Shown here piece after piece: positions 1-64,000 of a DNA stretch of 64,000 bases. The notes under the pieces were generated by a model. It saw only the letters and a list, made by a program, of their open reading frames with translations. It had not been told where the DNA came from and did no database searches. The translations under genes and the position numbers were made by a program. Numbering within the stretch: the first letter of the stretch is position 1; every line of letters starts with the position of its first letter. The stretch is from Amycolatopsis sp. NBC_01488 (GTDB lineage Bacteria; Actinomycetota; Actinomycetes; Mycobacteriales; Pseudonocardiaceae), in the NCBI RefSeq assembly GCF_036227105.1, contig NZ_CP109434.1, positions 4,869,001-4,933,000 on the forward strand, given 5' to 3'.

Positions 1-73
1 GGTTCGGGTTCCCGACGCCCGGTCCCGCCCCTCGCCGGAAGGTCGCGAACCCGTTTCCCAGCGTAACCACCGG

Positions 74-105
74 GGCCGGGTCGTGAGGCAGCTCACGACC
101 CGGCC
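74..105. terminator. Hairpin terminator downstream of mscS
   Basis: A perfect 14-bp inverted repeat (74-87 with 92-105) around a 4-nt loop lies just after the minus-strand mechanosensitive channel gene. There is no clear T-tract, as is common in high-GC actinobacteria. It probably ends that transcript. Confidence 0.6.
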
Positions 106-115
106 GCGGGGTTCG

Positions 116-1099
116 CTACTTCTCGATGGCCGGGGCCGAGTTCGGGAACAGCCGGCCGAGCGGGGGGTCGAAGCCGGCTTCTTCCAGTGCCGCCAGCAGC
201 TGGGCGCGCAGGGCTCGCTGGACGGCCCACTGCTTGCCCGGCCGGACCTTCACGGTCAGGCGCAGCTCCAGGCCCTCCGGGGTGACGCTTTCCACCCCGA
301 GCATCTCCGGCGGCTCGAGGACGTTGTCCTTCAGCAGGTCGCTCTCGGTCGCCGTGGAGGCGGCCTCGCCGAGCACCGTGGTCGCGCGCTCGACGTCGGC
401 CGTGTAGCCGAGCGGGACGTCGACGACCGCGACCGCGAAGCCCTGGCTCGAGTTGCCGACGCGCAGGATCTCGCCGTTGCGGACGTACCAGACCGTGCCC
501 TTGAGGTCGCGCAGCGTGGTGATCCGCAGGCCGACCGACTCGACGGTGCCGGAAGCCGCGCCGACGTCCACGACGTCGCCGACGCCGTACTGGTCCTCGA
601 CCATCATGAAGATGCCGGACAGGAAGTCCTTGACGAGGTTCTGCGCGCCGAACCCGATCGCGACGCCGATGATGCCGGCCGAGGCGATGATCGGGCCGAG
701 GTTGATGCCCAGTTCGCCCAGCACGAGGATGAACGCGAGACCGTAGATCAGGAACGTCGCCATCGACTTCAGCACCGAGCCGATGGTCTGCGCGCGCTGG
801 CGGCGCCGTTCGATCACGGCGGAACCGAGCACCTCGGGGGCGCGCTCACGCAGGGGACGCAGCAAGGCAGGGAGCTTTCCGCTGCCTCGGGGGAGCGTCG
901 TGACCCGGTTGATCAGCCGCCGCACGAGCAGCCGCACGACGAACGCGATCACGATGATCATCAGGATCTTCAGCGGCTTGGTCAGCAGCCAGTTCGCCGA
1001 GCCCGCCAGCCACGCGTTGTGCGTCGCCTGGAACACCGTGTAGCAGAAGGTGCTGGGGTCGGTGGTGCAGGGTGGGTCGGCGGAGAGCAGGGGGAACAC
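116..1099 (-). CDS. Mechanosensitive ion channel (MscS family)
   Basis: Small-conductance mechanosensitive channel that would release solutes across the cytoplasmic membrane on osmotic downshock. The 327-residue form starts at GTG 1099 (VFPLLSADPPC); the ORF runs on upstream to 1186, but that extension is not family-like. A first hydrophobic helix is seen at about residues 38-60. A second helix pair leads into the Gly/Ala-rich pore segment (GVAIGFGAQNLVKDFLSG), the MscS signature. The beta-domain (YGVGDVVDVGAASGTVES) and a cytoplasmic C-terminal domain follow. It is transcribed away from the HNH gene and ends at a hairpin. The family call is firm; the exact start is not. Confidence 0.9.
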   Translation of the reverse strand: MFPLLSADPPCTTDPSTFCYTVFQATHNAWLAGSANWLLTKPLKILMIIVIAFVVRLLVRRLINRVTTLPRGSGKLPALLRPLRERAPEVLGSAVIERRRQRAQTIGSVLKSMATFLIYGLAFILVLGELGINLGPIIASAGIIGVAIGFGAQNLVKDFLSGIFMMVEDQYGVGDVVDVGAASGTVESVGLRITTLRDLKGTVWYVRNGEILRVGNSSQGFAVAVVDVPLGYTADVERATTVLGEAASTATESDLLKDNVLEPPEMLGVESVTPEGLELRLTVKVRPGKQWAVQRALRAQLLAALEEAGFDPPLGRLFPNSAPAIEK

Positions 1100-1244
1100 G
1101 GGAGTTCGATCATCCTTCCGATCAGGTCGGTGAGCCCAACTGTAAGTGGATGTTGGGTCGCGCGGATGTGACACGTCTTGTAACACACGTGCGCTGGGGG
1201 CCTGTTCTGTGGTCGACTATGCCTACGCCCCTGGAGGTGGTCGA

Positions 1245-1955
1245 GTGCCAGACCGACAACCCAGCCCCCGCGGCGTCTCCGGCCAAGCCATGGCCGCCGA
1301 GACGCCAGAGGTGGTCCTGCGCGCCTATCCGGGGGGTTCCGCATCCGGCGGAGCCGTCCCGGCCGGGCCGGGGAACCGCCCAGGGGGAGTTACCCGCCCG
1401 CCCGGACAGCGTAGTAGAGGCCGGGATCCGGCCGCCCCGGCCTGGGGCCGGCGCCGGGTGCTCCTGCTCAACGCCACCTTCGAGCCGCTGACCGCGTTGC
1501 CGCTGCGGCGCGCGGTCGTGCTCGTGATGTGTGGCAAGGCCGAAGTGGTGCACGGCGATCCCGGCGGCATCGAGCTGCATTCGGCCAAGGTGTCGCTGCC
1601 CGTGCCCTCGGTGATCCGGCTCAGCACGTACGTGCGCGTGCCGTACCGGGCGCAGGTGCCGCTCACCCGCGCCGGGCTGATGCACCGCGACCGGTACCGC
1701 TGCGCCTACTGCGGGGGGCGGGCCGAGACGATCGACCACGTCATCCCGCGCAGCCGGGGCGGACCACACGCCTGGACGAACTGCGTCGCCTGCTGCGCCA
1801 AGTGCAACCACCGCAAGGCGGACCGGCTGCTCTCGGAGATCGGCTGGCGGCTGCGGGTCGTCCCGCGGGCGCCCCACGGCCCGCACTGGCGGCTGCTGGC
1901 GCACTCCAAGGAGGCCGATCCGCTCTGGCGGCCGTATCTGGGCTCCGCCGCCTGA
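1245..1955 (+). CDS. HNH endonuclease family protein
   Basis: Predicted HNH-type nuclease of 236 residues; the physiological substrate is unknown. GTG 1245 is chosen because a GGAGG Shine-Dalgarno lies 7 nt upstream; ATG 1290 is an alternative. About 45 low-complexity N-terminal residues precede a core beginning RVLLLNATFEPL. The HNH zinc-binding region is clear: a CAYC pair, then TIDHVIPRSRGG, then CVACCAKCNHRKADR, so two CxxC pairs clamp the catalytic His. Orthologues sit next to DUF5130, pepN and rpiB in mycobacteria (the Rv2469c neighbourhood), matching the genes downstream here. Confidence 0.88.
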   Translation: MPDRQPSPRGVSGQAMAAETPEVVLRAYPGGSASGGAVPAGPGNRPGGVTRPPGQRSRGRDPAAPAWGRRRVLLLNATFEPLTALPLRRAVVLVMCGKAEVVHGDPGGIELHSAKVSLPVPSVIRLSTYVRVPYRAQVPLTRAGLMHRDRYRCAYCGGRAETIDHVIPRSRGGPHAWTNCVACCAKCNHRKADRLLSEIGWRLRVVPRAPHGPHWRLLAHSKEADPLWRPYLGSAA

Positions 1956-1990
1956 CGTCCGGCCTGACTGCGGAGCCCCGGACATGCCGG

Positions 1991-2021
1991 CGCCCCGGCT
2001 GCCTGTGCGGCGGCCGGGGCG
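1991..2021 (+). terminator. GC-rich hairpin after the HNH gene
   Basis: A 9-bp inverted repeat (1991-1999 with 2013-2021) lies 35 nt after the HNH stop codon. It also falls between this gene and the end of the minus-strand repeat-protein gene at 2071, so it could serve both transcripts. No U-tract is present. Confidence 0.45.
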
Positions 2022-2070
2022 AGCCGGGTGCTTGCGCGTGTTCAGGTAGTGCGTGCGGCCCTGGGGAGGT

Positions 2071-2469
2071 TCAGGCAGCGAGCGCGTAGTCGCTCTGGCA
2101 GGTGACGCGGGTCCCCATGGTGACGCGCGTGCCGCGGGTCACGCGGGTGCCTCGCGTGACGCGGGTCCCGCAGGTGACGCGCGTGACGCGGGTCCCGCAG
2201 GTGACGCGCGTGCCCGCCGTGACCCGCGTGCCCATCGTGACCCGGGTGCCCCTGGTGACTCGTGTACCGCGGGTGACGCGCGTCCCGGCCGTCACCCGGG
2301 TGCCCATGGTCACGCGGGTTCCGGCCGTCACGCGAGTACCGCGAGTGACGCGTGTACCCCGCGTAACCCTTGTGCCCGCCGTCACACGCGTTCCGGGCAC
2401 GAATTCGATTTCAGCGGGTGACGAGGTGGTCTCGGTGATCGCCTGTGCGGGGGTGTGGGCGCTGTTCAT
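2071..2469 (-). CDS. Hexapeptide-repeat protein (16 x GTRVTx); unknown function
   Basis: A 132-residue protein I do not recognise. A 25-residue non-repetitive N-terminus (MNSAHTPAQAITETTSSPAE, then IEFVP) leads into 16 copies of GTRVTx, x being A, R, M or C, plus one 3-residue partial unit (VTC). The tail is QSDYALAA. The start is well supported: an AGGAGG Shine-Dalgarno (2477-2482) lies 7 nt before ATG. Only four of the repeat residues are Cys (three at x positions of units 11 and 16 and in the partial unit region). A short leader plus Thr/Cys-containing repeats recalls multi-core RiPP precursors. The V-T-x-G-T-R period of six could instead form a left-handed beta-helix. No modifying-enzyme gene is adjacent. 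Function is inference only. Confidence 0.75.
   Translation of the reverse strand: MNSAHTPAQAITETTSSPAEIEFVPGTRVTAGTRVTRGTRVTRGTRVTAGTRVTMGTRVTAGTRVTRGTRVTRGTRVTMGTRVTAGTRVTCGTRVTRVTCGTRVTRGTRVTRGTRVTMGTRVTCQSDYALAA
2088..2395. repeat. 18-bp tandem repeat array encoding GTRVTx
   Basis: About sixteen and a half head-to-tail 18-bp units make up the body of the hexapeptide-repeat gene. One unit is shortened by 9 bp. Units differ mainly at wobble positions. The overlapping plus-strand frame reads VTRVPx and shares the same wobble bases, so synonymous variation alone does not show which strand codes. Strand choice rests on the Shine-Dalgarno and the unique ends. Confidence 0.9.
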
Positions 2470-2747
2470 GGCAAGGCCTCCTGGGACCGGTGCGTTACCT
2501 GCTGGGGCTGGGGAGCGGGGCGCAAGGCCCGTACAGGTGAAAAAGCTACGAGGATTTCAAGGCTGCGACAAGGCGACAGCGGCGGGTGCGGCCGCCTGTA
2601 CGTTGAGTTGCAACCTTTCGGCCCGACGGTCTTCGCCCCAACGTTCCAGTGGCCGCGAGCCAAGCGGCGGACGGCACTCGGCTTACGACGAACGGTCGAG
2701 TGCGGCGCGCGCGGTGGCCGCCGAGGTCATCCGATACGCTCAGCGCC

Positions 2748-3002
2748 GTGAACATCGTCGAGACGATCCTGGTCTTCGCCGTGATCCCGCTGGCCATCTA
2801 CGGCCTCGCCGGACTGCTGACGCTCCGGCGCAGGTCCGGCGGCGCCGCGCGGTACCGGTCCGGCCAGGCCTGGGACTACCCGGCCATGTGGTGGAGCGCC
2901 AACCCCGAAGGGGTCGGTGCCGGGCACCGGCACGCCGGCGCCGAGAACAGCGCGCCCGAGGGCGCCCCGACCGCGGCGGGAGGCGCTCGTGGCAACTGGT
3001 GA
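2748..3002 (+). CDS. ctaJ: aa3-type cytochrome oxidase subunit CtaJ-like
   Basis: Small membrane protein of 84 residues starting at GTG 2748 (VNIVETILVFAVIPLAIYGL). One N-terminal transmembrane helix (about residues 3-23) is followed by a basic turn and a conserved tail segment YRSGQAWDYPAMWWSANPE. This resembles the CtaJ accessory subunit found in the mycobacterial cytochrome bcc-aa3 supercomplex, where it would be bound to the oxidase in the membrane. The downstream gene's GTG overlaps its 3' end, so the two are probably co-translated. The match is from memory of the family, without a database search. Confidence 0.68.
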   Translation: MNIVETILVFAVIPLAIYGLAGLLTLRRRSGGAARYRSGQAWDYPAMWWSANPEGVGAGHRHAGAENSAPEGAPTAAGGARGNW

Positions 3003-3477
3003 GCTGACGAAGCGGGTCGACGAGTCCGAACTGGGCTACGGCGAGGGCCTCACGTCCAGCGGCCGCGTGTCGGCCGCGAAGATGTACGAGCCGGCGGCGC
3101 CGACGAGCCCGTTCAGCACCCGCCAGCTGGCCCGCCTCGACGAGGCGCTGACGTTCGCGAGCCGCGAGACGGGTCTCGACTTCAGCCTGTACCTCGGCGA
3201 GCTGGGCGACGACAGCCGCTCGGCGGCGGAGAAGCTGCACGCGACGACGGCGGACCCGGCGAACTCGGTCCTGATCGCGGTCTCCCCGAGCGAGCGCCTG
3301 ATCGAGATCGTGACGGGCACGACGGCGCACGTTCGCCTCCCCGACCGCGGCTGCAAGCTGGCGGTGGCGAGCATGGTGGCGTCCTTCAAGGAGGGCGACC
3401 TCGTCCGCGGGCTGGTCAACGGCCTGGTGAACGCGCTGCGCATGCTGTCCGACCAGGCAGGCCCCGCGCCCCGCTGA
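2989..3477 (+). CDS. DUF5130 family protein (TPM-like domain)
   Basis: Conserved actinobacterial protein of 162 residues, function unknown. GTG 2989 is chosen because it overlaps the ctaJ stop and has a GGGAGG Shine-Dalgarno just upstream. After a polar N-terminus (about 45 residues) comes an alpha/beta domain typical of the TPM-like DUF5130 fold: SPFSTRQLARLDEAL, then GLDFSLYLGELG, then NSVLIAVSPSERLIEIVTG. No membrane segment is seen. The mycobacterial counterpart (Rv2468c) sits in the same order next to pepN and the HNH gene. It is followed immediately by a strong terminator. Confidence 0.8.
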   Translation: MATGELTKRVDESELGYGEGLTSSGRVSAAKMYEPAAPTSPFSTRQLARLDEALTFASRETGLDFSLYLGELGDDSRSAAEKLHATTADPANSVLIAVSPSERLIEIVTGTTAHVRLPDRGCKLAVASMVASFKEGDLVRGLVNGLVNALRMLSDQAGPAPR

Positions 3478-3490
3478 CCCGAGACACGAA

Positions 3491-3527
3491 GAGCCCCGCA
3501 CCTCGGTGAGGTGCGGGGCTCTTTCAC
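3491..3527 (+). terminator. Intrinsic terminator after the DUF5130 gene
   Basis: A 13-bp perfect inverted repeat (3491-3503 with 3509-3521) around a 5-nt loop is followed by TTTCAC. It lies 13 nt after the stop codon. This is a good Rho-independent terminator for the ctaJ-DUF5130 operon. Confidence 0.85.
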
Positions 3528-3676
3528 GTTCGGTGCCGGTTGTCCACAGCGTCTCCGTGATGTGGACAACCGGGCCGCCGAAGTGGCCGTAACCCGCCTT
3601 TCGTCGGGCGCCCCCGATACGCTGGACAAGGGCACGCCCCCCAGGGAGGGCGGGGCGTTTTCGGGGGCGGTGGGGC

Positions 3677-6244
<2,568 letters not shown>

Positions 6245-6405
6245 AGGCACCTCTGGTCGTTGGTATCGGTTTTCAACTCCCCGCATCCAATCATGGGGAC
6301 GGGGTGCCGGGCGACGGGGAACAAGCCCGGGTCTTCCGGTGTTGGCCCGCGGTGGAGGGGTGTGCCCGCCCCCGGACCGGACCTGACTTCGCACAGGAGA
6401 ACCTG

Positions 6406-7026
6406 ATGACCGCTGCCGAGCAGCCCACGAAGGTCGACTTCTACTTCGACCCGATCTGCCCGTTCGCCTGGATCACCTCGCGCTGGATCCTCGAGGTGGA
6501 GAAGCACCGCAACCTGGACCTGAACTTCCGGATCATGAGCCTGTCGGTGCTGAACGAGGGCCGGGACGAGCTGTCGGAGAAGTACAAGGAGCTGCTGGCG
6601 CAGGGCTGGGGCCCGGTGCGCGTGGCCGTCGCGCTGTCGCAGCTCAAGGGCGAAGAGGTGCTGCGCGACTACTACACCGAGTTCGGCACCCGCTACCACA
6701 ACCAGGGCAACAAGGACCGCGACGCGGTGATCAAGGAGGCGCTGGCCGCCATCGGCGCGCCGGCCGAGCTGTACGACGCCGCGAACTCCACCGAGTACGA
6801 CGAGGCGCTGAAGAAGAGCCACCACGAGGGCATGGACCCGGTCGGCATGGACGTCGGCACCCCGACGATCCACATCGACGGCGTCGCGTTCTTCGGTCCG
6901 GTGCTCAGCTCGATCCCGCGCGGCGAAGACGCGCTGAAGGTGTTCGACGGCGCCGTCGCGCTGTCGAGCTACCCGGACTTCTTCGAGCTGAAGCGCACTC
7001 GCTCCGGTGAGCTGAACTTCGACTAA
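6406..7026 (+). CDS. Rv2466c-like DsbA/thioredoxin-fold protein
   Basis: 206-residue thioredoxin-fold protein with a DsbA-type helical insertion, resembling mycothiol-dependent Rv2466c, an oxidoreductase that can reduce nitro compounds. The start ATG 6406 follows an AGGAGA ribosome site. The active-site loop reads [14 protein letters not shown]: Cys18 is present, but the second Cys of the CPWC motif known from Rv2466c is Ala21. A cis-Pro loop ([14 protein letters not shown]) and a C-terminal helix are conserved. It overlaps the end of the convergent MBL gene by a few bases. A one-Cys site would favour glutaredoxin-like or mycothiol-conjugate chemistry; this is inference. Confidence 0.85.
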
Positions 7027-7832
7027 GGCGTGTTCAGCGCGGCCAGGGTGACGTCGCCGGGGTAGCGGGACGCGGCCACGGCGGCGGCCTCGGTCGTCTC
7101 GCCGCGCCCCATCGCCGCCTTGAGCGCGATCAGCTCGTGCAGGCCGTGGCGGTGGTAGCGGACGAAGTCGGCGTCGACGGGGTCGCCGTGGCCGGGCACG
7201 ATCACCCGCGGCTCCAGCGCGAGGAGCGTGTCGAAGGTGTCCGGCCAAGCGGTCAGGTCCGTCTCGGCGCTGAAGGAGAACGCGCTGAAGCCGTGTTCGG
7301 CGTTCTCGACGACGTCGCCCGCGAAGAGCACGCCCGCGTCCGGCACGTGCACGACGGCGTCGTGGTCGGTGTGGGCCCGGCCGGGGTGCAGCAGGACGGC
7401 CGTGCGGCCGCCCAGGTCGAGCTCGGTCCGGTCGGTGAACAGGTGGTCGGGGGCGACGAGCGTGGTGCGCGCGATCGCGTCGGCGGTGTCCGGCTTGTTC
7501 TGTTCGCGGTAGTAGGCGATCCACTTGGCCCGGTCGGCTTCCCCGGACTCGGCCAGCTCGGCGCGGCAGCCTTCGTGCGCCCAGATCGCGCAGGGCGTGA
7601 ACGCCTCGGTGCCCCAGGCGTGGTCGAAGTGCGCGTGCGTGTAGACCACCGACCACGGCAGCGGGGTCAGCTCCCGGATCGCCGCCGCCAGTTCGGCGCC
7701 CTGCTCGACGTCGCCGCGGGTGTCGACGACCAGGCACCGCTCGGCGCCGACGACGAGCCCGACGGTCAGGTCCAGTTCCGCGTAGCGGCGCGCGTGCACG
7801 CCGTCGGCGACTTCGATCCAGCGGCCGGTCAT
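7023..7832 (-). CDS. MBL-fold metallo-hydrolase
   Basis: Predicted cytoplasmic metallo-beta-lactamase-fold hydrolase, 269 residues. The metal motif [10 protein letters not shown] is near residue 75 (HxHxDH). A second-shell His in [10 protein letters not shown], an Asp in LFAGDVV and a late His in VPGHGDPVD complete a normal di-metal site. The substrate cannot be read from the sequence; lactonases, glyoxalase II and quinoprotein-relay-like proteins share this layout. ATG 7832 overlaps the stop of the upstream comB-like gene as ATGA, so the two are translationally coupled. The 3' end meets the convergent Rv2466c-like gene. Confidence 0.88.
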
Positions 7833-8551
7833 GCCAGTACTCCTTCGCTCAGTACGGGAGCAGCATCGCTCACGTCGAGCCGCGCGGCCAGCGTGACGTC
7901 GCCGCCATGCCCGGCCTCGGTCAGCTCGCGGCCGGACACGCAGCCCGCCAGCGCTGTGACGTCGACCGACCGGGCGGCGAGTGCGGCTTCGGGGGACAAC
8001 GACAAGCCTTGCCCGGCCAGCGCCGCGGCGATCGCGCCGGCGCCCATCTGGTCTTCGACGCACGGCCGCAGCGGCCCGCACGCTTCGCCCGCGCCGAAGA
8101 TGGTCACGCCCCAGCGTTCCCCGGCGGCGATGAGCCCGATCGGCCCGCCCAGGTCGGATGCCTTCGCGGCGACGGCGGAGGCGTTGCGCAGGCAGCCGGC
8201 GAGGACCCGCGCGCCGGTCGCCGCGGCGGCAGCGCACAGCGTCGCGCCATTGGGTGAGGGGAGCGCGAGCAGTGTCCCCGGCGGGATTTCCGTCACAGAA
8301 GACGGCCTGAGCGTGAACGCGCCTTCGCCCGCGATGACGGCACCGGCCGCGCGCGCCTGAGCCACACCTCGGTCGTCGCGCCAGCGGACCGGCAGCACGC
8401 GGCCACCGCGGCCGACCACGAGATCCGTCGTGGTGCTGAAGGAAAGGACGTCGACGACGACCAGCACCGCGCATTCCCGGCCGAGCGCGGCGACGCCTTC
8501 GGCACCCCAGTCGAGCCGGACGTCGTACCCCGGCTGCTCCCAGCTGCCCAC
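7829..8551 (-). CDS. 2-phosphosulfolactate phosphatase (ComB) family protein
   Basis: 240-residue member of the ComB family, named for the coenzyme M pathway enzyme that dephosphorylates 2-phosphosulfolactate. Actinobacteria do not make coenzyme M, so the true substrate is unknown. Family features seen: AVLVVVDVLSFSTTTDLVVG near residue 25, the TLLALPSPNGATLC segment, LIAAGERW and EDQMGAGAI. The start GTG 8551 is a best guess in the 45-bp gap shared with divergent rpiB. It is coupled to the MBL gene by an ATGA overlap. Confidence 0.82.
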   Translation of the reverse strand: MGSWEQPGYDVRLDWGAEGVAALGRECAVLVVVDVLSFSTTTDLVVGRGGRVLPVRWRDDRGVAQARAAGAVIAGEGAFTLRPSSVTEIPPGTLLALPSPNGATLCAAAAATGARVLAGCLRNASAVAAKASDLGGPIGLIAAGERWGVTIFGAGEACGPLRPCVEDQMGAGAIAAALAGQGLSLSPEAALAARSVDVTALAGCVSGRELTEAGHGGDVTLAARLDVSDAAPVLSEGVLA

Positions 8552-8596
8552 CCCCGGAGCATGCCCGAAACCGGCCGTGATGGCAGACTCCCAGCC

Positions 8597-9070
8597 GTGC
8601 GTGTCTACTTGGGATCCGACCATGCCGGCTTCGAGCTGAAGAACCACCTGGTGGCTCACCTGGAGAAGCAGGGCCACGAGGTCACCGACATCGGTCCGCG
8701 GGTCTACGACGCGGCCGACGACTACCCGGCGTTCTGCGTCGAGACGGCGTTGCGCGTGGTGGCCGACGAGGGCAGCCGCGGCATCGTCGTCGGCGGCTCC
8801 GGCAACGGCGAGCAGATCGCCGCGAACAAGGTGCCCGGTGCGCGGGCCGGCCTCGCCTGGAGCGTCGAGACCGCCCAGCTGTGCCGGGAGCACAACCACG
8901 CCCAGCTGATCGGCGTCGGCGCCCGGATGCACACCGTCGAGCAGGCCACCGAGATCGTCGAAGCCTTCCTGGCGACCGAGGTCTCGCCGGAGGAGCGGCA
9001 CGCGCGCCGCGTGCAGCAGCTGCTGGACTACGAGCGCACCGGGACGCCGCCGGCGCTGCCGGAGGCCTGA
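8597..9070 (+). CDS. rpiB: Ribose-5-phosphate isomerase B
   Basis: Interconverts ribose-5-phosphate and ribulose-5-phosphate in the pentose phosphate pathway. 157 residues from GTG 8597 (VRVYLGSDHAGFELKNHL). Family motifs are intact: the SDHAG phosphate-binding loop, the GSGNGEQIAANKVPG strand-turn in which Ser replaces the Cys found in E. coli RpiB (as in mycobacterial enzymes), and HNHAQLIGVGARM. The last base of its stop is the first base of the nei2 start codon, so the two genes are coupled, as in mycobacteria (Rv2465c-Rv2464c). Confidence 0.95.
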   Translation: MRVYLGSDHAGFELKNHLVAHLEKQGHEVTDIGPRVYDAADDYPAFCVETALRVVADEGSRGIVVGGSGNGEQIAANKVPGARAGLAWSVETAQLCREHNHAQLIGVGARMHTVEQATEIVEAFLATEVSPEERHARRVQQLLDYERTGTPPALPEA

Positions 9071-9879
9071 TGCCCGAGGGGCACACGCTCCACCGGCTCG
9101 CGCGGCTGCACAAGCGCCGGTACGCCGGCTCTCCGGTCGAAGTGAGCAGTCCGCAGGGCCGGTTCGCCGCCGAGGCGTCCCGTTTGGACGGTCAGGTGTT
9201 CGTCGGCGCGCAGGCGTACGGCAAGCACCTGTTCCACGACTACGGGTCCCTCGGGATCGTGCACATCCACCTGGGCCTCTACGGCACCTTCGGCGAGTCG
9301 CCGCTGCCCGCGCCGGAGCCGGTGGGGCAGGTCCGGCTGCGGCTGGCCGGGCAGACCCACTGGACGGACCTGCGTGGGCCCACCCGGTGCGAGCTGCTGT
9401 CCCCCGACCAGGCTGACGCGATCAAGGCGCGGCTGGGCCCGGACCCGCTGCGCCGCGACGCGAAACCCGAGCAGGCCTGGGCGCGCATCTCGCGGTCCAA
9501 GACGTCGATCGCGGCGCTGCTGATGGATCAGGCGGTGCTGGCGGGCGTCGGCAACGTCTACCGCGCCGAGGTGCTGTTCCGCCACGGCGTCGCCCCGCTG
9601 ACACCCGGCCGGGCGCTGGATCGCGCGCTGTGGGACGACCTGTGGGCCGACCTGGTGACCCTGATGCGCGACGGCGTCCGCGTCGGCCGGATCGACACGG
9701 TCCGGCCCGAGCACCTGCCGGAGGCGATGGGCCGCGCGCCGCGCGTCGACCGCCACGGCGGTGAGGTGTACGTCTACCGCCGCGCGGGCGAGCCGTGCCT
9801 GGTCTGCGGGACGCCGGTCGCGAACTCGGAGCTGGTCGGGCGGAACCTCTACTGGTGCCCGACCTGCCAGCCCGCCTGA
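9070..9879 (+). CDS. nei2: Fpg/Nei family DNA glycosylase (Nei2)
   Basis: Bifunctional DNA glycosylase/AP lyase for oxidised bases, 269 residues. The N-terminus MPEGHTLHRLAR supplies the catalytic N-terminal Pro and Glu3 of the Fpg/Nei superfamily, with the PEGHTLH form typical of actinobacterial Nei2. The helix-two-turn-helix (MDQAVLAGVGNVYRAEVLF) is present. So is a C-terminal zinc finger with two CxxC pairs (CLVCG and CPTC). The start overlaps rpiB. Confidence 0.94.
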   Translation: MPEGHTLHRLARLHKRRYAGSPVEVSSPQGRFAAEASRLDGQVFVGAQAYGKHLFHDYGSLGIVHIHLGLYGTFGESPLPAPEPVGQVRLRLAGQTHWTDLRGPTRCELLSPDQADAIKARLGPDPLRRDAKPEQAWARISRSKTSIAALLMDQAVLAGVGNVYRAEVLFRHGVAPLTPGRALDRALWDDLWADLVTLMRDGVRVGRIDTVRPEHLPEAMGRAPRVDRHGGEVYVYRRAGEPCLVCGTPVANSELVGRNLYWCPTCQPA

Positions 9880-9880
9880 C

Positions 9881-10711
9881 TCAGAGCCTCGCCGCGAACG
9901 CCTTCGCGAACGTGTGGACGTCGCCGGGCCAGCGGGCCGAGACGTAGTTGCCGTCCTCGACGACGAACGCCGGCCGCGCGTCGCCGAGCCGGTCGCGGGC
10001 GCGGCCGCTCGCCTGGACGCGGTCGGTCGTGTCGCGGAAGTCCTCCGGCCGCGCCAGCGCGCGCGTGACCTCCTGCTGCACCGACATATACCCCTGAGGC
10101 TGCCCCGGCGCTTCGCGGTAGGTGCGGTAGTAGTCCGGGTCCCAGAACCGGGTCCGCCGCGCGAGCCGCCAGGCCGTCCGTTCCAGCTGCCAGGTCAAGG
10201 CCGTCGTCGTGCGGCCGTGCAACACCGACCGCCCGGTGGCCGGGTCGACGCTGCGCGCGGCGAGCAGAACACCGTGGCAGATCGCGCCGACCGGCAGGTC
10301 GCGGCGGAAGGCGTCGACGACCACGTCCTGCAGCACCGGGCTTTCGAGGTACTCGCGCATCCCGCGGGCCCGGTGCCCGCCCGGCAGCAGCAGGCCGTCG
10401 AAGTCGTCGAGCGCGATGTCGTCCCAGCGGATCGGGGCGCGCCACGCGGGATCCGCGAGCAACGCGCGGTGCGCGTCACGCGCGGCCTGGTCGGCTCGCA
10501 GCACGCGGCCGAGGGCCGTGAGCTTCCGCAGGCCCGGCACCCGGCTCCACGGGTCGAGGCCCTCGCCGGTGACCATGATTTCGTCGCAGGTCGCCTGCGA
10601 CCCGTCCGGCGTCGCGAAGACCACGGTGTGCCCGGCGAGGACCGCCCGGCTGACGGCCACTTCGGACGGGTCCGAGTCCCGGGCCGGGACGGGGATCAGC
10701 ACGGTCGCCAC
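9881..10711 (-). CDS. DJ-1/PfpI-type glutamine amidotransferase-like protein
   Basis: 276-residue class I glutamine amidotransferase-like protein of the DJ-1/PfpI superfamily. The Rossmann-like core has LLLPGGHRARGMREYLES and the nucleophile elbow VGAICHGVLLAA, with Cys followed by His as in PfpI/Hsp31-type proteins. It is longer than typical DJ-1 proteins because of an inserted helical stretch (about residues 175-240) with WDPDYYRTYRE. Members include chaperones, glyoxalase III and deglycase-like enzymes, so the activity is open. ATG 10711 has a GGAGG ribosome site. It is convergent with nei2, with 1 bp between the stops. Confidence 0.85.
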   Translation of the reverse strand: MATVLIPVPARDSDPSEVAVSRAVLAGHTVVFATPDGSQATCDEIMVTGEGLDPWSRVPGLRKLTALGRVLRADQAARDAHRALLADPAWRAPIRWDDIALDDFDGLLLPGGHRARGMREYLESPVLQDVVVDAFRRDLPVGAICHGVLLAARSVDPATGRSVLHGRTTTALTWQLERTAWRLARRTRFWDPDYYRTYREAPGQPQGYMSVQQEVTRALARPEDFRDTTDRVQASGRARDRLGDARPAFVVEDGNYVSARWPGDVHTFAKAFAARL

Positions 10712-10753
10712 GGCATCCTCCTGAAGGTCGTCCAGGAGGATGCCAGCCGGCGG

Positions 10754-11587
10754 TCAGAAGTCGAAGCCGCCCCCGTCGAAGCCCCCACCGTCGAACCCAC
10801 CACCGTCGAAGCCGCCCCCGCCCCAGTCACCGCCGCCCATGTCGCCTCCGCCGTCACCGCCGCCGAAGTCGCCTCCGCCGTCGCCACCGAAGTCACCGCC
10901 GTCGCCACCCAGGTCACCGGACTCGAGTGCGTCCTGCTGGCCCGCGTCGTAGCCCGATTCCCAGGCCGACGCGCCGGCGATGCCGCTCATGCCGGAGAAC
11001 ATCGCGCTGAACAGGACCATCGACCCGAGGCCCCAGGCGCCGGCGACGAGCGCGGGCTTCCACCACGGCTCGCTGTACCAGCCCTGCGGTACCGGCCGCC
11101 CGGCCACGCGGCCGCCGGGGTAGTAGTACGGCGTGTCCTGGCCGGCGTCGGGCGACGCGGCGTAGCGCTGGCCTTCGACGTCCACCTCGCGGTGCTCGGT
11201 GACCTTGCCGGCGCGCTCGCGCTCGGCCTCCTCCGGCAGCTGGGGGCCGGGGTCCATGCCCATCGCGGTGCGCGCGGCGCGGACGTAGTAGAGGCCCTCG
11301 ATGGCGGTCTCCTTGACCAGCCGGGCCTGCTCGATCGTGCGGGCCTGCTCCATCTGCGAGCCGGCCGCGTTGTAGCGCTCGGCGGCGTCCGCCATCGCCT
11401 GCTGCGACGCGGTGTCGTTGCCGCTGATGTTGAGGACCTGACCGCCGAGCCGTTCGACGAGGCGCCGGGCGTCGGCCTTGGCGTCGTCGAGCTCCCGCTG
11501 CCGGGCCGCGGCGCGCTGCCGCGAGAAATAGAGGCCGCCACCGACGATCACGACGACGAGCACGATCAGGAAGATCGCGGTGCCCAT
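10754..11587 (-). CDS. Membrane-anchored protein with Gly/Asp-rich tail (DUF1542-like)
   Basis: 277 residues of unknown function. ATG 11587 opens directly with a transmembrane helix (MGTAIFLIVLVVVIVGGGLYF). A charged helical region follows (about residues 22-110), the part that resembles DUF1542. A proline-rich linker leads to a weaker hydrophobic stretch (ALVAGAWGLGSMVLFSAMF). The last about 55 residues are low-complexity Gly/Asp/Phe, ending in four short GGGFD-type repeats. Such tails occur in bacterial secreted or membrane proteins with TPM-like neighbours, but no catalytic domain is visible here. Confidence 0.7.
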   Translation of the reverse strand: MGTAIFLIVLVVVIVGGGLYFSRQRAAARQRELDDAKADARRLVERLGGQVLNISGNDTASQQAMADAAERYNAAGSQMEQARTIEQARLVKETAIEGLYYVRAARTAMGMDPGPQLPEEAERERAGKVTEHREVDVEGQRYAASPDAGQDTPYYYPGGRVAGRPVPQGWYSEPWWKPALVAGAWGLGSMVLFSAMFSGMSGIAGASAWESGYDAGQQDALESGDLGGDGGDFGGDGGGDFGGGDGGGDMGGGDWGGGGFDGGGFDGGGFDGGGFDF

Positions 11588-11710
11588 GGACCACTCCCAG
11601 AAGCTCGGTGCCCGGTGACCGGAAGTCACCTTTGATTCGGACAACGCGGACGTTACGCGGAGGGTTCCCGGGACGTGATCCGGCACACCGCGCGGGCTGG
11701 CCGAGGAAAC

Positions 11711-11724
11711 TAGAACACGTTATA
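11711..11724. promoter_or_regulatory. KstR-like operator
   Basis: TAGAACACGTTATA matches the KstR consensus TnnAACnnGTTnnA at every fixed position. It ends 8 nt before the ATG of the F420-dependent oxidoreductase gene and replaces any Shine-Dalgarno, suggesting a leaderless transcript with the operator over the promoter. In mycobacteria and Rhodococcus, KstR represses cholesterol-catabolism genes. Control by KstR is inference from this one site. Confidence 0.65.
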
Positions 11725-11732
11725 GTTCCGAC

Positions 11733-12608
11733 ATGAAGTTCACCCTGTCGATCGCGATGAACCCCCTCGATCAGCTGGGCGAGCTCGCCCGGGCCGCCGA
11801 AGAGGCCGGCTTCGCCTCCATCGCCCTGCCGGACTCGCTCTTCTACGCCGAAACGGTGGACACGGACTACCCGTACACCCCCGACGGCAGCCGGTTCTGG
11901 ACCGCGGACACCCCCTGGGTGGACCCGCTCGTCGCGACCGCGTCGATGGGCGCGGTCACCAGCCGGATCCACTTCTACACCTCGGTGCTCAAGCTCGGCT
12001 CGCGCAACCCGGTGCTGCTCGCGCGCCAGGTCGGCTCGGCGTCGGTGCTCACCGGCGGCCGGTTCGGCCTCGGGCTCGGCGTCGGCTGGCTGCCGCAGGA
12101 GTTCGAGTACTGCGGCGTCCCGTTCGAGCGGCGCGGCAAGCGCGTCGACGAGGCCATCGACGTCCTCCGGCTGATCCTCGACGGCGGGATGGTCGAGTAC
12201 CACGGCGAGTTCTACGACTTCGACAAGATCCAGATGAGCCCGGCACCGCCGTCGCGCGTGCCGTTCTACATCGGTGGGCACACCGAAGTCGCGCTGAAGC
12301 GCGCGGCCCGGGTCGCCGACGGCTGGTCGTCGGCGATGATGAAGCTCGAGGAGCTGCGCGACACGATCGCCCGGCTCAGGGAGCTGCTGGCCGAGCGCGG
12401 CCGCGCCGACGACCCGTTCGAGTACCAGGCCGTCTGCATCGACAAGTTCGGTCTCGACGGCTACCGCGAGCAGGCCGAGGCAGGCGTCACCGACATCATC
12501 ACCATGCCGTGGGTGTTCGACGGCGTCGGGTTCGACGCGCCGGTCGAGCCGAAGCTCGAAGCGATCCGCAAGTTCGGCGCCGAGATCATCGCGAAGTTCG
12601 AGGAGTGA
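11733..12608 (+). CDS. LLM-class F420-dependent oxidoreductase
   Basis: Luciferase-like monooxygenase-fold oxidoreductase (291 residues) expected to use coenzyme F420. The TIM-barrel family pattern is clear: MKFTLSIAMNPLDQLGELAR at the N-terminus, LLARQVGSASVLTGGRFGLGLGVGW in the middle, then PFYIGGHTEVALKRAARVADGW. It resembles the TIGR03619-type subgroup. The NTF2-like gene starts 5 nt downstream, so the two form an operon. The KstR-like box at the promoter and the presence of an F420 oxidoreductase (Rv3520c) in the mycobacterial KstR regulon suggest a role in steroid breakdown. The substrate is not known. Confidence 0.88.
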   Translation: MKFTLSIAMNPLDQLGELARAAEEAGFASIALPDSLFYAETVDTDYPYTPDGSRFWTADTPWVDPLVATASMGAVTSRIHFYTSVLKLGSRNPVLLARQVGSASVLTGGRFGLGLGVGWLPQEFEYCGVPFERRGKRVDEAIDVLRLILDGGMVEYHGEFYDFDKIQMSPAPPSRVPFYIGGHTEVALKRAARVADGWSSAMMKLEELRDTIARLRELLAERGRADDPFEYQAVCIDKFGLDGYREQAEAGVTDIITMPWVFDGVGFDAPVEPKLEAIRKFGAEIIAKFEE

Positions 12609-12613
12609 CTCCC

Positions 12614-13063
12614 ATGGGCGTGCAGGTCAGCTGGGACACCGCGGCGGAGCAGCCGCCCGCGCGGCGCGCGGCGTTCGCGTCGATGACCGCGGTGACGGCG
12701 GGGGACAAACAGGCGTGGCTGGACCTGTTCGCGCCGGACGGCGTCGTCGAGGACCCGGTCGGGCCGTCGTTCTTCGACGAGGAGGGCAAGGGGCACCACG
12801 GCCGCGAGGGGATCAGCGCGTTCTGGGACAAGACGATCGCGAACGTGGAGCGCTTCGAGTTCACGATCCGCGACTCGCACGCGGCGGGGGACGAGTGCGC
12901 CAACGTCGGCACGATCACGACGTACCTGCCGGGCGGCTACCGCGTCGACACCGACGGGGTGTTCGTCTACCGCGTCGGCGAGGACGGGCTGATCACGTCG
13001 ATGCGGGCGTTCTGGGAGACCGAGCGCGCGATGGCGACGGCCCGGCAGGTGACCGCGGAGTAG
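12614..13063 (+). CDS. NTF2-like / SnoaL-type protein (ketosteroid-isomerase fold)
   Basis: 149-residue single-domain protein of the NTF2/ketosteroid isomerase superfamily, starting at ATG 12614. Typical elements: an N-terminal helix (AFASMTAVTAGDKQAWLDLF), APDGVVEDPVGPS, then curved-sheet strands ending in DGLITSMRAFWE. Family members are small isomerases, hydratases or cyclases. As partner of an F420-dependent oxidoreductase under a KstR-like box it may act on a steroid intermediate. Whether the catalytic Asp/Tyr pair of true ketosteroid isomerase is present cannot be decided by eye. Confidence 0.82.
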   Translation: MGVQVSWDTAAEQPPARRAAFASMTAVTAGDKQAWLDLFAPDGVVEDPVGPSFFDEEGKGHHGREGISAFWDKTIANVERFEFTIRDSHAAGDECANVGTITTYLPGGYRVDTDGVFVYRVGEDGLITSMRAFWETERAMATARQVTAE

Positions 13064-13182
13064 CGTCCCGGCCAGCGGAAACCCAAATTCATATCTGATA
13101 CATGATCTCTTGACTCCCGGTTAGGCAGGACTCTTTACTAACGGGTGCAGACCTCCGACGTCTTCATCCACCGGGAGTGCGT

Positions 13183-14751
13183 ATGTCCTTTCTCCGGCGA
13201 ATCGCGGGCGCGGGCGCCGCGCTCGCGATCGCGGCCAGCGGTCTCGTCCTGTCCCAGTCCCCGGCGCTCGCCCTCGAGAACGGGCTCCTGCGCACGCCGC
13301 CGATGGGGTTCAACAACTGGAACTCCACGCAGTGCAAGGCGGACTTCAACGAGACGATGATCAGAGGTATCGCCGACCTGTTCGTCAGCAAGGGGCTCAA
13401 GGACGTCGGCTACACCTACGTCAACATCGACGACTGCTGGGCGCTGCCGGATCGGAACGCGAAGGGCGACCTCGTCCCCGACCCGGCGCGCTTCCCGCAC
13501 GGCATCAAGGCGCTGGCCGACTACGTGCACGGGCAGGGCCTGAAGTTCGGCATCTACACCAGTGCGGGCACCCACACGTGCAACAAGGCCGGCTTCCCCG
13601 GCGCGCTCGGCCACGAGCAGCAGGACGCGAACCTCTTCGCCTCCTGGGGCGTCGACTACCTGAAGTACGACAACTGCAACAACCAGGGCGTCGACGCGCA
13701 GCAGCGCTACAAGGCGATGCGGGACGCGCTCGCGAAGTCCGGTCGCGCCATCGCGTACTCCATCTGCGAGTGGGGCCAGAACCAGCCGTGGACGTGGGCC
13801 GCGCCGGTCGGGAACCTGTGGCGCACCACCGGTGACATCTCCGACAAGTGGTCGAGCATGATCTCGAAGGCCCAGGCGAACCGCGGCCTGGCGCAGTACG
13901 CCGGGCCCGGGCACTGGAACGACCCGGACATGCTGGAAGTCGGCAACGGCGGCATGACCGCGGCGGAGTACCGCACGCACTTCAGCCTGTGGGCGATGAT
14001 GGCGGCGCCGCTGCTCATCGGCAGCGACCTGCGGAAGGTGTCCGACGACAGCTTCTCGATCCTGAAGAACACCGACGTCATCGCGCTCGACCAGGACTCG
14101 CTCGGCAAGCAGGCGACGGTGCTCAGCGCGACCGGCGGCCTGGTCGTCTACAGCAAGGTCCTGGCCAACGGCGACCGCGCGGTGGCGCTGTCCAACGAGA
14201 CGTCGGCCACGGCGACGATCAGCACCTCGGCCTCGGCGACCGGGATCGGCAGCGCGTCGTCATATTCGCTGAAAGACTTGTGGAGCAAGGCTGTCCGCAC
14301 GACTTCGGGGTCGATCAGCGCCTCGGTGCCCGCGCACGCGACGGTACTGTACCGGGTTTCTCGCGCCGGCGGTTCCACTCGTTACGAAGCCGAATCGGCC
14401 ACCCTGTCGGTGGGCGGCACGGTGGACTCGAACCACGCGGGCTTCTCGGGGACCGGCTTCGCGAACGGCGCCAACGCGGTGGGCAGCTACGTCGAGTGGC
14501 AGGTGACGGGGCCGGCGTCGGCGCTGACGTTCGGCTACGCGAACGGCACGGCGGCGGCGCGCCCGGTGGACATCACGGTCGACGGCACGGTGGTGGCGAC
14601 GGCCGTACCGTTTCCGGCGACCGGCGCGTGGACGACGTGGAGCACGGTGACACGTCCGGTGGCCTTGGGTGCGGGTCCGCACACGGTCCGCCTGACCGCG
14701 ACGGCCGCGGACGGCCCGGCGAACCTCGACTACCTGGATTTGGCGTCGTAG
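13183..14751 (+). CDS. Secreted alpha-galactosidase (GH27) with CBM6/35-type module
   Basis: Extracellular hydrolase removing terminal alpha-galactose from plant oligosaccharides or galactomannan; 522 residues. A signal peptide (about residues 1-29, RRIAGAGAALAIAASGLVL, ending SPALA) precedes the GH27 domain starting TPPMGFNNWNS. The nucleophile Asp lies in DYLKYDNCNN and the acid/base Asp in RTTGDISDKW. A beta-sandwich follows the barrel, then from about residue 395 a CBM6/35-like module (RYEAESATL to NLDYLDL). ATG 13183 follows a GGGAG site. The upstream region is AT-rich with a candidate TTGACT -35 at 13110. Its last 22 bp overlap the convergent HxlR gene. Confidence 0.93.
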   Translation: MSFLRRIAGAGAALAIAASGLVLSQSPALALENGLLRTPPMGFNNWNSTQCKADFNETMIRGIADLFVSKGLKDVGYTYVNIDDCWALPDRNAKGDLVPDPARFPHGIKALADYVHGQGLKFGIYTSAGTHTCNKAGFPGALGHEQQDANLFASWGVDYLKYDNCNNQGVDAQQRYKAMRDALAKSGRAIAYSICEWGQNQPWTWAAPVGNLWRTTGDISDKWSSMISKAQANRGLAQYAGPGHWNDPDMLEVGNGGMTAAEYRTHFSLWAMMAAPLLIGSDLRKVSDDSFSILKNTDVIALDQDSLGKQATVLSATGGLVVYSKVLANGDRAVALSNETSATATISTSASATGIGSASSYSLKDLWSKAVRTTSGSISASVPAHATVLYRVSRAGGSTRYEAESATLSVGGTVDSNHAGFSGTGFANGANAVGSYVEWQVTGPASALTFGYANGTAAARPVDITVDGTVVATAVPFPATGAWTTWSTVTRPVALGAGPHTVRLTATAADGPANLDYLDLAS

Positions 14752-15089
14752 GCCTGGCGCGCCTGCTCGACCTTGCCGAGGTTGGGTGACCATTCGGCGA
14801 GGCTGGCGAACAGCGGCCCGAGGCTGCGGCCCAGCTCGCTGATCTCGTACTCGACGCGCGGCGGCACCTCGGCGTGGTAGGTCCGGACGACGAGGCCGTC
14901 GCGCTCGAGCTGCCGCAGCCGCTGGGTGAGCACCTTCGGGGTGATCGTGGCGATGCTGCGCTGCAGCTCGACGAACCGCTGGCGCCCGTATTCGTTGAGC
15001 GCCCACAGGATCGGCGTCGTCCACCGGCTGAAGACGATGTCGACGACCGGGGCGATCGGGCAGGCGAGCTCGGGTGTGGTTCCGGTCAC
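14730..15089 (-). CDS. HxlR-family transcriptional regulator
   Basis: 119-residue winged-helix regulator of the HxlR/MarR-like family. Family signature: CPIAPVVDIVFSRWTTPILW at the N-terminus, then RFVELQRSIATITPKVLTQRLRQLERDGLVVR as recognition helix and wing start, and VEYEISELGRSL. It is divergent from the NmrA-like gene across a 67-bp gap and probably controls that gene, the usual arrangement for HxlR proteins that sense quinones or electrophiles. Confidence 0.93.
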   Translation of the reverse strand: MTGTTPELACPIAPVVDIVFSRWTTPILWALNEYGRQRFVELQRSIATITPKVLTQRLRQLERDGLVVRTYHAEVPPRVEYEISELGRSLGPLFASLAEWSPNLGKVEQARQAYDAKSR

Positions 15090-15156
15090 TTTCGGGCCCT
15101 CCAGTCATTACTTTCCTCTAGGTACCTACTATACGTCGGAATGTAGCGTCGTTCCC

Positions 15157-15936
15157 ATGATTGTTGTGACAGGAGCGACGGGAAACGTCGGACGGCCATT
15201 GGTGGAAGCGCTGGCGGCGGCGGGTGAAGAAGTGACGGCGGTGTCCCGCCGGGGGCCGTATCGAGGTGACTTGTCGGACGCGGCATCGTTGCGTCCGGCG
15301 TTCTCCGGAGCGTCGGCAGTGTTCCTGCTGCTGCCGCCGGGCTTCCGGGGTCCGCTGGAACCGGTGCTGGACCAGATCGCCGGGGCGCGGGTCGTGTTGT
15401 TGTCGTCGCAGGGCGTCGGAACGGGCCGTCATCCCTCGGTGTTCGAGGACGCGGTGCGGAAGTCGGGTCGGGAGTGGACGATCCTGCGGCCGGGCGGATT
15501 CGCGTCGAACGCGTTGCAGTGGGCGGAAAGCGTGCGTTCGTCGCGGACGCTGTCCGCGCCGTTCGGGGACGTCGGGTTGCCGCTGGTCGACCCGTCGGAC
15601 ATCGCCGCGGTGGCGGCGGCGGCGCTCGTGAACGCCTCGCACGCGGGCCGAACGTACGAACTGACGGGCCCGGCGCTGGTGACACCCCGCGACCAGGCGG
15701 CGGCGATCGGAGAAGCGCTGGGGGAGCCGGTGCGGTTCCTCTCGCAGACGCGGTCGGAAGCGTTCTCGGTCATGTCGGGCTTCATGCCCGCCGAGGTGGC
15801 GGAGGCAACGCTGGACATCCTGGGGACGCCGTTCCCGGCGGAGCAGCGGGTGAGCCCGGACGTATCGCGGGTGCTGGGTCGCCCACCGCGTCCGTTCTCG
15901 GAGTGGGCGGCCCGCACCGCGGTGGCGTTCAAGTGA
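15157..15936 (+). CDS. NmrA/SDR-like NAD(P)-binding protein
   Basis: 259-residue atypical short-chain dehydrogenase of the NmrA/QorB type. The N-terminal dinucleotide-binding motif is GATGNVGRPLVEAL. Later segments include VVLLSSQGVG, WTILRPGGFASNALQWAE and PLVDPSDIAAVAAAAL. The catalytic YxxxK of classical SDRs is absent, so this is either a quinone oxidoreductase of the QorB type or a redox sensor. It is divergent from an HxlR gene, as seen for the qorB-type pairs in other bacteria. ATG 15157 starts it; the stop overlaps the following GTG. Confidence 0.85.
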   Translation: MIVVTGATGNVGRPLVEALAAAGEEVTAVSRRGPYRGDLSDAASLRPAFSGASAVFLLLPPGFRGPLEPVLDQIAGARVVLLSSQGVGTGRHPSVFEDAVRKSGREWTILRPGGFASNALQWAESVRSSRTLSAPFGDVGLPLVDPSDIAAVAAAALVNASHAGRTYELTGPALVTPRDQAAAIGEALGEPVRFLSQTRSEAFSVMSGFMPAEVAEATLDILGTPFPAEQRVSPDVSRVLGRPPRPFSEWAARTAVAFK

Positions 15937-16709
15937 GTCCTTTGTCCTATGTGGACGTCGGCGCGGGCGCACCGGTAGTGTTCCTGCACGGCAACCCGAC
16001 ATCGTCGCACTTGTGGCGCACCGTGATTCCTGCGGTGCCGGGCCGCCGGCTGGCCCCGGACCTGATCGGCATGGGCGCCTCGCCGCGGCCGGCCATCGAG
16101 TATTCGTTCGCCGACCACGCGCGGTACCTGGAGGCGTGGTTCGACGCTCTGTCCTTGGACGACGTGGTCCTGGTGGGCCACGACTGGGGCGGAGCGTTGG
16201 CGGCCGACTGGGCATCGCGGCACCCGTCCCGGGTCCGCGGCTTGGTGTTCACGGAGGCGGTCCTGAAGCCGATGACGTGGGAGGAGTTCCCGCCGGCGGG
16301 AGCGGCGGTGTTCCGCGCGCTCAAGGAGCCGGGCGTCACCGACCTCCCGGAGTTCATGCTGCCTCGGGAGTACGCGGAGACGTACCCGACCGCGGAGTCG
16401 CGGATCCCGTTGCTGCGCTGGGCCAAGTCCCTCCCGCTGGGCGGCGCACCGCCGGAGGTGGTGGCCCGGATCAAGGCATTCGACGACTGGCTGGCATCCA
16501 CGCCTTCGATTCCGAAACTGTTGATCACGTTCGACCCGGGTCCGGACACGATGCTGACGCCACCGACGATCGAGTGGATGACGTCGAACTTCGCATCGCT
16601 GGAGGTGATCCACCACCCGGTAACGGCGGGCCACCACACGCCGGAGGACCAACCGGCGCTGATCGCGTCGACGCTGACGTCCTGGCTCGCTCAGGCCGTC
16701 AGCGCTTGA
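15933..16709 (+). CDS. Haloalkane dehalogenase-like alpha/beta hydrolase
   Basis: 258-residue alpha/beta hydrolase strongly resembling DhaA/LinB-type haloalkane dehalogenases, which hydrolyse carbon-halogen bonds. The complete catalytic set is in place: halide-binding Asn21 (HGNPTSSHLWR) and Trp85, nucleophile Asp84 (VGHDWGGALA), acid Glu108 (VFTEAVLKP, the DhaA-type position) and His234 or 235 (TAGHHTPEDQP). It is about 35 residues shorter than DhaA, mostly in the cap. GTG 15933 overlaps the NmrA gene stop as GTGA, so both are made together under the HxlR regulator. The 3' end overlaps the convergent pentapeptide-repeat gene by 11 bp. Confidence 0.84.
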   Translation: MSPLSYVDVGAGAPVVFLHGNPTSSHLWRTVIPAVPGRRLAPDLIGMGASPRPAIEYSFADHARYLEAWFDALSLDDVVLVGHDWGGALAADWASRHPSRVRGLVFTEAVLKPMTWEEFPPAGAAVFRALKEPGVTDLPEFMLPREYAETYPTAESRIPLLRWAKSLPLGGAPPEVVARIKAFDDWLASTPSIPKLLITFDPGPDTMLTPPTIEWMTSNFASLEVIHHPVTAGHHTPEDQPALIASTLTSWLAQAVSA

Positions 16710-18702
16710 CGCGGGCGCGGATCGCCAGCGCGGTCAGAGCGAGTAAGAGCGGGCCGAGGAACCGCGCGACCATGACCGTCCAGGTGCCTGTCGTCGTGAG
16801 CTTCTGCCCGGCGTCCCGGAACACGACGGCACCGAGCGCGATGCGCGTGGCGTCGCCGGCGCGACGCCACGTCCATCGTTGCCCGGCTGGCGGGAGCTGA
16901 GCGGGAAGATCCACCGTGGTCGTCACCGTCTGGGACGACGTCGTGGTCGTCGTCGATTGGGAGGCGGGGCCGGGGCTGGGCAACCCGAAGCCGATCAGCA
17001 GGCTGGTGACCACGGCGACGAGGAGCAGGAGCGCCGCCGTGGCTCTCGAAGCGCGCTGACCGTATCCGGAGATCAGCCAGTAGGCCCAGAGGATGATCTT
17101 CTCCACGCGCGAGGTGGCGTCGGCGCGACGCCGTGCTTCTTGCTCGCCGTAGTAGAAGTCGCCCGCGCCGGCTTCGTTCTTCCCGTCCTCCAGCGCTTTC
17201 CGGAGCGATCGGTAGACCGCGGCCAGGCGTTCGGCGCCCACGTCCTCGGCCCGGCCGCCCTGGGGCTCCCACGGAGTGGCGCTCAGCCACCCTTCGCGTG
17301 GCCGGAGACCAGCGCGCCAGAGGTGCTCCTCGAAGAGGACCTGCCGCGAGGTGCGCCACCTGCCCCGGGGCGGCTTGTGGAACAGGCTGACGCCTTCGAT
17401 GCGGAGCTTGTCGAGATGGTGTGCCCCGGCGAAGCGGCACCACCGGACGTCGACGTCCGTGAGGGCCAGTTCGCTGACATCCGTGCTGCGCAGCGACATG
17501 AGGACCGGCCGGTGGTCGGCGGACTCGCGGTCGTCGCCCGAGGAGAAGCGGGCGGCCGACGTGGACAGCGAAGAGGCGGAACCGAAGAACGCTTCCGCGA
17601 GGTCCACCCGGCCGTGCCGGACGCGGAGTTCGGCTCCGCCGGTGAACCTCGCACCGCCACAGGACAGTTGCGTGGTCTCCGCTTCGATGACCACCGGGTT
17701 CTTGAAGGACGCTCGGGTGAGGAGGATCGAATCGGCGACCAGCGGGCCCAGCCGCTGGAGCTCATCGAACTTCGCGCGGCTGAAGTCGAGGTGGTCGAAC
17801 GTGGAGCCTTCAGCGTCGAACCCTTTGGCAAAGGTGGTCTCGTGGAAGCGCGCGGTCGCGAAGCGTGAATCGGAGAAGAAGGCGTCGCGGGCGAACGTGG
17901 CGCCGGCGAAGTCGGCACGAGCGGCGAAAGCGGTGCGCGTCAGGTAGGCGTCACCGTCGAAGATCGCGCCGGAGAAGTCGCTGCCGTTCCTGAACGTTGT
18001 CCGGTCGAAGTGCACGTCTTTGGCGAAGTGTGTTGGATCGCCCATGACTTCGCGATCACGGGTGGACGTCCGCGAGAAGTAGGCGCCGTTCGTGAACGTG
18101 ACCTCGGTGAAATACGCGTCGTCCTCGAAGGCTGTGCCGGTGAAGTAAACGTCTCCCGCGAATTTGGTGCGACTGAAGTAGACCTTCTTCATGAAGGTCG
18201 TGTCGGTGCAGTAGACGTTCCCGGTGAATCCCGGTGGGTTGTCGCCGATTTCGGAGAAGTACACGTCGCCCAGGAACGTGGCGCCGGAAAGGTAGAGATT
18301 TCCGGTGGCCGGGCTGCCGTCGAAGTAGGTGTCGCCCGTGAAGGTCGCGCCGACGAAATAGGCGTCGTCGCCCTCCGGTCGGTCGGTGCCGGTCCACCGG
18401 ATGTGGGCGTCGCCCAGGAAGGTCGCGGCGGACAAGTTGATCTCACGAGATGGTTTCGGCGCGTCTTCGACTCGGGCGTCTTCGGCGAGATTCGTGACGA
18501 CGCGATCGAGAAGTGTCTCGGCAATGGGCGGGTCGAGCAAGTCGCGCTCGGTGACGTCCCGGCTGAGGCCATGGACGTACCGCTCGAGTTCGGCGGAGGT
18601 CAGATGGTGCAGGCAGCGATCCGTGCCCCGGACCCGGACTCTCGTGCACCTGGTACCGGCCGCGGATTCCGCGCAGGGTTCCCGCCCGCCGTTGACGACC
18701 AT
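16699..18702 (-). CDS. Pentapeptide-repeat membrane protein
   Basis: 667-residue protein of unknown function. ATG 18702 with a GGGGAG site is chosen; the ORF extends upstream only because it runs antisense through tRNA-Pro. An N-terminal Cys/His-containing segment (residues 8-35) precedes a long pentapeptide-repeat region (about 80-460). That region has an unusual aromatic bias, with repeated ATFxGDxYF-type units, and should form a right-handed quadrilateral beta-helix. The C-terminal part has a helical linker and two or three hydrophobic helices (ATAALLLLVAVVTSLLIGFG and RFLGPLLLALTALAI), so it is membrane-anchored. Similar C-termini occur in pentapeptide ion-channel-like proteins. Confidence 0.85.
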   Translation of the reverse strand: MVVNGGREPCAESAAGTRCTRVRVRGTDRCLHHLTSAELERYVHGLSRDVTERDLLDPPIAETLLDRVVTNLAEDARVEDAPKPSREINLSAATFLGDAHIRWTGTDRPEGDDAYFVGATFTGDTYFDGSPATGNLYLSGATFLGDVYFSEIGDNPPGFTGNVYCTDTTFMKKVYFSRTKFAGDVYFTGTAFEDDAYFTEVTFTNGAYFSRTSTRDREVMGDPTHFAKDVHFDRTTFRNGSDFSGAIFDGDAYLTRTAFAARADFAGATFARDAFFSDSRFATARFHETTFAKGFDAEGSTFDHLDFSRAKFDELQRLGPLVADSILLTRASFKNPVVIEAETTQLSCGGARFTGGAELRVRHGRVDLAEAFFGSASSLSTSAARFSSGDDRESADHRPVLMSLRSTDVSELALTDVDVRWCRFAGAHHLDKLRIEGVSLFHKPPRGRWRTSRQVLFEEHLWRAGLRPREGWLSATPWEPQGGRAEDVGAERLAAVYRSLRKALEDGKNEAGAGDFYYGEQEARRRADATSRVEKIILWAYWLISGYGQRASRATAALLLLVAVVTSLLIGFGLPSPGPASQSTTTTTSSQTVTTTVDLPAQLPPAGQRWTWRRAGDATRIALGAVVFRDAGQKLTTTGTWTVMVARFLGPLLLALTALAIRARVKR

Positions 18703-18805
18703 GTCCGTTGACTCCCCGTGGCACCCCGGGCCGTTGCAGCCAGCCCGCCCGGGGTGCGGCGGCCCCTCCGGACCGAAGGGGCAACGCCGTCGTCCATGGT
18801 CAAGC

Positions 18806-18882
18806 TGGTCGGGATGACAGGATTTGAACCTGCGACCCTTCGCTCCCAAAGCGAATGCGCTACCAAGCTGCGCCACATCCCG
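18806..18882 (-). tRNA. tRNA-Pro (anticodon TGG)
   Basis: Complete cloverleaf on the minus strand: 7-bp acceptor stem (18876-18882 with 18810-18816), anticodon loop TTTGGGA giving anticodon TGG, a T-arm with GGTTTGAATCC, and an encoded CCA (18806-18808). Confidence 0.97.
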
Positions 18883-18985
18883 TGACACCCCCAGGGGGGT
18901 GTGTGGTCAGCCTAGCGGGTCACGCTAAGCTGGCCCCGCACCCGGGTACCTCGGGGGCACGCGGGTGTAGCTCAATGGTAGAGCC

Positions 18986-23650
<4,665 letters not shown>

Positions 23651-23789
23651 GTGTGCCGACCCTCTCCACCACGCATGCGCCAGCCATGGTCGTCGACCCA
23701 GCGTGCCATGATTCGCCCTACACTTCGAGCCAGTCCGCCCGCTCACGCGGTAGCCGTGCGATAGCAGTCCGGAGGCAGGAGGTCCGTGC

Positions 23790-25343
23790 ATGGTGTCACG
23801 TCCGGCTCCGGCCTCGGCGGCCCTGCCGCCGATGACCGGTGAGGACGTACCGCCGGGCTTCGACGCCTTCGGGCGGGCCGTCCTCGAAGACGTGCGCGAC
23901 GCGGTGTTCCTCCAGGACGCCGACGGCGCGCTGCGCTGGGCGAACCCGGCGGCGCGGACGCTGACCGGCGGCGTCGAGCCGCGGCTGCACCCGGTCGCCG
24001 AAACCTCCGGGCACGTGGAGGTGTCCGGCAATCGTCGTCCGGCCCGGGTCCGCGCCCTGCCTGGCGGCTGGCACTCCTGGACCGTCCCGGCGGAGGACGT
24101 CCCGCAGCGGCACGTGGGCGACTTCCTCGCCGAGGCCGGCCCCCGGCTGGCCGGGGCGCGCGGGCGGCACGGCACCGCGCGGGTGATCGCCGAGCTGGCC
24201 TCGGCCGCGCTGGCCGACACCGTCTTCGTGCTGTTGCCGACCACGCGCGGGCGGTGGGAGTGGTGGAGCTGCGAGCGCCCGTCGGCGCACGGCCACGGCC
24301 GGATCCGGCGGGTCCCGGCGCAGGTCGCGCCGGTGCTGGCGGCGACGTTCGCGGCCACCGGCAAGCCGCAGCCGGCCCCGGTCCCCGCACCCGAGGTCGC
24401 CACGCTGCCCTCGATCGTCGCCGACCGGTTCGCCGGGCACGCCGACGTGACGGTGGTGTCGCTGGGCCCGAGCGCCGGCTCCGGCGTCACCGGGGCCCTG
24501 CTGCTGGGCCGCCGGGCGGACCCGGAGTTCGGCGCCGAACAGGGGCGCGCGGTCGTCGAGTTCGCCAAGGCGGCCGGGACGGCGCTGGCCAACGCGCAGC
24601 GCTACGCCCGCCAGGAGGAGGCCACGCGCGGCCTGGAGACGACGTTGCGCCCGGTCGACCCGCCCGAGCTGGACGGCGCCCGGTTCGAGACCTGGTACGA
24701 GCCGGCCGCCGGGGTGCTCGCGGTCGGCGGCGACTTCTACGACGTCCTCGCCCACGACGATGGCAGCGCGTTCCTGGTGCTCGGCGACATCTGCGGCAAG
24801 GGCGCCGAGGCCGCGGCGCTCACCGGGCGGGTCCGGCACGCGCTGACCGCGCTGGCGATGGTCGAGCGTGACGGCCGGACGCTGCTGCGGCTGCTCAACG
24901 AGCTGCTCATCGCGGGCGGCAGCAGCCGGTTCGCCACGCTGGTGCTCGGCACGGCCCGGCCGTCCGACGGCGGTGTCGGCCTGACGCTGGCCTCGGGCGG
25001 GCACCCGGCGCCGCTGATCGTCCGCCGGGCCGGCGTGGTCGAAGAGGTCACCGTCCCGGGGACGCTGGTCGGGATCTCGCCGCAGGCCCGGTTCGCCGAG
25101 GCGGAGGTGCGGCTGGAGCGCGGCGACGTCTGCCTCCTCTACACCGACGGCATCACCGAGGCCCGCAACCGGCACGACCCGACGGAGCTGTTCGGCGACG
25201 ACCGGCTGCGCGCGGTGCTGGCGGCCGCGGCGGGGGAGCCCGCCCGCGAGGTCGTGCGGCGGCTGCGGCAGGCCGTGCGCGACTGGCTGGGCAGTTCGGC
25301 GCACGACGACATCGCCGTGCTGGCCATCGAGTGCGCGGACTGA
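23790..25343 (+). CDS. PP2C-type SpoIIE-family protein phosphatase with PAS/GAF-like input
   Basis: 517-residue RsbU/SpoIIE-type serine/threonine phosphatase. An N-terminal PAS-like segment (about residues 20-100, FLQDADGALRWANPAARTLTG) and a GAF-like region (about 125-275) precede the SpoIIE catalytic domain. There the metal-binding Asp residues are in VGGDFYDVL, LGDICGKGAEAA, LYTDGITEARN and AHDDIAVLAIE. Family members dephosphorylate anti-anti-sigma factors and so switch sigma factors in stress responses. No such partner is adjacent. The divergent neighbour is the multi-HAMP kinase, with 139 bp between starts, which suggests shared regulation. Confidence 0.92.
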   Translation: MVSRPAPASAALPPMTGEDVPPGFDAFGRAVLEDVRDAVFLQDADGALRWANPAARTLTGGVEPRLHPVAETSGHVEVSGNRRPARVRALPGGWHSWTVPAEDVPQRHVGDFLAEAGPRLAGARGRHGTARVIAELASAALADTVFVLLPTTRGRWEWWSCERPSAHGHGRIRRVPAQVAPVLAATFAATGKPQPAPVPAPEVATLPSIVADRFAGHADVTVVSLGPSAGSGVTGALLLGRRADPEFGAEQGRAVVEFAKAAGTALANAQRYARQEEATRGLETTLRPVDPPELDGARFETWYEPAAGVLAVGGDFYDVLAHDDGSAFLVLGDICGKGAEAAALTGRVRHALTALAMVERDGRTLLRLLNELLIAGGSSRFATLVLGTARPSDGGVGLTLASGGHPAPLIVRRAGVVEEVTVPGTLVGISPQARFAEAEVRLERGDVCLLYTDGITEARNRHDPTELFGDDRLRAVLAAAAGEPAREVVRRLRQAVRDWLGSSAHDDIAVLAIECAD

Positions 25344-25424
25344 GTCTCTGTCCTCTTTGGACCGCGTTTGACCGCCTCCGGAGGGGGTAGTTCCTTCGTG
25401 CATTGATCCCGACGGAGGAATCCC

Positions 25425-25967
25425 ATGGCGAACGCACTGCAAGGCCGCCGCGTTGCGATCCTGGCCGCGGACGGCGTCGAACAGGTCGAGCTGGAGAAGC
25501 CGCGCCAGGCTGTGCTCGACGAGGGCGCGACGGTGGAGCTGGTGTCGCTGGACACCGGTGAGATCCAGGCGATGAACGGCGACATCGACAAGGGCGACCG
25601 GTTCCCGGTCGACCGGAAGGTGGCCGACGTCGGCATCGGCGACTTCGACGCGCTGCTGCTGCCGGGCGGCACGATGAATCCCGACAACCTGCGGACGAAC
25701 GGCGAAGCGGTCAAGTTCGTCGGCGACTTCGTGCGCGCGGGCAAACCGGTCGGGGTGATCTGCCACGGTCCGTGGACGCTCGTCGAAGCGGATGTCGTGC
25801 GTGGCCGCACGCTGACTTCGTACCCCAGCATCCGGACCGACCTGCGTAACGCCGGCGCCACCGTCGTCGACGAAGAGGTAGTGGTCGACAACGGCTTGGT
25901 CTCGAGCCGCAATCCGGACGACCTGCCGGCGTTCTGCCGGACGGTCGTGCGCGAGTTCGCGGGCTGA
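25425..25967 (+). CDS. DJ-1/PfpI/YhbO-like protein
   Basis: 180-residue PfpI-type class I glutamine amidotransferase-like protein. GRRVAILAADGVEQVELEKP and LLLPGGTMNPDNLR set the fold, and the nucleophile elbow is VGVICHGPWTLVEA (Cys-His pair). The size and TSYPSIRTDLRNAGA motif match the YhbO/PfpI stress proteins, reported as chaperones or methylglyoxal-adduct deglycases. ATG 25425 has a strong GGAGGAA site. It appears monocistronic. A second, longer superfamily member lies at 9.9 kb. Confidence 0.9.
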   Translation: MANALQGRRVAILAADGVEQVELEKPRQAVLDEGATVELVSLDTGEIQAMNGDIDKGDRFPVDRKVADVGIGDFDALLLPGGTMNPDNLRTNGEAVKFVGDFVRAGKPVGVICHGPWTLVEADVVRGRTLTSYPSIRTDLRNAGATVVDEEVVVDNGLVSSRNPDDLPAFCRTVVREFAG

Positions 25968-26090
25968 AGTCCTTTGTAGACAATCACCCGGCCGTGTGTT
26001 AAGTCCCGCTTAAATCTGTTGGCTTTCGGCACCCCGGCGGAGGACGCTGAGGGGGTGACCAGGATCGCCCGTGGAGAGGAGGTGGACACC

Positions 26091-26252
26091 ATGACAGTGC
26101 AGGCACGCCGCTACGGCCGCTGGTGCCGGGAGCACTTCGACGTGGTCGCCGCCCAGGGCGTTCCCGCTCCCCGGCCCGCCGACGCCGCCGAGGTCCCGGC
26201 GGAGCCCGAGCCGGAGCCCGTCAAACCGGTCGCCGAACAGCCGCAGGGCTGA
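26091..26252 (+). CDS. Small protein of unknown function
   Basis: 53-residue protein starting at ATG 26091 with a good GAGGAGG ribosome site 8 nt upstream; the in-frame stretch before it lacks such a site. The N-terminus MTVQARRYGRWCREHFDVV is basic/aromatic and probably helical. The rest is Pro/Glu-rich (EVPAEPEPEPVKPVAEQPQG) and likely disordered. It has no recognisable domain and no obvious operon partner. A terminator follows directly, supporting a real short transcript. Confidence 0.6.
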   Translation: MTVQARRYGRWCREHFDVVAAQGVPAPRPADAAEVPAEPEPEPVKPVAEQPQG

Positions 26253-26263
26253 CCCAGCGCACG

Positions 26264-26300
26264 AAGAAGCCGCCCCGGTCGTGGCCGGGGCGGCTTCTTT
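26264..26300. terminator. Bidirectional intrinsic terminator
   Basis: A long inverted repeat (about 15 bp; AAGCCGCCCCGG at 26267-26278 with its complement at 26285-26296) around a 6-nt loop has A-rich and T-rich flanks. It separates the small-protein gene from the convergent membrane-protein gene. Confidence 0.85.
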
Positions 26301-26308
26301 CGCGTGCG

Positions 26309-26728
26309 TCAGCCGTAGTAGCTGCGGCGGCGGTACCAGACCCGCCTGGGTCCCGGCACGCCGATGCGGGCGATGACGTCGGTCAGGATGGCGCCGATGG
26401 CCAGCCAGATCAGCGCGGCGAGACCGTCGTTCAAGAACGTCCGCAGCTTCTCCGAATCCGGCGTGAACAGGTTGCGCAGGCCGAGCGAGACGTTCGACGA
26501 CCACTCGGTGATCAGGTGCGCGAAGCCGTTCGCCGAGTTCGCGTCGCCCAGCACCAGCACGATGTGCACCGCGAGGACCAGGGCGAACACCGCGCACACG
26601 AGGTGGATCAGGGCGTTGACCGTGCGGACGATCCGGATGCGCGGGTGGGTGCGTTCCACGACTTCTTCGGCCGCGGCGGGTTCGTACCGCGGATCGTAGG
26701 GCTGCTCCGGGGGCGGGGGATACGGCAT
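26309..26728 (-). CDS. Small membrane protein of unknown function
   Basis: 139-residue integral membrane protein starting at ATG 26728 (MPYPPPPEQPYDPRYEP). A Pro-rich cytoplasmic N-terminus is followed by a hydrophobic helix (about 43-63, LIHLVCAVFALVLAVHIVLVLG) and a second one (about 105-125, GLAALIWLAIGAILTDVIARIG). The C-terminus is Arg/Tyr-rich. The spacing resembles YggT-like proteins, but I cannot assign it. It is convergent with the small-protein gene and divergent from the HTH operon. Confidence 0.65.
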   Translation of the reverse strand: MPYPPPPEQPYDPRYEPAAAEEVVERTHPRIRIVRTVNALIHLVCAVFALVLAVHIVLVLGDANSANGFAHLITEWSSNVSLGLRNLFTPDSEKLRTFLNDGLAALIWLAIGAILTDVIARIGVPGPRRVWYRRRSYYG

Positions 26729-26838
26729 CGTCGTCGCCGTCCTTTCGAGGAGTCCGATGTGGACGGACCTGGGCGTACGGTGGCACCGGGGGATACCCGG
26801 TACTCGGGTGAGCGAACCGCGCATTCCCTAAACTTCCT

Positions 26839-26868
26839 TATCACTTGACATGATAGGGTAGTTTGTGG
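26839..26868 (+). promoter_or_regulatory. Promoter with operator over the -35 box
   Basis: A TTGACA -35 hexamer (26845-26850) sits inside an inverted repeat TATCA-N7-TGATA (26839-26843 with 26851-26855), about 30 bp before the AAGGAGG site of the HTH gene. The arrangement suggests autoregulation by the HTH protein or control by another dimeric regulator. Confidence 0.6.
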
Positions 26869-26883
26869 AACATAAGGAGGGTC

Positions 26884-27312
26884 ATGACGCAGGAGGTCTT
26901 CTCCGTCGAGCAGGTCGCCGCGAAGCTCGGCCTGCACGTCCGGACGGTCCGGAACTACGTGCGCGACGGGCGGCTCAAGGCGGTCCGGATCGGCAAGCAG
27001 TACCGGATCGCCGCCGACGACCTCGAGGCGTTCACCGGGCTGCCGGTGGCCGAACCGCGGCCGGACCGGCCCGTCGCCGAGCTTTCGGGCGTCGCCGAGG
27101 TCACCGGCGTCGACCGGGCGACCGCCGACCGGATCGCCACCGTCGTCGTCGCTTCGGTGAACGGGCCGCGGGACGGGGGTGAGCGGCCCCTGCGCGTCGA
27201 AACGATCTACGACAAGGAGCGCTCCACCATGAAGATCATCGTGCTCGGCGACCTCGCCGCCGGCGCGGAGCTGCTGCGCTTCGTGGCCTCCTTCACCGAG
27301 GGCCTGACGTGA
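26884..27312 (+). CDS. Helix-turn-helix (excisionase-type) DNA-binding protein
   Basis: 142-residue protein with an N-terminal excisionase/MerR-like winged HTH (EVFSVEQVAAKLGLHVRTVRN, then VRIGKQYRIAADDLEAF). A C-terminal alpha/beta half follows (LRVETIYDKERSTMKIIVLG) that may sense a ligand or dimerise. ATG 26884 has a perfect AAGGAGG site. It leads an operon: the next GTG overlaps its stop as GTGA. The palindrome over its own -35 box suggests autoregulation. Not phage-like in context. Confidence 0.85.
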   Translation: MTQEVFSVEQVAAKLGLHVRTVRNYVRDGRLKAVRIGKQYRIAADDLEAFTGLPVAEPRPDRPVAELSGVAEVTGVDRATADRIATVVVASVNGPRDGGERPLRVETIYDKERSTMKIIVLGDLAAGAELLRFVASFTEGLT

Positions 27313-27698
27313 CCACGGTCTACCGCTCGGCCGAAGGCGCCGTGGCGGTCCGGCAGCGCTACGACACGCTCCTGCGCCGCTGGCCCGTGCCGCACGAGAC
27401 GCGCACCCTCGCGACCCGCCTCGGCGACACCTTCGCCGTGGTCTCCGGCCCGGTGGCCGCGCCGCCGCTCGTCGCGCTGCAGGGTTCCGGCGGCACCGCC
27501 GCGCACTGGCTGCCCGACATCGCGACGCTCGCGGAGCACCTGCGCGTGCACGCCGTCGACGCGCCGGGGGAGCCGGGCCGGACCCAGCTGCGGGAAGCCC
27601 TCCCGGGCGCCGACGTGCGGCCGGCCGAGGACGCCGGGCACTTCCTGCCCGGCTGGGCCGCGGCCGCGGCGGAATTCCTGAAGGGAGAAGGATCGTGA
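27309..27698 (+). pseudogene. Internally deleted alpha/beta hydrolase
   Basis: 129 residues, where alpha/beta hydrolases of this type are about 260-280. Residues 1-94 match the N-terminal part (VYRSAEGAVAVRQRYDTLLR, then PPLVALQGSGGTAAHWLPDI, then VHAVDAPGEPG). The sequence then jumps in frame to a C-terminal strand and catalytic-His region (PGADVRPAEDAGHFLP). The nucleophile elbow (GxSxG) and the cap are missing, so it cannot be a normal hydrolase. Reading frame, start overlap (GTGA with the HTH gene) and codon use are intact, so the shortened product may still be made and serve another purpose. Confidence 0.72.
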
Positions 27699-28057
27699 TC
27701 GACCAGCGCCACGGCGCCGGGGTGTGGTTCGTGCCGTCCGAGGGGCCGGAGCTGGCCACCGAGCAGGACGCCGTCGACCTCGTCGGGGCCACCTTCGGGC
27801 AGAGTGCCGACGTCCTCGTCGTGCCGGTCGAGCGGTTCCCCGCCCGGTTCTTCGACATGCGCACCAAGCTGATCGGGCACTTCTTCTCGAAGATCGTCCA
27901 GTACGGCTTCCGGCTGGTGCTGCTCGGCGACGTCGGCCCGCACGTCGAGGCGAGCACCGTCTTCCAGGACGTCGTGCGGGAGTCCAACCGGGGTCGGCAC
28001 GTCTGGTTCGTGGCCGACCTCGCGGAGCTCGACGCCCGGCTGGCCGCGGCGCGCTGA
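27695..28057 (+). CDS. DUF4180 domain-containing protein
   Basis: 120-residue single-domain protein matching DUF4180, function unknown. Seen: EQDAVDLVGATFGQSADVLV, VPVERFPARFFDMRTKLIGH (a conserved F-F-D-L/M-x-T/S-x-L-A/I-G core) and FFSKIVQYGFRLVLLGD. DUF4180 proteins often follow regulators or hydrolases in small operons, as here. The GTG start overlaps the truncated hydrolase stop. The fold resembles STAS-like domains, which would fit a protein-protein regulatory role; this is inference. Confidence 0.85.
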   Translation: MIDQRHGAGVWFVPSEGPELATEQDAVDLVGATFGQSADVLVVPVERFPARFFDMRTKLIGHFFSKIVQYGFRLVLLGDVGPHVEASTVFQDVVRESNRGRHVWFVADLAELDARLAAAR

Positions 28058-28120
28058 GCCGCGCGGTGGAACCTCGCGCCACGCGGGCAACCCCGTCCCG
28101 CGCGGCACGTCCAGGGGATC

Positions 28121-29209
28121 ATGAGAATCCCGGCGCTGCTCGCGTCCGTCCTCACCCTCCTGGCCGTGCTCGTCTCTCCCGCGACGGCGCAAACCCCTGT
28201 CCCACGGGGGTTCCGGCCCGCCTCGACGAGCTGGACCGGCCCGGACACCGGGTACGTCCTGGGGTACTCGCCCTGCGCGAAGTCGTGGTGCCCGGCGCTG
28301 CTGGGCACCACCGACGGCGGAACGCACTGGCGCCGGCTGGGCGCGCCGCCGATGTCCTTGCCGGACAACCACAACCACGTCGCGCTGACCTTCACGAGCG
28401 ACCGCGTCGCGTACGTCAGCGACGGCGTCCACGTGCGCACGACCCGCGACGGCGGCGCGAGCTGGCACCCGGTCGGCCTCATCGGCGCGCGGCAGCCCTA
28501 CTACCTCTCGAAGATCACCGAAACCGCCGGCCGGGTCTTCGCCGTCCTCACGACCTTCGGGGACGGCCACGGTGCCACGCGGTTGTACTCCGGTGTCGCC
28601 GGCTCGCCGGTGCTCGCCCCGGTGCCCGGTTTCGCGGCCGCCGGCGGGATCACCTACGGCGACCTGGCCGTCGGCGGTGGCCTGCAGGTGGCGCTCGGCG
28701 CGGACTACGGCACCGAGAAGTACTGGACCTCGCGCGACGGCGTCCGCTTCACCCCGGCCGCCCCGCCGTGCCCGGCCGGGACGGTCGCCTCGCTCGCCGG
28801 GGTGCGGGAGCAGCAGGTCGTGGCGTTGTGCAGCAGCAGCCCCGGCTCGCCGCAGCCGGGCTCGACCGAGCGGGAGCTGCGGCACGCGGCGAAGCTCGGC
28901 GGGACGTTCAGCGGGAGTGACGCGGCACCCTTCATCGGGATCACGCAGGGCTTCGGCGCGGCGTCGCCGACGTCCGCGACGGTGGCGGCCGAGGGCGGCG
29001 GCACCGGGTTCCTGCACAGCACGGCCGACGGCGGCCGCACGTGGACGACGACCGTGCTGTCCGACCGCGGGCTCAGCCTGACCGATCTGGACTTCCCCGG
29101 CCGCTCCACCGGCGTAGTCGTCGACGGCCAGCCGGATGCCGACGGCGGCTCCGCCCTGTACCGCACCACGGACGGCGGACACCTGTGGCGTGAACTGCTG
29201 ATCGGATAG
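28121..29209 (+). CDS. Secreted BNR/sialidase-like beta-propeller protein
   Basis: 362 residues with a clear Sec signal peptide (MRIPALLASVLTLLAVLVSP, cleavage near ATAQ). Several Asp-box-type repeats follow: LGTTDGGTHWRRL, VRTTRDGGASWHPV, HSTADGGRTWTTT and YRTTDGGHLWREL. This is the (S/T)xDGGxxW pattern of BNR repeats in sialidase-fold and Ycf48-like propellers. Catalytic residues of sialidases are not evident, so it is more likely a secreted binding or scaffold protein. Four Cys in the mature part (for example SPCAKSWCP) could form disulfides. It stands alone. Confidence 0.8.
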   Translation: MRIPALLASVLTLLAVLVSPATAQTPVPRGFRPASTSWTGPDTGYVLGYSPCAKSWCPALLGTTDGGTHWRRLGAPPMSLPDNHNHVALTFTSDRVAYVSDGVHVRTTRDGGASWHPVGLIGARQPYYLSKITETAGRVFAVLTTFGDGHGATRLYSGVAGSPVLAPVPGFAAAGGITYGDLAVGGGLQVALGADYGTEKYWTSRDGVRFTPAAPPCPAGTVASLAGVREQQVVALCSSSPGSPQPGSTERELRHAAKLGGTFSGSDAAPFIGITQGFGAASPTSATVAAEGGGTGFLHSTADGGRTWTTTVLSDRGLSLTDLDFPGRSTGVVVDGQPDADGGSALYRTTDGGHLWRELLIG

Positions 29210-29347
29210 TTGTGCCTGGCAGGCAAGGCCCTTCGGCCCGGTTCACTTGGTGAACGGCATGTCGTAGTCTGTGCACTGTCCGTTGCCGGACGAAGGTGGC
29301 CGGGCCCCGGGGCAGGGGCCGGCGCCCCAGACGAGGGAGAACAGTCG

Positions 29348-30187
29348 ATGACGCCTGGCGACCTGCGGTCGGGAACCGAGGGGGGCTCGGCGTCCCTCGA
29401 TTTCTCCAAGGCGAGCCTGGCCCGGCTGTCGGACGCACTGCTGGGCGGCCACGACCACTACGAGGTCGATCGGGAAGCCATGCGGCGCCTGCTGGCCATC
29501 GCGCCCGGTGCGCGCGCGATGGCCAAGGAACACCGCGACTGGCTGGTGCGCGCGATCCGGTTCCTCGCCGGGAAGCGCGGCATCGACCAGTTCCTCGACC
29601 TCGGCTCCGGCATGCCGACCGCGGAGAACACCCACGAGGTGGCCCAGCGGTACAACCCGGACGCGCAGGTGGTGTACGTCGACAACGACCCGGTCGTGCA
29701 GGTGCACGGCCGGGCGCTGCTCGAAGAGAACTACCTGACCCACGTGACCGGCGCCGACCTGACCCGGCCGGCGGAGACGCTGGCCGACGACGTCGTCGAG
29801 GAGTACCTCGACTTCACCCGGCCGGTGGGGCTGATCCTGACCTCGATCGTGCACCACATCGACGACTACGAGCGCGCGAAGTCGATCGTCGCGGAGTACG
29901 TGGCGGCGCTCGCGCCCGGGTCGTACCTGCTGCTCACGCACAACTTCGACCCGGAAGAGGACTCGCCCCGCCAGGAGCTGGCGCGCCTGCTGGAGACGAG
30001 CTTCCAGGGCACCGGGCTGGGCAGCGTCTACCGCACGCGGGAGCAGATCACGTCGTTCTTCGACGGCACCGAACTGCTCCGGCCGGGGCTGGTCTACCTG
30101 CACGAATGGTGGCCGGACGGCCCCCGGCTGCACCCGCTGAGCGAGCTGAACTTCCTGACGCTGGGCGGCGTGGCCCGCAAGCAGTGA
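29348..30187 (+). CDS. SAM-dependent methyltransferase (PF04672/DUF574 type)
   Basis: 279-residue methyltransferase of the actinobacterial DUF574 family. It opens with the diagnostic ASLARLSDALLGGHDHYEVDR segment (residues 19-39). Next come MAKEHRDWLVRAIRFLAG, the SAM-binding loop FLDLGSGMPTAENTHEVAQ, and VVYVDNDPVV as the acidic end of strand 2. Family members are abundant in Streptomyces and relatives; their substrates are unknown. ATG 29348 follows GGGAGAA. It is probably monocistronic and ends before a strong palindrome. Confidence 0.9.
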   Translation: MTPGDLRSGTEGGSASLDFSKASLARLSDALLGGHDHYEVDREAMRRLLAIAPGARAMAKEHRDWLVRAIRFLAGKRGIDQFLDLGSGMPTAENTHEVAQRYNPDAQVVYVDNDPVVQVHGRALLEENYLTHVTGADLTRPAETLADDVVEEYLDFTRPVGLILTSIVHHIDDYERAKSIVAEYVAALAPGSYLLLTHNFDPEEDSPRQELARLLETSFQGTGLGSVYRTREQITSFFDGTELLRPGLVYLHEWWPDGPRLHPLSELNFLTLGGVARKQ

Positions 30188-30199
30188 CCCGCCCGCCGT

Positions 30200-30241
30200 C
30201 GTGAGTGAGAAACAGGATTAGAACACTGTTTCTCACTCACG
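30200..30241. terminator. 16-bp-stem palindrome between convergent genes
   Basis: A perfect inverted repeat (30200-30215 with 30226-30241; arm CGTGAGTGAGAAACAG) with a 10-nt loop lies between the convergent methyltransferase and aldo/keto reductase genes. It lacks a T-tract. Its sequence looks like a dispersed palindromic element used as a terminator. Confidence 0.65.
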
Positions 30242-30260
30242 ACCAGGCGGGTGCGCGGGG

Positions 30261-31094
30261 TCAGGCGGCGTTGAAGGTGTCCGGGTCGGGGCCGGTGCGC
30301 TCGCCGCGGTCCAGCGGCGTCAGCGACTCCAGCTCCTCCTCCGACAGGGTGAACCCGAACAGGTCGAAGTTCTCCTCGATCCGCGACGGCGTCACGGACT
30401 TCGGGATCACCACGTTGCCCAGGTGCAGGTGCCAGCGCAGCACGATCTGCGCGGGCGTGCGGCTGTGCTTCACCGCCAGTTCCGCGATGATCGGGTCGCC
30501 CAGCAGCGAGCCGCCCTTGGCCAGGGGGCTCCACGCCTCCGTCGCGATCCCGTGCTTCGCGTCGAACTCGCGGAGCTCCTGCTGCTGCAGGTACGGGTGC
30601 AGTTCGACCTGGTTGAGCACCGGGGCGACGTCGGCCGCGTCGAGCAGGCGCTCCAGGTGGGCGGGCTGGAAGTTGGACACGCCGAGCGCGCGGACCCGGC
30701 CGTCGGCGTGCAGCTTCTCGAACGCCTTCCAGGTGTCGAGGTACTTGTCGCGCTCCGGCGTCGGCCAGTGGATCAGGTACAGGTCGAGCTGCTCCAGGCC
30801 GAGCTTCTTCATGCTCTCGTCGAACGCCTTGAGCGTCGAGTCGTAGCCCTGGGCCGAGTTCCACAGCTTGGTGGTGACGAACAGCTCGTCCCGGGCGAGG
30901 CCGGACTCGGCGATCGCCCGGCCGACGCCCTTTTCGTTGCCGTAGAGGGCGGCGGTGTCGATGCTGCGGTAGCCCGCGTCGAGGGCGGCCTTCACGGCGG
31001 CGGTGGTCTCGTCGTCCGGGACCTGGAACACGCCGTAGCCGAGCTGTGGCATCGCCACGCCGTTGGAGAGTTCGATGACGGGCACGCTGGTCAC
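30261..31094 (-). CDS. Aldo/keto reductase
   Basis: 277-residue NADPH-dependent aldo/keto reductase of the 2,5-diketo-D-gluconate reductase group. The catalytic tetrad is visible: Asp in AGYRSIDTAALYGNE with Tyr in the same segment, Lys in LFVTTKLWN, and His in YLIHWPTP. The NADPH-binding C-terminus (VIPKSVTPSRIEENFDLFGF) is typical. GTG 31094 (VTSVPVIELSNG) is chosen because AAAGGA lies 6 nt upstream. Its substrate is not predictable. It is transcribed away from the ebo operon. Confidence 0.93.
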   Translation of the reverse strand: MTSVPVIELSNGVAMPQLGYGVFQVPDDETTAAVKAALDAGYRSIDTAALYGNEKGVGRAIAESGLARDELFVTTKLWNSAQGYDSTLKAFDESMKKLGLEQLDLYLIHWPTPERDKYLDTWKAFEKLHADGRVRALGVSNFQPAHLERLLDAADVAPVLNQVELHPYLQQQELREFDAKHGIATEAWSPLAKGGSLLGDPIIAELAVKHSRTPAQIVLRWHLHLGNVVIPKSVTPSRIEENFDLFGFTLSEEELESLTPLDRGERTGPDPDTFNAA

Positions 31095-31499
31095 GAGGGG
31101 TCCTTTCGGTGGGTGGTTCATCGGGCGGGTACCCGTTCCCCGGTGTCGAAACTTGCAGGGTGCCGATGGCGCCGGCGACGCCCAGGGCGAGCTGGCCACC
31201 CAGAACGTCGATCGCCGGTCGAAGGCCTGGCCGAGCGCGCTGATGGCCGTTGCGAGCAGGGCGGCGGGCACCCGAGCCGCCGGACGGAGGGGCAGGCCCG
31301 GTCGCGGGCCGAGGGGCTCGAAGATCCGGAGCGCGGAAACACTTGATCGACTGCGGCGATGTAGTCCGGGTGGACCTCCGCACGCCCAGGGGGACCGCGC
31401 TCGCCGTGGTGGCGGAGCGCGCCGCGGTGAGCGGGGTCCCGACCCGCGTCCGGTCGGGGGCGATCGGCGCGGGCTGAATCCGGCGAACTGGAGGAAGTC
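31095..31499. other. 405-bp intergenic region upstream of the ebo operon
   Basis: No convincing gene is seen. It should hold the divergent promoters of the aldo/keto reductase and the ebo operon. Minus-strand frames carry short protein-like stretches (ALLATAISALGQAFDRRSTF in one frame and GGQLALGVAGAIGTLQV in another). They look like pieces of a small membrane protein split by a frameshift, so a decayed gene is possible. No clear operator palindrome was found. Confidence 0.4.
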
Positions 31500-32609
31500 A
31501 TGGGGAAGATCGGTGTCTGGTTGATCGGCGCCCGGGGGTCGGTGGCCACGACGGCCGTCGCCGGGGCCGCCGCGATGCGGGCGGGACTGGCGCCGCCCAC
31601 GGGGTGCGTGACCGAGCTGCCGGACTTCGCCGGGGCGCCGCTGCCCGGGCTGGGGGACCTGGTCTTCGGCGGCCACGACGTCGTCGACACACGGCTGGTC
31701 AAGCGGGCCGAGCAGCTGGTCGCGGCGGGCGTGCTGCCCTCGACCCTGCCGGGCCCGATCAGCGCGGAGCTGGAAGCCACCGAAGCCCGGCTGCGCCCGG
31801 CCCCGTCCGGGGGCGGCCGGGCGGCGGCCGACCGGATCGTCGCCGACCTGACGGCGTTCGGCGAGGGCCTGGACCACGTCGTCGTCCTCAACGTCTCGTC
31901 CACCGAACCACCGTGCGAACCGCACCCGGCGCACGAATCCCTGGCCGCGCTGGAAGCGGACCTGGGCGTCCTGCCGCCCAGCGCGTTGTACGCCTACGCC
32001 GCCTTCCGCGCGGGCTGTGGCTTTGTCGACTTCACCCCGTCCACGGGCGCGCGGCTGCCCGCCCTCGACGAGCTGGCCCGCACGACCGGGCAGCCGTACG
32101 CGGGCCGCGACGGCAAGACCGGCGAGACGCTGCTGCGCTCGGTGCTCGCGCCGATGTTCGCCCAGCGCGCGCTGAACGTCTTGTCCTGGTCGGGCACGAA
32201 CCTGCTCGGCGGCGGCGACGGCGCCACGCTCGCCGACCCCGGTGCGGCGTCCAGCAAGAACGCGTCGAAGCAGCAGGTGCTGTCGCAGAACCTCGGCCGG
32301 GACGTCGACGGCGAGGTGCACATCGACTACGTCCCGGCGCTCGGCGACTGGAAGACCGCCTGGGACCACGTGCTGTTCGAGGGGTTCCTCGGCGCGCGCA
32401 TGACGCTGCAGCTCACCTGGCAGGGCTGCGACTCCGCGCTCGCCGCGCCGCTGGTGCTCGACCTCGCCCGGCTGACCGCCAAGGCGTGCCGCGACGGCGT
32501 CGCCGGGCCGGTGGCCGAGTTCGGGTTCTTCTTCAAGGATCCCGTCGGCGAGGGCCCGCACGACCTCGCGTCGCAGTACGCGGCCCTGCGTGAGTGGGCG
32601 AACCGGTGA
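31500..32609 (+). CDS. Myo-inositol-1-phosphate synthase-like cyclase (ebo-associated)
   Basis: NAD-dependent cyclase homologous to inositol-3-phosphate synthase, which converts glucose-6-phosphate into inositol phosphate through an internal aldol step. 369 residues from ATG 31500 with GGAGGA. The NAD loop is IGVWLIGARGSVATTAVAG. Core motifs VLNVSSTEP, GRDGKTGETLL, SWSGTNLLGGGDG and SSKNASKQQVL (active-site Lys/Asp region) are recognisable. It is the first gene of the ebo operon, overlapping eboC by GTGA. Because it is locked into this operon, it probably makes a special cyclitol phosphate for that pathway and not the cell's general inositol; this is inference. Confidence 0.88.
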   Translation: MGKIGVWLIGARGSVATTAVAGAAAMRAGLAPPTGCVTELPDFAGAPLPGLGDLVFGGHDVVDTRLVKRAEQLVAAGVLPSTLPGPISAELEATEARLRPAPSGGGRAAADRIVADLTAFGEGLDHVVVLNVSSTEPPCEPHPAHESLAALEADLGVLPPSALYAYAAFRAGCGFVDFTPSTGARLPALDELARTTGQPYAGRDGKTGETLLRSVLAPMFAQRALNVLSWSGTNLLGGGDGATLADPGAASSKNASKQQVLSQNLGRDVDGEVHIDYVPALGDWKTAWDHVLFEGFLGARMTLQLTWQGCDSALAAPLVLDLARLTAKACRDGVAGPVAEFGFFFKDPVGEGPHDLASQYAALREWANR

Positions 32610-33433
32610 AGGCGCTCGTCGAACTCGTCCGCGCGCCCGCCGCGCTGACCGTGCCCGGGGACGCCGTCGCCGGGGCCGCCGCGTCGGGGTGGCCCTTCGG
32701 CCGCCGCACGCTGGCGCTGACCGGCGCGTCCGTCTGCATCTACTGGGCGGGCATGGCGCTCAACGACTACGCCGACCGCCACCTCGACGCGATGGAACGG
32801 CCCGAGCGGCCGATCCCGTCCGGCCGGGTCAGGCCGGAGACCGCGCTCGGCGTCGCGACCGGGCTGACCGCGGGCGGGCTGGGCATCGCCGCGGCGGCGG
32901 GTGGCAAGCGGGCCCTGCGCGTCGCGCTCCCGCTGGCCGCGACGGTCTGGGCGTACGACTTCGTGCTCAAGGAGACCGTGTTCGGCCCGGCCGCGATGGC
33001 CGCGGCCCGGGCACTCGACGTGCTGCTCGGCGGGGGCGGGGCCCGGGCGGCCCTGCCGGCCGCGCTGACCGTCGGGGCCCACACCTACGCGGTGACGACG
33101 TTGTCAAGGTCCGAAGTGGACGGTGCCAAGCCCGCTCTCCCGGCGGCCACCCTCGCCGCGACGGCCGGGGTGCGCGTCGCCGCCGGCCGCGTCGGGCCGC
33201 TGGCCTCGGCGCTGCTCGGGACGTACGTGGCGACGACCGGGCGGGCGCAGTACGACGCCGTCCGCGACCCGGCCGCGCCGAAGATCCGGCGCGCGGTCGG
33301 CGCGGGCATCCACGGCATGATCCCGCTGCAGGCCGGGCTGATCGCCCGGACCGGCGCGTGGCGCTCGGCGCTGGCCGTCGCCGCCGCGTTCCCGATCGCG
33401 CGGGCGCTGAGCCGGAAGGTGTCGCCGACATGA
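32606..33433 (+). CDS. eboC: UbiA-like prenyltransferase EboC (SCO3242 family)
   Basis: 275-residue integral membrane protein of the UbiA superfamily, probably transferring a prenyl or polyprenyl chain to an acceptor at the membrane. The first Asp-rich motif is MALNDYADRHLDAMERPERP (the NDxxDxxxD pattern) followed by PIPSGR. The second Asp-rich region is weak, as in the SCO3242/EboC branch: TTLSRSEVDGA, and RDPAAPKIRRAVGAGIHGMI near the C-terminus. At least six hydrophobic helices are present. GTG 32606 overlaps the cyclase stop, and the stop overlaps the next ATG. Confidence 0.85.
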   Translation: MKALVELVRAPAALTVPGDAVAGAAASGWPFGRRTLALTGASVCIYWAGMALNDYADRHLDAMERPERPIPSGRVRPETALGVATGLTAGGLGIAAAAGGKRALRVALPLAATVWAYDFVLKETVFGPAAMAAARALDVLLGGGGARAALPAALTVGAHTYAVTTLSRSEVDGAKPALPAATLAATAGVRVAAGRVGPLASALLGTYVATTGRAQYDAVRDPAAPKIRRAVGAGIHGMIPLQAGLIARTGAWRSALAVAAAFPIARALSRKVSPT

Positions 33434-34251
33434 GGTTCGGGTACGGCACCAACGGCTTCGCCAACCACCGCCTCGGCGACGCCCTGCACGTCCTCGCCGA
33501 CCTCGGCTACGACGGGGTCGCTTTGACGCTGGACCACCAGCACCTCGATCCGTTCGGGCCGGACCTGGCGAGCCGCGTCGCCGCGCTGGCCGCCGAGCTG
33601 GACCGGCTCGGGCTGGCCGTGGTGATCGAGACCGGCGCGCGGTTCCTGCTGGACCCGTGGCGCAAGCACTCGCCGACGTTCCTCGACCCCGACCGGGCCG
33701 TGCGCGTGGCGTTCCTGACCCGCGCGGTCGAGATCGCCGCGGACCTCGGCGCGGAAGCCGTGTCGTTCTGGAGCGGGAACAAGCCCGCCGGTCTCCCCGC
33801 CGAGGACGCCTGGACACGTCTGGCCGACGGCTGTGCGGAGGTGCTCAAGGCGGCCGACGAGCACGACGTCAAGCTCGGCTTCGAGCCGGAGCCGGGGATG
33901 CTCGTCGAGGATCTCGACGGCTACTTCGAGCTGGCCCGGCGCCTGGGCGACCCGGAGCGGTTCGGGCTGACGCTGGACATCGGGCACTGCCGCTGCACCG
34001 AGTCCGCGTCCGTGCCCGACTGCGTGCGTCGCGCGCTGCCGCGGTTGGTGAACGTCCAGATCGACGACATGCGCCGGGGCACCCACGAGCACCTGGAGTT
34101 CGGCCAGGGGGAGATCGACTTCCCGCCGGTGCTGGAAGCGCTGTCGCCGTACACCGGGCTGGTCGCGGTGGAACTGCCGCGGGACAGCCACGCAGCCCCG
34201 CGGATCGCCCGTGCGTCCCTGGAGTTCCTGCGCAGGGCGGTGACCGCGTGA
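33430..34251 (+). CDS. Sugar-phosphate isomerase/epimerase-like protein (ebo operon)
   Basis: 273-residue TIM-barrel protein of the xylose isomerase-like/AP endonuclease 2 superfamily. Metal-ligand regions are visible: an Glu in LGFEPEPGM, an Asp/His in TLDIGHCRCTES, an Asp in VQIDDMRRGTHEHLEFGQG and a late Glu in LVAVELPRDSH. The set of Glu/Asp/His ligands is consistent with a metal-dependent isomerase or epimerase. Coupled on both sides by 4-nt overlaps within the ebo operon. It may act on the product of the upstream cyclase. Confidence 0.86.
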   Translation: MRFGYGTNGFANHRLGDALHVLADLGYDGVALTLDHQHLDPFGPDLASRVAALAAELDRLGLAVVIETGARFLLDPWRKHSPTFLDPDRAVRVAFLTRAVEIAADLGAEAVSFWSGNKPAGLPAEDAWTRLADGCAEVLKAADEHDVKLGFEPEPGMLVEDLDGYFELARRLGDPERFGLTLDIGHCRCTESASVPDCVRRALPRLVNVQIDDMRRGTHEHLEFGQGEIDFPPVLEALSPYTGLVAVELPRDSHAAPRIARASLEFLRRAVTA

Positions 34252-34793
34252 ACGCCTGGCTGGAAAAGGCACTGCACGACGTCGCCCACGACGCGTCGGT
34301 GTTGCGCACGCTGTTCCCGGGCGTCGGCCGCCGGGTTGGCCGGGGCCCGTCGGAAACGCCGGGCTGGACGGTCGACGACGTCGCCCGGGTCCGGCTGCTC
34401 CAGGCCGCGCCCGACGCGGCCGCGGAGCTGCCGGACCTCTACCGGTACGGCGACGCCGCCGAGAAGCGGGCGGTCCTGCGTGGACTGTCCGTTGTGGACA
34501 CCGGCGACGCGGGGCTGGACCTCGTGGCGGACGCCTTGCGGACCAACGACCCCCGGCTCGTCACCGCGGCCATGGGGGAGTACGCCGCCACGCACCTGGC
34601 CGACTCCGCGTACCGCCATGGCGTCCTCAAGTGCGTCTTCATGGGCATCCCGCTGGCCGAGGTCGCCGGGCTGGACCGCCGGACCGACGAGGAGCTGGTG
34701 CGGATGATGCGGTCGTTCGCCGCCGAGCGCACCGCCGCGGGCCGCGACGTGCCCGCCGACCTCCTCCCGCTGCTGACCGAACAGGACGCCTGA
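34248..34793 (+). CDS. eboA: EboA domain-containing protein
   Basis: 181-residue helical protein matching EboA, a family without known activity found almost only in ebo clusters. Seen: WTVDDVARVRLLQAAPDAAA, LRTNDPRLVTAAMGEYAATH, then the conserved HGVLKCVFMGIPLAEVAGLD and ELVRMMRSFAAERTAAGR. No signal peptide or metal motif apart from the conserved His/Cys near residue 125. GTG 34248 overlaps the previous stop; its own stop shares one base with the TatD-like start. Confidence 0.86.
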   Translation: MNAWLEKALHDVAHDASVLRTLFPGVGRRVGRGPSETPGWTVDDVARVRLLQAAPDAAAELPDLYRYGDAAEKRAVLRGLSVVDTGDAGLDLVADALRTNDPRLVTAAMGEYAATHLADSAYRHGVLKCVFMGIPLAEVAGLDRRTDEELVRMMRSFAAERTAAGRDVPADLLPLLTEQDA

Positions 34794-35644
34794 TGCGCAT
34801 CTTCGATCCCCACATCCACATGAGCTCCCGGACCACCGACGACTACGCGGCCATGCACGCCGCCGGCGTCCGCGCGCTCGTCGAACCGGCGTTCTGGCTG
34901 GGCCAGCCGCGCACGAACGTCGGCAGCTTCACCGACTACTTCGACGCGCTCGTCGGCTGGGAGCCGTTCCGCGCGAGCCAGTTCGGCATCGCCCACCACT
35001 GCACGATCGCGCTCAACCCCAAGGAGGCCAACGATCCGCGCTGCGTGCCGGTGCTCGACCTGCTGTCGCGCTACCTGGAGAAGGACGGCGTCGTCGCGGT
35101 CGGCGAGATCGGCTACGACTCGATGACCGCCGAGGAGGACAAGGCGTTCGCCGCGCAGCTCGCCCTCGCCATCGACCACGACCTCCCGGCGATGGTGCAC
35201 ACGCCGCACCGCGACAAGGCCGCCGGGACCGAGCGCAGCATCGCCGTGGTCCGCGAGTCGGGGATCGCGCCCGAGCGCGTGGTGCTCGACCACCTCAACG
35301 AGGTGACCGTCGCCGTGGTCAAGGATTCGGGCTCCTGGATGGGCTTCTCGATCTATCCGGACACGAAGATGGACGAGGACCGGATGGTCGCGATCCTTCG
35401 CGAGTACGGCACCGAGAAGGTGCTGGTGAACTCGGCCGCCGACTGGGGCAAGAGCGATCCGCTCAAGACCCGCAAGACCGGTGACGCGATGCTCGCCGCG
35501 GGGTTCACCGAGGACGACGTCGACCAGGTGCTGTGGCGCAACCCCGTCGAGTTCTACGGCCAGAGCGGGCGGCTTTCCCTGGCATCCGACACCGTGGACG
35601 CCGAGTTCGCGGGCAACTCGATCCTGCGGGGTGCGCGCAAGTGA
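34793..35644 (+). CDS. eboB: TatD-family metal-dependent hydrolase (EboB)
   Basis: 283-residue amidohydrolase-fold protein. N-terminal metal site FDPHIHMSSRT (HxH), Glu in VAVGEIGYDSM, His in PAMVHTPHRDK, His in VVLDHLNE and Asp in NSAADWGKSDPL follow the TatD pattern. TatD enzymes are best known as nucleases, but the EboB branch probably hydrolyses a phospho- or amide-linked small molecule. Overlaps with EboA (1 nt) and EboE (4 nt) show tight coupling. Confidence 0.87.
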   Translation: MRIFDPHIHMSSRTTDDYAAMHAAGVRALVEPAFWLGQPRTNVGSFTDYFDALVGWEPFRASQFGIAHHCTIALNPKEANDPRCVPVLDLLSRYLEKDGVVAVGEIGYDSMTAEEDKAFAAQLALAIDHDLPAMVHTPHRDKAAGTERSIAVVRESGIAPERVVLDHLNEVTVAVVKDSGSWMGFSIYPDTKMDEDRMVAILREYGTEKVLVNSAADWGKSDPLKTRKTGDAMLAAGFTEDDVDQVLWRNPVEFYGQSGRLSLASDTVDAEFAGNSILRGARK

Positions 35645-36768
35645 GGTTCCGGCACCCCGACGGCACGCTCGTCCACCTCGCCTACTGCACCAACGTCCAC
35701 CAGGCCGAGGACCTCGGCGGCGTGCTCGCCCAGCTGGCCCGCTTCGGCGAGCCGGTGCGGGACCGCCTGGGCGTCGACCGCCTCGGGCTCGGCCTGTGGC
35801 TGGCCCGGCCGGTGGCCTCGGAGCTGGTGGCGAACCCGGCCGCGATCGCCCGGCTGCGCAGCGAACTGGCCACCCGCGGCCTCGAGGTCGTCACCCTCAA
35901 CGGGTTCCCGTACCAGGGGTTCCACGACCCGGTCGTCAAGCACAAGGTCTACCGGCCGGACTGGTCGACGCCCGAGCGGACGCGGTACACCCTCGACCTG
36001 GCCGGGTTGCTCGCCGAGCTGCTGCCGGACGACGCCGTGCGCGGCAGCGTCTCGACCCTCCCGCTCGGCTGGCGCACGGAATGGCGGGACGACCGTGGCC
36101 AGCTCGAAGTGCTCGCCAAGGGATTGGCGGCGCAGGACCGTCCGGTGCGGGTGGCGTTCGAGCCGGAACCCGGCTGCGTCATCGAGACGACCGCACAGGC
36201 CGCGGCTTTGCTGTCCGAAGTGGACAAGGACTGGCTGGGCGTCTGCCTCGACACGTGCCACCTCGCGGTCGGGTTCGAGGACCCGGCCGCCGCGCTCGGA
36301 CGGCTCGAAGCCGCCGGGCTGGACGTCGTCAAGCTGCAGGCGTCGGCCGCGCTGGAAGCTGCTTTGCCGAACGATCCCGCGACTCGCCGGGCGTTGGAGT
36401 CCTTTGTGGAACCGCGATTCCTCCACCAGAGCAACGAAAGTGCGCCACCGGGCGCCGACGACCTCGACCTGGCGCTCGCCGGTGGCCTGCCCGGGGACGC
36501 GCCGTGGCGGGTGCACTTCCACGTGCCGCTGCACGCCGACCCGGCGCCGCCGCTGACGTCGACCCGGCCGGTGCTGGCCGGGACGCTCGCCGAGCTGTTC
36601 GGCGGCGCGACCGCGCGCACCGACCACGTCGAGGTCGAGACCTACACGTGGCAGGTGCTCCCGGACGCACCCGCCGACGACGCCGGGCTGGTCGCGGGCA
36701 TCGCGGCCGAGCTGGACTGGACCCGGCGAGAACTGATCACCCTGGGCCTGGAAGAGGTTGCGAAATGA
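35641..36768 (+). CDS. eboE: Metabolite traffic protein EboE
   Basis: 375-residue TIM-barrel protein of the EboE family, linked in cyanobacteria to movement of the scytonemin precursor to the periplasm. The opening HLAYCTNVHQAEDLGGVL is characteristic. Further elements: EVVTLNGFPYQGFHDPVVKH, VAFEPEPGCVIETT, VCLDTCHLAVGFEDP and VEVETYTWQVLP. The AP-endonuclease-like fold with Glu/Asp/His positions suggests a metal enzyme. No signal peptide, so it acts in the cytoplasm. The start overlaps EboB and the stop overlaps EboF. Confidence 0.87.
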   Translation: MRFRHPDGTLVHLAYCTNVHQAEDLGGVLAQLARFGEPVRDRLGVDRLGLGLWLARPVASELVANPAAIARLRSELATRGLEVVTLNGFPYQGFHDPVVKHKVYRPDWSTPERTRYTLDLAGLLAELLPDDAVRGSVSTLPLGWRTEWRDDRGQLEVLAKGLAAQDRPVRVAFEPEPGCVIETTAQAAALLSEVDKDWLGVCLDTCHLAVGFEDPAAALGRLEAAGLDVVKLQASAALEAALPNDPATRRALESFVEPRFLHQSNESAPPGADDLDLALAGGLPGDAPWRVHFHVPLHADPAPPLTSTRPVLAGTLAELFGGATARTDHVEVETYTWQVLPDAPADDAGLVAGIAAELDWTRRELITLGLEEVAK

Positions 36769-38132
36769 GCTTGCTGGTCCTCGACGTCGTCGGGCTGACG
36801 CCGCGGCTGCTCCCGCACATGCCGAACCTGCGCAAGATGGCCGAACCCGGCTTCACCGCGCAGCTCGACACCGTGTTCCCGGCGGTCACGTGCTCGGTGC
36901 AGTCGACGTTCCTCACCGGCCTGCAGCCGGCCGGGCACGGCATCGTCGGCAACGGCTGGTACTTCCGCGACCTCGGCGAAATCTTCTTGTGGCGGCAGCA
37001 CAACAGGCTGGTGCAGGGCGACAAGTTCTGGGACGCCGCCCGCCGCGCGCAGGCCGGGCACAAGGTGGCCAACGTCTGCTGGTGGTACGCGATGGGCATG
37101 GACGTCGACCTCACCGTCACCCCGCGGCCGATCTACCACGCCGACGGCAAGAAGTCCCCGGACGCCTACACCCATCCGCCCCAGCTGCACGACCGGCTCG
37201 TCGGCGCGCTCGGCGAGTTCCCGCTGTTCACGTACTGGGGTCCGACGGCGGCGATCACGTCGTCGAAGTGGATCATCGCGGCCGCGCAGAAGATCATGGC
37301 CGAGGACCAGCCCGACACCACGCTCGTCTACCTCCCGCACCTGGACTACGACCTCCAGCGCTTCGGCCCGGACGCGCCCCAGGCCGCGGCCGCCGCGCGG
37401 GAGATCGACGACGCCTTGAAGCCGCTGCTGGACCAAGCGGCCGCGGGCGGGCACACCGTCGTCGCGCTCTCGGAGTACGGCATCACGAACGCGAGCCGTC
37501 CCGTCGACATCAACCGGGCACTGCGTCGCGAGGGCCTGCTCAACGTGTACGTCCAGGCGGGCATGGAGTACCTCGACCCGTGGACGTCGCGGGCGTTCGC
37601 GGTGGCCGACCACCAGGTCGCGCACGTCTACGTCGCCGACCCGGCGGACATCCCGCGCGTGCGGGACATCGTGGCCGCACTGTCCGGAGTGGACGCCGTG
37701 CTCGACCGCGACGGGCAGGCGGGCATCGGGATCGACCACGAGCGAGCCGGCGAGCTGGTCGCGATCGCCGAGCCGGACGCCTGGTTCACGTACTACTACT
37801 GGCTCAGCGACGACCGCGCGCCGGACTTCGCGAAGACCGTCGAGATCCACCGCAAGCCCGGTTACGACCCGGCCGAGCTGTTCTTCGACCCGAACGACCC
37901 GGCGGTGAAGCTGAAGGCGGCGTCGGCGTTGGTCCGCAAGAAGCTCGGCCTGCGGTACTCGATGCAGGTCGTCCCGCTCGACCCCGCGCCGGTGAAGGGC
38001 AGTCACGGGCGGCTGCCCGACTCGCCCGAGGACGGGCCGGTGCTGCTGTGCTCGGAGCCGTCGCTCGCCCGCGAAAAGATCCACGCCACCGAAGTCAAGG
38101 ACTTGTTGCTGGCGGCTATCCGTACCGAATAG
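36765..38132 (+). CDS. eboF: Nucleotide pyrophosphatase/phosphodiesterase family protein (EboF)
   Basis: 455-residue member of the alkaline phosphatase/NPP superfamily. The N-terminal strand is MSLLVLDVVGLTPRLLPHMP (metal Asp7). The nucleophile Thr lies in FPAVTCSVQSTFLTGLQPAGHGI. LVYLPHLDYDLQRFGP supplies an Asp/His metal site, and the late His is in VALSEYGITN to ADHQVAHVYV. No signal peptide. It closes the ebo operon, overlapping EboE by ATGA. Expected to cleave a phosphodiester or phosphomonoester in the pathway's product. Confidence 0.86.
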   Translation: MSLLVLDVVGLTPRLLPHMPNLRKMAEPGFTAQLDTVFPAVTCSVQSTFLTGLQPAGHGIVGNGWYFRDLGEIFLWRQHNRLVQGDKFWDAARRAQAGHKVANVCWWYAMGMDVDLTVTPRPIYHADGKKSPDAYTHPPQLHDRLVGALGEFPLFTYWGPTAAITSSKWIIAAAQKIMAEDQPDTTLVYLPHLDYDLQRFGPDAPQAAAAAREIDDALKPLLDQAAAGGHTVVALSEYGITNASRPVDINRALRREGLLNVYVQAGMEYLDPWTSRAFAVADHQVAHVYVADPADIPRVRDIVAALSGVDAVLDRDGQAGIGIDHERAGELVAIAEPDAWFTYYYWLSDDRAPDFAKTVEIHRKPGYDPAELFFDPNDPAVKLKAASALVRKKLGLRYSMQVVPLDPAPVKGSHGRLPDSPEDGPVLLCSEPSLAREKIHATEVKDLLLAAIRTE

Positions 38133-38135
38133 GGC

Positions 38136-38184
38136 CATGAAGGGCACCCTCCTGGACGCAAGAGCCATGAGGGTGCCCTTCATG
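38136..38184. terminator. 16-bp-stem palindrome after the ebo operon
   Basis: A perfect inverted repeat (arm CATGAAGGGCACCCTC, 38136-38151 with 38169-38184) and a 17-nt loop lie between convergent eboF and xylA. No T-tract. The loop end contains a second CCATGA piece, giving it the look of a dispersed palindromic element. Confidence 0.65.
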
Positions 38185-38188
38185 ACCG

Positions 38189-39337
38189 TCAGCGGACGCC
38201 GAAGAGGTGCTCCAGGGCCAGCTGGTTCAGGCGGGTGAAGTGGTAGCCGCGCGCGGCCGCCGCGTCGAGGTCGAAGTCGTCGTTCAGCAGGTCGTCGAAC
38301 GACTCGCCGGGGGCCAGCGTCGGCGTCGACAGCTCCGGGACGCGGGACGCCGCCAGTGCCTCCGCGACCTCCGGGTCGGCGCGGAACGCGGCCGCCTTCT
38401 CCTTGAGGATCAGGTACGTCCGCATGTTCGCCGCCGCGGACACCCACACGTCCGACGGGTCCTCCGTGCGCATCGGCTTGTAGTCGAAGTGCCGCGGGCC
38501 GTCGTAGCCGGCGTTCTCCAGCAGGTCGACCAGGAAGAACGCGCTCTTCACGTCGCCGTGGCCGAAGATCAGGTCCTGGTCGTACTTCGGGCCGTGCTGG
38601 CCGTTGAGGTCGATGTGGAACAGCTTGCCCTGCCACAGCGCCTGTGAGATGCCGTGGACGAAGTTGAGCCCGGCCATCTGCTCGTGCCCGACCTCGGGGT
38701 TGAGCCCGAACATCTCGGGCCGCGCGAGCTGCGAGATGAAGCCCAGCGCGTGCCCGATCGTCGGCAGCAGGATGTCGCCGCGCGGCTCGTTCGGCTTCGG
38801 CTCGAGCGCGAACCGCAGCGAATAGCCCTTTTCGACGACGTAGTCCGCCAGGAGGTCGAGGCCCTCCTTGTAGCGGGCCAGTGCCGCCCGGACGTCCTTC
38901 GCGGCGTCGGATTCGGCGCCTTCGCGGCCGCCCCAGACGACGTACGTCTCGGCGCCCAGCTCGGCCGCGAGGTCGAGGTTGCGGCGCACCTTCCGCAGCG
39001 CGTAGCGCCGGATGTCGCGGTCGTTGCTGGTCAGGCCGCCGTCCTTGAACACCGGGTGGGTGAACAGGTTCGTCGTCGCCATCGGCACCTTGAGCCCGGT
39101 TTCGGCCAGTGCCTTGCGGAACGCCTCGATCGCCTTGTCGCGGTCGGGCTCGGTGGCCAGGAGGTCGTCGTCGTGGAACGTCACGCCGTAGGCGCCCAGC
39201 TCCGCCAGCCGGTGCACGCTCTCCACCGGGTCGAGCGGCGGCCGCGTCCCGACCCCGAACGGGTCGTTCGCGGGCCAGCCCACGGTCCAGAGGCCGAAGG
39301 TGAACTTGTCGGCCGGCTGGGGAGCGTAGTCGCTCAT
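38189..39337 (-). CDS. xylA: Xylose isomerase
   Basis: Converts D-xylose to D-xylulose (and glucose to fructose); 382 residues, typical of actinobacterial class I enzymes (about 386-394). Motifs: [17 protein letters not shown], catalytic His in [18 protein letters not shown], metal Glu/Lys in [28 protein letters not shown] and [16 protein letters not shown]. It is divergent from a ROK regulator with an inverted repeat between them. No xylulokinase gene is adjacent in this window. Confidence 0.97.
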
Positions 39338-39349
39338 GACTGTCCCTTC

Positions 39350-39374
39350 ATTTAGTTCACGTTGTAGACTAAAT
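39350..39374. promoter_or_regulatory. Inverted-repeat operator between xylA and the ROK regulator
   Basis: ATTTAGT (39350-39356) and its complement ACTAAAT (39368-39374) are separated by 11 nt, 12 bp upstream of the xylA start. The site is AT-rich in a GC-rich setting. It is the expected target of the divergent ROK-family XylR-like protein. Confidence 0.75.
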
Positions 39375-39434
39375 ATGCGCCGGGGTGGTCCCGCGCGTCA
39401 AGAGGCCGGTTAAGGTGCTCCCCGGGAGGACGCG

Positions 39435-40598
39435 ATGACCCAGGCCGTGCGGCACGACTCGATGCGTGCCCGCAACCTCGAGGTCGTGCTCGGCGCGGTC
39501 AGCCGCGGCGGCCCGCTGACCAGGGCGGCGCTCGCCGAGCGCACCGGCCTGACGAAGTCCACGGTCAGCAAGCTCGTCGGCGACCTCGTGGACGCGGGCC
39601 TGCTGGCCGAGACCGGGCCCGCGCGGGCCGGCGAACGCGGCCGGCCGGGCGTGGACGTCGTGCTCAGCGGCGCACGCGTGGCGTCGCTGGGGCTGGAGAT
39701 CAACGTCGACTACCTCGCGGCGCGCGTCCTCGACCTCACCGGCGAGGTCCGCTTCGCCGCGCGCCGCGAGCGCGACAACCGCGGCTCACGGCCGAAGAAG
39801 GTGCTCGCCGAGCTGCAGGCGCTGGCGGCCGAGGCGCTGACCGAGACGCACCGGCTCGGGTTGGCGGCCGCGGGCGCGGTGCTGGCGGTGTCCGGCCCGG
39901 TCGGCGACGGCGTGCTGTTCAGCGCCCCCAACCTCGGCTGGCAGGACGTCCGCCCGGCCGATCTGCTGCGCCTGCCCATCCCGGTGGAGCTGGACAACGA
40001 GGCCAATCTCGCGGCGCTGGGCGAACTCTGGTTCGGCGACGGCGAGCGCGACTTCCTCTACGTGTCGGGCGAAGTCGGCATCGGCGCGGGCCTGGTCGTG
40101 AACGGCGAGCTGTTCTCCGGCGCCCGCGGGCTGGCCGGCGAGCTGGGCCACGTCGTCGTGGCGCCCGAGGGCCCGCGCTGCCGGTGCGGCGGCAGCGGCT
40201 GCCTGGAGACGTACGCGGGGCAGGAAGCGTTGCTGGCCGCGGGAAACGCACCCACGCTGTCCGCCCTGGTCACCGCTTTGGAGCGCGGCGACGCCGTGGC
40301 GCTGGATGCGTGCGCGGCGGCCGGGCGCGCGCTCGGCATCGCGCTGACGTCGGCGGTGAACCTGCTGGACCTGGACCGCATCGTGCTGGGCGGGGTGTTC
40401 ACCCAGCTGTACCCGTGGCTGTCCGGCCCGGTGTCGGAGGTGCTGTCCGCGCGGCTCGGCGGCCTGCGCGGCACGCCGCCGGTGCTGTCCGCGTCCCGGC
40501 TGGGCGGCGACGCCGCGACGCTGGGGGCGGCGGGCCGGGTCGTGCACCGCGTCCTGGCCGACCCCGCGCCGTTCGTGACCCGTGCCCAGGAAGCCTAG
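39435..40598 (+). CDS. ROK-family transcriptional regulator (XylR-like)
   Basis: 387-residue repressor: an N-terminal winged HTH (LTRAALAERTGLTKSTVSKLV) is joined to a ROK sugar-kinase-like domain. ROK marks: ALAVSGPVG-like ATP-region remnant AVLAVSGPVGDG, GEVGIGAGLVV, and the zinc motif GHVVVAPEGPRCRCGGSGCL (CxCGGxGCxE with its His upstream). Divergent position to xylA indicates control of xylose use through the inverted repeat at 39350. ATG 39435. Confidence 0.93.
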   Translation: MTQAVRHDSMRARNLEVVLGAVSRGGPLTRAALAERTGLTKSTVSKLVGDLVDAGLLAETGPARAGERGRPGVDVVLSGARVASLGLEINVDYLAARVLDLTGEVRFAARRERDNRGSRPKKVLAELQALAAEALTETHRLGLAAAGAVLAVSGPVGDGVLFSAPNLGWQDVRPADLLRLPIPVELDNEANLAALGELWFGDGERDFLYVSGEVGIGAGLVVNGELFSGARGLAGELGHVVVAPEGPRCRCGGSGCLETYAGQEALLAAGNAPTLSALVTALERGDAVALDACAAAGRALGIALTSAVNLLDLDRIVLGGVFTQLYPWLSGPVSEVLSARLGGLRGTPPVLSASRLGGDAATLGAAGRVVHRVLADPAPFVTRAQEA

Positions 40599-40612
40599 GC
40601 CGGGCAAGGGAA

Positions 40613-40640
40613 AGCCGCCCCGGGCGGACCCGGGGCGGCT
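40613..40640. terminator. Bidirectional hairpin between convergent genes
   Basis: A 12-bp perfect inverted repeat (40613-40624 with 40629-40640) around a CGGA loop with short A- and T-rich flanks. It separates the ROK regulator gene from the convergent subtilase gene. Confidence 0.8.
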
Positions 40641-40654
40641 TCCGCTGAATCGAC

Positions 40655-43600
40655 TTAGCTCACCGAGCTGATCTGCACCAGCGAGCTGCCGACCGGCACG
40701 CCCGTGTCGGTCTGCACGGTCAGCTGACCGCGCAGGGTCCGGCCCGCCGCGGGGGCGGTGGTGGCCGTCACCGTCGCCGGCACCGTCCACGAGCTGCCCG
40801 ACGCCCGCGCCGCGTTCGCCTCGGTCACCGCGACCGAACCGAACGCCGGGTTGGTGAACACGTCGAGGTAGTCGTACGCGGTGGGGGCGCCACCGGGCAC
40901 GGCGTACCCGTCGACGAGCGCGACCCAGACCCCGGGCGCCGGGTTCGGCACGGTCACCGACTCCTCGGAGTCACCGTCCGCGCTGATCCCCGCCTGGACG
41001 CAGGAACCGGTCGTGCAGTTGTACAGCACCAGGTCGAGGTCGGTGCCCACGACCGCGGGGCTGCCGATCGTGGCGGTCAGCGACGTCGAGCCCGGCGTCA
41101 CCGCGATCTGGTACTGCTGCTGCGTGCCTTCGGCGATCGACGGCCGCAGCGTCTTGGCGCTGCCGAGCGTGGCGCCCGCCAGCTTGCCGGTGAACGCGCC
41201 GAGCGTGTTCGTCACGGTGTAGGACCGCGCGATCGGCGTGTTCAGCGTGGCCGAGGCGATGGTGTCCGGGTTCGGCGAGATCGCCGTGCCCAGCACCGAA
41301 GCCGACAGCTTGTACGCGGCATTGTCCACATCGGACGTCCGGCGCGCCTCGACGACGATCTCCCACACACCCGGCAGCGGGTTGGCGAAGGTCCGGCTGG
41401 TCGGCGTGCCGCCGGGGCAGCCCGCACCCGCGTCGGGCAGGTAGCAGGACGTGGTGGCCGTGCTCGCCTCGGCCGGCACGCCGGTCGGGTCGTAGCGCAG
41501 GAACCGCACCTGGCCCTTGCCCGGGGCGCCGCCGCCGGCGTCCAGGTCCACCTTCAGCGCACTGGCGCCCTGCGGCACCCGCACGAAGTAGCTGGTCGCC
41601 TGGTTGCGGGCGATCTTGCCGGCCACGTCGACCTGGAAGCCCTTGTCGGCGGTGAACTCCTGCGGCGCGAAGACCGTGTTGAGGGTCTGCACGTCGATGC
41701 CGACGGTCAGCGGGTTGTCCAGGTACAGCAGCGCCGAGTGGACGCCCGCGTTCTTCGGGTTCACCTTGACGTCGAACTTCACCGGCGTGTTCAGCGGCAA
41801 CACCACCGTCGACGCCGAGGAGAACGTCCCGTCGTTCCCGGTCCACCGCGCGAAGTACGGCACGGGGTGCGCCGAACCCGTGGTGCGGGTGATCGTGTAC
41901 GTGCGGGTGTAGGCCTTGCCCGTGGTCACGCCCTCGCGGTCGTGGATGCCCACGCCGGTGTTCGGGGTGGCCAGCAGGCCCGACAGCGCGGTGTGCACCT
42001 CGACCGACGTCGAAACGGCGTCCGGCTTCGGGTTGAGCGACAGCGCGACGAACGCGGCGGGCACGTTGAACAGGCCCGCCCCCTGGGCGTACGCGCCGAT
42101 GCCCGGCACGAACCGGGCGGTCGACTTGATCGCCGAACGCAGCTGCGCCACCGGCGGCCGCTGCCCGTTGTGCGTCGCCTTGTACGCGCTCACCAGCAGC
42201 GCGGCCGCGCCGGTCGCCTGCGGCGCCGCCATCGACGTGCCCTGCAGCATCGCGTAGCCGGCGGGCAGGCTGTAGGTGCCGGGTACCGGACTCGGGGACT
42301 CCCACCGCGGGGTGGTCGAGATCGCCGCGCCGGGCGCGACGATGTCCGGCTTGAAGCCGCCGTCCTCACGCGGGCCGCGCGAGGAGAACGGGTGCAGTGA
42401 CTCGGCGTTCTGCGTCTTCGAGCCGTAGTCCGCGAGCCAGGTCTCCTTGGTGATGTAGGAGCCGACCGAGATCGCGTCCGTGGCCACCGACGGGTCGCCG
42501 ACGGTGTTCGCCCCGGCGCCGCTGTTGCCCGCCGAGATGAAGATCTGGACGTTGTACTCGGCGATCGTGCGGTTGTAGAGCTCCGCCCGGGCGTTGTTGC
42601 CGTCGTTGAGCGCCGGCAGGCCGCCGATCGAGATGTTGATGACGTCGGCGCCGTGGCTGGCGGCGTAGACGACCCCGTCGATCAGGCCGCTGGACGTGCA
42701 GGCGCTGCCGGTGAGGCAGACCTTGACCGCCAGGACCTTCGCGCCCGGGGCCGCGCCGTCCATCTTGCCGCCGAACAGGTCGTTGCCGGTGGCGATGCCC
42801 GCGACGTGCGAGCCGTGCTCGGCGCCGGCGATCCCGATGCCGACGTAGCCCGGCTTGTCGGTCTGGACGACGAAGGCCATCCGCTCGGCGATGTCGGTCG
42901 CCGGGTTGTCGGTGCCGAAGTAGCCGACGTCGTACTTCTTGTTGTAGTCGGTCATCGGCTTTTCGTCGGTGAAGTCGCCGTTGCCGTTGAGGTCGACGCG
43001 GACCTCCTTGGTCACGCTGTCGAGCAGCACGCCCCAGGAGTCGGCGCGGTCACCGTCGCGGTTGACGTCACCGCCGGTCTCGCTGTCCGCGGCGCCCAGG
43101 TCGCCCGCGGTCTCGCTGAACACGCCGAAGGTGTACGGGCCGCCGGTCGCCGGCGCCGTCCAGCTCTTCCCGTTGGCGGTGAAGGTGCCGGTGTAGGTCT
43201 GGGTGGACTGCTTGACCCAGGTGCCGTCACCGGAGTTGGTGGCGTTGGCGTCGTACCAGTCGACGATCTTGCGTTCGCCGTGGCTGGTGGTCGCCAGCGC
43301 GGGGGTGTCGAGGTCGACGCCCGAGTCGAGCACCGCGACGGTGGCGTCCTTGCCGTCCCAGTTGGGCAGGACCTGGCCGAACTGCGCCGCGTAGGTGTCG
43401 CCGGTGGGCAGGTACGGGTTGACGCGCGGGGTGTCCTTGCCCGGGGCCGGCTGCGGCAGCGGGGTGATCGCGCCGTCGGGCTTCGGGTCGTCGCGGTAGA
43501 CGAGGCCGTCGACGTCGACGGCCTCGACCGACTTGAGCTTCGCGGCCTTCTCCGCCTTCTCGGGCGGGATGGTGACCTTGACGTAGTCGAGCTTGGCGTC

Positions 43601-43891
43601 GGTGGACTGGACGACGCCGCCGAGCGCTTTGAGCTCGTCGACAGCGGCGCCGGTCTGGCCCTTCTCCGCCGCGATCAGCAGCGTGACGTCCGGCTTCCCG
43701 GCCTTCTCGGCTTCGGCGACGAGTGCGCGGTCGTGCTCGTCGAGGGTCTTGCCGTCGGCCGCGCCCGAGGTCGGCGGGGCCAGCTGGGCGGACGCCACGG
43801 GAACGGCGATGCCGAGGACGGAAGCGCCGAGAGCGGTGGCGAGGACGGTGATCCCGGCCCGCCGTCTCCAGCGCGATCTGTGCGTTGTCAC
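40655..43891 (-). CDS. Secreted S8-family serine peptidase (subtilase)
   Basis: Large extracellular subtilisin-like protease of 1078 residues. A basic signal peptide (about residues 1-35, ending VASA) and a propeptide-like region (about 40-130) precede the catalytic domain. The Asp is in VAVLDSGVDLD, the His in GAEHGSHVAGIATG and the Ser in QGTSMAAPQATGAAALL, with an oxyanion Asn in FISAGNSGAG. A long insert lies between Asp and His. The C-terminal about 450 residues are beta-sandwich-like, including a PPC-type stretch (DLVLYNCTTGSCVQAG, VWVALVDGYAVPGG). GTG 43891 start. Monocistronic. Confidence 0.94.
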   Translation of the reverse strand: MTTHRSRWRRRAGITVLATALGASVLGIAVPVASAQLAPPTSGAADGKTLDEHDRALVAEAEKAGKPDVTLLIAAEKGQTGAAVDELKALGGVVQSTDAKLDYVKVTIPPEKAEKAAKLKSVEAVDVDGLVYRDDPKPDGAITPLPQPAPGKDTPRVNPYLPTGDTYAAQFGQVLPNWDGKDATVAVLDSGVDLDTPALATTSHGERKIVDWYDANATNSGDGTWVKQSTQTYTGTFTANGKSWTAPATGGPYTFGVFSETAGDLGAADSETGGDVNRDGDRADSWGVLLDSVTKEVRVDLNGNGDFTDEKPMTDYNKKYDVGYFGTDNPATDIAERMAFVVQTDKPGYVGIGIAGAEHGSHVAGIATGNDLFGGKMDGAAPGAKVLAVKVCLTGSACTSSGLIDGVVYAASHGADVINISIGGLPALNDGNNARAELYNRTIAEYNVQIFISAGNSGAGANTVGDPSVATDAISVGSYITKETWLADYGSKTQNAESLHPFSSRGPREDGGFKPDIVAPGAAISTTPRWESPSPVPGTYSLPAGYAMLQGTSMAAPQATGAAALLVSAYKATHNGQRPPVAQLRSAIKSTARFVPGIGAYAQGAGLFNVPAAFVALSLNPKPDAVSTSVEVHTALSGLLATPNTGVGIHDREGVTTGKAYTRTYTITRTTGSAHPVPYFARWTGNDGTFSSASTVVLPLNTPVKFDVKVNPKNAGVHSALLYLDNPLTVGIDVQTLNTVFAPQEFTADKGFQVDVAGKIARNQATSYFVRVPQGASALKVDLDAGGGAPGKGQVRFLRYDPTGVPAEASTATTSCYLPDAGAGCPGGTPTSRTFANPLPGVWEIVVEARRTSDVDNAAYKLSASVLGTAISPNPDTIASATLNTPIARSYTVTNTLGAFTGKLAGATLGSAKTLRPSIAEGTQQQYQIAVTPGSTSLTATIGSPAVVGTDLDLVLYNCTTGSCVQAGISADGDSEESVTVPNPAPGVWVALVDGYAVPGGAPTAYDYLDVFTNPAFGSVAVTEANAARASGSSWTVPATVTATTAPAAGRTLRGQLTVQTDTGVPVGSSLVQISSVS

Positions 43892-44065
43892 TGAGAACGA
43901 CCCTTCGTGAAGAGATGCGTCCGTGAAGTAGACAACGTGAGATCTTCGTCAGCAATCAGACAGTTAGCCCATCGACCGCAATTGGTTGCGGGCCGAATGG
44001 CCTAATCGGATCACCGGTTGGGCGGCAACCTGATGTGACTTGGAGGGGTGATCCGTCCACTCTTG

Positions 44066-44121
44066 CTATACGCACGTATAGGAGACTACATTTCGATGTA
44101 GTCAACTATATGAACGTATAG
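44066..44121. promoter_or_regulatory. Operator array: two 16-bp palindromes flanking a 20-bp palindrome
   Basis: CTATACGCACGTATAG (44066-44081) and CTATATGAACGTATAG (44106-44121) are related sites 40 bp apart. Between them lies a different perfect arm pair, GACTACAT-N4-ATGTAGTC (44084-44103). The array ends 7 bp before the TetR gene start, so it should be the autoregulatory operator for the TetR-ABC operon. Confidence 0.85.
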
Positions 44122-44128
44122 GACCAGG

Positions 44129-44743
44129 ATGACCACCGAAGACCTCACCGCGCGGGCCCGGATCCGGGACGCCGCCATCACGCTGTTCACCGAGCGCGGC
44201 ATGGAAAAGACGTCGATCCTCGACATCGCCGAGGCCGCAGGGGTCTCGGGCGGCCTGATCCGGCACCACTTCGGCTCCAAGGACGGCCTGCGCGAGGCCT
44301 GCGACACCTACGTCTTCGACGAGCTCCTCCGCTTCAAGGAGGACGTGCTGGCGAAGGGGGTCGCGGACCCGGGGTTCCTCCCGACGTTCGACGCCCGCCA
44401 GCTGCTCTTCCGGCGGTACCTGGGCCGCGCGATGATCGACGGCTCCGAGGCCGCCGCGGCGCAGTTCGTCGAGATCGTCGACGGCACCGAACGCTACTTC
44501 CGCGAGCAAGGCATGGAGCTGCCCGACCCGCGGGGCGTCGCCGCCGCGCTCGCCGCGATGACCGGCGGGCTGATGATCCTGCAGGACCACGTCGCCCGCG
44601 CGCTCGGCGAGGAGCCGGGCACGCACGAGGCGATGCTGCGGATGTCGCTCGCCGCCGGGCACCTGTTCCTGAACCCGCTCGCGGGCCCCGAAGTCCTCGA
44701 AAAGGCCCGCGAAGCGCTGGCCGCCTACCGACGGAAGGAATGA
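44129..44743 (+). CDS. TetR/AcrR-family transcriptional regulator
   Basis: 204-residue TetR repressor. N-terminal [43 protein letters not shown] and [12 protein letters not shown]. The C-terminal ligand domain is helical. It heads an operon with an ABC exporter (2 nt to the next gene), which suggests it senses a toxic compound that the exporter removes. The operator array ending 7 bp upstream supports autorepression. Confidence 0.93.
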
Positions 44744-44744
44744 C

Positions 44745-45653
44745 ATGGCCGAAGCGATCACCGCCGACGGCCTCACCAAGGCGTTCGGTGCGGCGAAAGC
44801 CCTCGACGGGCTCGACCTGACCGTCCACGCCGGCGAGGTGCACGGCTTCCTCGGGCCGAACGGTGCCGGCAAGACCACCACGATCCGCGTCCTGCTGGGG
44901 CTGATGCGGGCCGACGGCGGCCGCGCCACCCTGCTCGGCGGCGACCCCTGGACCGACGCCACCGAGCTGCACAAGCGGCTCGCGTACGTGCCGGGCGACG
45001 TCACGCTCTGGCCCAACCTGACCGGCGGCGAGGTCATCGACCTGCTCGGCAGGCTGCGCGGCGGCCTCGACGTCGAACGGCGCGCCGAACTCGTCGAGCG
45101 CTTCGACCTCGACCCGCGCAAGAAGGGCCGGACGTACTCGAAGGGCAACCGGCAGAAGGTCGCGCTGGTCGCGGCGCTCGCGTCCGATGTGGAGCTGCTG
45201 GTGCTCGACGAGCCGACGTCCGGGCTCGACCCGCTGATGGAGGAGGTCTTCCGGCAGGTCGTCGCGGAGGAGCGGGAACGCGGCGACCGGACCGTGCTGC
45301 TGTCCTCGCACATCCTGTCCGAGGTCGAGGCGCTCTGCGACCGCGTCACGATCATCCGGGCCGGGCGCACGGTCGAGTCGGGCACCCTGGACGAGCTGCG
45401 CCACCTCGGCCGGATCACGATCGACGCCTCGCTCGCGCACGTCCCTTCGGACCTGGCTGCGCTGCCGGGAGTGCACGACCTGAGCACGTACGGCTCGCAC
45501 GTCCACCTGTCCGTCGACCCGGCTTCGCTGGACGACCTGATGCGGCGCCTCGCCGAAGCCGGGCTGCGGAGCCTGGTGAGCCGGCCGCCGACGCTCGAGG
45601 AGCTGTTCCTGCGCCACTACCGCCACGACGAGCCGGTCGGAGCGGCGCGGTGA
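44745..45653 (+). CDS. ABC transporter ATP-binding protein (drug-exporter type)
   Basis: 302-residue ATPase. Walker [20 protein letters not shown], signature [15 protein letters not shown] (a SKGN variant of LSGGQ, as in DrrA-type exporters), Walker [14 protein letters not shown] and the switch His in [13 protein letters not shown]-terminal domain of about 80 residues follows the NBD. It pairs with the ABC-2 permease whose GTG overlaps its stop. TetR control suggests efflux of an antibiotic or lipid. Confidence 0.94.
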
Positions 45654-47209
45654 CCGGGACCTGGTCGCTGCTGCGGCTGGTGCTGCGCCGCGACCGGCTG
45701 CTGATGCCGCTGTGGATCGTCGGCCTGGCCGTCGCGCCGATGGGCTACCTGTCGTCGATCGAGGCGGCGTACCCGGACGCGGCGTCGCGGCAGCACTTCT
45801 ACGACCTCAACGCTTCGAGCGCGACGTTCGTCGTCCGCAACGGTCCGCTGTACGGCTCTTCGGCGGGCAATCTGCTGGCGTGGCAGTGCGGGTTCGTCCC
45901 GGTCGTCGTCGGGCTCATCGCGCTGCTCACGGTCGTCCGGCACACCCGTGCGGAGGAGGAGGCGGGCCGTCGTGAGCTGACCGGCGCGACCGTCGTCGGG
46001 CGGCACGCCGGGCTGGCGGCGGCCGTGATCGCCACGTGCGGCGCGTGCCTGGTCTACGGCCTGGTGGTCGGGCTCGGCGTCGCCGCGCAGGGCGTCCCTT
46101 TCGCTGGTGCGCTGGCGCTGGGGCTCGGGTTTTCCTTGGCGGGCTGGGTGTTCGCCGGCGTCGGCGCGGTCGTCGCGCAGCTGACGTGGGGCGCGAGCGG
46201 CGCGCGGGGGCTCGGGATCGGCGTGCTGGTCCTGGCGTTCCTGCTGCGGGCCGCGGGGGACAGCGGCTCGGCGGGGTGGCTCGCGTGGCTGTCGCCGATC
46301 GGCTGGGCGCACCGGATGCGGCCGTTCGCCGGGGAACAGTGGTGGGTCCTCGTCTTGGGTATCTTCGCGACCTGCTCGCTCTTCGCGGTGGCGGTCCTGC
46401 TGTCCGCGCGCCGGGACCTCGGCGCGGCGCTGCTCCCGGCCCGGCTCGGGCGGGCGACGGCGCGGGCGTCCCTGCGGACGCCGTTGGCGCTGGCCTGGCG
46501 GCTGCAGCGGGGGACGCTGCTGGTCTGGACCGTCTGCCTGGTGCTGGTCGGGCTGCTGATGGGCGGGGTCGCGCAGAACGTCGCGGAGATGATGCGGGAC
46601 AGCAAAGCCGTCGCGGACGTGTTCGCGCGGCTCGGCGGCGGAGGCGCGGTGACGGACGCGTACCTGGCCGGGACGATGACGTTGTTCGGCCTGGCCGCGG
46701 CGGGATATGCGGTGCAGGCGACGCTGAAGCTGCGTGCGGAGGAGACGGCGGGCCGGGTGGAACCGGTGCTGGCGACGGCGGTGGGGCGGATCGGCTGGGC
46801 GCTGGCACACCTGACGTTCGCGTTGGCGGGCTCGGCTGTCCTGCTGGCTTTCACCGGGTGGGCAACGGGGTTGGCCTACGGGAGTGGTGCTTCGCTGATC
46901 CCGGCGGCGCTGGCCCAGCTCCCGGCGGTGTGGGTGCCGGCCGGGCTGTCGGCCTTGCTGATCGGCTTCTTGCCGCGTTACGCGGCGGCGGCATGGGGAC
47001 TGCTGGGCGCGTTCCTGTTGCTGTCGCTGGTGGGGTCGGCGTTGCGGTGGAACGCCGTGGTGCTGGGGATCTCGCCGTTCTCGCACTTGCCGCGCCTGCC
47101 AGGCGGAACGTTCTCGATGGCACCGGAGATCTGGCTGCTGGCGATCGCCCTGGTGGCGGGTGCAGCGGGCCTGGCCGCATTGCGACGCCGTGACATGCCG
47201 GTGGGCTGA
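45650..47209 (+). CDS. ABC-2-type exporter permease (duplicated)
   Basis: 519-residue membrane protein with about twelve hydrophobic helices in two similar halves (the second half starts near [20 protein letters not shown], mirroring [20 protein letters not shown]). This two-in-one permease is typical of actinobacterial TetR-linked exporters. The GTG overlaps the ATPase stop, so a 1:1 complex is likely. Confidence 0.9.
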
Positions 47210-47519
47210 CAACGAAACGCAACCACAGTGGGGGTCCAGGGGGCTTGCCCCTGGCGGGGGTCCGGGGGTTCGACCCCCGGGAGACACCGCGAGGCGAGGC
47301 CCGGTGCGCGCTTTCCGCGCACAGACCTCGCCCCGAGCATCGCGCGTGGCAACCGAGGGAGTCGAACCCTGCGCGGCTTGTGAAGGCGGCGCCCATGGAC
47401 CGGCCCTGACCCTTCGGCGGGCGACGGCTGCCGGACTTTACAACAGTAGCTACTACCCATCTCATTCCCATCTCACTCCGTGCTTCACCCGGATGAGTCC
47501 GGCTGGCAAGGTGGTCCGC
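47210..47519. other. 310-bp structured intergenic region
   Basis: No gene seen. Three hairpins follow the permease gene: a 7-bp stem CCAGGGG/CCCCTGG (about 47236-47255), an 8-bp stem CCGGGGGT/ACCCCCGG (about 47262-47280), and a two-part stem (47293-47299 with 47326-47332 enclosing 47305-47310 with 47316-47321). They may terminate the exporter operon or form a small RNA. Further on, a tRNA-like end (47348-47432) lacks a proper anticodon stem. The last 70 bp are AT-richer, with the direct repeat CCATCTCA, and should contain the amidohydrolase promoter. Confidence 0.5.
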
Positions 47520-48968
47520 ATGGATGATCTACTGCTGCGCCGCGTGCGGCCGGGGCTCGGCGGGGACCTGTCCGACGTCCGGGTGAACGACGGCCGCGTC
47601 ACGGCGATCACCGAACCGGGGTCGGCCGGGTTCGCGGCGCGGGTCGTCGACGGGCACGGGGGCACGCTGCTGCCGGGTCTGGTCGACGCGCACGCGCACC
47701 TCGTGCAGTGGGCGACGTTCCGCCGCCGGATCCCCCTCGATGCGGCGCGGTCGGCGGGGGAGGCGATCGAGCTGCTGCTGGCGCACCTGCTCGCGACGCC
47801 GGCGCGGGCGGAGGAACTGGTCGTGGGCGCGGGCTTCCGCGATGCGCTCTGGCCGGACAAGCCGCACAAGGACCTGCTGCAGCGGGCGCTGCCCGGGCGG
47901 GCGGTCGCGTTGTTCAGCGCGGACCTGCACACGCTGTGGCTGAGCCCGGCGGCGCTGAAGCTGATCGGCCGCGACCACCCGACGGGTGTGCTGCTGGAGA
48001 ACGACTGCATGAGCGCGACGGCCCAGCTCCCGACGGCCGCGATCGACGTCCAGGACCGGTGGGTGGCGGAAGCGGTGTCCGCGGCGGCGGCGCGGGGCGT
48101 GACGCAGATCGTCGACTACGAGTACGCGGACACGGTGGCGGACTGGACGCGCCGGGGTGCCCCGGCGGCCCGGATCTCGTGCGTGATCGCGCGGCACCTG
48201 CTGGACCAGGCGATCGAGCGTGGCCACCGCACGGGCGACGTTCTCCCGGATTCCGGTGGGCTGCTGACGGTGGGCCCGTTCAAGCTCTTCGTCGACGGCT
48301 CCCTGAACACCCGCACGGCCTATTGCCACGATCCTTACCCTGGCTCGGATTCACCGGGTCTGCTGGAGCTGCCGCCGTCCGCTTTGGTTCCCTTGCTGGA
48401 CCGGGCTTTCTCGCACGGGCTGATCCCGGCGGTCCATGCGATCGGCGACCACGCGAACACGATCGCGCTGGACGCGTTCGAGGAGGTCGGCTGCCCGGGC
48501 CGGATCGAGCACGCGCAGCTGCTTTCTCCGGCCGATGTCCCGCGGTTCGCGGCGCTGGGCGTGATCGCGGCGGTCCAGCCGGCGCACCAGCCGGACGACC
48601 GCGACGTCGCGGACCGCCATTGGCACGGCCGGACTTCGCGGGCGTTCCCGTACCGGTCCCTGCTGGAATCGGGCGCCCGCCTGGAGTTCGGCTCGGACGC
48701 CCCGGTGGCCCCGCTGGACCCGCGGGACGGAATCGCGTCGGCGGTGTTCCGCACCGACGACGACCGGCCCCCGTGGCACCCGGAGCAGTCCCTGCCGTTC
48801 GCGGAGGCACTGGCGGCGTCCTCGGGCGGCCGGCGCGGGGTGTCGGTGGGCGACGTGGCGGACCTGATGGTGACGGCGGCGGACCCGTCTCTGCTGTCGG
48901 CGGCGGACCTGCGAGCACTCCCCGTGACGGCGACCGTCCTGGCTGGGCACGTGACCCATCAGGTCTGA
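47520..48968 (+). CDS. Amidohydrolase (YtcJ-like, Amidohydro_3 type)
   Basis: 482-residue metal-dependent hydrolase. GTLLPGLVDAHAHLVQW holds the HxH metal pair. The metal-bridging Lys is probably in LLTVGPFKLFVDGSLNTRT. Further ligands are His in IPAVHAIGDHAN, His in GRIEHAQLL and Asp in FGSDAPVAPLDP. The YtcJ group includes exoenzyme-like N-acyl or formamide hydrolases with broad substrates. No signal peptide. ATG 47520. Nothing around it reveals the substrate. Confidence 0.9.
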   Translation: MDDLLLRRVRPGLGGDLSDVRVNDGRVTAITEPGSAGFAARVVDGHGGTLLPGLVDAHAHLVQWATFRRRIPLDAARSAGEAIELLLAHLLATPARAEELVVGAGFRDALWPDKPHKDLLQRALPGRAVALFSADLHTLWLSPAALKLIGRDHPTGVLLENDCMSATAQLPTAAIDVQDRWVAEAVSAAAARGVTQIVDYEYADTVADWTRRGAPAARISCVIARHLLDQAIERGHRTGDVLPDSGGLLTVGPFKLFVDGSLNTRTAYCHDPYPGSDSPGLLELPPSALVPLLDRAFSHGLIPAVHAIGDHANTIALDAFEEVGCPGRIEHAQLLSPADVPRFAALGVIAAVQPAHQPDDRDVADRHWHGRTSRAFPYRSLLESGARLEFGSDAPVAPLDPRDGIASAVFRTDDDRPPWHPEQSLPFAEALAASSGGRRGVSVGDVADLMVTAADPSLLSAADLRALPVTATVLAGHVTHQV

Positions 48969-49026
48969 ACGACTTTCGGGGGTTGATTTGTCCGCCGGAC
49001 AACCGAAAAGGTCCTTCCGTACGGGT

Positions 49027-49040
49027 TGACAACGTTGTCA
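49027..49040. promoter_or_regulatory. LacI-type operator upstream of the GH92 gene
   Basis: TGACAACGTTGTCA is a perfect 14-bp palindrome with the central CG typical of LacI-family sites. It lies directly before the GGAGGA ribosome site, so a bound repressor would block the transcript start. No LacI gene is in the window. Confidence 0.75.
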
Positions 49041-49051
49041 GGAGGAGACGG

Positions 49052-51400
49052 ATGAGACGGTGCACCCCCAAGACGGGGACGCGCGTCCTGGCCACCCTGC
49101 TCGCCGGGGCCACCGCGGTCGCTCTCGCGACGCCCGCCGAAGCCCGGAACCAGCCGAGATTCGCCGAGGACCCCACCACCCTCGTCGACACCTCGATCGG
49201 GAACAACGGGGACGGCACCAACTTCCCGGGCGCCACCACCCCGTTCGGGATGGTGCAGCTCAGCCCGGACACCCAGCTCAAGAAGTACGCGTCCTACGAC
49301 TACGCGCAGGACACCACCCTCGGCTTCAGCCACACCCATCTCTCCGGCGTCGGCTGCCAGACCATGGGCAACTTCCGGTTCATGCCGACCACCGGCGCCG
49401 TCACCAGCAGCGATCCCGCGCAGTACGGCGCCAAGTTCAGCCACGCCAACGAAACCCGCCGGCCCGGCTACTACGGGGTCAAGCTCGACAACGGCATCGA
49501 AGCCGAGCTGACCGCCACCCAGCGCACCGGCCGGCACCGCTACACCTTCCCCGGCAACACCAGCGAGAACGTCCTCATCGAGGTCGGCGAGAGCAACGGC
49601 TACACCTACGCCGGCGACGTCCACGTCGTCGGGGACGACACCGTCGAAGGCTGGCTGCAGGGCGGCAACTTCTGCTGGGAGACGCAGAAAGAGCGCTACA
49701 AGGTCTTCTTCTCGGCCAAGTTCGACCGCAAGTTCACCAGCTTCGGGACCTGGACCGACGCCAAGCTCACGCCGAACCAGCGTGATGCCAAGCTCGGCAG
49801 CCGGCGCACCGGCGCGTGGCTCACCTTCGGCAGCGACCAGAACCAGGTCGGCGCCTCCGTCGGCCTTTCCTACACCTCCATCGACGGCGCCCGGCTGAAC
49901 CGCACGGCCGAGCAGCCCAAGTCGTTCGACCGGGCCGAGAACCAGGCTCACGACACCTGGAAAGACGAGCTGAACCGGATGCGCGTCGCCGGTGGGACGA
50001 CCGCCGACCAGCGGACCTACTACAGCGCACTGTACCGGTCGCTGCTGCACCCGTCCGTCGGGTCCGATGTGGACGGTTCCTACCGCGGCTTCGACGACGC
50101 CGTCCACCGCAGCCGGGACACGTACTACCAGATGTTCTCGCTGTGGGACACCTACCGCTCGCAGAACCAGCTCGTCGCGCTGCTGCACCCGGACAAGGCC
50201 GCGGACATGACCAAGTCCGTCCTCGAGATCTACCAGGACGGCGGCTGGGTGCCGCGCTGGGCGCTGGCCGGCGGCGAGACGAACGTGATGAGCGGCGATC
50301 CCGTCACGCCGTGGGTGGTCGACAACTACCGCCGCGGCATCCTCGACGACAAGACCGCGCGTCAGCTCTTCGACGCGCTCTGGCGCAACGCCAACGAAGT
50401 GCCGAAGGACCAGTCGATCTTCCGCGGCCGCGACGGCAACCCGACGTACGTGAAGAACGGCTGGATCGGCTACCAGGACCTGCCGGGCTACACCTACGGC
50501 GACACCCGCCAGGCCGGCTCGGCGACCCTCGAGTACGCACTCGCCGACTGCGCGCTGTCCACCATGGCGCAGGGGCTCGGCTACCGGGACCAGGCCAAGA
50601 CGCTCAAGGACCGCTGCGGCAACTTCGCCAATCTGTGGGACACCGGCGTCGAGTCCCACGGCTTCACCGGGTTCCCGCGCACCAAGGCCGCGGACGGCAC
50701 CGGCGTCGGCGACCCCGACCCGGCGCAGTCCGTCGGGTTCCACGAGGGCACGCCGTGGCAGTACCAGTGGCTCGCGCAGCAGGACACCGCGAAGCTGTTC
50801 GGCCTGATGGGCGGCCCGGCGCAGGCCGAAAAGCGGCTCGACACGTTCTTCGACCTGCCGCTGCTGCTGTCCGACCCGGCGAAGGCCGCCAAGGACTCCT
50901 GGGTCCACGGCGCGTACGACTACCACAACAACTTCGCCTTCAACCCGAACAACGAGCCCGACCTGCACGCGCCCTGGATGTACAGCTGGACGGGCGCGCC
51001 GTGGAAGACGTCGGCCGTGCTGCGCGCGGCGCGGACGCTCTTCACCGACACGCCGTACGGCATGCCGGGCAACGACGACCTCGGCACCATCTCGTCGTGG
51101 CTCGTGTTCGGCATGACCGGCGTCTTCGAAGCCCAGCCCGGCTCCGGGACCTACCTGCTCAGCACGCCGATGTTCGAGAAGGTCGAGATCCGCCCGGCCG
51201 GCGGCCGCAAGCTCGAGATCGAGGCACCCGGCGCGAGCGCGGCGAAGCTGCAGTACACAAAGGACGTCCGGGTCGGCCACCGCGGCTACGACCGCAGCTG
51301 GATCTCGCACGCGGACCTGCTGCGCGCGGGCAAGATCCAGTTCCGCTTGAGTGACACCCCGACGGCCTGGGGCACGAAGTCGGCGCCGCCGGCGATGTGA
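49052..51400 (+). CDS. Secreted GH92 alpha-1,2-mannosidase-like glycosidase
   Basis: 782-residue extracellular glycoside hydrolase of family 92, which trims alpha-mannosides from N-glycans, yeast mannan or mycobacterial-type mannans in a calcium-dependent way. Signal peptide about residues 1-32 (RVLATLLAGATAVALATPAEA). Family marks: VDTSIGNNGDGTNFPGATTP, FGMVQLSPDTQ, GFSHTHLSGVGC, the catalytic-domain stretch QMFSLWDTYRSQNQL, GETNVMSGDPV, EGTPWQYQW and GMPGNDDLGTISSW. The LacI-type palindrome suggests induction by mannose-containing sugars. Confidence 0.95.
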   Translation: MRRCTPKTGTRVLATLLAGATAVALATPAEARNQPRFAEDPTTLVDTSIGNNGDGTNFPGATTPFGMVQLSPDTQLKKYASYDYAQDTTLGFSHTHLSGVGCQTMGNFRFMPTTGAVTSSDPAQYGAKFSHANETRRPGYYGVKLDNGIEAELTATQRTGRHRYTFPGNTSENVLIEVGESNGYTYAGDVHVVGDDTVEGWLQGGNFCWETQKERYKVFFSAKFDRKFTSFGTWTDAKLTPNQRDAKLGSRRTGAWLTFGSDQNQVGASVGLSYTSIDGARLNRTAEQPKSFDRAENQAHDTWKDELNRMRVAGGTTADQRTYYSALYRSLLHPSVGSDVDGSYRGFDDAVHRSRDTYYQMFSLWDTYRSQNQLVALLHPDKAADMTKSVLEIYQDGGWVPRWALAGGETNVMSGDPVTPWVVDNYRRGILDDKTARQLFDALWRNANEVPKDQSIFRGRDGNPTYVKNGWIGYQDLPGYTYGDTRQAGSATLEYALADCALSTMAQGLGYRDQAKTLKDRCGNFANLWDTGVESHGFTGFPRTKAADGTGVGDPDPAQSVGFHEGTPWQYQWLAQQDTAKLFGLMGGPAQAEKRLDTFFDLPLLLSDPAKAAKDSWVHGAYDYHNNFAFNPNNEPDLHAPWMYSWTGAPWKTSAVLRAARTLFTDTPYGMPGNDDLGTISSWLVFGMTGVFEAQPGSGTYLLSTPMFEKVEIRPAGGRKLEIEAPGASAAKLQYTKDVRVGHRGYDRSWISHADLLRAGKIQFRLSDTPTAWGTKSAPPAM

Positions 51401-51404
51401 TCGC

Positions 51405-51438
51405 GTAACGGCCTCCCCGGCGCCGGGGAGGCCGTTAC
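51405..51438 (+). terminator. Hairpin terminator after the GH92 gene
   Basis: A perfect 16-bp inverted repeat (51405-51420 with 51423-51438) around a 2-nt loop, starting 5 nt after the stop. It ends 10 nt before the next gene's ATG, so it also lies in that gene's promoter region. Confidence 0.8.
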
Positions 51439-51448
51439 GATCCCCCGC

Positions 51449-51985
51449 ATGCCGAGACCCGACGCCCGCGAGCGCATCCTCGGAACCGCCGGCCTGCTGT
51501 TCGACCGGCACGGGGTGCACGCCGTCGGGCTGCAGCGGATCATCGACGAGTGCGGCTGCGGCAAGAAGCTGCTCTACACCTGCTTCGCGAGCAAGGACGA
51601 GCTGGTGGTGGCGTACCTGACGCGGTGTGGCGCCGACTGGGACGGCCTCGTCGCCGGCGCGCGGGCGGCCGCTCCGCAGCGGCCGCTGGTGGAGCTGGTG
51701 CGCGCGGTCGGCGTGCGCGCGACCCGGCCGGGCTCGCGGGGGTGCCCGCTGCGCACGACGCTCGCGGAGTTCCCGGACCGGCGGCACCCGGCCCACCGGG
51801 TGGCGGCCGACCACCTGGTGCGGGCGCGGGCGCAGGTGCGGGAGCTGGCGGCCGGGGCGCCGGACCCGGAGCGGCTGGCGGACCGCGTCATGCTCATCAT
51901 CGACGGCCTGTACGCGACCGGCCCGCTCTTCGGTGACGACGCGGCCAAGGCGGCGGTCGCCTTCGCGGAGGACGTCGTGACCTGA
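51449..51985 (+). CDS. TetR/AcrR-family transcriptional regulator
   Basis: 178-residue TetR-type regulator. HTH: ARERILGTAGLLFDRHGVHA, VGLQRIIDECGCGKKLLYTC and FASKDELVVAYL. The ligand-binding half contains a Cys-Pro pair (SRGCPLRTTLAEFPD) common in a subgroup of actinobacterial TetRs. There is no Shine-Dalgarno before ATG 51449, only the GH92 hairpin, so translation is probably leaderless. It lies upstream of the DUF2127 gene (83 bp) and may control it or itself. Confidence 0.88.
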   Translation: MPRPDARERILGTAGLLFDRHGVHAVGLQRIIDECGCGKKLLYTCFASKDELVVAYLTRCGADWDGLVAGARAAAPQRPLVELVRAVGVRATRPGSRGCPLRTTLAEFPDRRHPAHRVAADHLVRARAQVRELAAGAPDPERLADRVMLIIDGLYATGPLFGDDAAKAAVAFAEDVVT

Positions 51986-52068
51986 CCCCGGGCCGGACAG
52001 CCCGGCACGAACGGGGCGAAAGGTGCCTCCCCGTGCGCCGATCTGCCGTTCGTGCTGAGCTTGGGGGC

Positions 52069-52548
52069 ATGTCGGAGACGAAGACGACCGCGACCGAGAA
52101 GTTCTTCCGCATCGCGATCGCGATCAAGGGCCTCGACGGCGGCCTGCAGGTCGTCGGGGCGCTGATCCTCGCGTTCATCCCCGCCTCGACCGTCAGCGGG
52201 TTCACCCACGCGGTCATCACCCGCGACCTGCTCGGCGACCCGTCCGGCACGCTGGCGCGGCACCTGCAGTCGGCGACGGAGAGCTTCCTGCACGGGGACA
52301 CGAAGACCTTCGCCGTCGCGTACCTGCTCGCCCACGGCCTCATCAAGCTCGCGCTGGTCTGGGCGCTGGCGCGCAAGATCCGCCGCGCGTACCCGGTCGC
52401 GGCGGTGGTCCTCGCGGCGTTCGTCGTCTACGAGATCTTCCGGGCGATCCACACCCACTCGGTCGCGCTGCCGTTCTTCGCCGCGCTCGACATCGTGATC
52501 ATCATCCTGGTGCTGCGCGAATACCGGCAGCTCAAGCGGGACAGCTAG
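52069..52548 (+). CDS. DUF2127 membrane protein
   Basis: 159-residue integral membrane protein with four predicted helices (for example GLQVVGALILAFIPASTVSG, TFAVAYLLAHGLIKLALVWA, YPVAAVVLAAFVVYEIFRAI and FFAALDIVIIILVLREYRQL). It matches DUF2127, whose conserved features include the HGLIKL segment and the KGLDGGLQ start. Function unknown. ATG 52069. The stop overlaps the convergent PP2C gene by 4 bp. Confidence 0.85.
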   Translation: MSETKTTATEKFFRIAIAIKGLDGGLQVVGALILAFIPASTVSGFTHAVITRDLLGDPSGTLARHLQSATESFLHGDTKTFAVAYLLAHGLIKLALVWALARKIRRAYPVAAVVLAAFVVYEIFRAIHTHSVALPFFAALDIVIIILVLREYRQLKRDS

Positions 52549-53255
52549 GCGGCGACGGGAAATCGCACCGTCGTGCTGTCGGCCTCCAGGGGTTCGACGT
52601 AGATGGCGGTCGCGTTGTCCGAGCCGCCGCGGGCCAGCGCCGCGTCGACCAGCTCGGCCGCGCCCGTGCCCGGCTGGGCCAGTACCGCGCGGATGCCCGT
52701 GCCCGTCAGGGGCTTGTGGATGCCGTCGCTGGTCAGCAGCAGCCCCGCGCTCGACGTCTCCGCCGTGCCGATCTCCTCCGGCTTGGCCGTGCGGACGCTC
52801 GTGGTGACCACGTGCTCCATCCGCGGGGTCACCGGCTGGTGGCGGCTGCGGAAGTACTCGGCCAGCGTGTGGTCGGTGGTCAGGCGGCCGAGCGTGGTGC
52901 CGTCCCAGGCGTACGCGCGAGCGTCGCCGACCCAGGCGATGTGGTACCCGCCGTGCTCGGCGGGCATCGCGACGACGAGCACCGCGTCCCCGAGCGTCTG
53001 CTCGCGGACCGCGCGCTGCGCGGCGAGCACGGCCTCGACAGGTCCTTTGTGGACAGGAGTGCGGGCGGCGGCCGCGGCCGCGGTGCGAGCGGCCCGCACG
53101 GCGGCGGGATCGTCCCCGACGCCGTCCGCGAGCGCGAACACGATGCCGGGCCCACCGGCGGCGGCGTAGGCCCCCACGGCGTCGGCGTTGAGCGAGCGCG
53201 GCCCCTGGGCGCTCGCGGTGTGCCAGCGCGGGTAACCCGGACGTGTCGTGATCAT
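52545..53255 (-). CDS. PP2C-family serine/threonine protein phosphatase
   Basis: 236-residue metal-dependent phosphatase without extra domains. Motifs: the N-terminal RSLNADAVGAYAAAGG in place of the usual RxxNEDA, FALADGVGDDPAA (metal Asp), YHIAWVGDARAYAWDG, GLLLTSDGIHKPL and RGGSDNATAIYVEP. Probably reverses Ser/Thr kinase signalling in the cytoplasm. No kinase gene is near, and it is a different subfamily from the SpoIIE-type enzyme at 24 kb. Confidence 0.92.
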   Translation of the reverse strand: MITTRPGYPRWHTASAQGPRSLNADAVGAYAAAGGPGIVFALADGVGDDPAAVRAARTAAAAAARTPVHKGPVEAVLAAQRAVREQTLGDAVLVVAMPAEHGGYHIAWVGDARAYAWDGTTLGRLTTDHTLAEYFRSRHQPVTPRMEHVVTTSVRTAKPEEIGTAETSSAGLLLTSDGIHKPLTGTGIRAVLAQPGTGAAELVDAALARGGSDNATAIYVEPLEADSTTVRFPVAA

Positions 53256-53399
53256 CGCGGCCTCCTCATCCCCTCTGTATCCGATGATCCGCGCTCAAGC
53301 TGTGGGCTGTCTGAGACTTCCCTGTGCTCGCGGTGTCAGTCCTGGTCCTCGGCCACCACCTGTGACGCCGGCCGTAACGAGCCGCTGACCTGCGACGAT

Positions 53400-53417
53400 T
53401 TCGGTAAAACGACCGAA
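53400..53417. promoter_or_regulatory. Inverted-repeat site TTCGGT-N6-ACCGAA
   Basis: TTCGGT (53400-53405) and ACCGAA (53412-53417) flank six bases just before a GGAG-type ribosome site and ATG 53428. It may be an operator for the following gene. Confidence 0.45.
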
Positions 53418-53488
53418 GGAGCAGGCCATGGACGCAGCGCCGCACGACTCCCGGCCGCTCATGGTTCGGCCTGCGCTTCTCCGGTGGC

Positions 53489-53983
53489 ATGGTGGCCGAG
53501 GGTGATCTGCTCGCCGCGGTGGAGCTGCAGGCCCAGCTCGGAACGGCCGTGAGACTCGTCGAGACCGAGTCGCTCACGGAGGAGGAAATCCGCTCGGACC
53601 TCATCCTGATCGGCGGCAATTCACTGACCGGACGCGTCCTCGAGCGCCTGGACGGCGTGCTTTCGCTCGGGTTCGCCGAGCACGGCGCCTCGGTCTACGA
53701 CCGCAAGTCCGGCTTCGCGGCCTCGCCCCGCTACGACGACGCCGGCGAGCCGCGCGTCGACTACGGCCTGGTCATCCGCGCGGCGAACCCCTTCGCGCCG
53801 GAGACCGCGGAGGTCGTGGTCGTCGCGGGGTGCGGGAGCCACGGGACCGCCGCCGCGGCCGAGGCGTTCGACGAAGCCGAAGCCCTCGGCGGGTACCGGC
53901 ACTTCGAGGCGCTCGTCGAGACGACGATCTTCCGGGGCTCCCACCGCGACACGTTCGTCCGGGAAGCCCGCGGGATCGCGTGA
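53489..53983 (+). CDS. Conserved hypothetical protein, 5' end possibly frameshifted
   Basis: 164 residues from ATG 53489; I do not recognise the family. It has an alpha/beta look with alternating strands (RSDLILIGGNSLTGRVLERL, VDYGLVIRAANPFAPETAEV, VVVVAGCGSHGTAAAAEAFD), suggesting a nucleotide- or sugar-binding Rossmann-like fold. ATG 53489 has no ribosome site. A strong one (AAGGAGCAGGCC) precedes ATG 53428, whose frame is one base out and stops at about 53505. The correct frame reads protein-like SWFGLRFSGGMVAEG upstream of 53489. A single-base change or sequencing error near 53440-53460 would explain this. A terminator follows. Confidence 0.7.
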   Translation: MVAEGDLLAAVELQAQLGTAVRLVETESLTEEEIRSDLILIGGNSLTGRVLERLDGVLSLGFAEHGASVYDRKSGFAASPRYDDAGEPRVDYGLVIRAANPFAPETAEVVVVAGCGSHGTAAAAEAFDEAEALGGYRHFEALVETTIFRGSHRDTFVREARGIA

Positions 53984-53984
53984 A

Positions 53985-54016
53985 AGGGCCCGGGCTTCCG
54001 AAGAAGCCCGGGCCCT
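53985..54016. terminator. Bidirectional hairpin between convergent genes
   Basis: A 13-bp perfect inverted repeat (53985-53997 with 54004-54016) with a 6-nt loop between the hypothetical gene and the convergent glycosyltransferase gene. Confidence 0.8.
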
Positions 54017-54023
54017 GCGGAAC

Positions 54024-55871
54024 TCACTTCTGCAGGTCGTACACCGTCTGGCCGTCGACCGTGGTGGCGGTGAAGTTCGCCGTCACCCACGCGGTGATCT
54101 CCGAGGAGCCGCCGCCCGGGCCGCCGCCGCGGCCGCCCTCGACGTAGTACTTGACCTGGCCGGCCGCGACGTACGCCTTGAACTCGTCCAGCGTCGGGGC
54201 CGGGTCGGAGCCGCTCCAGCCGCCGATGCCGATCACCGCCTTGCCGCTGGCCAGTTCCAGCGAAGCCGCGCTCTGCGAGCCCGTCGTGGCCGCGGCCCAC
54301 TTCGTCGTCGTCTTCGCCAGCAGGGCACCGATCGCGCTGGACGACGAGTCCTCGCCGCCGAAGCCGCCGCCCATCGCGCTCGACGTCGGTCCCGAGGTCG
54401 GGATCGAGCCGCTGTGCGCCACCGACGCCGTCTCGACGCCGTAGGCCGCGGTCGAGATGCCCAGGGTCAGGACCACCGCCGCCGCCACGACCGTGGCCGC
54501 CTTGCGGAAGCTCGGCACGCCCATCACCAGCACCGTCCCGGCGAGGACGCCGAGCACCGCGACGATCCAGCGCAGCGCCGGGGACCAGTCCGGCGTCCGG
54601 TCGAGCAGGATGAACGACCACACCGCCGTCGCCACGACCATCCCGGCCAGCGTCGCCCGCGGGGCCAGGTTGGCCCGGCCCTGCCACAGCGCGCGGCCCG
54701 AAATCGCGACCAGCGCGGCGATCGCCGGGGCGAGCGCGACCGAGTAGTAGGGGTGAACGATGCCGCTCATGTAGCTGAACACCAGCGCGGTGACGACCAG
54801 CCAGCCGCCCCACAGGACCAGCGCCAGGCGCGTCCGGTCGGTGCGCGGCGCGCGGCGGGTGAACCACAGCCCGGCGACCAGCCCGATCAGCGCGGCGGGC
54901 AGCAGCCACGAGATCTCCGTGCCGAAGCTCGACCCGAACATCCGGAACAGCCCGGACGCGCCGCCGAAGCCGATGTTCCCGCCGCCGCCCATGCCGCCGC
55001 CACCGCCCGGGCCGGCACCGTCACCGCCGCCGAAGATGCGCGACAAGCCGTTGTAGCCCAAGGCGAGTTCGAGCAGGCTGTTCCCTTCGGACCCGCCGAT
55101 GTAGGGCCTTGACGCCGTCGGCCACAGATCGACGAGCGCGACGTACCACCCCGCCGAGACGACCAGCGCCACGACCGCGCCGCCGAGGTGCAGCAGCCGC
55201 TTGCCGAGCGACGTCGGCGCCGCGATCAGGTACACCAGTCCGAACGCCGGCAGCACCAGGAACGCCTGCATCATCTTCGTCAGGAAGCCGAACCCGATCG
55301 CGACACCGGCCAGCGCGAGCCACTTGGGGCTGGCCTTTTCCGTGGCCCGCACGACGAAGTAGCCGCCCGCGACCATGAGCAGCACGAGCAGCGCGTCCGG
55401 GTTGTTGAACCGGAACATCAGCGCCGCCACCGGCGTGAGCGCCAGCATCGCGCCGGCCATCAGCCCGGCGATCGGGCCCGAAGTCCGTTTCACCGTCAGG
55501 TACAGGATTCCGACGGACGCGACACCCATCAGCGCCTGCGGGGCGAGCACGGTGAAGCTGGAGAACCCGAAGATCCGCGCGAAAGCCGTGGCGACCCACA
55601 GCGCGGCGGGCGGCTTGTCGACGGTCAGCACGTTGCCCGAGTCGAGCGACCCGAACAGCCACGCCTTCCAGTCCTGCGTCCCGGACTGCACGGCAGCGGC
55701 GTAGAAGCTGTTGCCGTAGCCGGAGGCGGTGAGGTTCCAGAAGTAGAGCACGGCGGTCGCGGCCAGCAGCCCGAACACGGCCGGGCGGGTCCAGCGCGGC
55801 GGCGCGTGCGCCGCGGAATCCTTGCGGTGACGCGGTTCCTGCGTCACGGGACCGGACAGGACGGCGGTCAT
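54024..55871 (-). CDS. GT39-family (ArnT/PMT-like) membrane glycosyltransferase
   Basis: 615-residue multi-pass membrane protein with about eleven helices. It transfers a sugar from a polyprenyl-phosphate donor to an acceptor on the outer face of the membrane. The first periplasmic loop contains the catalytic acidic region (NSFYAAAVQSGTQDWKAWLF, then GNVLTVDKPPAALW). A Gly-rich loop (about residues 280-310) and a soluble C-terminal domain (about 495-615) with another Gly-rich stretch are typical of the Mycobacterium/Streptomyces group. The start shares one base with the stop of the GT2-GtrA gene, so donor synthesis and transfer are coupled. Confidence 0.9.
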   Translation of the reverse strand: MTAVLSGPVTQEPRHRKDSAAHAPPRWTRPAVFGLLAATAVLYFWNLTASGYGNSFYAAAVQSGTQDWKAWLFGSLDSGNVLTVDKPPAALWVATAFARIFGFSSFTVLAPQALMGVASVGILYLTVKRTSGPIAGLMAGAMLALTPVAALMFRFNNPDALLVLLMVAGGYFVVRATEKASPKWLALAGVAIGFGFLTKMMQAFLVLPAFGLVYLIAAPTSLGKRLLHLGGAVVALVVSAGWYVALVDLWPTASRPYIGGSEGNSLLELALGYNGLSRIFGGGDGAGPGGGGGMGGGGNIGFGGASGLFRMFGSSFGTEISWLLPAALIGLVAGLWFTRRAPRTDRTRLALVLWGGWLVVTALVFSYMSGIVHPYYSVALAPAIAALVAISGRALWQGRANLAPRATLAGMVVATAVWSFILLDRTPDWSPALRWIVAVLGVLAGTVLVMGVPSFRKAATVVAAAVVLTLGISTAAYGVETASVAHSGSIPTSGPTSSAMGGGFGGEDSSSSAIGALLAKTTTKWAAATTGSQSAASLELASGKAVIGIGGWSGSDPAPTLDEFKAYVAAGQVKYYVEGGRGGGPGGGSSEITAWVTANFTATTVDGQTVYDLQK

Positions 55872-57127
55872 CAGTACTCCTTCTGGGTAGCGGTCTGGCG
55901 GCGCGGGTTGAACACCCAGCCGCGCAGGAGCAGGAACCGGAGGACCGTCGCGGCGAGGTTCGCCAGCACGAGCACGGTGATCTCCAGGACCAGGCCGGGG
56001 GTGGTGGATCCGTTGAGCAGGGCCAGCGCCCCGCTGGTCAGGGCGAGCCCGAGGCCGAACACGATCAGCCCTTCGAACTGGTGGCGCCCGGCGCCGGTGC
56101 GGCCGCGGATGCCGAACGTGAGCCGCCGGTTCAGCGCGGTGTTCCCGACCGCGGTGACCAGCAGCGCGGCGAAGTTGGCCGGCTGCGCGCCGACGGCCGT
56201 GCGCAGCAGCAGGAACAGCACCAGGTAGGCCAGCGTGCTGCTGACGCCGATGGCGGCGAACCGCACCAGCTGCGTCACCAGCCGCGGCGGCACGCCCGGC
56301 GCCTCGACACCGATCGGCTGCCTGCCGAGCTGCTCGCGCAGCCTGCTGATCGGGATCTCACCGGTGAAGGTGGCCTTCGTGACGCGGACGATGCCCTTGA
56401 GGTCCGCGGTCGCCGTCTTGACGATGTTGACCGACGAATTCGGGTCGTCGACCCAGTCGACGGGCACCTCGTGGATCCGCAGCCCGGCCCGCTGCGCCAG
56501 GACGAGCAACTCGGTGTCGAAGAACCAGCCGGTGTCCTCGACGTGCGGCAGCAGCTCGCGAGCGACATCGGCGCGAATGGCCTTGAAGCCGCACTGCGCG
56601 TCGCTGAACTTCGCGGCGAGCGTGGACTTGAGGATGAGGTTGTAGGCGCGGGAGATGAACTCGCGCTTCGGCCCCCGCACGACTCGCGCTCCCCGGGCGA
56701 GCCTGCTGCCGATGGCGAGATCGGAGTGCCCGGACAGCAGCGGAGCCACGAGCGGCCCGAGCGCGGCGAGGTCGGTGGAGAGGTCGACGTCCATGTAGGC
56801 GAGGACGGCGGCGTCGGAGGCCCGCCACACGGCGTTGAGCGCGCGGCCGCGGCCCTTCTCGTCCAGGTGGTGGACGGCCACCTCGGGAAATTCCCTGGCG
56901 AGTCTTTCGGCCACCCGCAGCGTCGCGTCGGTGCTCGCGTTGTCGGCGATCGTGATCCGGTAGGGGTAGGAGACGTGGTCGGCCAGGTGCGCGTGCAGCC
57001 GGCGGATGCACGGTTCGAGGTCGGTCTCTTCGTTGTAGACCGGGATGACGACGTCGAGGACGGGCTGCGGGCCGGCCAGATCGACCGGGACGGTCCCGGG
57101 CCGTGCTGCGGAAGCGGTGGCTGTCAT
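55871..57127 (-). CDS. GT2 glycosyltransferase fused to GtrA flippase-like domain
   Basis: 418-residue bifunctional protein. Residues about 20-260 are a polyprenyl-phosphate glycosyltransferase (VVIPVYNEETDLEPCIRRLH, DVDLSTDLAALGPLVAPLL, QCGFKAIRADVA) like dolichyl-phosphate mannose synthase. Residues about 285-410 form a GtrA domain with four helices that may flip the lipid-linked sugar. It should make and move the donor used by the GT39 enzyme encoded next. ATG 57127. The target of the pair, cell-wall polymer or protein, is unknown. Confidence 0.92.
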   Translation of the reverse strand: MTATASAARPGTVPVDLAGPQPVLDVVIPVYNEETDLEPCIRRLHAHLADHVSYPYRITIADNASTDATLRVAERLAREFPEVAVHHLDEKGRGRALNAVWRASDAAVLAYMDVDLSTDLAALGPLVAPLLSGHSDLAIGSRLARGARVVRGPKREFISRAYNLILKSTLAAKFSDAQCGFKAIRADVARELLPHVEDTGWFFDTELLVLAQRAGLRIHEVPVDWVDDPNSSVNIVKTATADLKGIVRVTKATFTGEIPISRLREQLGRQPIGVEAPGVPPRLVTQLVRFAAIGVSSTLAYLVLFLLLRTAVGAQPANFAALLVTAVGNTALNRRLTFGIRGRTGAGRHQFEGLIVFGLGLALTSGALALLNGSTTPGLVLEITVLVLANLAATVLRFLLLRGWVFNPRRQTATQKEY

Positions 57128-57229
57128 GCGTACTACGGTCGCGGGCTCCGCTTTGGTGATCGTGTGATCGCCCTGTGCGGTTGCTGTGCGCCGCGCCCGG
57201 CGCCCGCTCGGTGGACGCCGGGCGCCGGC

Positions 57230-57802
57230 TCAGCTGTGCGCCCGCAGTGGCACGACCCCACCGGGCGACACGGGCCGCCCGGGCTCGCGCCGGGGCGCCG
57301 TCGTGCCGATCGTCAGCGTGACCAAGGCCCCGTACTTCGGATGCCGGTCCACGTAGATCTCCGTCGCGAAGCAGGCGTCCGCCAGCACCTCGCGCCGCGA
57401 GTGGATCTGGTCGAACCCGATGCCCGCCGGGCAGAACAGCGAGACCACGATGTCTCCGTCGACCGGGCGGGTCCACAGGATCGCCGGGCGGCGGCCGTCG
57501 ACCGTGCAGATCCGGGCGCTCGCGAACGCGGTGCGCAACCGGTGCTGCACCACGATCGCGCGCAGCCGGCCGCGGACGTGACGGCGGGCCGCGCGCCAGT
57601 AGAACACCCAGTTGAACGCCGCCACCAGGGCGACCGGGGTCCAGACCGGGCCCAGCCACCAGACCAGGTTGACCAGGGCGTACGGCAGGAGCGTGACGGC
57701 GAGGAGCTCGTAGCGCCAGTGGTAGAGCCACAGCACCGGGTTGGGCCGCTTGACGGGGGCCAGCTGCCGGGCCAGTTCGGGGACGTGGTTGTCGTGGGTC
57801 AT
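57230..57802 (-). CDS. Membrane-anchored protein, paralogue of the 62.0-62.7 kb gene
   Basis: 190 residues, unknown function. It starts at ATG 57802 with AAGGAG. Two hydrophobic helices at about residues 33-75 (LYHWRYELLAVTLLPYALVN, then WLGPVWTPVALVAAFNWVFY) are followed by a basic helix and a soluble domain (RPAILWTRPVDGDIVVSLFC, ATEIYVDRHPKYGALVTLTI), ending VVPLRAHS. The same order and wording recur in the protein at 62048-62665. Similar proteins occur with mobile-element or FtsK-like genes in actinobacteria, but none is present here. It is coupled to the upstream zinc-ribbon gene by ATGA. Confidence 0.75.
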   Translation of the reverse strand: MTHDNHVPELARQLAPVKRPNPVLWLYHWRYELLAVTLLPYALVNLVWWLGPVWTPVALVAAFNWVFYWRAARRHVRGRLRAIVVQHRLRTAFASARICTVDGRRPAILWTRPVDGDIVVSLFCPAGIGFDQIHSRREVLADACFATEIYVDRHPKYGALVTLTIGTTAPRREPGRPVSPGGVVPLRAHS

Positions 57803-58122
57803 GACCGTGCTCCTTCGCAGCCGTCGGCGACCGGGACGGCGGTCGCGGGTGCCCGGCGGACGACTCCGGTTCCGGCGCAGCCCGGGCAAGCCGCGCCGTC
57901 GGAGGGGCTGAGCCCGTAACCGCCGCACGAGGCGCAGGCGTGCACGGTGTCCCAGCGGGGATCGCGGTAGCCGCGGGTGCCGCGGGCCCCGCGCCGGACC
58001 TCCCAGCCACGCGCGGTCGCGCGGGCGTCTTCGTCGGCGGCGAACAGCCACTCGCCGAGGCGGAGCAGCAGCCGATCGAACCAACCGCGCTCGCGGGACG
58101 TAGGTAAGTTGTGGTCTTGCAT
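57799..58122 (-). CDS. Small protein with DnaJ-like CxxCxG motifs
   Basis: 107 residues from ATG 58122, preceded by GGGGGTG. The N-terminal half is helical (RERGWFDRLLLRLGEWLFAA). The C-terminal part contains two zinc-knuckle motifs, CASCGGYGLSPSDGAACPGC followed by AGTG, the CxxCxGxG pattern of one DnaJ zinc-centre half. It probably binds one zinc and another protein. It leads a two-gene operon with the membrane-anchored protein (ATGA overlap). Confidence 0.75.
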   Translation of the reverse strand: MQDHNLPTSRERGWFDRLLLRLGEWLFAADEDARATARGWEVRRGARGTRGYRDPRWDTVHACASCGGYGLSPSDGAACPGCAGTGVVRRAPATAVPVADGCEGARS

Positions 58123-58371
58123 CGTGACACCCCCGGGAACTCCGCACGGATTCGGTCGGGCGGCCGGAAACGGCGCCCACGGGCGGCTCGGGGAGGCCGC
58201 CGGGCACTTGGCGTAGTGCCCCGGTTGCGGGTGACCGCGACTCGGTGCGACGCGCCGAAGACCCCTGTTGAACTGGGGTTTCACCCCTATCGGGGCAAGT
58301 CTTCGAACTTCGCACCACCGAGGAGCCGCGGATGGGCTAGGCTGCGCTCTGTGTCCACATTCTGTCACCTC

Positions 58372-58456
58372 CCCTACCTTCGCCTACCTGAGTAGGTTGG
58401 ACGGGTGCCGAGTGCTTACCTACATTCTATGTCGACCGCGCCGCGGCCGATAGGTA
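58372..58456. promoter_or_regulatory. Cluster of TACCTA/TAGGTA operator half-sites
   Basis: CCTAC-CTGA-GTAGG (58383-58396) is a perfect hairpin-like palindrome. It is preceded by CCCTACCTT (from 58373) and followed by TACCTA (58417-58422) and TAGGTA (58451-58456). A further GTAGGTAA lies at 58100 near the divergent gene start. The repeated half-site suggests cooperative binding, probably by the XRE protein encoded here. Confidence 0.6.
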
Positions 58457-59682
58457 CTGATGTGGTAACGGCCGAGGACCTGGGCGCCGAGCTGCGCCGG
58501 CTGCGCAAGGCAGCCGGGCAGACGCAGGCGGACGTGGCCAGGATCGTCGGCGTGAGCCGGGCGAACCTGACCCAGTGGGAGACCGGGCGCTACCTCCCGT
58601 CGGTGGAGAACGCCCGCCTGCTCGACGATCACTTCCGAGCCGCGAATGCCCTGGTGGAGATGGCCGAAGCGGCTCGTACCCCGACTCCCGCCGCCGGGGA
58701 GGTCCTGACCACGGGCGCGTCCCTGCTCGAGGTCTTCCGCCGGGCCGGGACCAGCCTCGCCGAGGAGCTGATCCGCGACGCGAACGGTCGCGCCGTCGGC
58801 TGGCGGCACAACCTCCAGAAGCGGGGCGCGCACACGACGCTCGCCACCGCCTACGGGATCTCCGCGATGGTCGTGGTAGGCGAGCCCTACCTCGACCTAC
58901 ATGCGGTCGTCGAGGACCTCTACGCGAAGCGGTCCGACTTCGGCTGGCAGGGCCGGTCGGAAGGCCGCCGGCCCGAGGTCACGGCCGCGGTCGTCGGCGC
59001 TCTGTTCCAAGCCAGCACCATCCTCACGGCCCAGGACGGGCTCACGTACCTCGAGCGCTCGCTCGACGACCGCACCCGGACGCGTCCGTTCCTGCTCTCT
59101 TCCGCGTTGCGCACTTCGGTCCGGCTCGCGCCGGACGCCCCGCTGACCCGGCGCCTGACGGACGACCTCCTCGCGGCCCGGCTCGACTTCGACGGTGTCC
59201 CGCTCTGGGGCGAGAAGAAGGAAGAAGTGCTGTTTTCCCCGGAGCCGTCCACCGCGCACACCGCGCGGGCGGTGGTGGCGCTGCGCGAGCTGCTGCGCTC
59301 CGGGCACGGAAGCGATGAAGTCTCCGACGCCGTCGAGATCGGCACCCGCTGGCTCGTCGAGCGGGTCCACCCCGATGACGGCGTCTCCGAAGACCTCGCA
59401 CTGCCCCAGCCCCAAGGGCGGCCGGACGTGCGGGTCACGATCAAGCACTTCACGTCCGCCTGGGTCCTCCAGGCGCTGGCCGAGGCGCCACAAGTGCCGG
59501 CGGCCAGGCTGAGCCGCGCGCTGAATTCGTTGTGGGAACGCTACGAACCCTCGCGCGGCCTGTGGGCCTGGGGCAGTGGCGATCTCCCGATCTGGATGAC
59601 GCTCGACGCCGTGACGGCTCTGCGCGCCGTCGCGCTGGCGTTCCCGGCCCCGCAGTTCCTCCCTCCGCCAGCCGCAGAATAG
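58429..59682 (+). CDS. XRE-type HTH regulator with alpha/alpha-toroid-like C-terminal domain
   Basis: 417 residues from ATG 58429; GTG 58405 and GTG 58462 are alternatives and none has a clear ribosome site. The N-terminal XRE HTH is LRRLRKAAGQTQADVARIVG then VSRANLTQWETGRYLPS. The remaining about 330 residues are helical with repeats like those of terpene-cyclase/prenyltransferase toroids (TAHTARAVVALRELL, TIKHFTSAWVLQALAEA, WAWGSGDLPIWMTLDAVTAL). A catalytic DxDD is not seen, so the toroid may sense a ligand or bind a partner. It heads a four-gene operon (11 nt to the next gene). Confidence 0.78.
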   Translation: MSTAPRPIGTDVVTAEDLGAELRRLRKAAGQTQADVARIVGVSRANLTQWETGRYLPSVENARLLDDHFRAANALVEMAEAARTPTPAAGEVLTTGASLLEVFRRAGTSLAEELIRDANGRAVGWRHNLQKRGAHTTLATAYGISAMVVVGEPYLDLHAVVEDLYAKRSDFGWQGRSEGRRPEVTAAVVGALFQASTILTAQDGLTYLERSLDDRTRTRPFLLSSALRTSVRLAPDAPLTRRLTDDLLAARLDFDGVPLWGEKKEEVLFSPEPSTAHTARAVVALRELLRSGHGSDEVSDAVEIGTRWLVERVHPDDGVSEDLALPQPQGRPDVRVTIKHFTSAWVLQALAEAPQVPAARLSRALNSLWERYEPSRGLWAWGSGDLPIWMTLDAVTALRAVALAFPAPQFLPPPAAE

Positions 59683-59693
59683 AGACCCGCACC

Positions 59694-60452
59694 ATGAGCA
59701 CGACCCCTCCGGTGGTCAACGGCGATCACCCGTTCCCGCGGCAGCTCGCGGAAGCGTTGCGCGGCAACGGTTCCCGGCCCGGCCTGGACCAGCTTCAGCA
59801 GGCCGCGGAGCACCTCCGCGCCCACCGCGGCGCGTTCGCGGACTGGCTGCGCGACCTGGCGGCCGACGCCTCGGCGGTCGCCGAGATCGCGAAACGCTCG
59901 TACTGGCATCCCAACGGCTTCGCGAAGATCGTCCTGCACACCTGCGTCGAGCCCGAGTTCCGCCTCCGATTGCACGTGTGGCCGCGCGCCGAGGAGGTCT
60001 CGAGCGGAGAGTCCAACCCGCACAGCCACCGGTGGGAGTTCGCCTCGCACGTGCTGACCGGTGCGGGCATGCACATGGTCGACTTCGTCGAGACCGTCGA
60101 GGGCGGCAAGCCCTATCGGCGGTTCCGCTACGGGGCCGACCCCGCGAACCCGGCCGCGCTGGTCGCCGACGGCGATGTCCGGCTCAAGCGCCGCGCTTCG
60201 CCGCACGTCCAGGGCGGAGAGGTCTACACGTGCGACACCACGGTCGTCCACACGGTCCGGCCGATCGACGCCGAGCTCACCGCGACTGTCGTCGTCCAGG
60301 GGCCCCACCGGACGTCCACCACCGTCGTCTACTGCGAACTCGGGGAGAGCGACGACCAGCCGAACCGCGACCTCGCCGAAGCGGACTTCCACCGGCTCGT
60401 GACCGCCGTACTGGCGAGCCTGGACAGCGAGACCGCACCATGTCGCTCGTGA
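59694..60452 (+). CDS. Cupin-like protein of unknown function
   Basis: 252 residues. After a helical N-terminus (about 1-68) comes a beta-rich domain with a candidate metal site NPHSHRWEFASHVLTG (His110, His112, Glu115), then a later His in TCDTTVVHTVRPI. This is the order expected of a cupin (HxH...E...H). No specific enzyme can be named; cysteine-dioxygenase-like and sugar-modifying cupins look similar. It overlaps the dCTP-deaminase-like gene by 13 bp. Confidence 0.68.
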   Translation: MSTTPPVVNGDHPFPRQLAEALRGNGSRPGLDQLQQAAEHLRAHRGAFADWLRDLAADASAVAEIAKRSYWHPNGFAKIVLHTCVEPEFRLRLHVWPRAEEVSSGESNPHSHRWEFASHVLTGAGMHMVDFVETVEGGKPYRRFRYGADPANPAALVADGDVRLKRRASPHVQGGEVYTCDTTVVHTVRPIDAELTATVVVQGPHRTSTTVVYCELGESDDQPNRDLAEADFHRLVTAVLASLDSETAPCRS

Positions 60453-61033
60453 AGCGGCCACAGCGCGGCGTGCTTACCGACCGGGCGATCCGGCGGGCGT
60501 ACGAGACCGGCGAGCTGCGGGTGGACCCGTTCGACGCGGCGTTGGTGCGGCCCGCCGCGCTCAGCCTGCGGCTCGGGCACGAGGCGTTCTCGCTCGTGAC
60601 TCACCGGCCCGTCGACGTCGCGGACCGCTCGACCCATCCCGAGCTGGCCCCGAAGGTGCTCGACGAGAACGGGCGGTTGGTCGTCGAGCCCGGCGAGGTC
60701 GTGCTCGCGCCGACGCTGGAGCGCATCGGACTGGCGAAGAACCTCGCCGGGCTCGTGGACGGCACCAGCAGCTACGCGCGGCTGGGGATCAGCGTCGTGC
60801 TGTGCGGTCAGGTCAGTCCCGGTTTCGGCTGGGACACCGGCGCCGTGCTCACCCTGGAGATCGTCCACCACCTGCGGCATCCGGTCCTGCTGTATCCCGG
60901 CGCCCGGATCTGCAACTTGATGCTGTTCGCTTCGACCGGAAGCGAACGGCCGTACGGCGCCATGCCGCACAACTACTCCAGCGACCACGCGGTGGTCGCG
61001 TCCCGATTGGCGGATCATGTCCGGCACCAGTGA
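60440..61033 (+). CDS. dCTP deaminase-like protein
   Basis: 197-residue member of the dCTP deaminase/dUTPase superfamily. Key residues of E. coli Dcd (Ser111, Arg115, Glu138) have counterparts: DGTSSYARLGISV gives Ser110/Ser111 and Arg114, and GAVLTLEIVHH gives Glu140. VSPGFGWDTG and LLYPGARICNLMLF complete the trimer-core pattern. So dCTP or a related pyrimidine nucleotide is the likely substrate. Divergence in the N-terminal half and the company of regulator, cupin and kinase genes suggest a special role, not housekeeping thymidylate supply. Overlaps neighbours by 13 and 17 bp. Confidence 0.84.
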   Translation: MSLVKRPQRGVLTDRAIRRAYETGELRVDPFDAALVRPAALSLRLGHEAFSLVTHRPVDVADRSTHPELAPKVLDENGRLVVEPGEVVLAPTLERIGLAKNLAGLVDGTSSYARLGISVVLCGQVSPGFGWDTGAVLTLEIVHHLRHPVLLYPGARICNLMLFASTGSERPYGAMPHNYSSDHAVVASRLADHVRHQ

Positions 61034-62051
61034 AACTCTCGGTGACCTGGGTGAGCGGGGCATCCAGCGAGAAGTACTGCGGCCGCGTTACGGCGGCACC
61101 GAAGGCTTCGGCGACGACAGCGCGTTCCTCGCGAAGCTGGACAAGCCGAGCGAACTCGTCGCGACGACCGACAGCTGCCCGACCCCGGTGGTCGACCTCC
61201 TGCGCGCACCCGACCTCTACCACGCGGGCTGGCTGCTGGCGACGATCAACCTGTCGGACCTGGCCGCCGCCGGGGCCGAACCGCTCGGTCTCCTCGTCAA
61301 CTACACGCTGCCCAAGACGACCACCGTGGCGGCGTTCGAGCGGCTGCTCGACGGCGTCGACGACTGCTGCGCCGCCCACGAAACGAAGGTCGTCGGGGGC
61401 GACCTCCGGGACGGCGCCGCGACGCAGCTGACCGCGACGGCCGTCGGGCGGTGTGCTCCGGGCAGCAGGTTCCGGCGGTCCGGAGCGAAGGCCGGGGACC
61501 GCCTGCTGCTGGTCGGATCGCCCGGGTACCTGTGGGCCGCGGCGCTGCTGGAGACGGGGCGGGCGACGCTCCCGGCACCGGCGCGCGACGAGATCTGGCA
61601 GCGCGCCTGCCGCCCGATGGCCCAGCTGAAAGCGGGCCAAGCACTGGCCAGGGCCGGGCACGCGCGAACGGCGATGGACGTCTCGGACGGCCTGTTCGCC
61701 ACGGTCCGGACCCTGTGCGAGGCGAACGGCCTCGGTGCCGTGGTCACGGGCGAATTCGACCTCGACGAGCCCGTGGCCGAGGTGGCCGCCCAGTGCGGCG
61801 TGCGGCCGTTCGACCTCGCCGAGACCTGGGGTGACTGGGGTCTGGTCGTGGTGGCCGAGGACGCCGGTCAGGTCAAGAAGACGCTGTACGAAGAAGGCAT
61901 CGCGGTGCAGGACATCGGGAGGCTCACCGCGGACACCGGGATCACGAAGGGAACCGCTCCCTGGCAAGGGATCGCCCAGGAGCGGTTCTCGGCAGGCTCG
62001 TGGCACGGCGGTGATCTGTCCACTTTGGTCACCGAGGTGCTGGGGGTCTAG
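61017..62051 (+). CDS. ThiL/AIR-synthase-superfamily kinase-like protein
   Basis: 344-residue protein of the PurM/ThiL/SelD/HypE ATP-binding superfamily, closest in pattern to thiamine-monophosphate kinase. GTEGFGDDSAFLAKL (Mg-nucleotide GDD), VATTDSCPTPVVD, LATINLSDLAAAGAEPLGLL, VVGGDLRDGAATQLTATAVG, AGDRLLLVGSPGYLWAA and TAMDVSDGLFATVRTLCEA all fall where ThiL has them. A true thiL would sit with rpmB/recG or thi genes; here it is fourth in the XRE-cupin-Dcd operon. It may phosphorylate an unusual substrate. The end overlaps the convergent membrane gene by 4 bp. Confidence 0.83.
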   Translation: MSGTSETLGDLGERGIQREVLRPRYGGTEGFGDDSAFLAKLDKPSELVATTDSCPTPVVDLLRAPDLYHAGWLLATINLSDLAAAGAEPLGLLVNYTLPKTTTVAAFERLLDGVDDCCAAHETKVVGGDLRDGAATQLTATAVGRCAPGSRFRRSGAKAGDRLLLVGSPGYLWAAALLETGRATLPAPARDEIWQRACRPMAQLKAGQALARAGHARTAMDVSDGLFATVRTLCEANGLGAVVTGEFDLDEPVAEVAAQCGVRPFDLAETWGDWGLVVVAEDAGQVKKTLYEEGIAVQDIGRLTADTGITKGTAPWQGIAQERFSAGSWHGGDLSTLVTEVLGV

Positions 62052-62665
62052 CTGTGGGCCCGCAGGGGCACCACGTTGCTCGGCAGGACCGCCCGCTCAC
62101 GCGGCGCCTCGGTCGGGCTGATCGTCAGCGTCACCAGGCTCGCGTACCGCGGGTGGCGGTCGACGTAGACCTCCGGGACCGCGCACGCCGCCGCGAGGAC
62201 CGTGCGGTTGCGGTGCAGGTGCTCGAACGCCTCGCGGCCGAACAGCGACACCACGACGTCGCCGCCGCGGGGACGGGACCACAGGATCGCCGGGTGGCGG
62301 CCGCCGGGCAGGCGCAGCAACGGGAACGCCGCGCGCAGGCGGTGCTGCAGCCGGACCGCCTGGATCCGGGCCCGCACCTGACGCCGTCGCAGCACCGCCC
62401 ACCCGAGCGCGGTGGCGAAGACCGCCGACGCCCACAGCGGGCCGGCCCACAGGGCGAACGTCACCAGGGCGTAGGGGAGCAGCGTCACCGCCAGGATCTC
62501 CCACCGCCAGTGGTAGAGCCGGGCGGGGAAGGACGCTTGCCTGCTGGTCATTTCCGTGTTCCTTCCGGTCAGCCGGCGGCGCACGAGGCCGCCGAGGTGG
62601 CGTGAGAGACGTCCGGCGGCGATGCCGAGCACGAGGGCCGCGACGATCACCGGCCCGGACGTCAT
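62048..62665 (-). CDS. Membrane-anchored protein, paralogue of the 57.2-57.8 kb gene
   Basis: 205 residues from ATG 62665, which overlaps the upstream stop as ATGA; ATG 62551 with AAGGAA is an alternative giving a form aligned to the paralogue. The longer form adds a TM helix (MTSGPVIVAALVLGIAAGRL). The shared core is LYHWRWEILAVTLLPYALVT, WAGPLWASAVFATALGW, a basic helix, HPAILWSRPRGGDVVVSLFG, VPEVYVDRHPRYASLVTLTI and the end VVPLRAHS. Function unknown. It is in an operon with the small membrane protein upstream. Confidence 0.74.
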   Translation of the reverse strand: MTSGPVIVAALVLGIAAGRLSRHLGGLVRRRLTGRNTEMTSRQASFPARLYHWRWEILAVTLLPYALVTFALWAGPLWASAVFATALGWAVLRRRQVRARIQAVRLQHRLRAAFPLLRLPGGRHPAILWSRPRGGDVVVSLFGREAFEHLHRNRTVLAAACAVPEVYVDRHPRYASLVTLTISPTEAPRERAVLPSNVVPLRAHS

Positions 62666-62934
62666 GTCGGGATCCGGGTCTTCGGGGCGGGCTCGGGCCG
62701 GCGGTCGCGGTCCCGGCCGAGCTGCCAGGTCCAGCGCCACCCCGCCCAGATCGCGACGACGGAGCCCAGCAGGATCAGCACGAAGGCCTGGCCGACCAGG
62801 CCGTCGAGGGGTGCCAGCCGAAGCAGCACCAGCAGTGCCCAGATCTGCGTGGCGGTGAACGGGATGACCAGCCCGGCCGCGTAGACGCCCCGGCGCCAGC
62901 GACTCCGACGCGGTGCGGTCGTGTAGGGATCCAT
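62662..62934 (-). CDS. Small two-helix membrane protein
   Basis: 90 residues from ATG 62934, with GAGGAGG six bases upstream. A basic N-terminus (MDPYTTAPRRSRWRRG) is followed by two helices (YAAGLVIPFTATQIWALLVL and QAFVLILLGSVVAIWAGWRW) and a charged tail. No known domain. It lies 45 bp downstream of the CRP-like palindrome and overlaps the next gene, so it is the first gene of a regulated pair. Confidence 0.72.
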   Translation of the reverse strand: MDPYTTAPRRSRWRRGVYAAGLVIPFTATQIWALLVLLRLAPLDGLVGQAFVLILLGSVVAIWAGWRWTWQLGRDRDRRPEPAPKTRIPT

Positions 62935-62979
62935 GAATGCCCTCCTCTGCCCTGGATCCAGGAAACCTCCGGGTCGCCG

Positions 62980-63009
62980 CACCTTCTGTGTCAGCTGACA
63001 CAGAAGGTG
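62980..63009. promoter_or_regulatory. Perfect 30-bp palindrome with CRP/FNR-like core
   Basis: Fifteen-base arms are perfectly complementary with no spacer. The centre reads TGTGTCAGCTGACACA, which fits the CRP-type pattern TGTGT-N6-ACACA. It lies 4 bp beyond the Crp/Fnr gene stop and 45 bp upstream of the small membrane-protein start. So it is a plausible target of that regulator, and as RNA it could also act as a terminator. Confidence 0.75.
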
Positions 63010-63013
63010 GGAT

Positions 63014-63676
63014 TCAGCTCGCGAGACGGCGAAGTTCGGCCAGGCGGTGGATCGTCACCTGTCTTCGTCCGGTGCTGATCACGCCCTGGCGCCGCAGTTC
63101 GCGCGTCGCGCGGGCCCACGATTCGCGGGAGATCGCCGCGGTCATCGCCAGCTCGGCTTGGGTGGCCGGGAACCTGATCTCGATGTCCTGGCCCCGCGGC
63201 ACGCCGTGCTGGACGGCCAGCTGCATCAGCTGCGCGGCCACCCGCCGCGCGGCGGCGCCGCCCCCGACCTCCAGCCACTGCCTGCCGACCGACCGCAGCC
63301 GCGTCGACAGCACGAGCAGCAGCGCCCAGGAGATCCGCGACCGCGACCGGCACAGCGCGGCGAAGCGGTCGCCCGGCACCTCGAGCACGTCGACGGCGTC
63401 GAGCGCTTCCACGGTCGCCGAGCGCGGCTGCGCGTCGATCGCGGCCAGTTCGCCGATGACGTCCCCCGCGGCGCGCACCCCGACGACGACCTCGCGCCCG
63501 TCCGGCGTCCCGTGGACGATCCGCACGTGCCCGGCGAGCAGGACCAGCACGACGCTGGAGCGCTCTCCTTCGCGGCAGAGGGTGGCGCCGCGCGGGTAGG
63601 TGCGCCGCGTGGCGGACTCCGCCAGCACGCGGCGATCGGCCGGGCCCAGGTCGGCCCAGAATCCCGTCGGTTCCAC
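63014..63676 (-). CDS. Crp/Fnr-family transcriptional regulator
   Basis: 220-residue regulator: N-terminal cyclic-nucleotide-binding domain (about residues 20-130: YPRGATLCREGERSSVVLVL, VIGELAAIDAQPRSATVEAL, in which GELAAID-x4-R-S-A-T matches the phosphate-binding cassette) and a C-terminal winged HTH (FPATQAELAMTAAISRESWA, RATRELRRQGVI). The Arg-Ser of the cassette is retained, so cAMP or a similar ligand could bind. It starts at GTG 63676. Neighbours are a cyclase-like gene upstream and the CRP-like palindrome downstream. Confidence 0.92.
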   Translation of the reverse strand: MEPTGFWADLGPADRRVLAESATRRTYPRGATLCREGERSSVVLVLLAGHVRIVHGTPDGREVVVGVRAAGDVIGELAAIDAQPRSATVEALDAVDVLEVPGDRFAALCRSRSRISWALLLVLSTRLRSVGRQWLEVGGGAAARRVAAQLMQLAVQHGVPRGQDIEIRFPATQAELAMTAAISRESWARATRELRRQGVISTGRRQVTIHRLAELRRLAS

Positions 63677-63697
63677 GTCCCCACCTCGTTTCCGGTC

Positions 63698-64000
63698 CTA
63701 CGCGGTCAGTCCCTCCTCCGGCGCGCCCGCTTCGGGCGTGTAGAGCCAGCCGCGGAGCCGTTCTTCGCCGAGCTTGATGTGGACGGCCTGGGTGAAGGCG
63801 GCCCGGTCGATGCCGGGGTAGCCGTGCCGCACGACGGCGCGGTGGATCTCCTGCGACACGGCGAGCGCGAGCGGCGCGGTCGTCTCGCCCAGCCGCCGCT
63901 TCAGCTCGGGAGCGTCGACCAGCCGGCAGGCGATGTCGACGTCCTCGCCGTAGGAGGCGCGCGAGTCCCGGTGCACCTCGCCGGCGTGCACGGCGACGCG
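63698..64000 (-). CDS. Nucleotide-cyclase-like protein, C-terminal part (runs off the window)
   Basis: Only the last about 100 residues are in the window. VAVHAGEVHRDSRASYGEDV and DIACRLVDAPELK match the end of a class III nucleotidyl cyclase homology domain (the xVHxGxV...G..V..AxRLxDA pattern). The tail is VSQEIHRAVVRHGYPGIDRA, then HIKLGEERLRGWLYTPEAG. A family of actinobacterial cyclase-like proteins ends this way and often lies beside regulators. Whether the metal and base-specifying residues exist cannot be judged. Placed 21 bp upstream of the Crp/Fnr gene on the same strand, it may supply or sense its ligand. Confidence 0.68.
   Translation of the reverse strand, partial: RVAVHAGEVHRDSRASYGEDVDIACRLVDAPELKRRLGETTAPLALAVSQEIHRAVVRHGYPGIDRAAFTQAVHIKLGEERLRGWLYTPEAGAPEEGLTA

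Follow-up and report, generated by a model that had tools for sequence, protein, structure and literature searches.

Gene clusters of the ebo type (eboABCDEF) are found in cyanobacteria, in Bacteroidota, in eustigmatophyte plastids and as the 'edible' cluster of Pseudomonas. For clusters that contain the cyclase EboD, a logic of making a cyclitol and then prenylating it has already been published (available sections of Yurchenko et al. 2016, PMC5133447), and the role in export derives from work on scytonemin (available sections of PMC6282210). Here we analyze an operon in a window of 64,000 nucleotides (the whole stretch of DNA under study) from Amycolatopsis sp. NBC_01488, which has ebo genes and a cyclase related to myo-inositol phosphate synthase (MIPS). 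We conclude, with a probability of roughly 0.6, that the operon encodes a variant of the ebo pathway, hereafter M-type, in which MIPS and a xylose-isomerase-like barrel (g3) take over from EboD the making of the cyclitol with which a prenyl-cyclitol route begins.

The operon consists of seven genes on the plus strand at 31500-38132, with open reading frames and junctions read from the sequence:

31490-31494, + strand: Shine-Dalgarno-like GGAGG ahead of the ATG of g1, read from the sequence
31500-32609, + strand: g1, MIPS-like cyclase, 369 aa, with both MIPS Pfam domains (PF07994, 1.6e-43; PF01658, 3.5e-33)
32606-33433, + strand: g2, UbiA-family prenyltransferase of the SCO3242 family and counterpart of EboC, 275 aa (NCBIfam equivalog SCO3242_trans, NF045897, 385 bits, cut-off 260)
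33430-34251, + strand: g3, xylose-isomerase-like TIM barrel, 273 aa (PF01261, 9e-39)
34248-34793, + strand: g4, EboA, all-helical, 181 aa (EboA domain NF035938, 163 bits, cut-off 50)
34793-35644, + strand: g5, EboB, TatD-like metallohydrolase, 283 aa (PF01026, 8e-12)
35641-36768, + strand: g6, EboE TIM barrel, 375 aa (equivalog NF035939, 403 bits, cut-off 250)
36765-38132, + strand: g7, EboF, alkaline-phosphatase-superfamily fold with an altered metal site, 455 aa (PF01663, 5e-64)

All seven reading frames are free of internal stops and have GC3 values of 0.92-0.96. The original prediction described an uninterrupted run of genes with an overlap at every junction, and we find the same six motifs: GTGA at 32606-32609, ATGA at 33430-33433, GTGA at 34248-34251, TGATG near 34793, GTGA at 35641-35644 and ATGA at 36765-36768. 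Its gene identities (MIPS-like, UbiA, barrel, EboA, EboB, EboE, EboF) are backed by the Pfam and NCBIfam profile matches listed above. Of 80 actinobacterial EboE loci (the window counted in), 63 have these seven genes in identical order, which makes the arrangement more than chance.

The absence of EboD, which the original prediction had noted for the cluster, extends to the rest of the genome. A tblastn search with an AroB query gave no match in the window locus, and the genome, a single contig of 9.5 Mb, has one PF01761 match, which is the aroB equivalog (354 bits against a cut-off of 305); an eboD gene elsewhere in the genome is thus ruled out, the sole DHQ-synthase being AroB. Among 73 actinobacterial loci with EboE and other ebo genes, which were hand-chosen, mostly one or two per genus, and give non-independent counts, MIPS is found in 69, EboD in one (the search was a tblastn with a single AroB query, which did detect locus L081), neither within the stretch in three, and both in none. 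For other phyla, the loci are the best 80 among 578 relatives found with an EboD-type query, a choice that leans toward EboD-type loci; in these 80, EboD is present in 76, and neither MIPS nor a separate g3 is present in any. The two cyclases occur together in 0 of 153 ebo loci (the 73 actinobacterial loci and the best 80 of 578 from other phyla). In a count over 394 genomes of the class, which leaves out five low or second pieces (G817, G369, G753, G833, G648), the ebo-type MIPS is present in 84, all 84 of which have EboE above its cut-off, and it lies within 8 kb of EboE for 82 of the 94 EboE matches. The neighbourhood survey that the original prediction had proposed thus supports its central claim, namely that MIPS stands in place of EboD, and neither of the two findings that it had named as refuting applies to this genome. 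The prenylation and export in its scheme are putative.

Several apparent exceptions were followed up, and three candidates for a true loss of MIPS were rejected. L030 belongs to genus g244. There, three of four genomes have the ebo-type MIPS ~26 kb upstream of EboE, and in another genome of the genus (G402) it is on a contig other than that of EboE. L044 is a second ebo copy, and the other ebo locus of that genome (L045) does carry MIPS; the genome of L065 has relatives of MIPS and g3 in a YcaO cluster. The ebo operon of G618 has neither MIPS nor g3, and relatives of both are found in another cluster of that genome, which counts in favor of our reading. Two full-length copies of the ebo-type MIPS (L232, L234) lie apart from any ebo genes, their genomes having an ebo locus at another site, and these count against our reading.

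In the M-type pathway as we propose it, a dedicated MIPS-like cyclase would convert a sugar phosphate to a phosphorylated cyclitol, most likely glucose 6-phosphate to inositol 1-phosphate. The g3 protein, a predicted metal-dependent barrel that is tied physically to EboA in many relatives, may rework the ring by isomerisation, epimerisation or dehydration, and the two proteins together would deliver the cyclitol that other ebo clusters obtain from EboD. A prenyl chain would then be linked to this cyclitol at the membrane by the UbiA enzyme. The resulting lipid, which is likely used outside the cytoplasm, may be completed or handled by EboB, EboE and EboF. The product of MIPS retains its phosphate. 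EboD-type cyclases are described as losing it (available sections of PMC5133447). Consequently, the two entries would yield no common compound without further steps. The sole phosphatase-like protein of the operon is EboF, in which four of seven canonical positions of the NPP phosphodiesterase site are replaced: with NPP residue numbering and roles as we presume them, V9, Q198, E237 and Y238 stand at the positions of D54, H214, D257 and H258, and the Thr, one Asp and one His are kept. This loss counts against the proposed pathway; we also saw no conserved transporter among the operon genes, a further point against it. With regard to the prenylation step, the acceptor that a Maribacter EboC of similar kind farnesylates in vitro is a hydroxyquinoline acid and not a cyclitol (available text of PMC9235831), which likewise counts against our reading.

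The part of the exchange that the original prediction missed is g3, which probably belongs to the same module as MIPS. This assignment is suggested by the lack of a separate g3 among the best 80 of 578 loci of other phyla, by the occurrence of g3 with MIPS in a cluster of Gemmatirosa kalamazoonensis (below), and by a g3 relative beside MIPS in the otherwise unrelated YcaO cluster, for which a literature search found no paper combining its features. The g3 gene accompanies MIPS in 65 of 69 loci; the four loci without it (L040, L043, L054, L058) count against our reading, and two of them, L040 and L058, lack UbiA and EboF as well. In 25 of 67 loci g3 and EboA are fused in one continuous frame, whereas the genes in the window are separate. 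Residues E152, D183, H186, H221 and E248 of g3 are invariant in 21 rows, and its scores lie far below the cut-offs of the equivalogs for inosose dehydratase (TIGR04379, 30 against 290) and hydroxypyruvate isomerase (TIGR03234, 40 against 353). EboA itself falls short of the narrower family model NF035937 (63 against 320). Its AlphaFold model has 12 helices and a mean pLDDT of 97; a profile search against PDB sequences gave nothing at E 1 or better, and the best match of a fold search had E 0.62. For EboE, the profile search gave a weak match to IolI only.

The remaining genes bear on whether the two types of cluster share a final product. The g2 protein scores 130 bits against the EboC equivalog (NF035940, cut-off 250), and its N53, D54, D57, D61, R135 and E170 are invariant in a 20-row alignment. 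EboB and EboF are 41% and 52% identical to their homologues in the EboD-type locus L081, and H7, H9, E105, H136 and D217 of EboB are invariant in 21 rows. In the EboF tree (all trees are quick SH-aLRT trees), a branch with an SH-aLRT value of 100 separates all 69 rows from actinobacterial loci with the M-type order from the 32 rows that have EboD-type ancestry. At position 138, UbiA has Asp in each of 61 M-type rows, and 62 of 70 EboD-type rows have Asn. The flanks also differ, with keto-sugar enzymes near M-type loci and a TMEM220-like protein (one example checked) in 29 of the best 80 of 578 loci from other phyla. These differences would be expected if M-type and EboD-type clusters led to different final products, with MIPS and g3 opening another pathway that reuses the Ebo core, which we regard as a genuine possibility though on the unlikely side. 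However, Asp138 is missing from the two non-actinobacterial MIPS-type rows, so that the position seems to track ancestry and not the cyclase, and we rejected it as a marker of cyclase type. A second argument against different products comes from Gemmatirosa, where MIPS and g3 sit with an EboB and an EboF that are nearest to EboD-type homologues.

This Gemmatirosa kalamazoonensis cluster (L218) is located on a plasmid, its g3 is 50% identical to that of the window, and no EboA match was found there. MIPS-bearing ebo clusters outside actinobacteria, a further point that the original prediction missed, also include haloarchaeal L217 and L220, which have a very distant EboF and in which EboA and EboE are unannotated. 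In all three, MIPS, one or more barrels, UbiA, EboB and EboF are found together, as in the window. The Gemmatirosa EboF groups with three EboD-type rows (SH-aLRT 97, one quick tree), and the presence of MIPS and g3 in such a cluster is the reason why the cyclase seems to have been exchanged at least twice.

With respect to the reaction of g1, the closest solved relative is the MIPS of A. fulgidus (PDB 1u1i, 3e-68); the match to M. tuberculosis Ino1 is only 2e-11, which places g1 nearer to archaeal MIPS than to the mycobacterial enzyme. The A. fulgidus residues N255, K278, K306 and K367, together with D225, D261 and D332, all of which we take to have catalytic roles, correspond to N234, K257, K285, K346, D204, D240 and D311 of g1, and all are invariant in 69 sequences. 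This conservation and the match to A. fulgidus MIPS argue against the alternative that g1 is related to MIPS but yields another product, such as a different cyclitol phosphate made from a different sugar phosphate with no inositol chemistry. We consider that alternative unlikely, although the MIPS superfamily includes a synthase of a five-membered cyclitol phosphate (PDB 6k96, 8e-14 to g1) and the ebo clade is distant from housekeeping Ino1 in the tree, g1 scoring 44 bits against a cut-off of 638 for the actinobacterial MIPS equivalog TIGR03450.

In many relatives the genes around the operon encode keto-sugar enzymes. ThuA, GSDH or 3-keto-disaccharide hydrolase domains are encoded within ~9 kb of 51 of 72 M-type loci compared to 0 of 40 control regions, ThuA adjoins a haloarchaeal MIPS-ebo cluster, two Gfo/Idh/MocA genes adjoin the EboD-type cluster of Ketogulonicigenium, and a ScyD/ScyE-family gene adjoins MIPS on a Streptomyces plasmid (L216). 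Flanking proteins were judged to be secreted by eye from the N terminus. The operon might accordingly serve extracytoplasmic breakdown of keto-sugars, in which case the Ebo product would be neither an exported metabolite nor an exporter but would assist secreted sugar oxidases as carrier or cofactor. We hold this to be improbable, given that the domains are absent beside the window locus and 20 other M-type loci within the stretch examined, and that few of the best 80 of 578 clusters from other phyla have them alongside (ThuA 3, GSDH 3, hydrolase 0). No tblastn match to a ScyE-family gene was found in the window locus. Genes for prenyl supply speak for the proposed prenylation in a few relatives: a polyprenyl synthetase adjoins 4 of 72 loci and none of 40 controls, and in L081 an IPP isomerase gene overlaps EboF. 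The low count of 4 of 72 also weighs against the pathway. An enrichment of sugar ABC ATPases was rejected, 21 of 72 against 10 of 40 controls being no excess. A broader and rather doubtful speculation is that ebo operons with either cyclase produce a membrane-bound prenylated cyclitol that acts as a carrier or redox-active cofactor for extracytoplasmic enzymes (secreted beta-propeller dehydrogenases, 3-keto-sugar enzymes, ScyE), the cyclitol being built in bacteria and haloarchaea by two unrelated and repeatedly exchanged chemistries, EboD or MIPS with the barrel isomerase.

The idea that g1, as a member of the MIPS family, provides a redundant source of inositol for mycothiol or phosphatidylinositol and sits beside ebo genes by accident is largely refuted: a separate housekeeping Ino1, for which the original prediction had called for a search, is found at 2.47 Mb (TIGR03450, 690 bits, cut-off 638), g1 has no tblastn match (E <= 1e-5) in that locus, and, among the 394 genomes, its subfamily occurs in none of those that lack EboE above the cut-off.

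The M-type operon would thus be a variant of a widespread and chemically unsolved pathway, and the apparently repeated swap of its cyclase is a comparative clue to the chemistry: two unrelated, mutually exclusive cyclases and at least two apparent exchanges provide comparative evidence for a ring-forming entry step and narrow the possible ring. M-type clusters are present in many actinobacteria, Streptomyces among them, in which gene deletion is feasible, and MIPS assays are standard, which makes the question directly testable. The pairing of MIPS with g3 and the fusion of g3 to EboA are new points beyond the original prediction, and the fusion singles out g3 as a target in tracing the following step of the pathway.

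Our literature search, with most subscription journals outside its reach, found no description of the MIPS of M-type ebo clusters. An actinobacterial ebo cluster, that of Saccharomonospora, has previously been shown in a figure of PMC9235831, where the available text covers EboD and, the figure aside, does not contain the word inositol. The window shares with the described eboABCDEF clusters homologous EboA, EboB, EboE and EboF and a UbiA prenyltransferase, clustered alike, and differs from them in having MIPS and an extra barrel and no EboD, and in a prenyltransferase of the SCO3242 family in place of the EboC equivalog. Compared to A. fulgidus MIPS, g1 retains the mapped catalytic residues and has Gly in the alignment where that enzyme has D259. 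SCO3242, the namesake of the NCBIfam family of g2, is listed in S. coelicolor as a putative transferase and SCO3243 as a myo-inositol phosphate synthase, and the pair is assigned to the CDA cluster (available text of PMC3610822).

The operon in the window carries an inositol-phosphate-synthase (MIPS)-like cyclase in place of EboD, the dehydroquinate (DHQ)-synthase-like sugar-phosphate cyclase usual in ebo clusters, and this MIPS-bearing (M-type) variant of the ebo pathway is genuine and widely distributed.

Features of the operon
31500-38132, + strand: seven-gene operon, overlapping at all six junctions (GTGA, ATGA, GTGA, TGATG, GTGA, ATGA)
g1, + strand: MIPS-like, both Pfam MIPS domains present
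g2, + strand: UbiA prenyltransferase, SCO3242 family (NCBIfam, 385 bits; cut-off 260)
g3, + strand: xylose-isomerase-like barrel (Pfam/NCBIfam)
g4, + strand: EboA domain (Pfam/NCBIfam)
g5, + strand: EboB, TatD-like (Pfam/NCBIfam)
g6, + strand: EboE (NCBIfam, 403 bits; cut-off 250)
g7, 36765-38132, + strand: EboF, PF01663

The six junction strings are the same as those read in the original prediction, which had also noted the absence of EboD and proposed a search for a second, housekeeping ino1. The genome is a single contig of 9.5 Mb, and a genome-wide search found two MIPS genes, g1 and one at 2.47 Mb that is a mycothiol-type housekeeping enzyme (TIGR03450, 690 bits against a cut-off of 638); because of this separate gene, g1 is ruled out as the housekeeping inositol synthase. 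The single DHQ synthase found in the genome is an aroB equivalog, so that nothing points to an EboD hidden elsewhere. Upstream of the operon (30261-31094, - strand), an aldo-keto-reductase-like gene was read by eye.

The nearest solved relative of g1 is the MIPS of A. fulgidus (3e-68), while M. tuberculosis Ino1 is distant (2e-11) and 6k96, a five-membered-cyclitol-phosphate synthase, also matches (8e-14). PDB chains 3qvw, 3qvx and 3qw2 deviate from wild type at the counterparts of K257, K346 and N234; these residues and K285, D204, D240 and D311, all of them mapped catalytic positions, are invariant in 69/69 MIPS sequences. Given the closest relative and the invariant mapped residues, g1 is likely a working MIPS-type cyclase, whose substrate would be a sugar phosphate.

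EboE was detected as NF035939 over cut-off in 18/396 genomes of a phylum draw, 102/200 of a family draw and 90/394 of a class draw, from which 79 loci were picked and joined with the window to give 80 actinobacterial loci. The complete order MIPS-UbiA-g3-EboA-EboB-EboE-EboF occurs in 63 of the 80; EboE stands alone in seven, and 73 have further ebo genes. The EboD-versus-MIPS neighbourhood survey that had been suggested came out one-sided: 69 of the 73 have MIPS, one has EboD (L081, the sole locus of that type found in the phylum to which the window belongs), three have neither within the stretch and none has both. A set of 80 loci from other phyla, Cyanobacteria, Bacteroidota, Chloroflexota and Acidobacteriota among them, was formed by the best 80 of 578 relatives of an EboD-type EboE query in named genomes, a choice that biases the set towards EboD-type loci. 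EboD was found in 76 of these, and MIPS and a separate g3 match in none.

A profile built from the 69 MIPS sequences was run over the class draw and compared with EboE. Ebo-type MIPS (at least 369 bits) was found in 84/394 genomes, all with EboE over cut-off; 304 had neither and six EboE only (Fisher p 3e-79, with related genomes counted as independent). It lies within 8 kb of 82 of the 94 EboE matches; six MIPS matches lie away from EboE, three of them on a different contig and one (L233) beside other ebo genes at the edge of its contig. The last two, L232 and L234, have a full-length ebo-type MIPS with no further ebo gene in 18 kb, and their genomes have an ebo locus elsewhere. Weaker matches (41-315 bits) in 14 genomes without EboE over cut-off would, by score, be other MIPS subfamilies. 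Of the six EboE-only genomes, one is G618 and five have a lone EboE-like gene in the stretch (G627 L077, G651 L059, G736 L236, G812 L071, G851 L075); the NCBIfam EboE model picks up a non-ebo paralogue as well. By eye, those of L059 and L071 adjoin dehydrogenase-complex-like and ABC transporter genes. In two genomes the ebo-type MIPS match consists of two adjacent pieces (G369:C10:129027-130097 and G817:C1:1694184-1695257), which may reflect gene breakage or a mistake in the sequence. In Streptomyces sp. AMCC400023 (L215) a 91-kb plasmid carries an M-type operon with type II polyketide genes beside it.

MIPS and g3 appear to form a module. The barrel is present in 65/69 actinobacterial MIPS loci, and its E152, D183, H186, H221 and E248, presumably the kind of metal site typical for the superfamily, are kept in 21 aligned rows. 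It forms a single continuous reading frame with EboA in 25/67 loci, and none of these loci has a fusion at the other five junctions; Yurchenko et al. 2016 (PMC5133447) mention actinobacterial barrel-EboA fusions without detail. Outside ebo the two genes also travel together, since a second cluster type of MIPS, Gfo/Idh/MocA, YcaO and g3 occurs in six of 10 non-ebo MIPS loci examined (L221, L222 and L227-L230, from Roseomonas, Hymenobacter and four actinobacteria; not at L219, L231, L232 and L234). Its YcaO fits no equivalog, and no publication on the cluster was found in the literature searched. A third hint comes from G618, whose ebo operon (L065) lacks both genes and which has relatives of MIPS (42%) and g3 (49%) in another cluster.

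In the EboF tree, one branch (SH-aLRT 100) splits 69 rows of actinobacterial M-type order (including L030, L044 and L065) from 32 of EboD-type ancestry (L081 and 31 chosen from the 80 other-phyla loci, three of the 31 without EboD in the stretch). A Gemmatirosa kalamazoonensis plasmid (L218) carries EboE, EboB, EboF, UbiA, MIPS and g3, with neither EboD nor EboA matched; its EboB and EboF are 70% and 61% identical to those of L081, its MIPS 48% to g1 and its g3 50% to the window's. In an EboF tree that includes it, its EboF groups with three proteobacterial EboD-type rows (SH-aLRT 97), a set whose joining with the M-type and remaining EboD-type rows the tree leaves open; the starred branches of this tree require at least two changes of EboD label. 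The MIPS of the plasmid falls outside the actinobacterial ebo clade of the MIPS tree. Two haloarchaeal plasmids (L217, L220) have an ebo-like set with MIPS and a highly divergent EboF oriented divergently to EboB, two to three barrels and UbiA.

Among the remaining proteins, UbiA keeps N53, D54, D57, D61, R65, R68 and R135 in 61/61 M-type and 70/70 EboD-type rows. EboA is all-helical in its model (pLDDT 97), has no known relative by PDB sequence profile or fold search, and could plausibly be a scaffold. In alignment EboB retains a TatD-like metal-ligand set. Aligned with Xanthomonas NPP, EboF still has the nucleophilic Thr together with a single Asp and a single His of the site, and has V, Q, E and Y at NPP positions D54, H214, D257 and H258 in nearly all 155 rows of both ebo types; the exceptions are five gaps and one A at D54, L in two haloarchaeal rows at H214 and one G at D257. 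EboF is probably not a normal two-metal phosphodiesterase, and this altered metal site weakens the published guess that it removes a phosphate (PMC5133447).

Flanks of about 9 kb around 72 M-type loci were compared with 40 control stretches, of which 39 belong to genomes that have an M-type locus and one to a genome with an EboE-like gene only, mostly ~0.4 Mb (closest ~0.1 Mb) from ebo. Keto-sugar domains occur at 51/72 loci (ThuA 30, GSDH 46, 3-keto-disaccharide hydrolase 30) against 0/40 controls, and at three, three and none, respectively, of the best 80 of 578 in other phyla. Of the 12 nearest listed such proteins or parts, 11 lie less than 100 bp off on the same strand, and L013:51-4643 is one large ThuA-GSDH-PKD-CBM6-3-keto-disaccharide-hydrolase protein. 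Two further barrel kinds (38/72 and 37/72) and, more weakly, Gfo/Idh/MocA (15/72) and ROK (14/72) are enriched over 0/40; sugar ABC ATPases are not enriched in this comparison. The flanks of the window operon contain just a ROK regulator and one xylose-isomerase-like gene, without keto-sugar domains, and the one ThuA match of its genome (90 bits) lies ~3.9 Mb away. ThuA is found near a haloarchaeal (Halocatena) cluster and two Gfo/Idh/MocA genes at a Ketogulonicigenium cluster. A ScyD/ScyE-family propeller gene lies directly upstream of MIPS-ebo on a Streptomyces sp. NBC_00019 plasmid (L216:7678-8877), and ScyE-like matches also lie upstream of MIPS at L049; in scytonemin synthesis, ScyE is described as the partner that works with ebo in the periplasm (PMC6282210). 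The keto-sugar, Gfo/Idh/MocA and ScyD/ScyE neighbours suggest, as an association, that extracytoplasmic enzymes may be the users of the ebo product. At 29 of the 80 other-phyla loci, the EboD-type cluster has a small membrane protein in its flank; the one example scanned (L163:11562-11900) is TMEM220 (PF15071).

The sequences show the parts, their conservation, the exclusion between EboD and MIPS, and the exchange. In the proposed mechanism, g1 would convert a sugar phosphate to a cyclitol phosphate, g3, tethered to EboA, would rework the ring, UbiA would prenylate it, and EboB and EboE would finish the product. Prenyl supply neighbours give modest support for prenyl chemistry: a polyprenyl synthetase gene adjoins 4/72 loci against 0/40 controls (three of the four confirmed by Pfam), and at L081 a type 2 isopentenyl-diphosphate isomerase gene (12362-13402) overlaps the EboF 3' end. 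The prenylated-cyclitol idea was put forward for EboD-type clusters by Yurchenko et al. 2016 (PMC5133447), and that of a lipid carrier and export comes from scytonemin work (PMC6282210). A caution for the prenylated-cyclitol reading is an EboC from Maribacter, whose in vitro farnesylation substrate is a hydroxyquinoline acid (PMC9235831).

No text describing a MIPS-bearing ebo variant was found in the literature searched; ebo genes of the actinobacterium Saccharomonospora appear in a figure of PMC9235831, whose text speaks of EboD and not MIPS. The window operon fails the EboD and EboC tests (g2 reaches 130 bits against the NCBIfam EboC cut-off of 250) and therefore falls outside the published definition of an ebo cluster, yet it appears to work like one.
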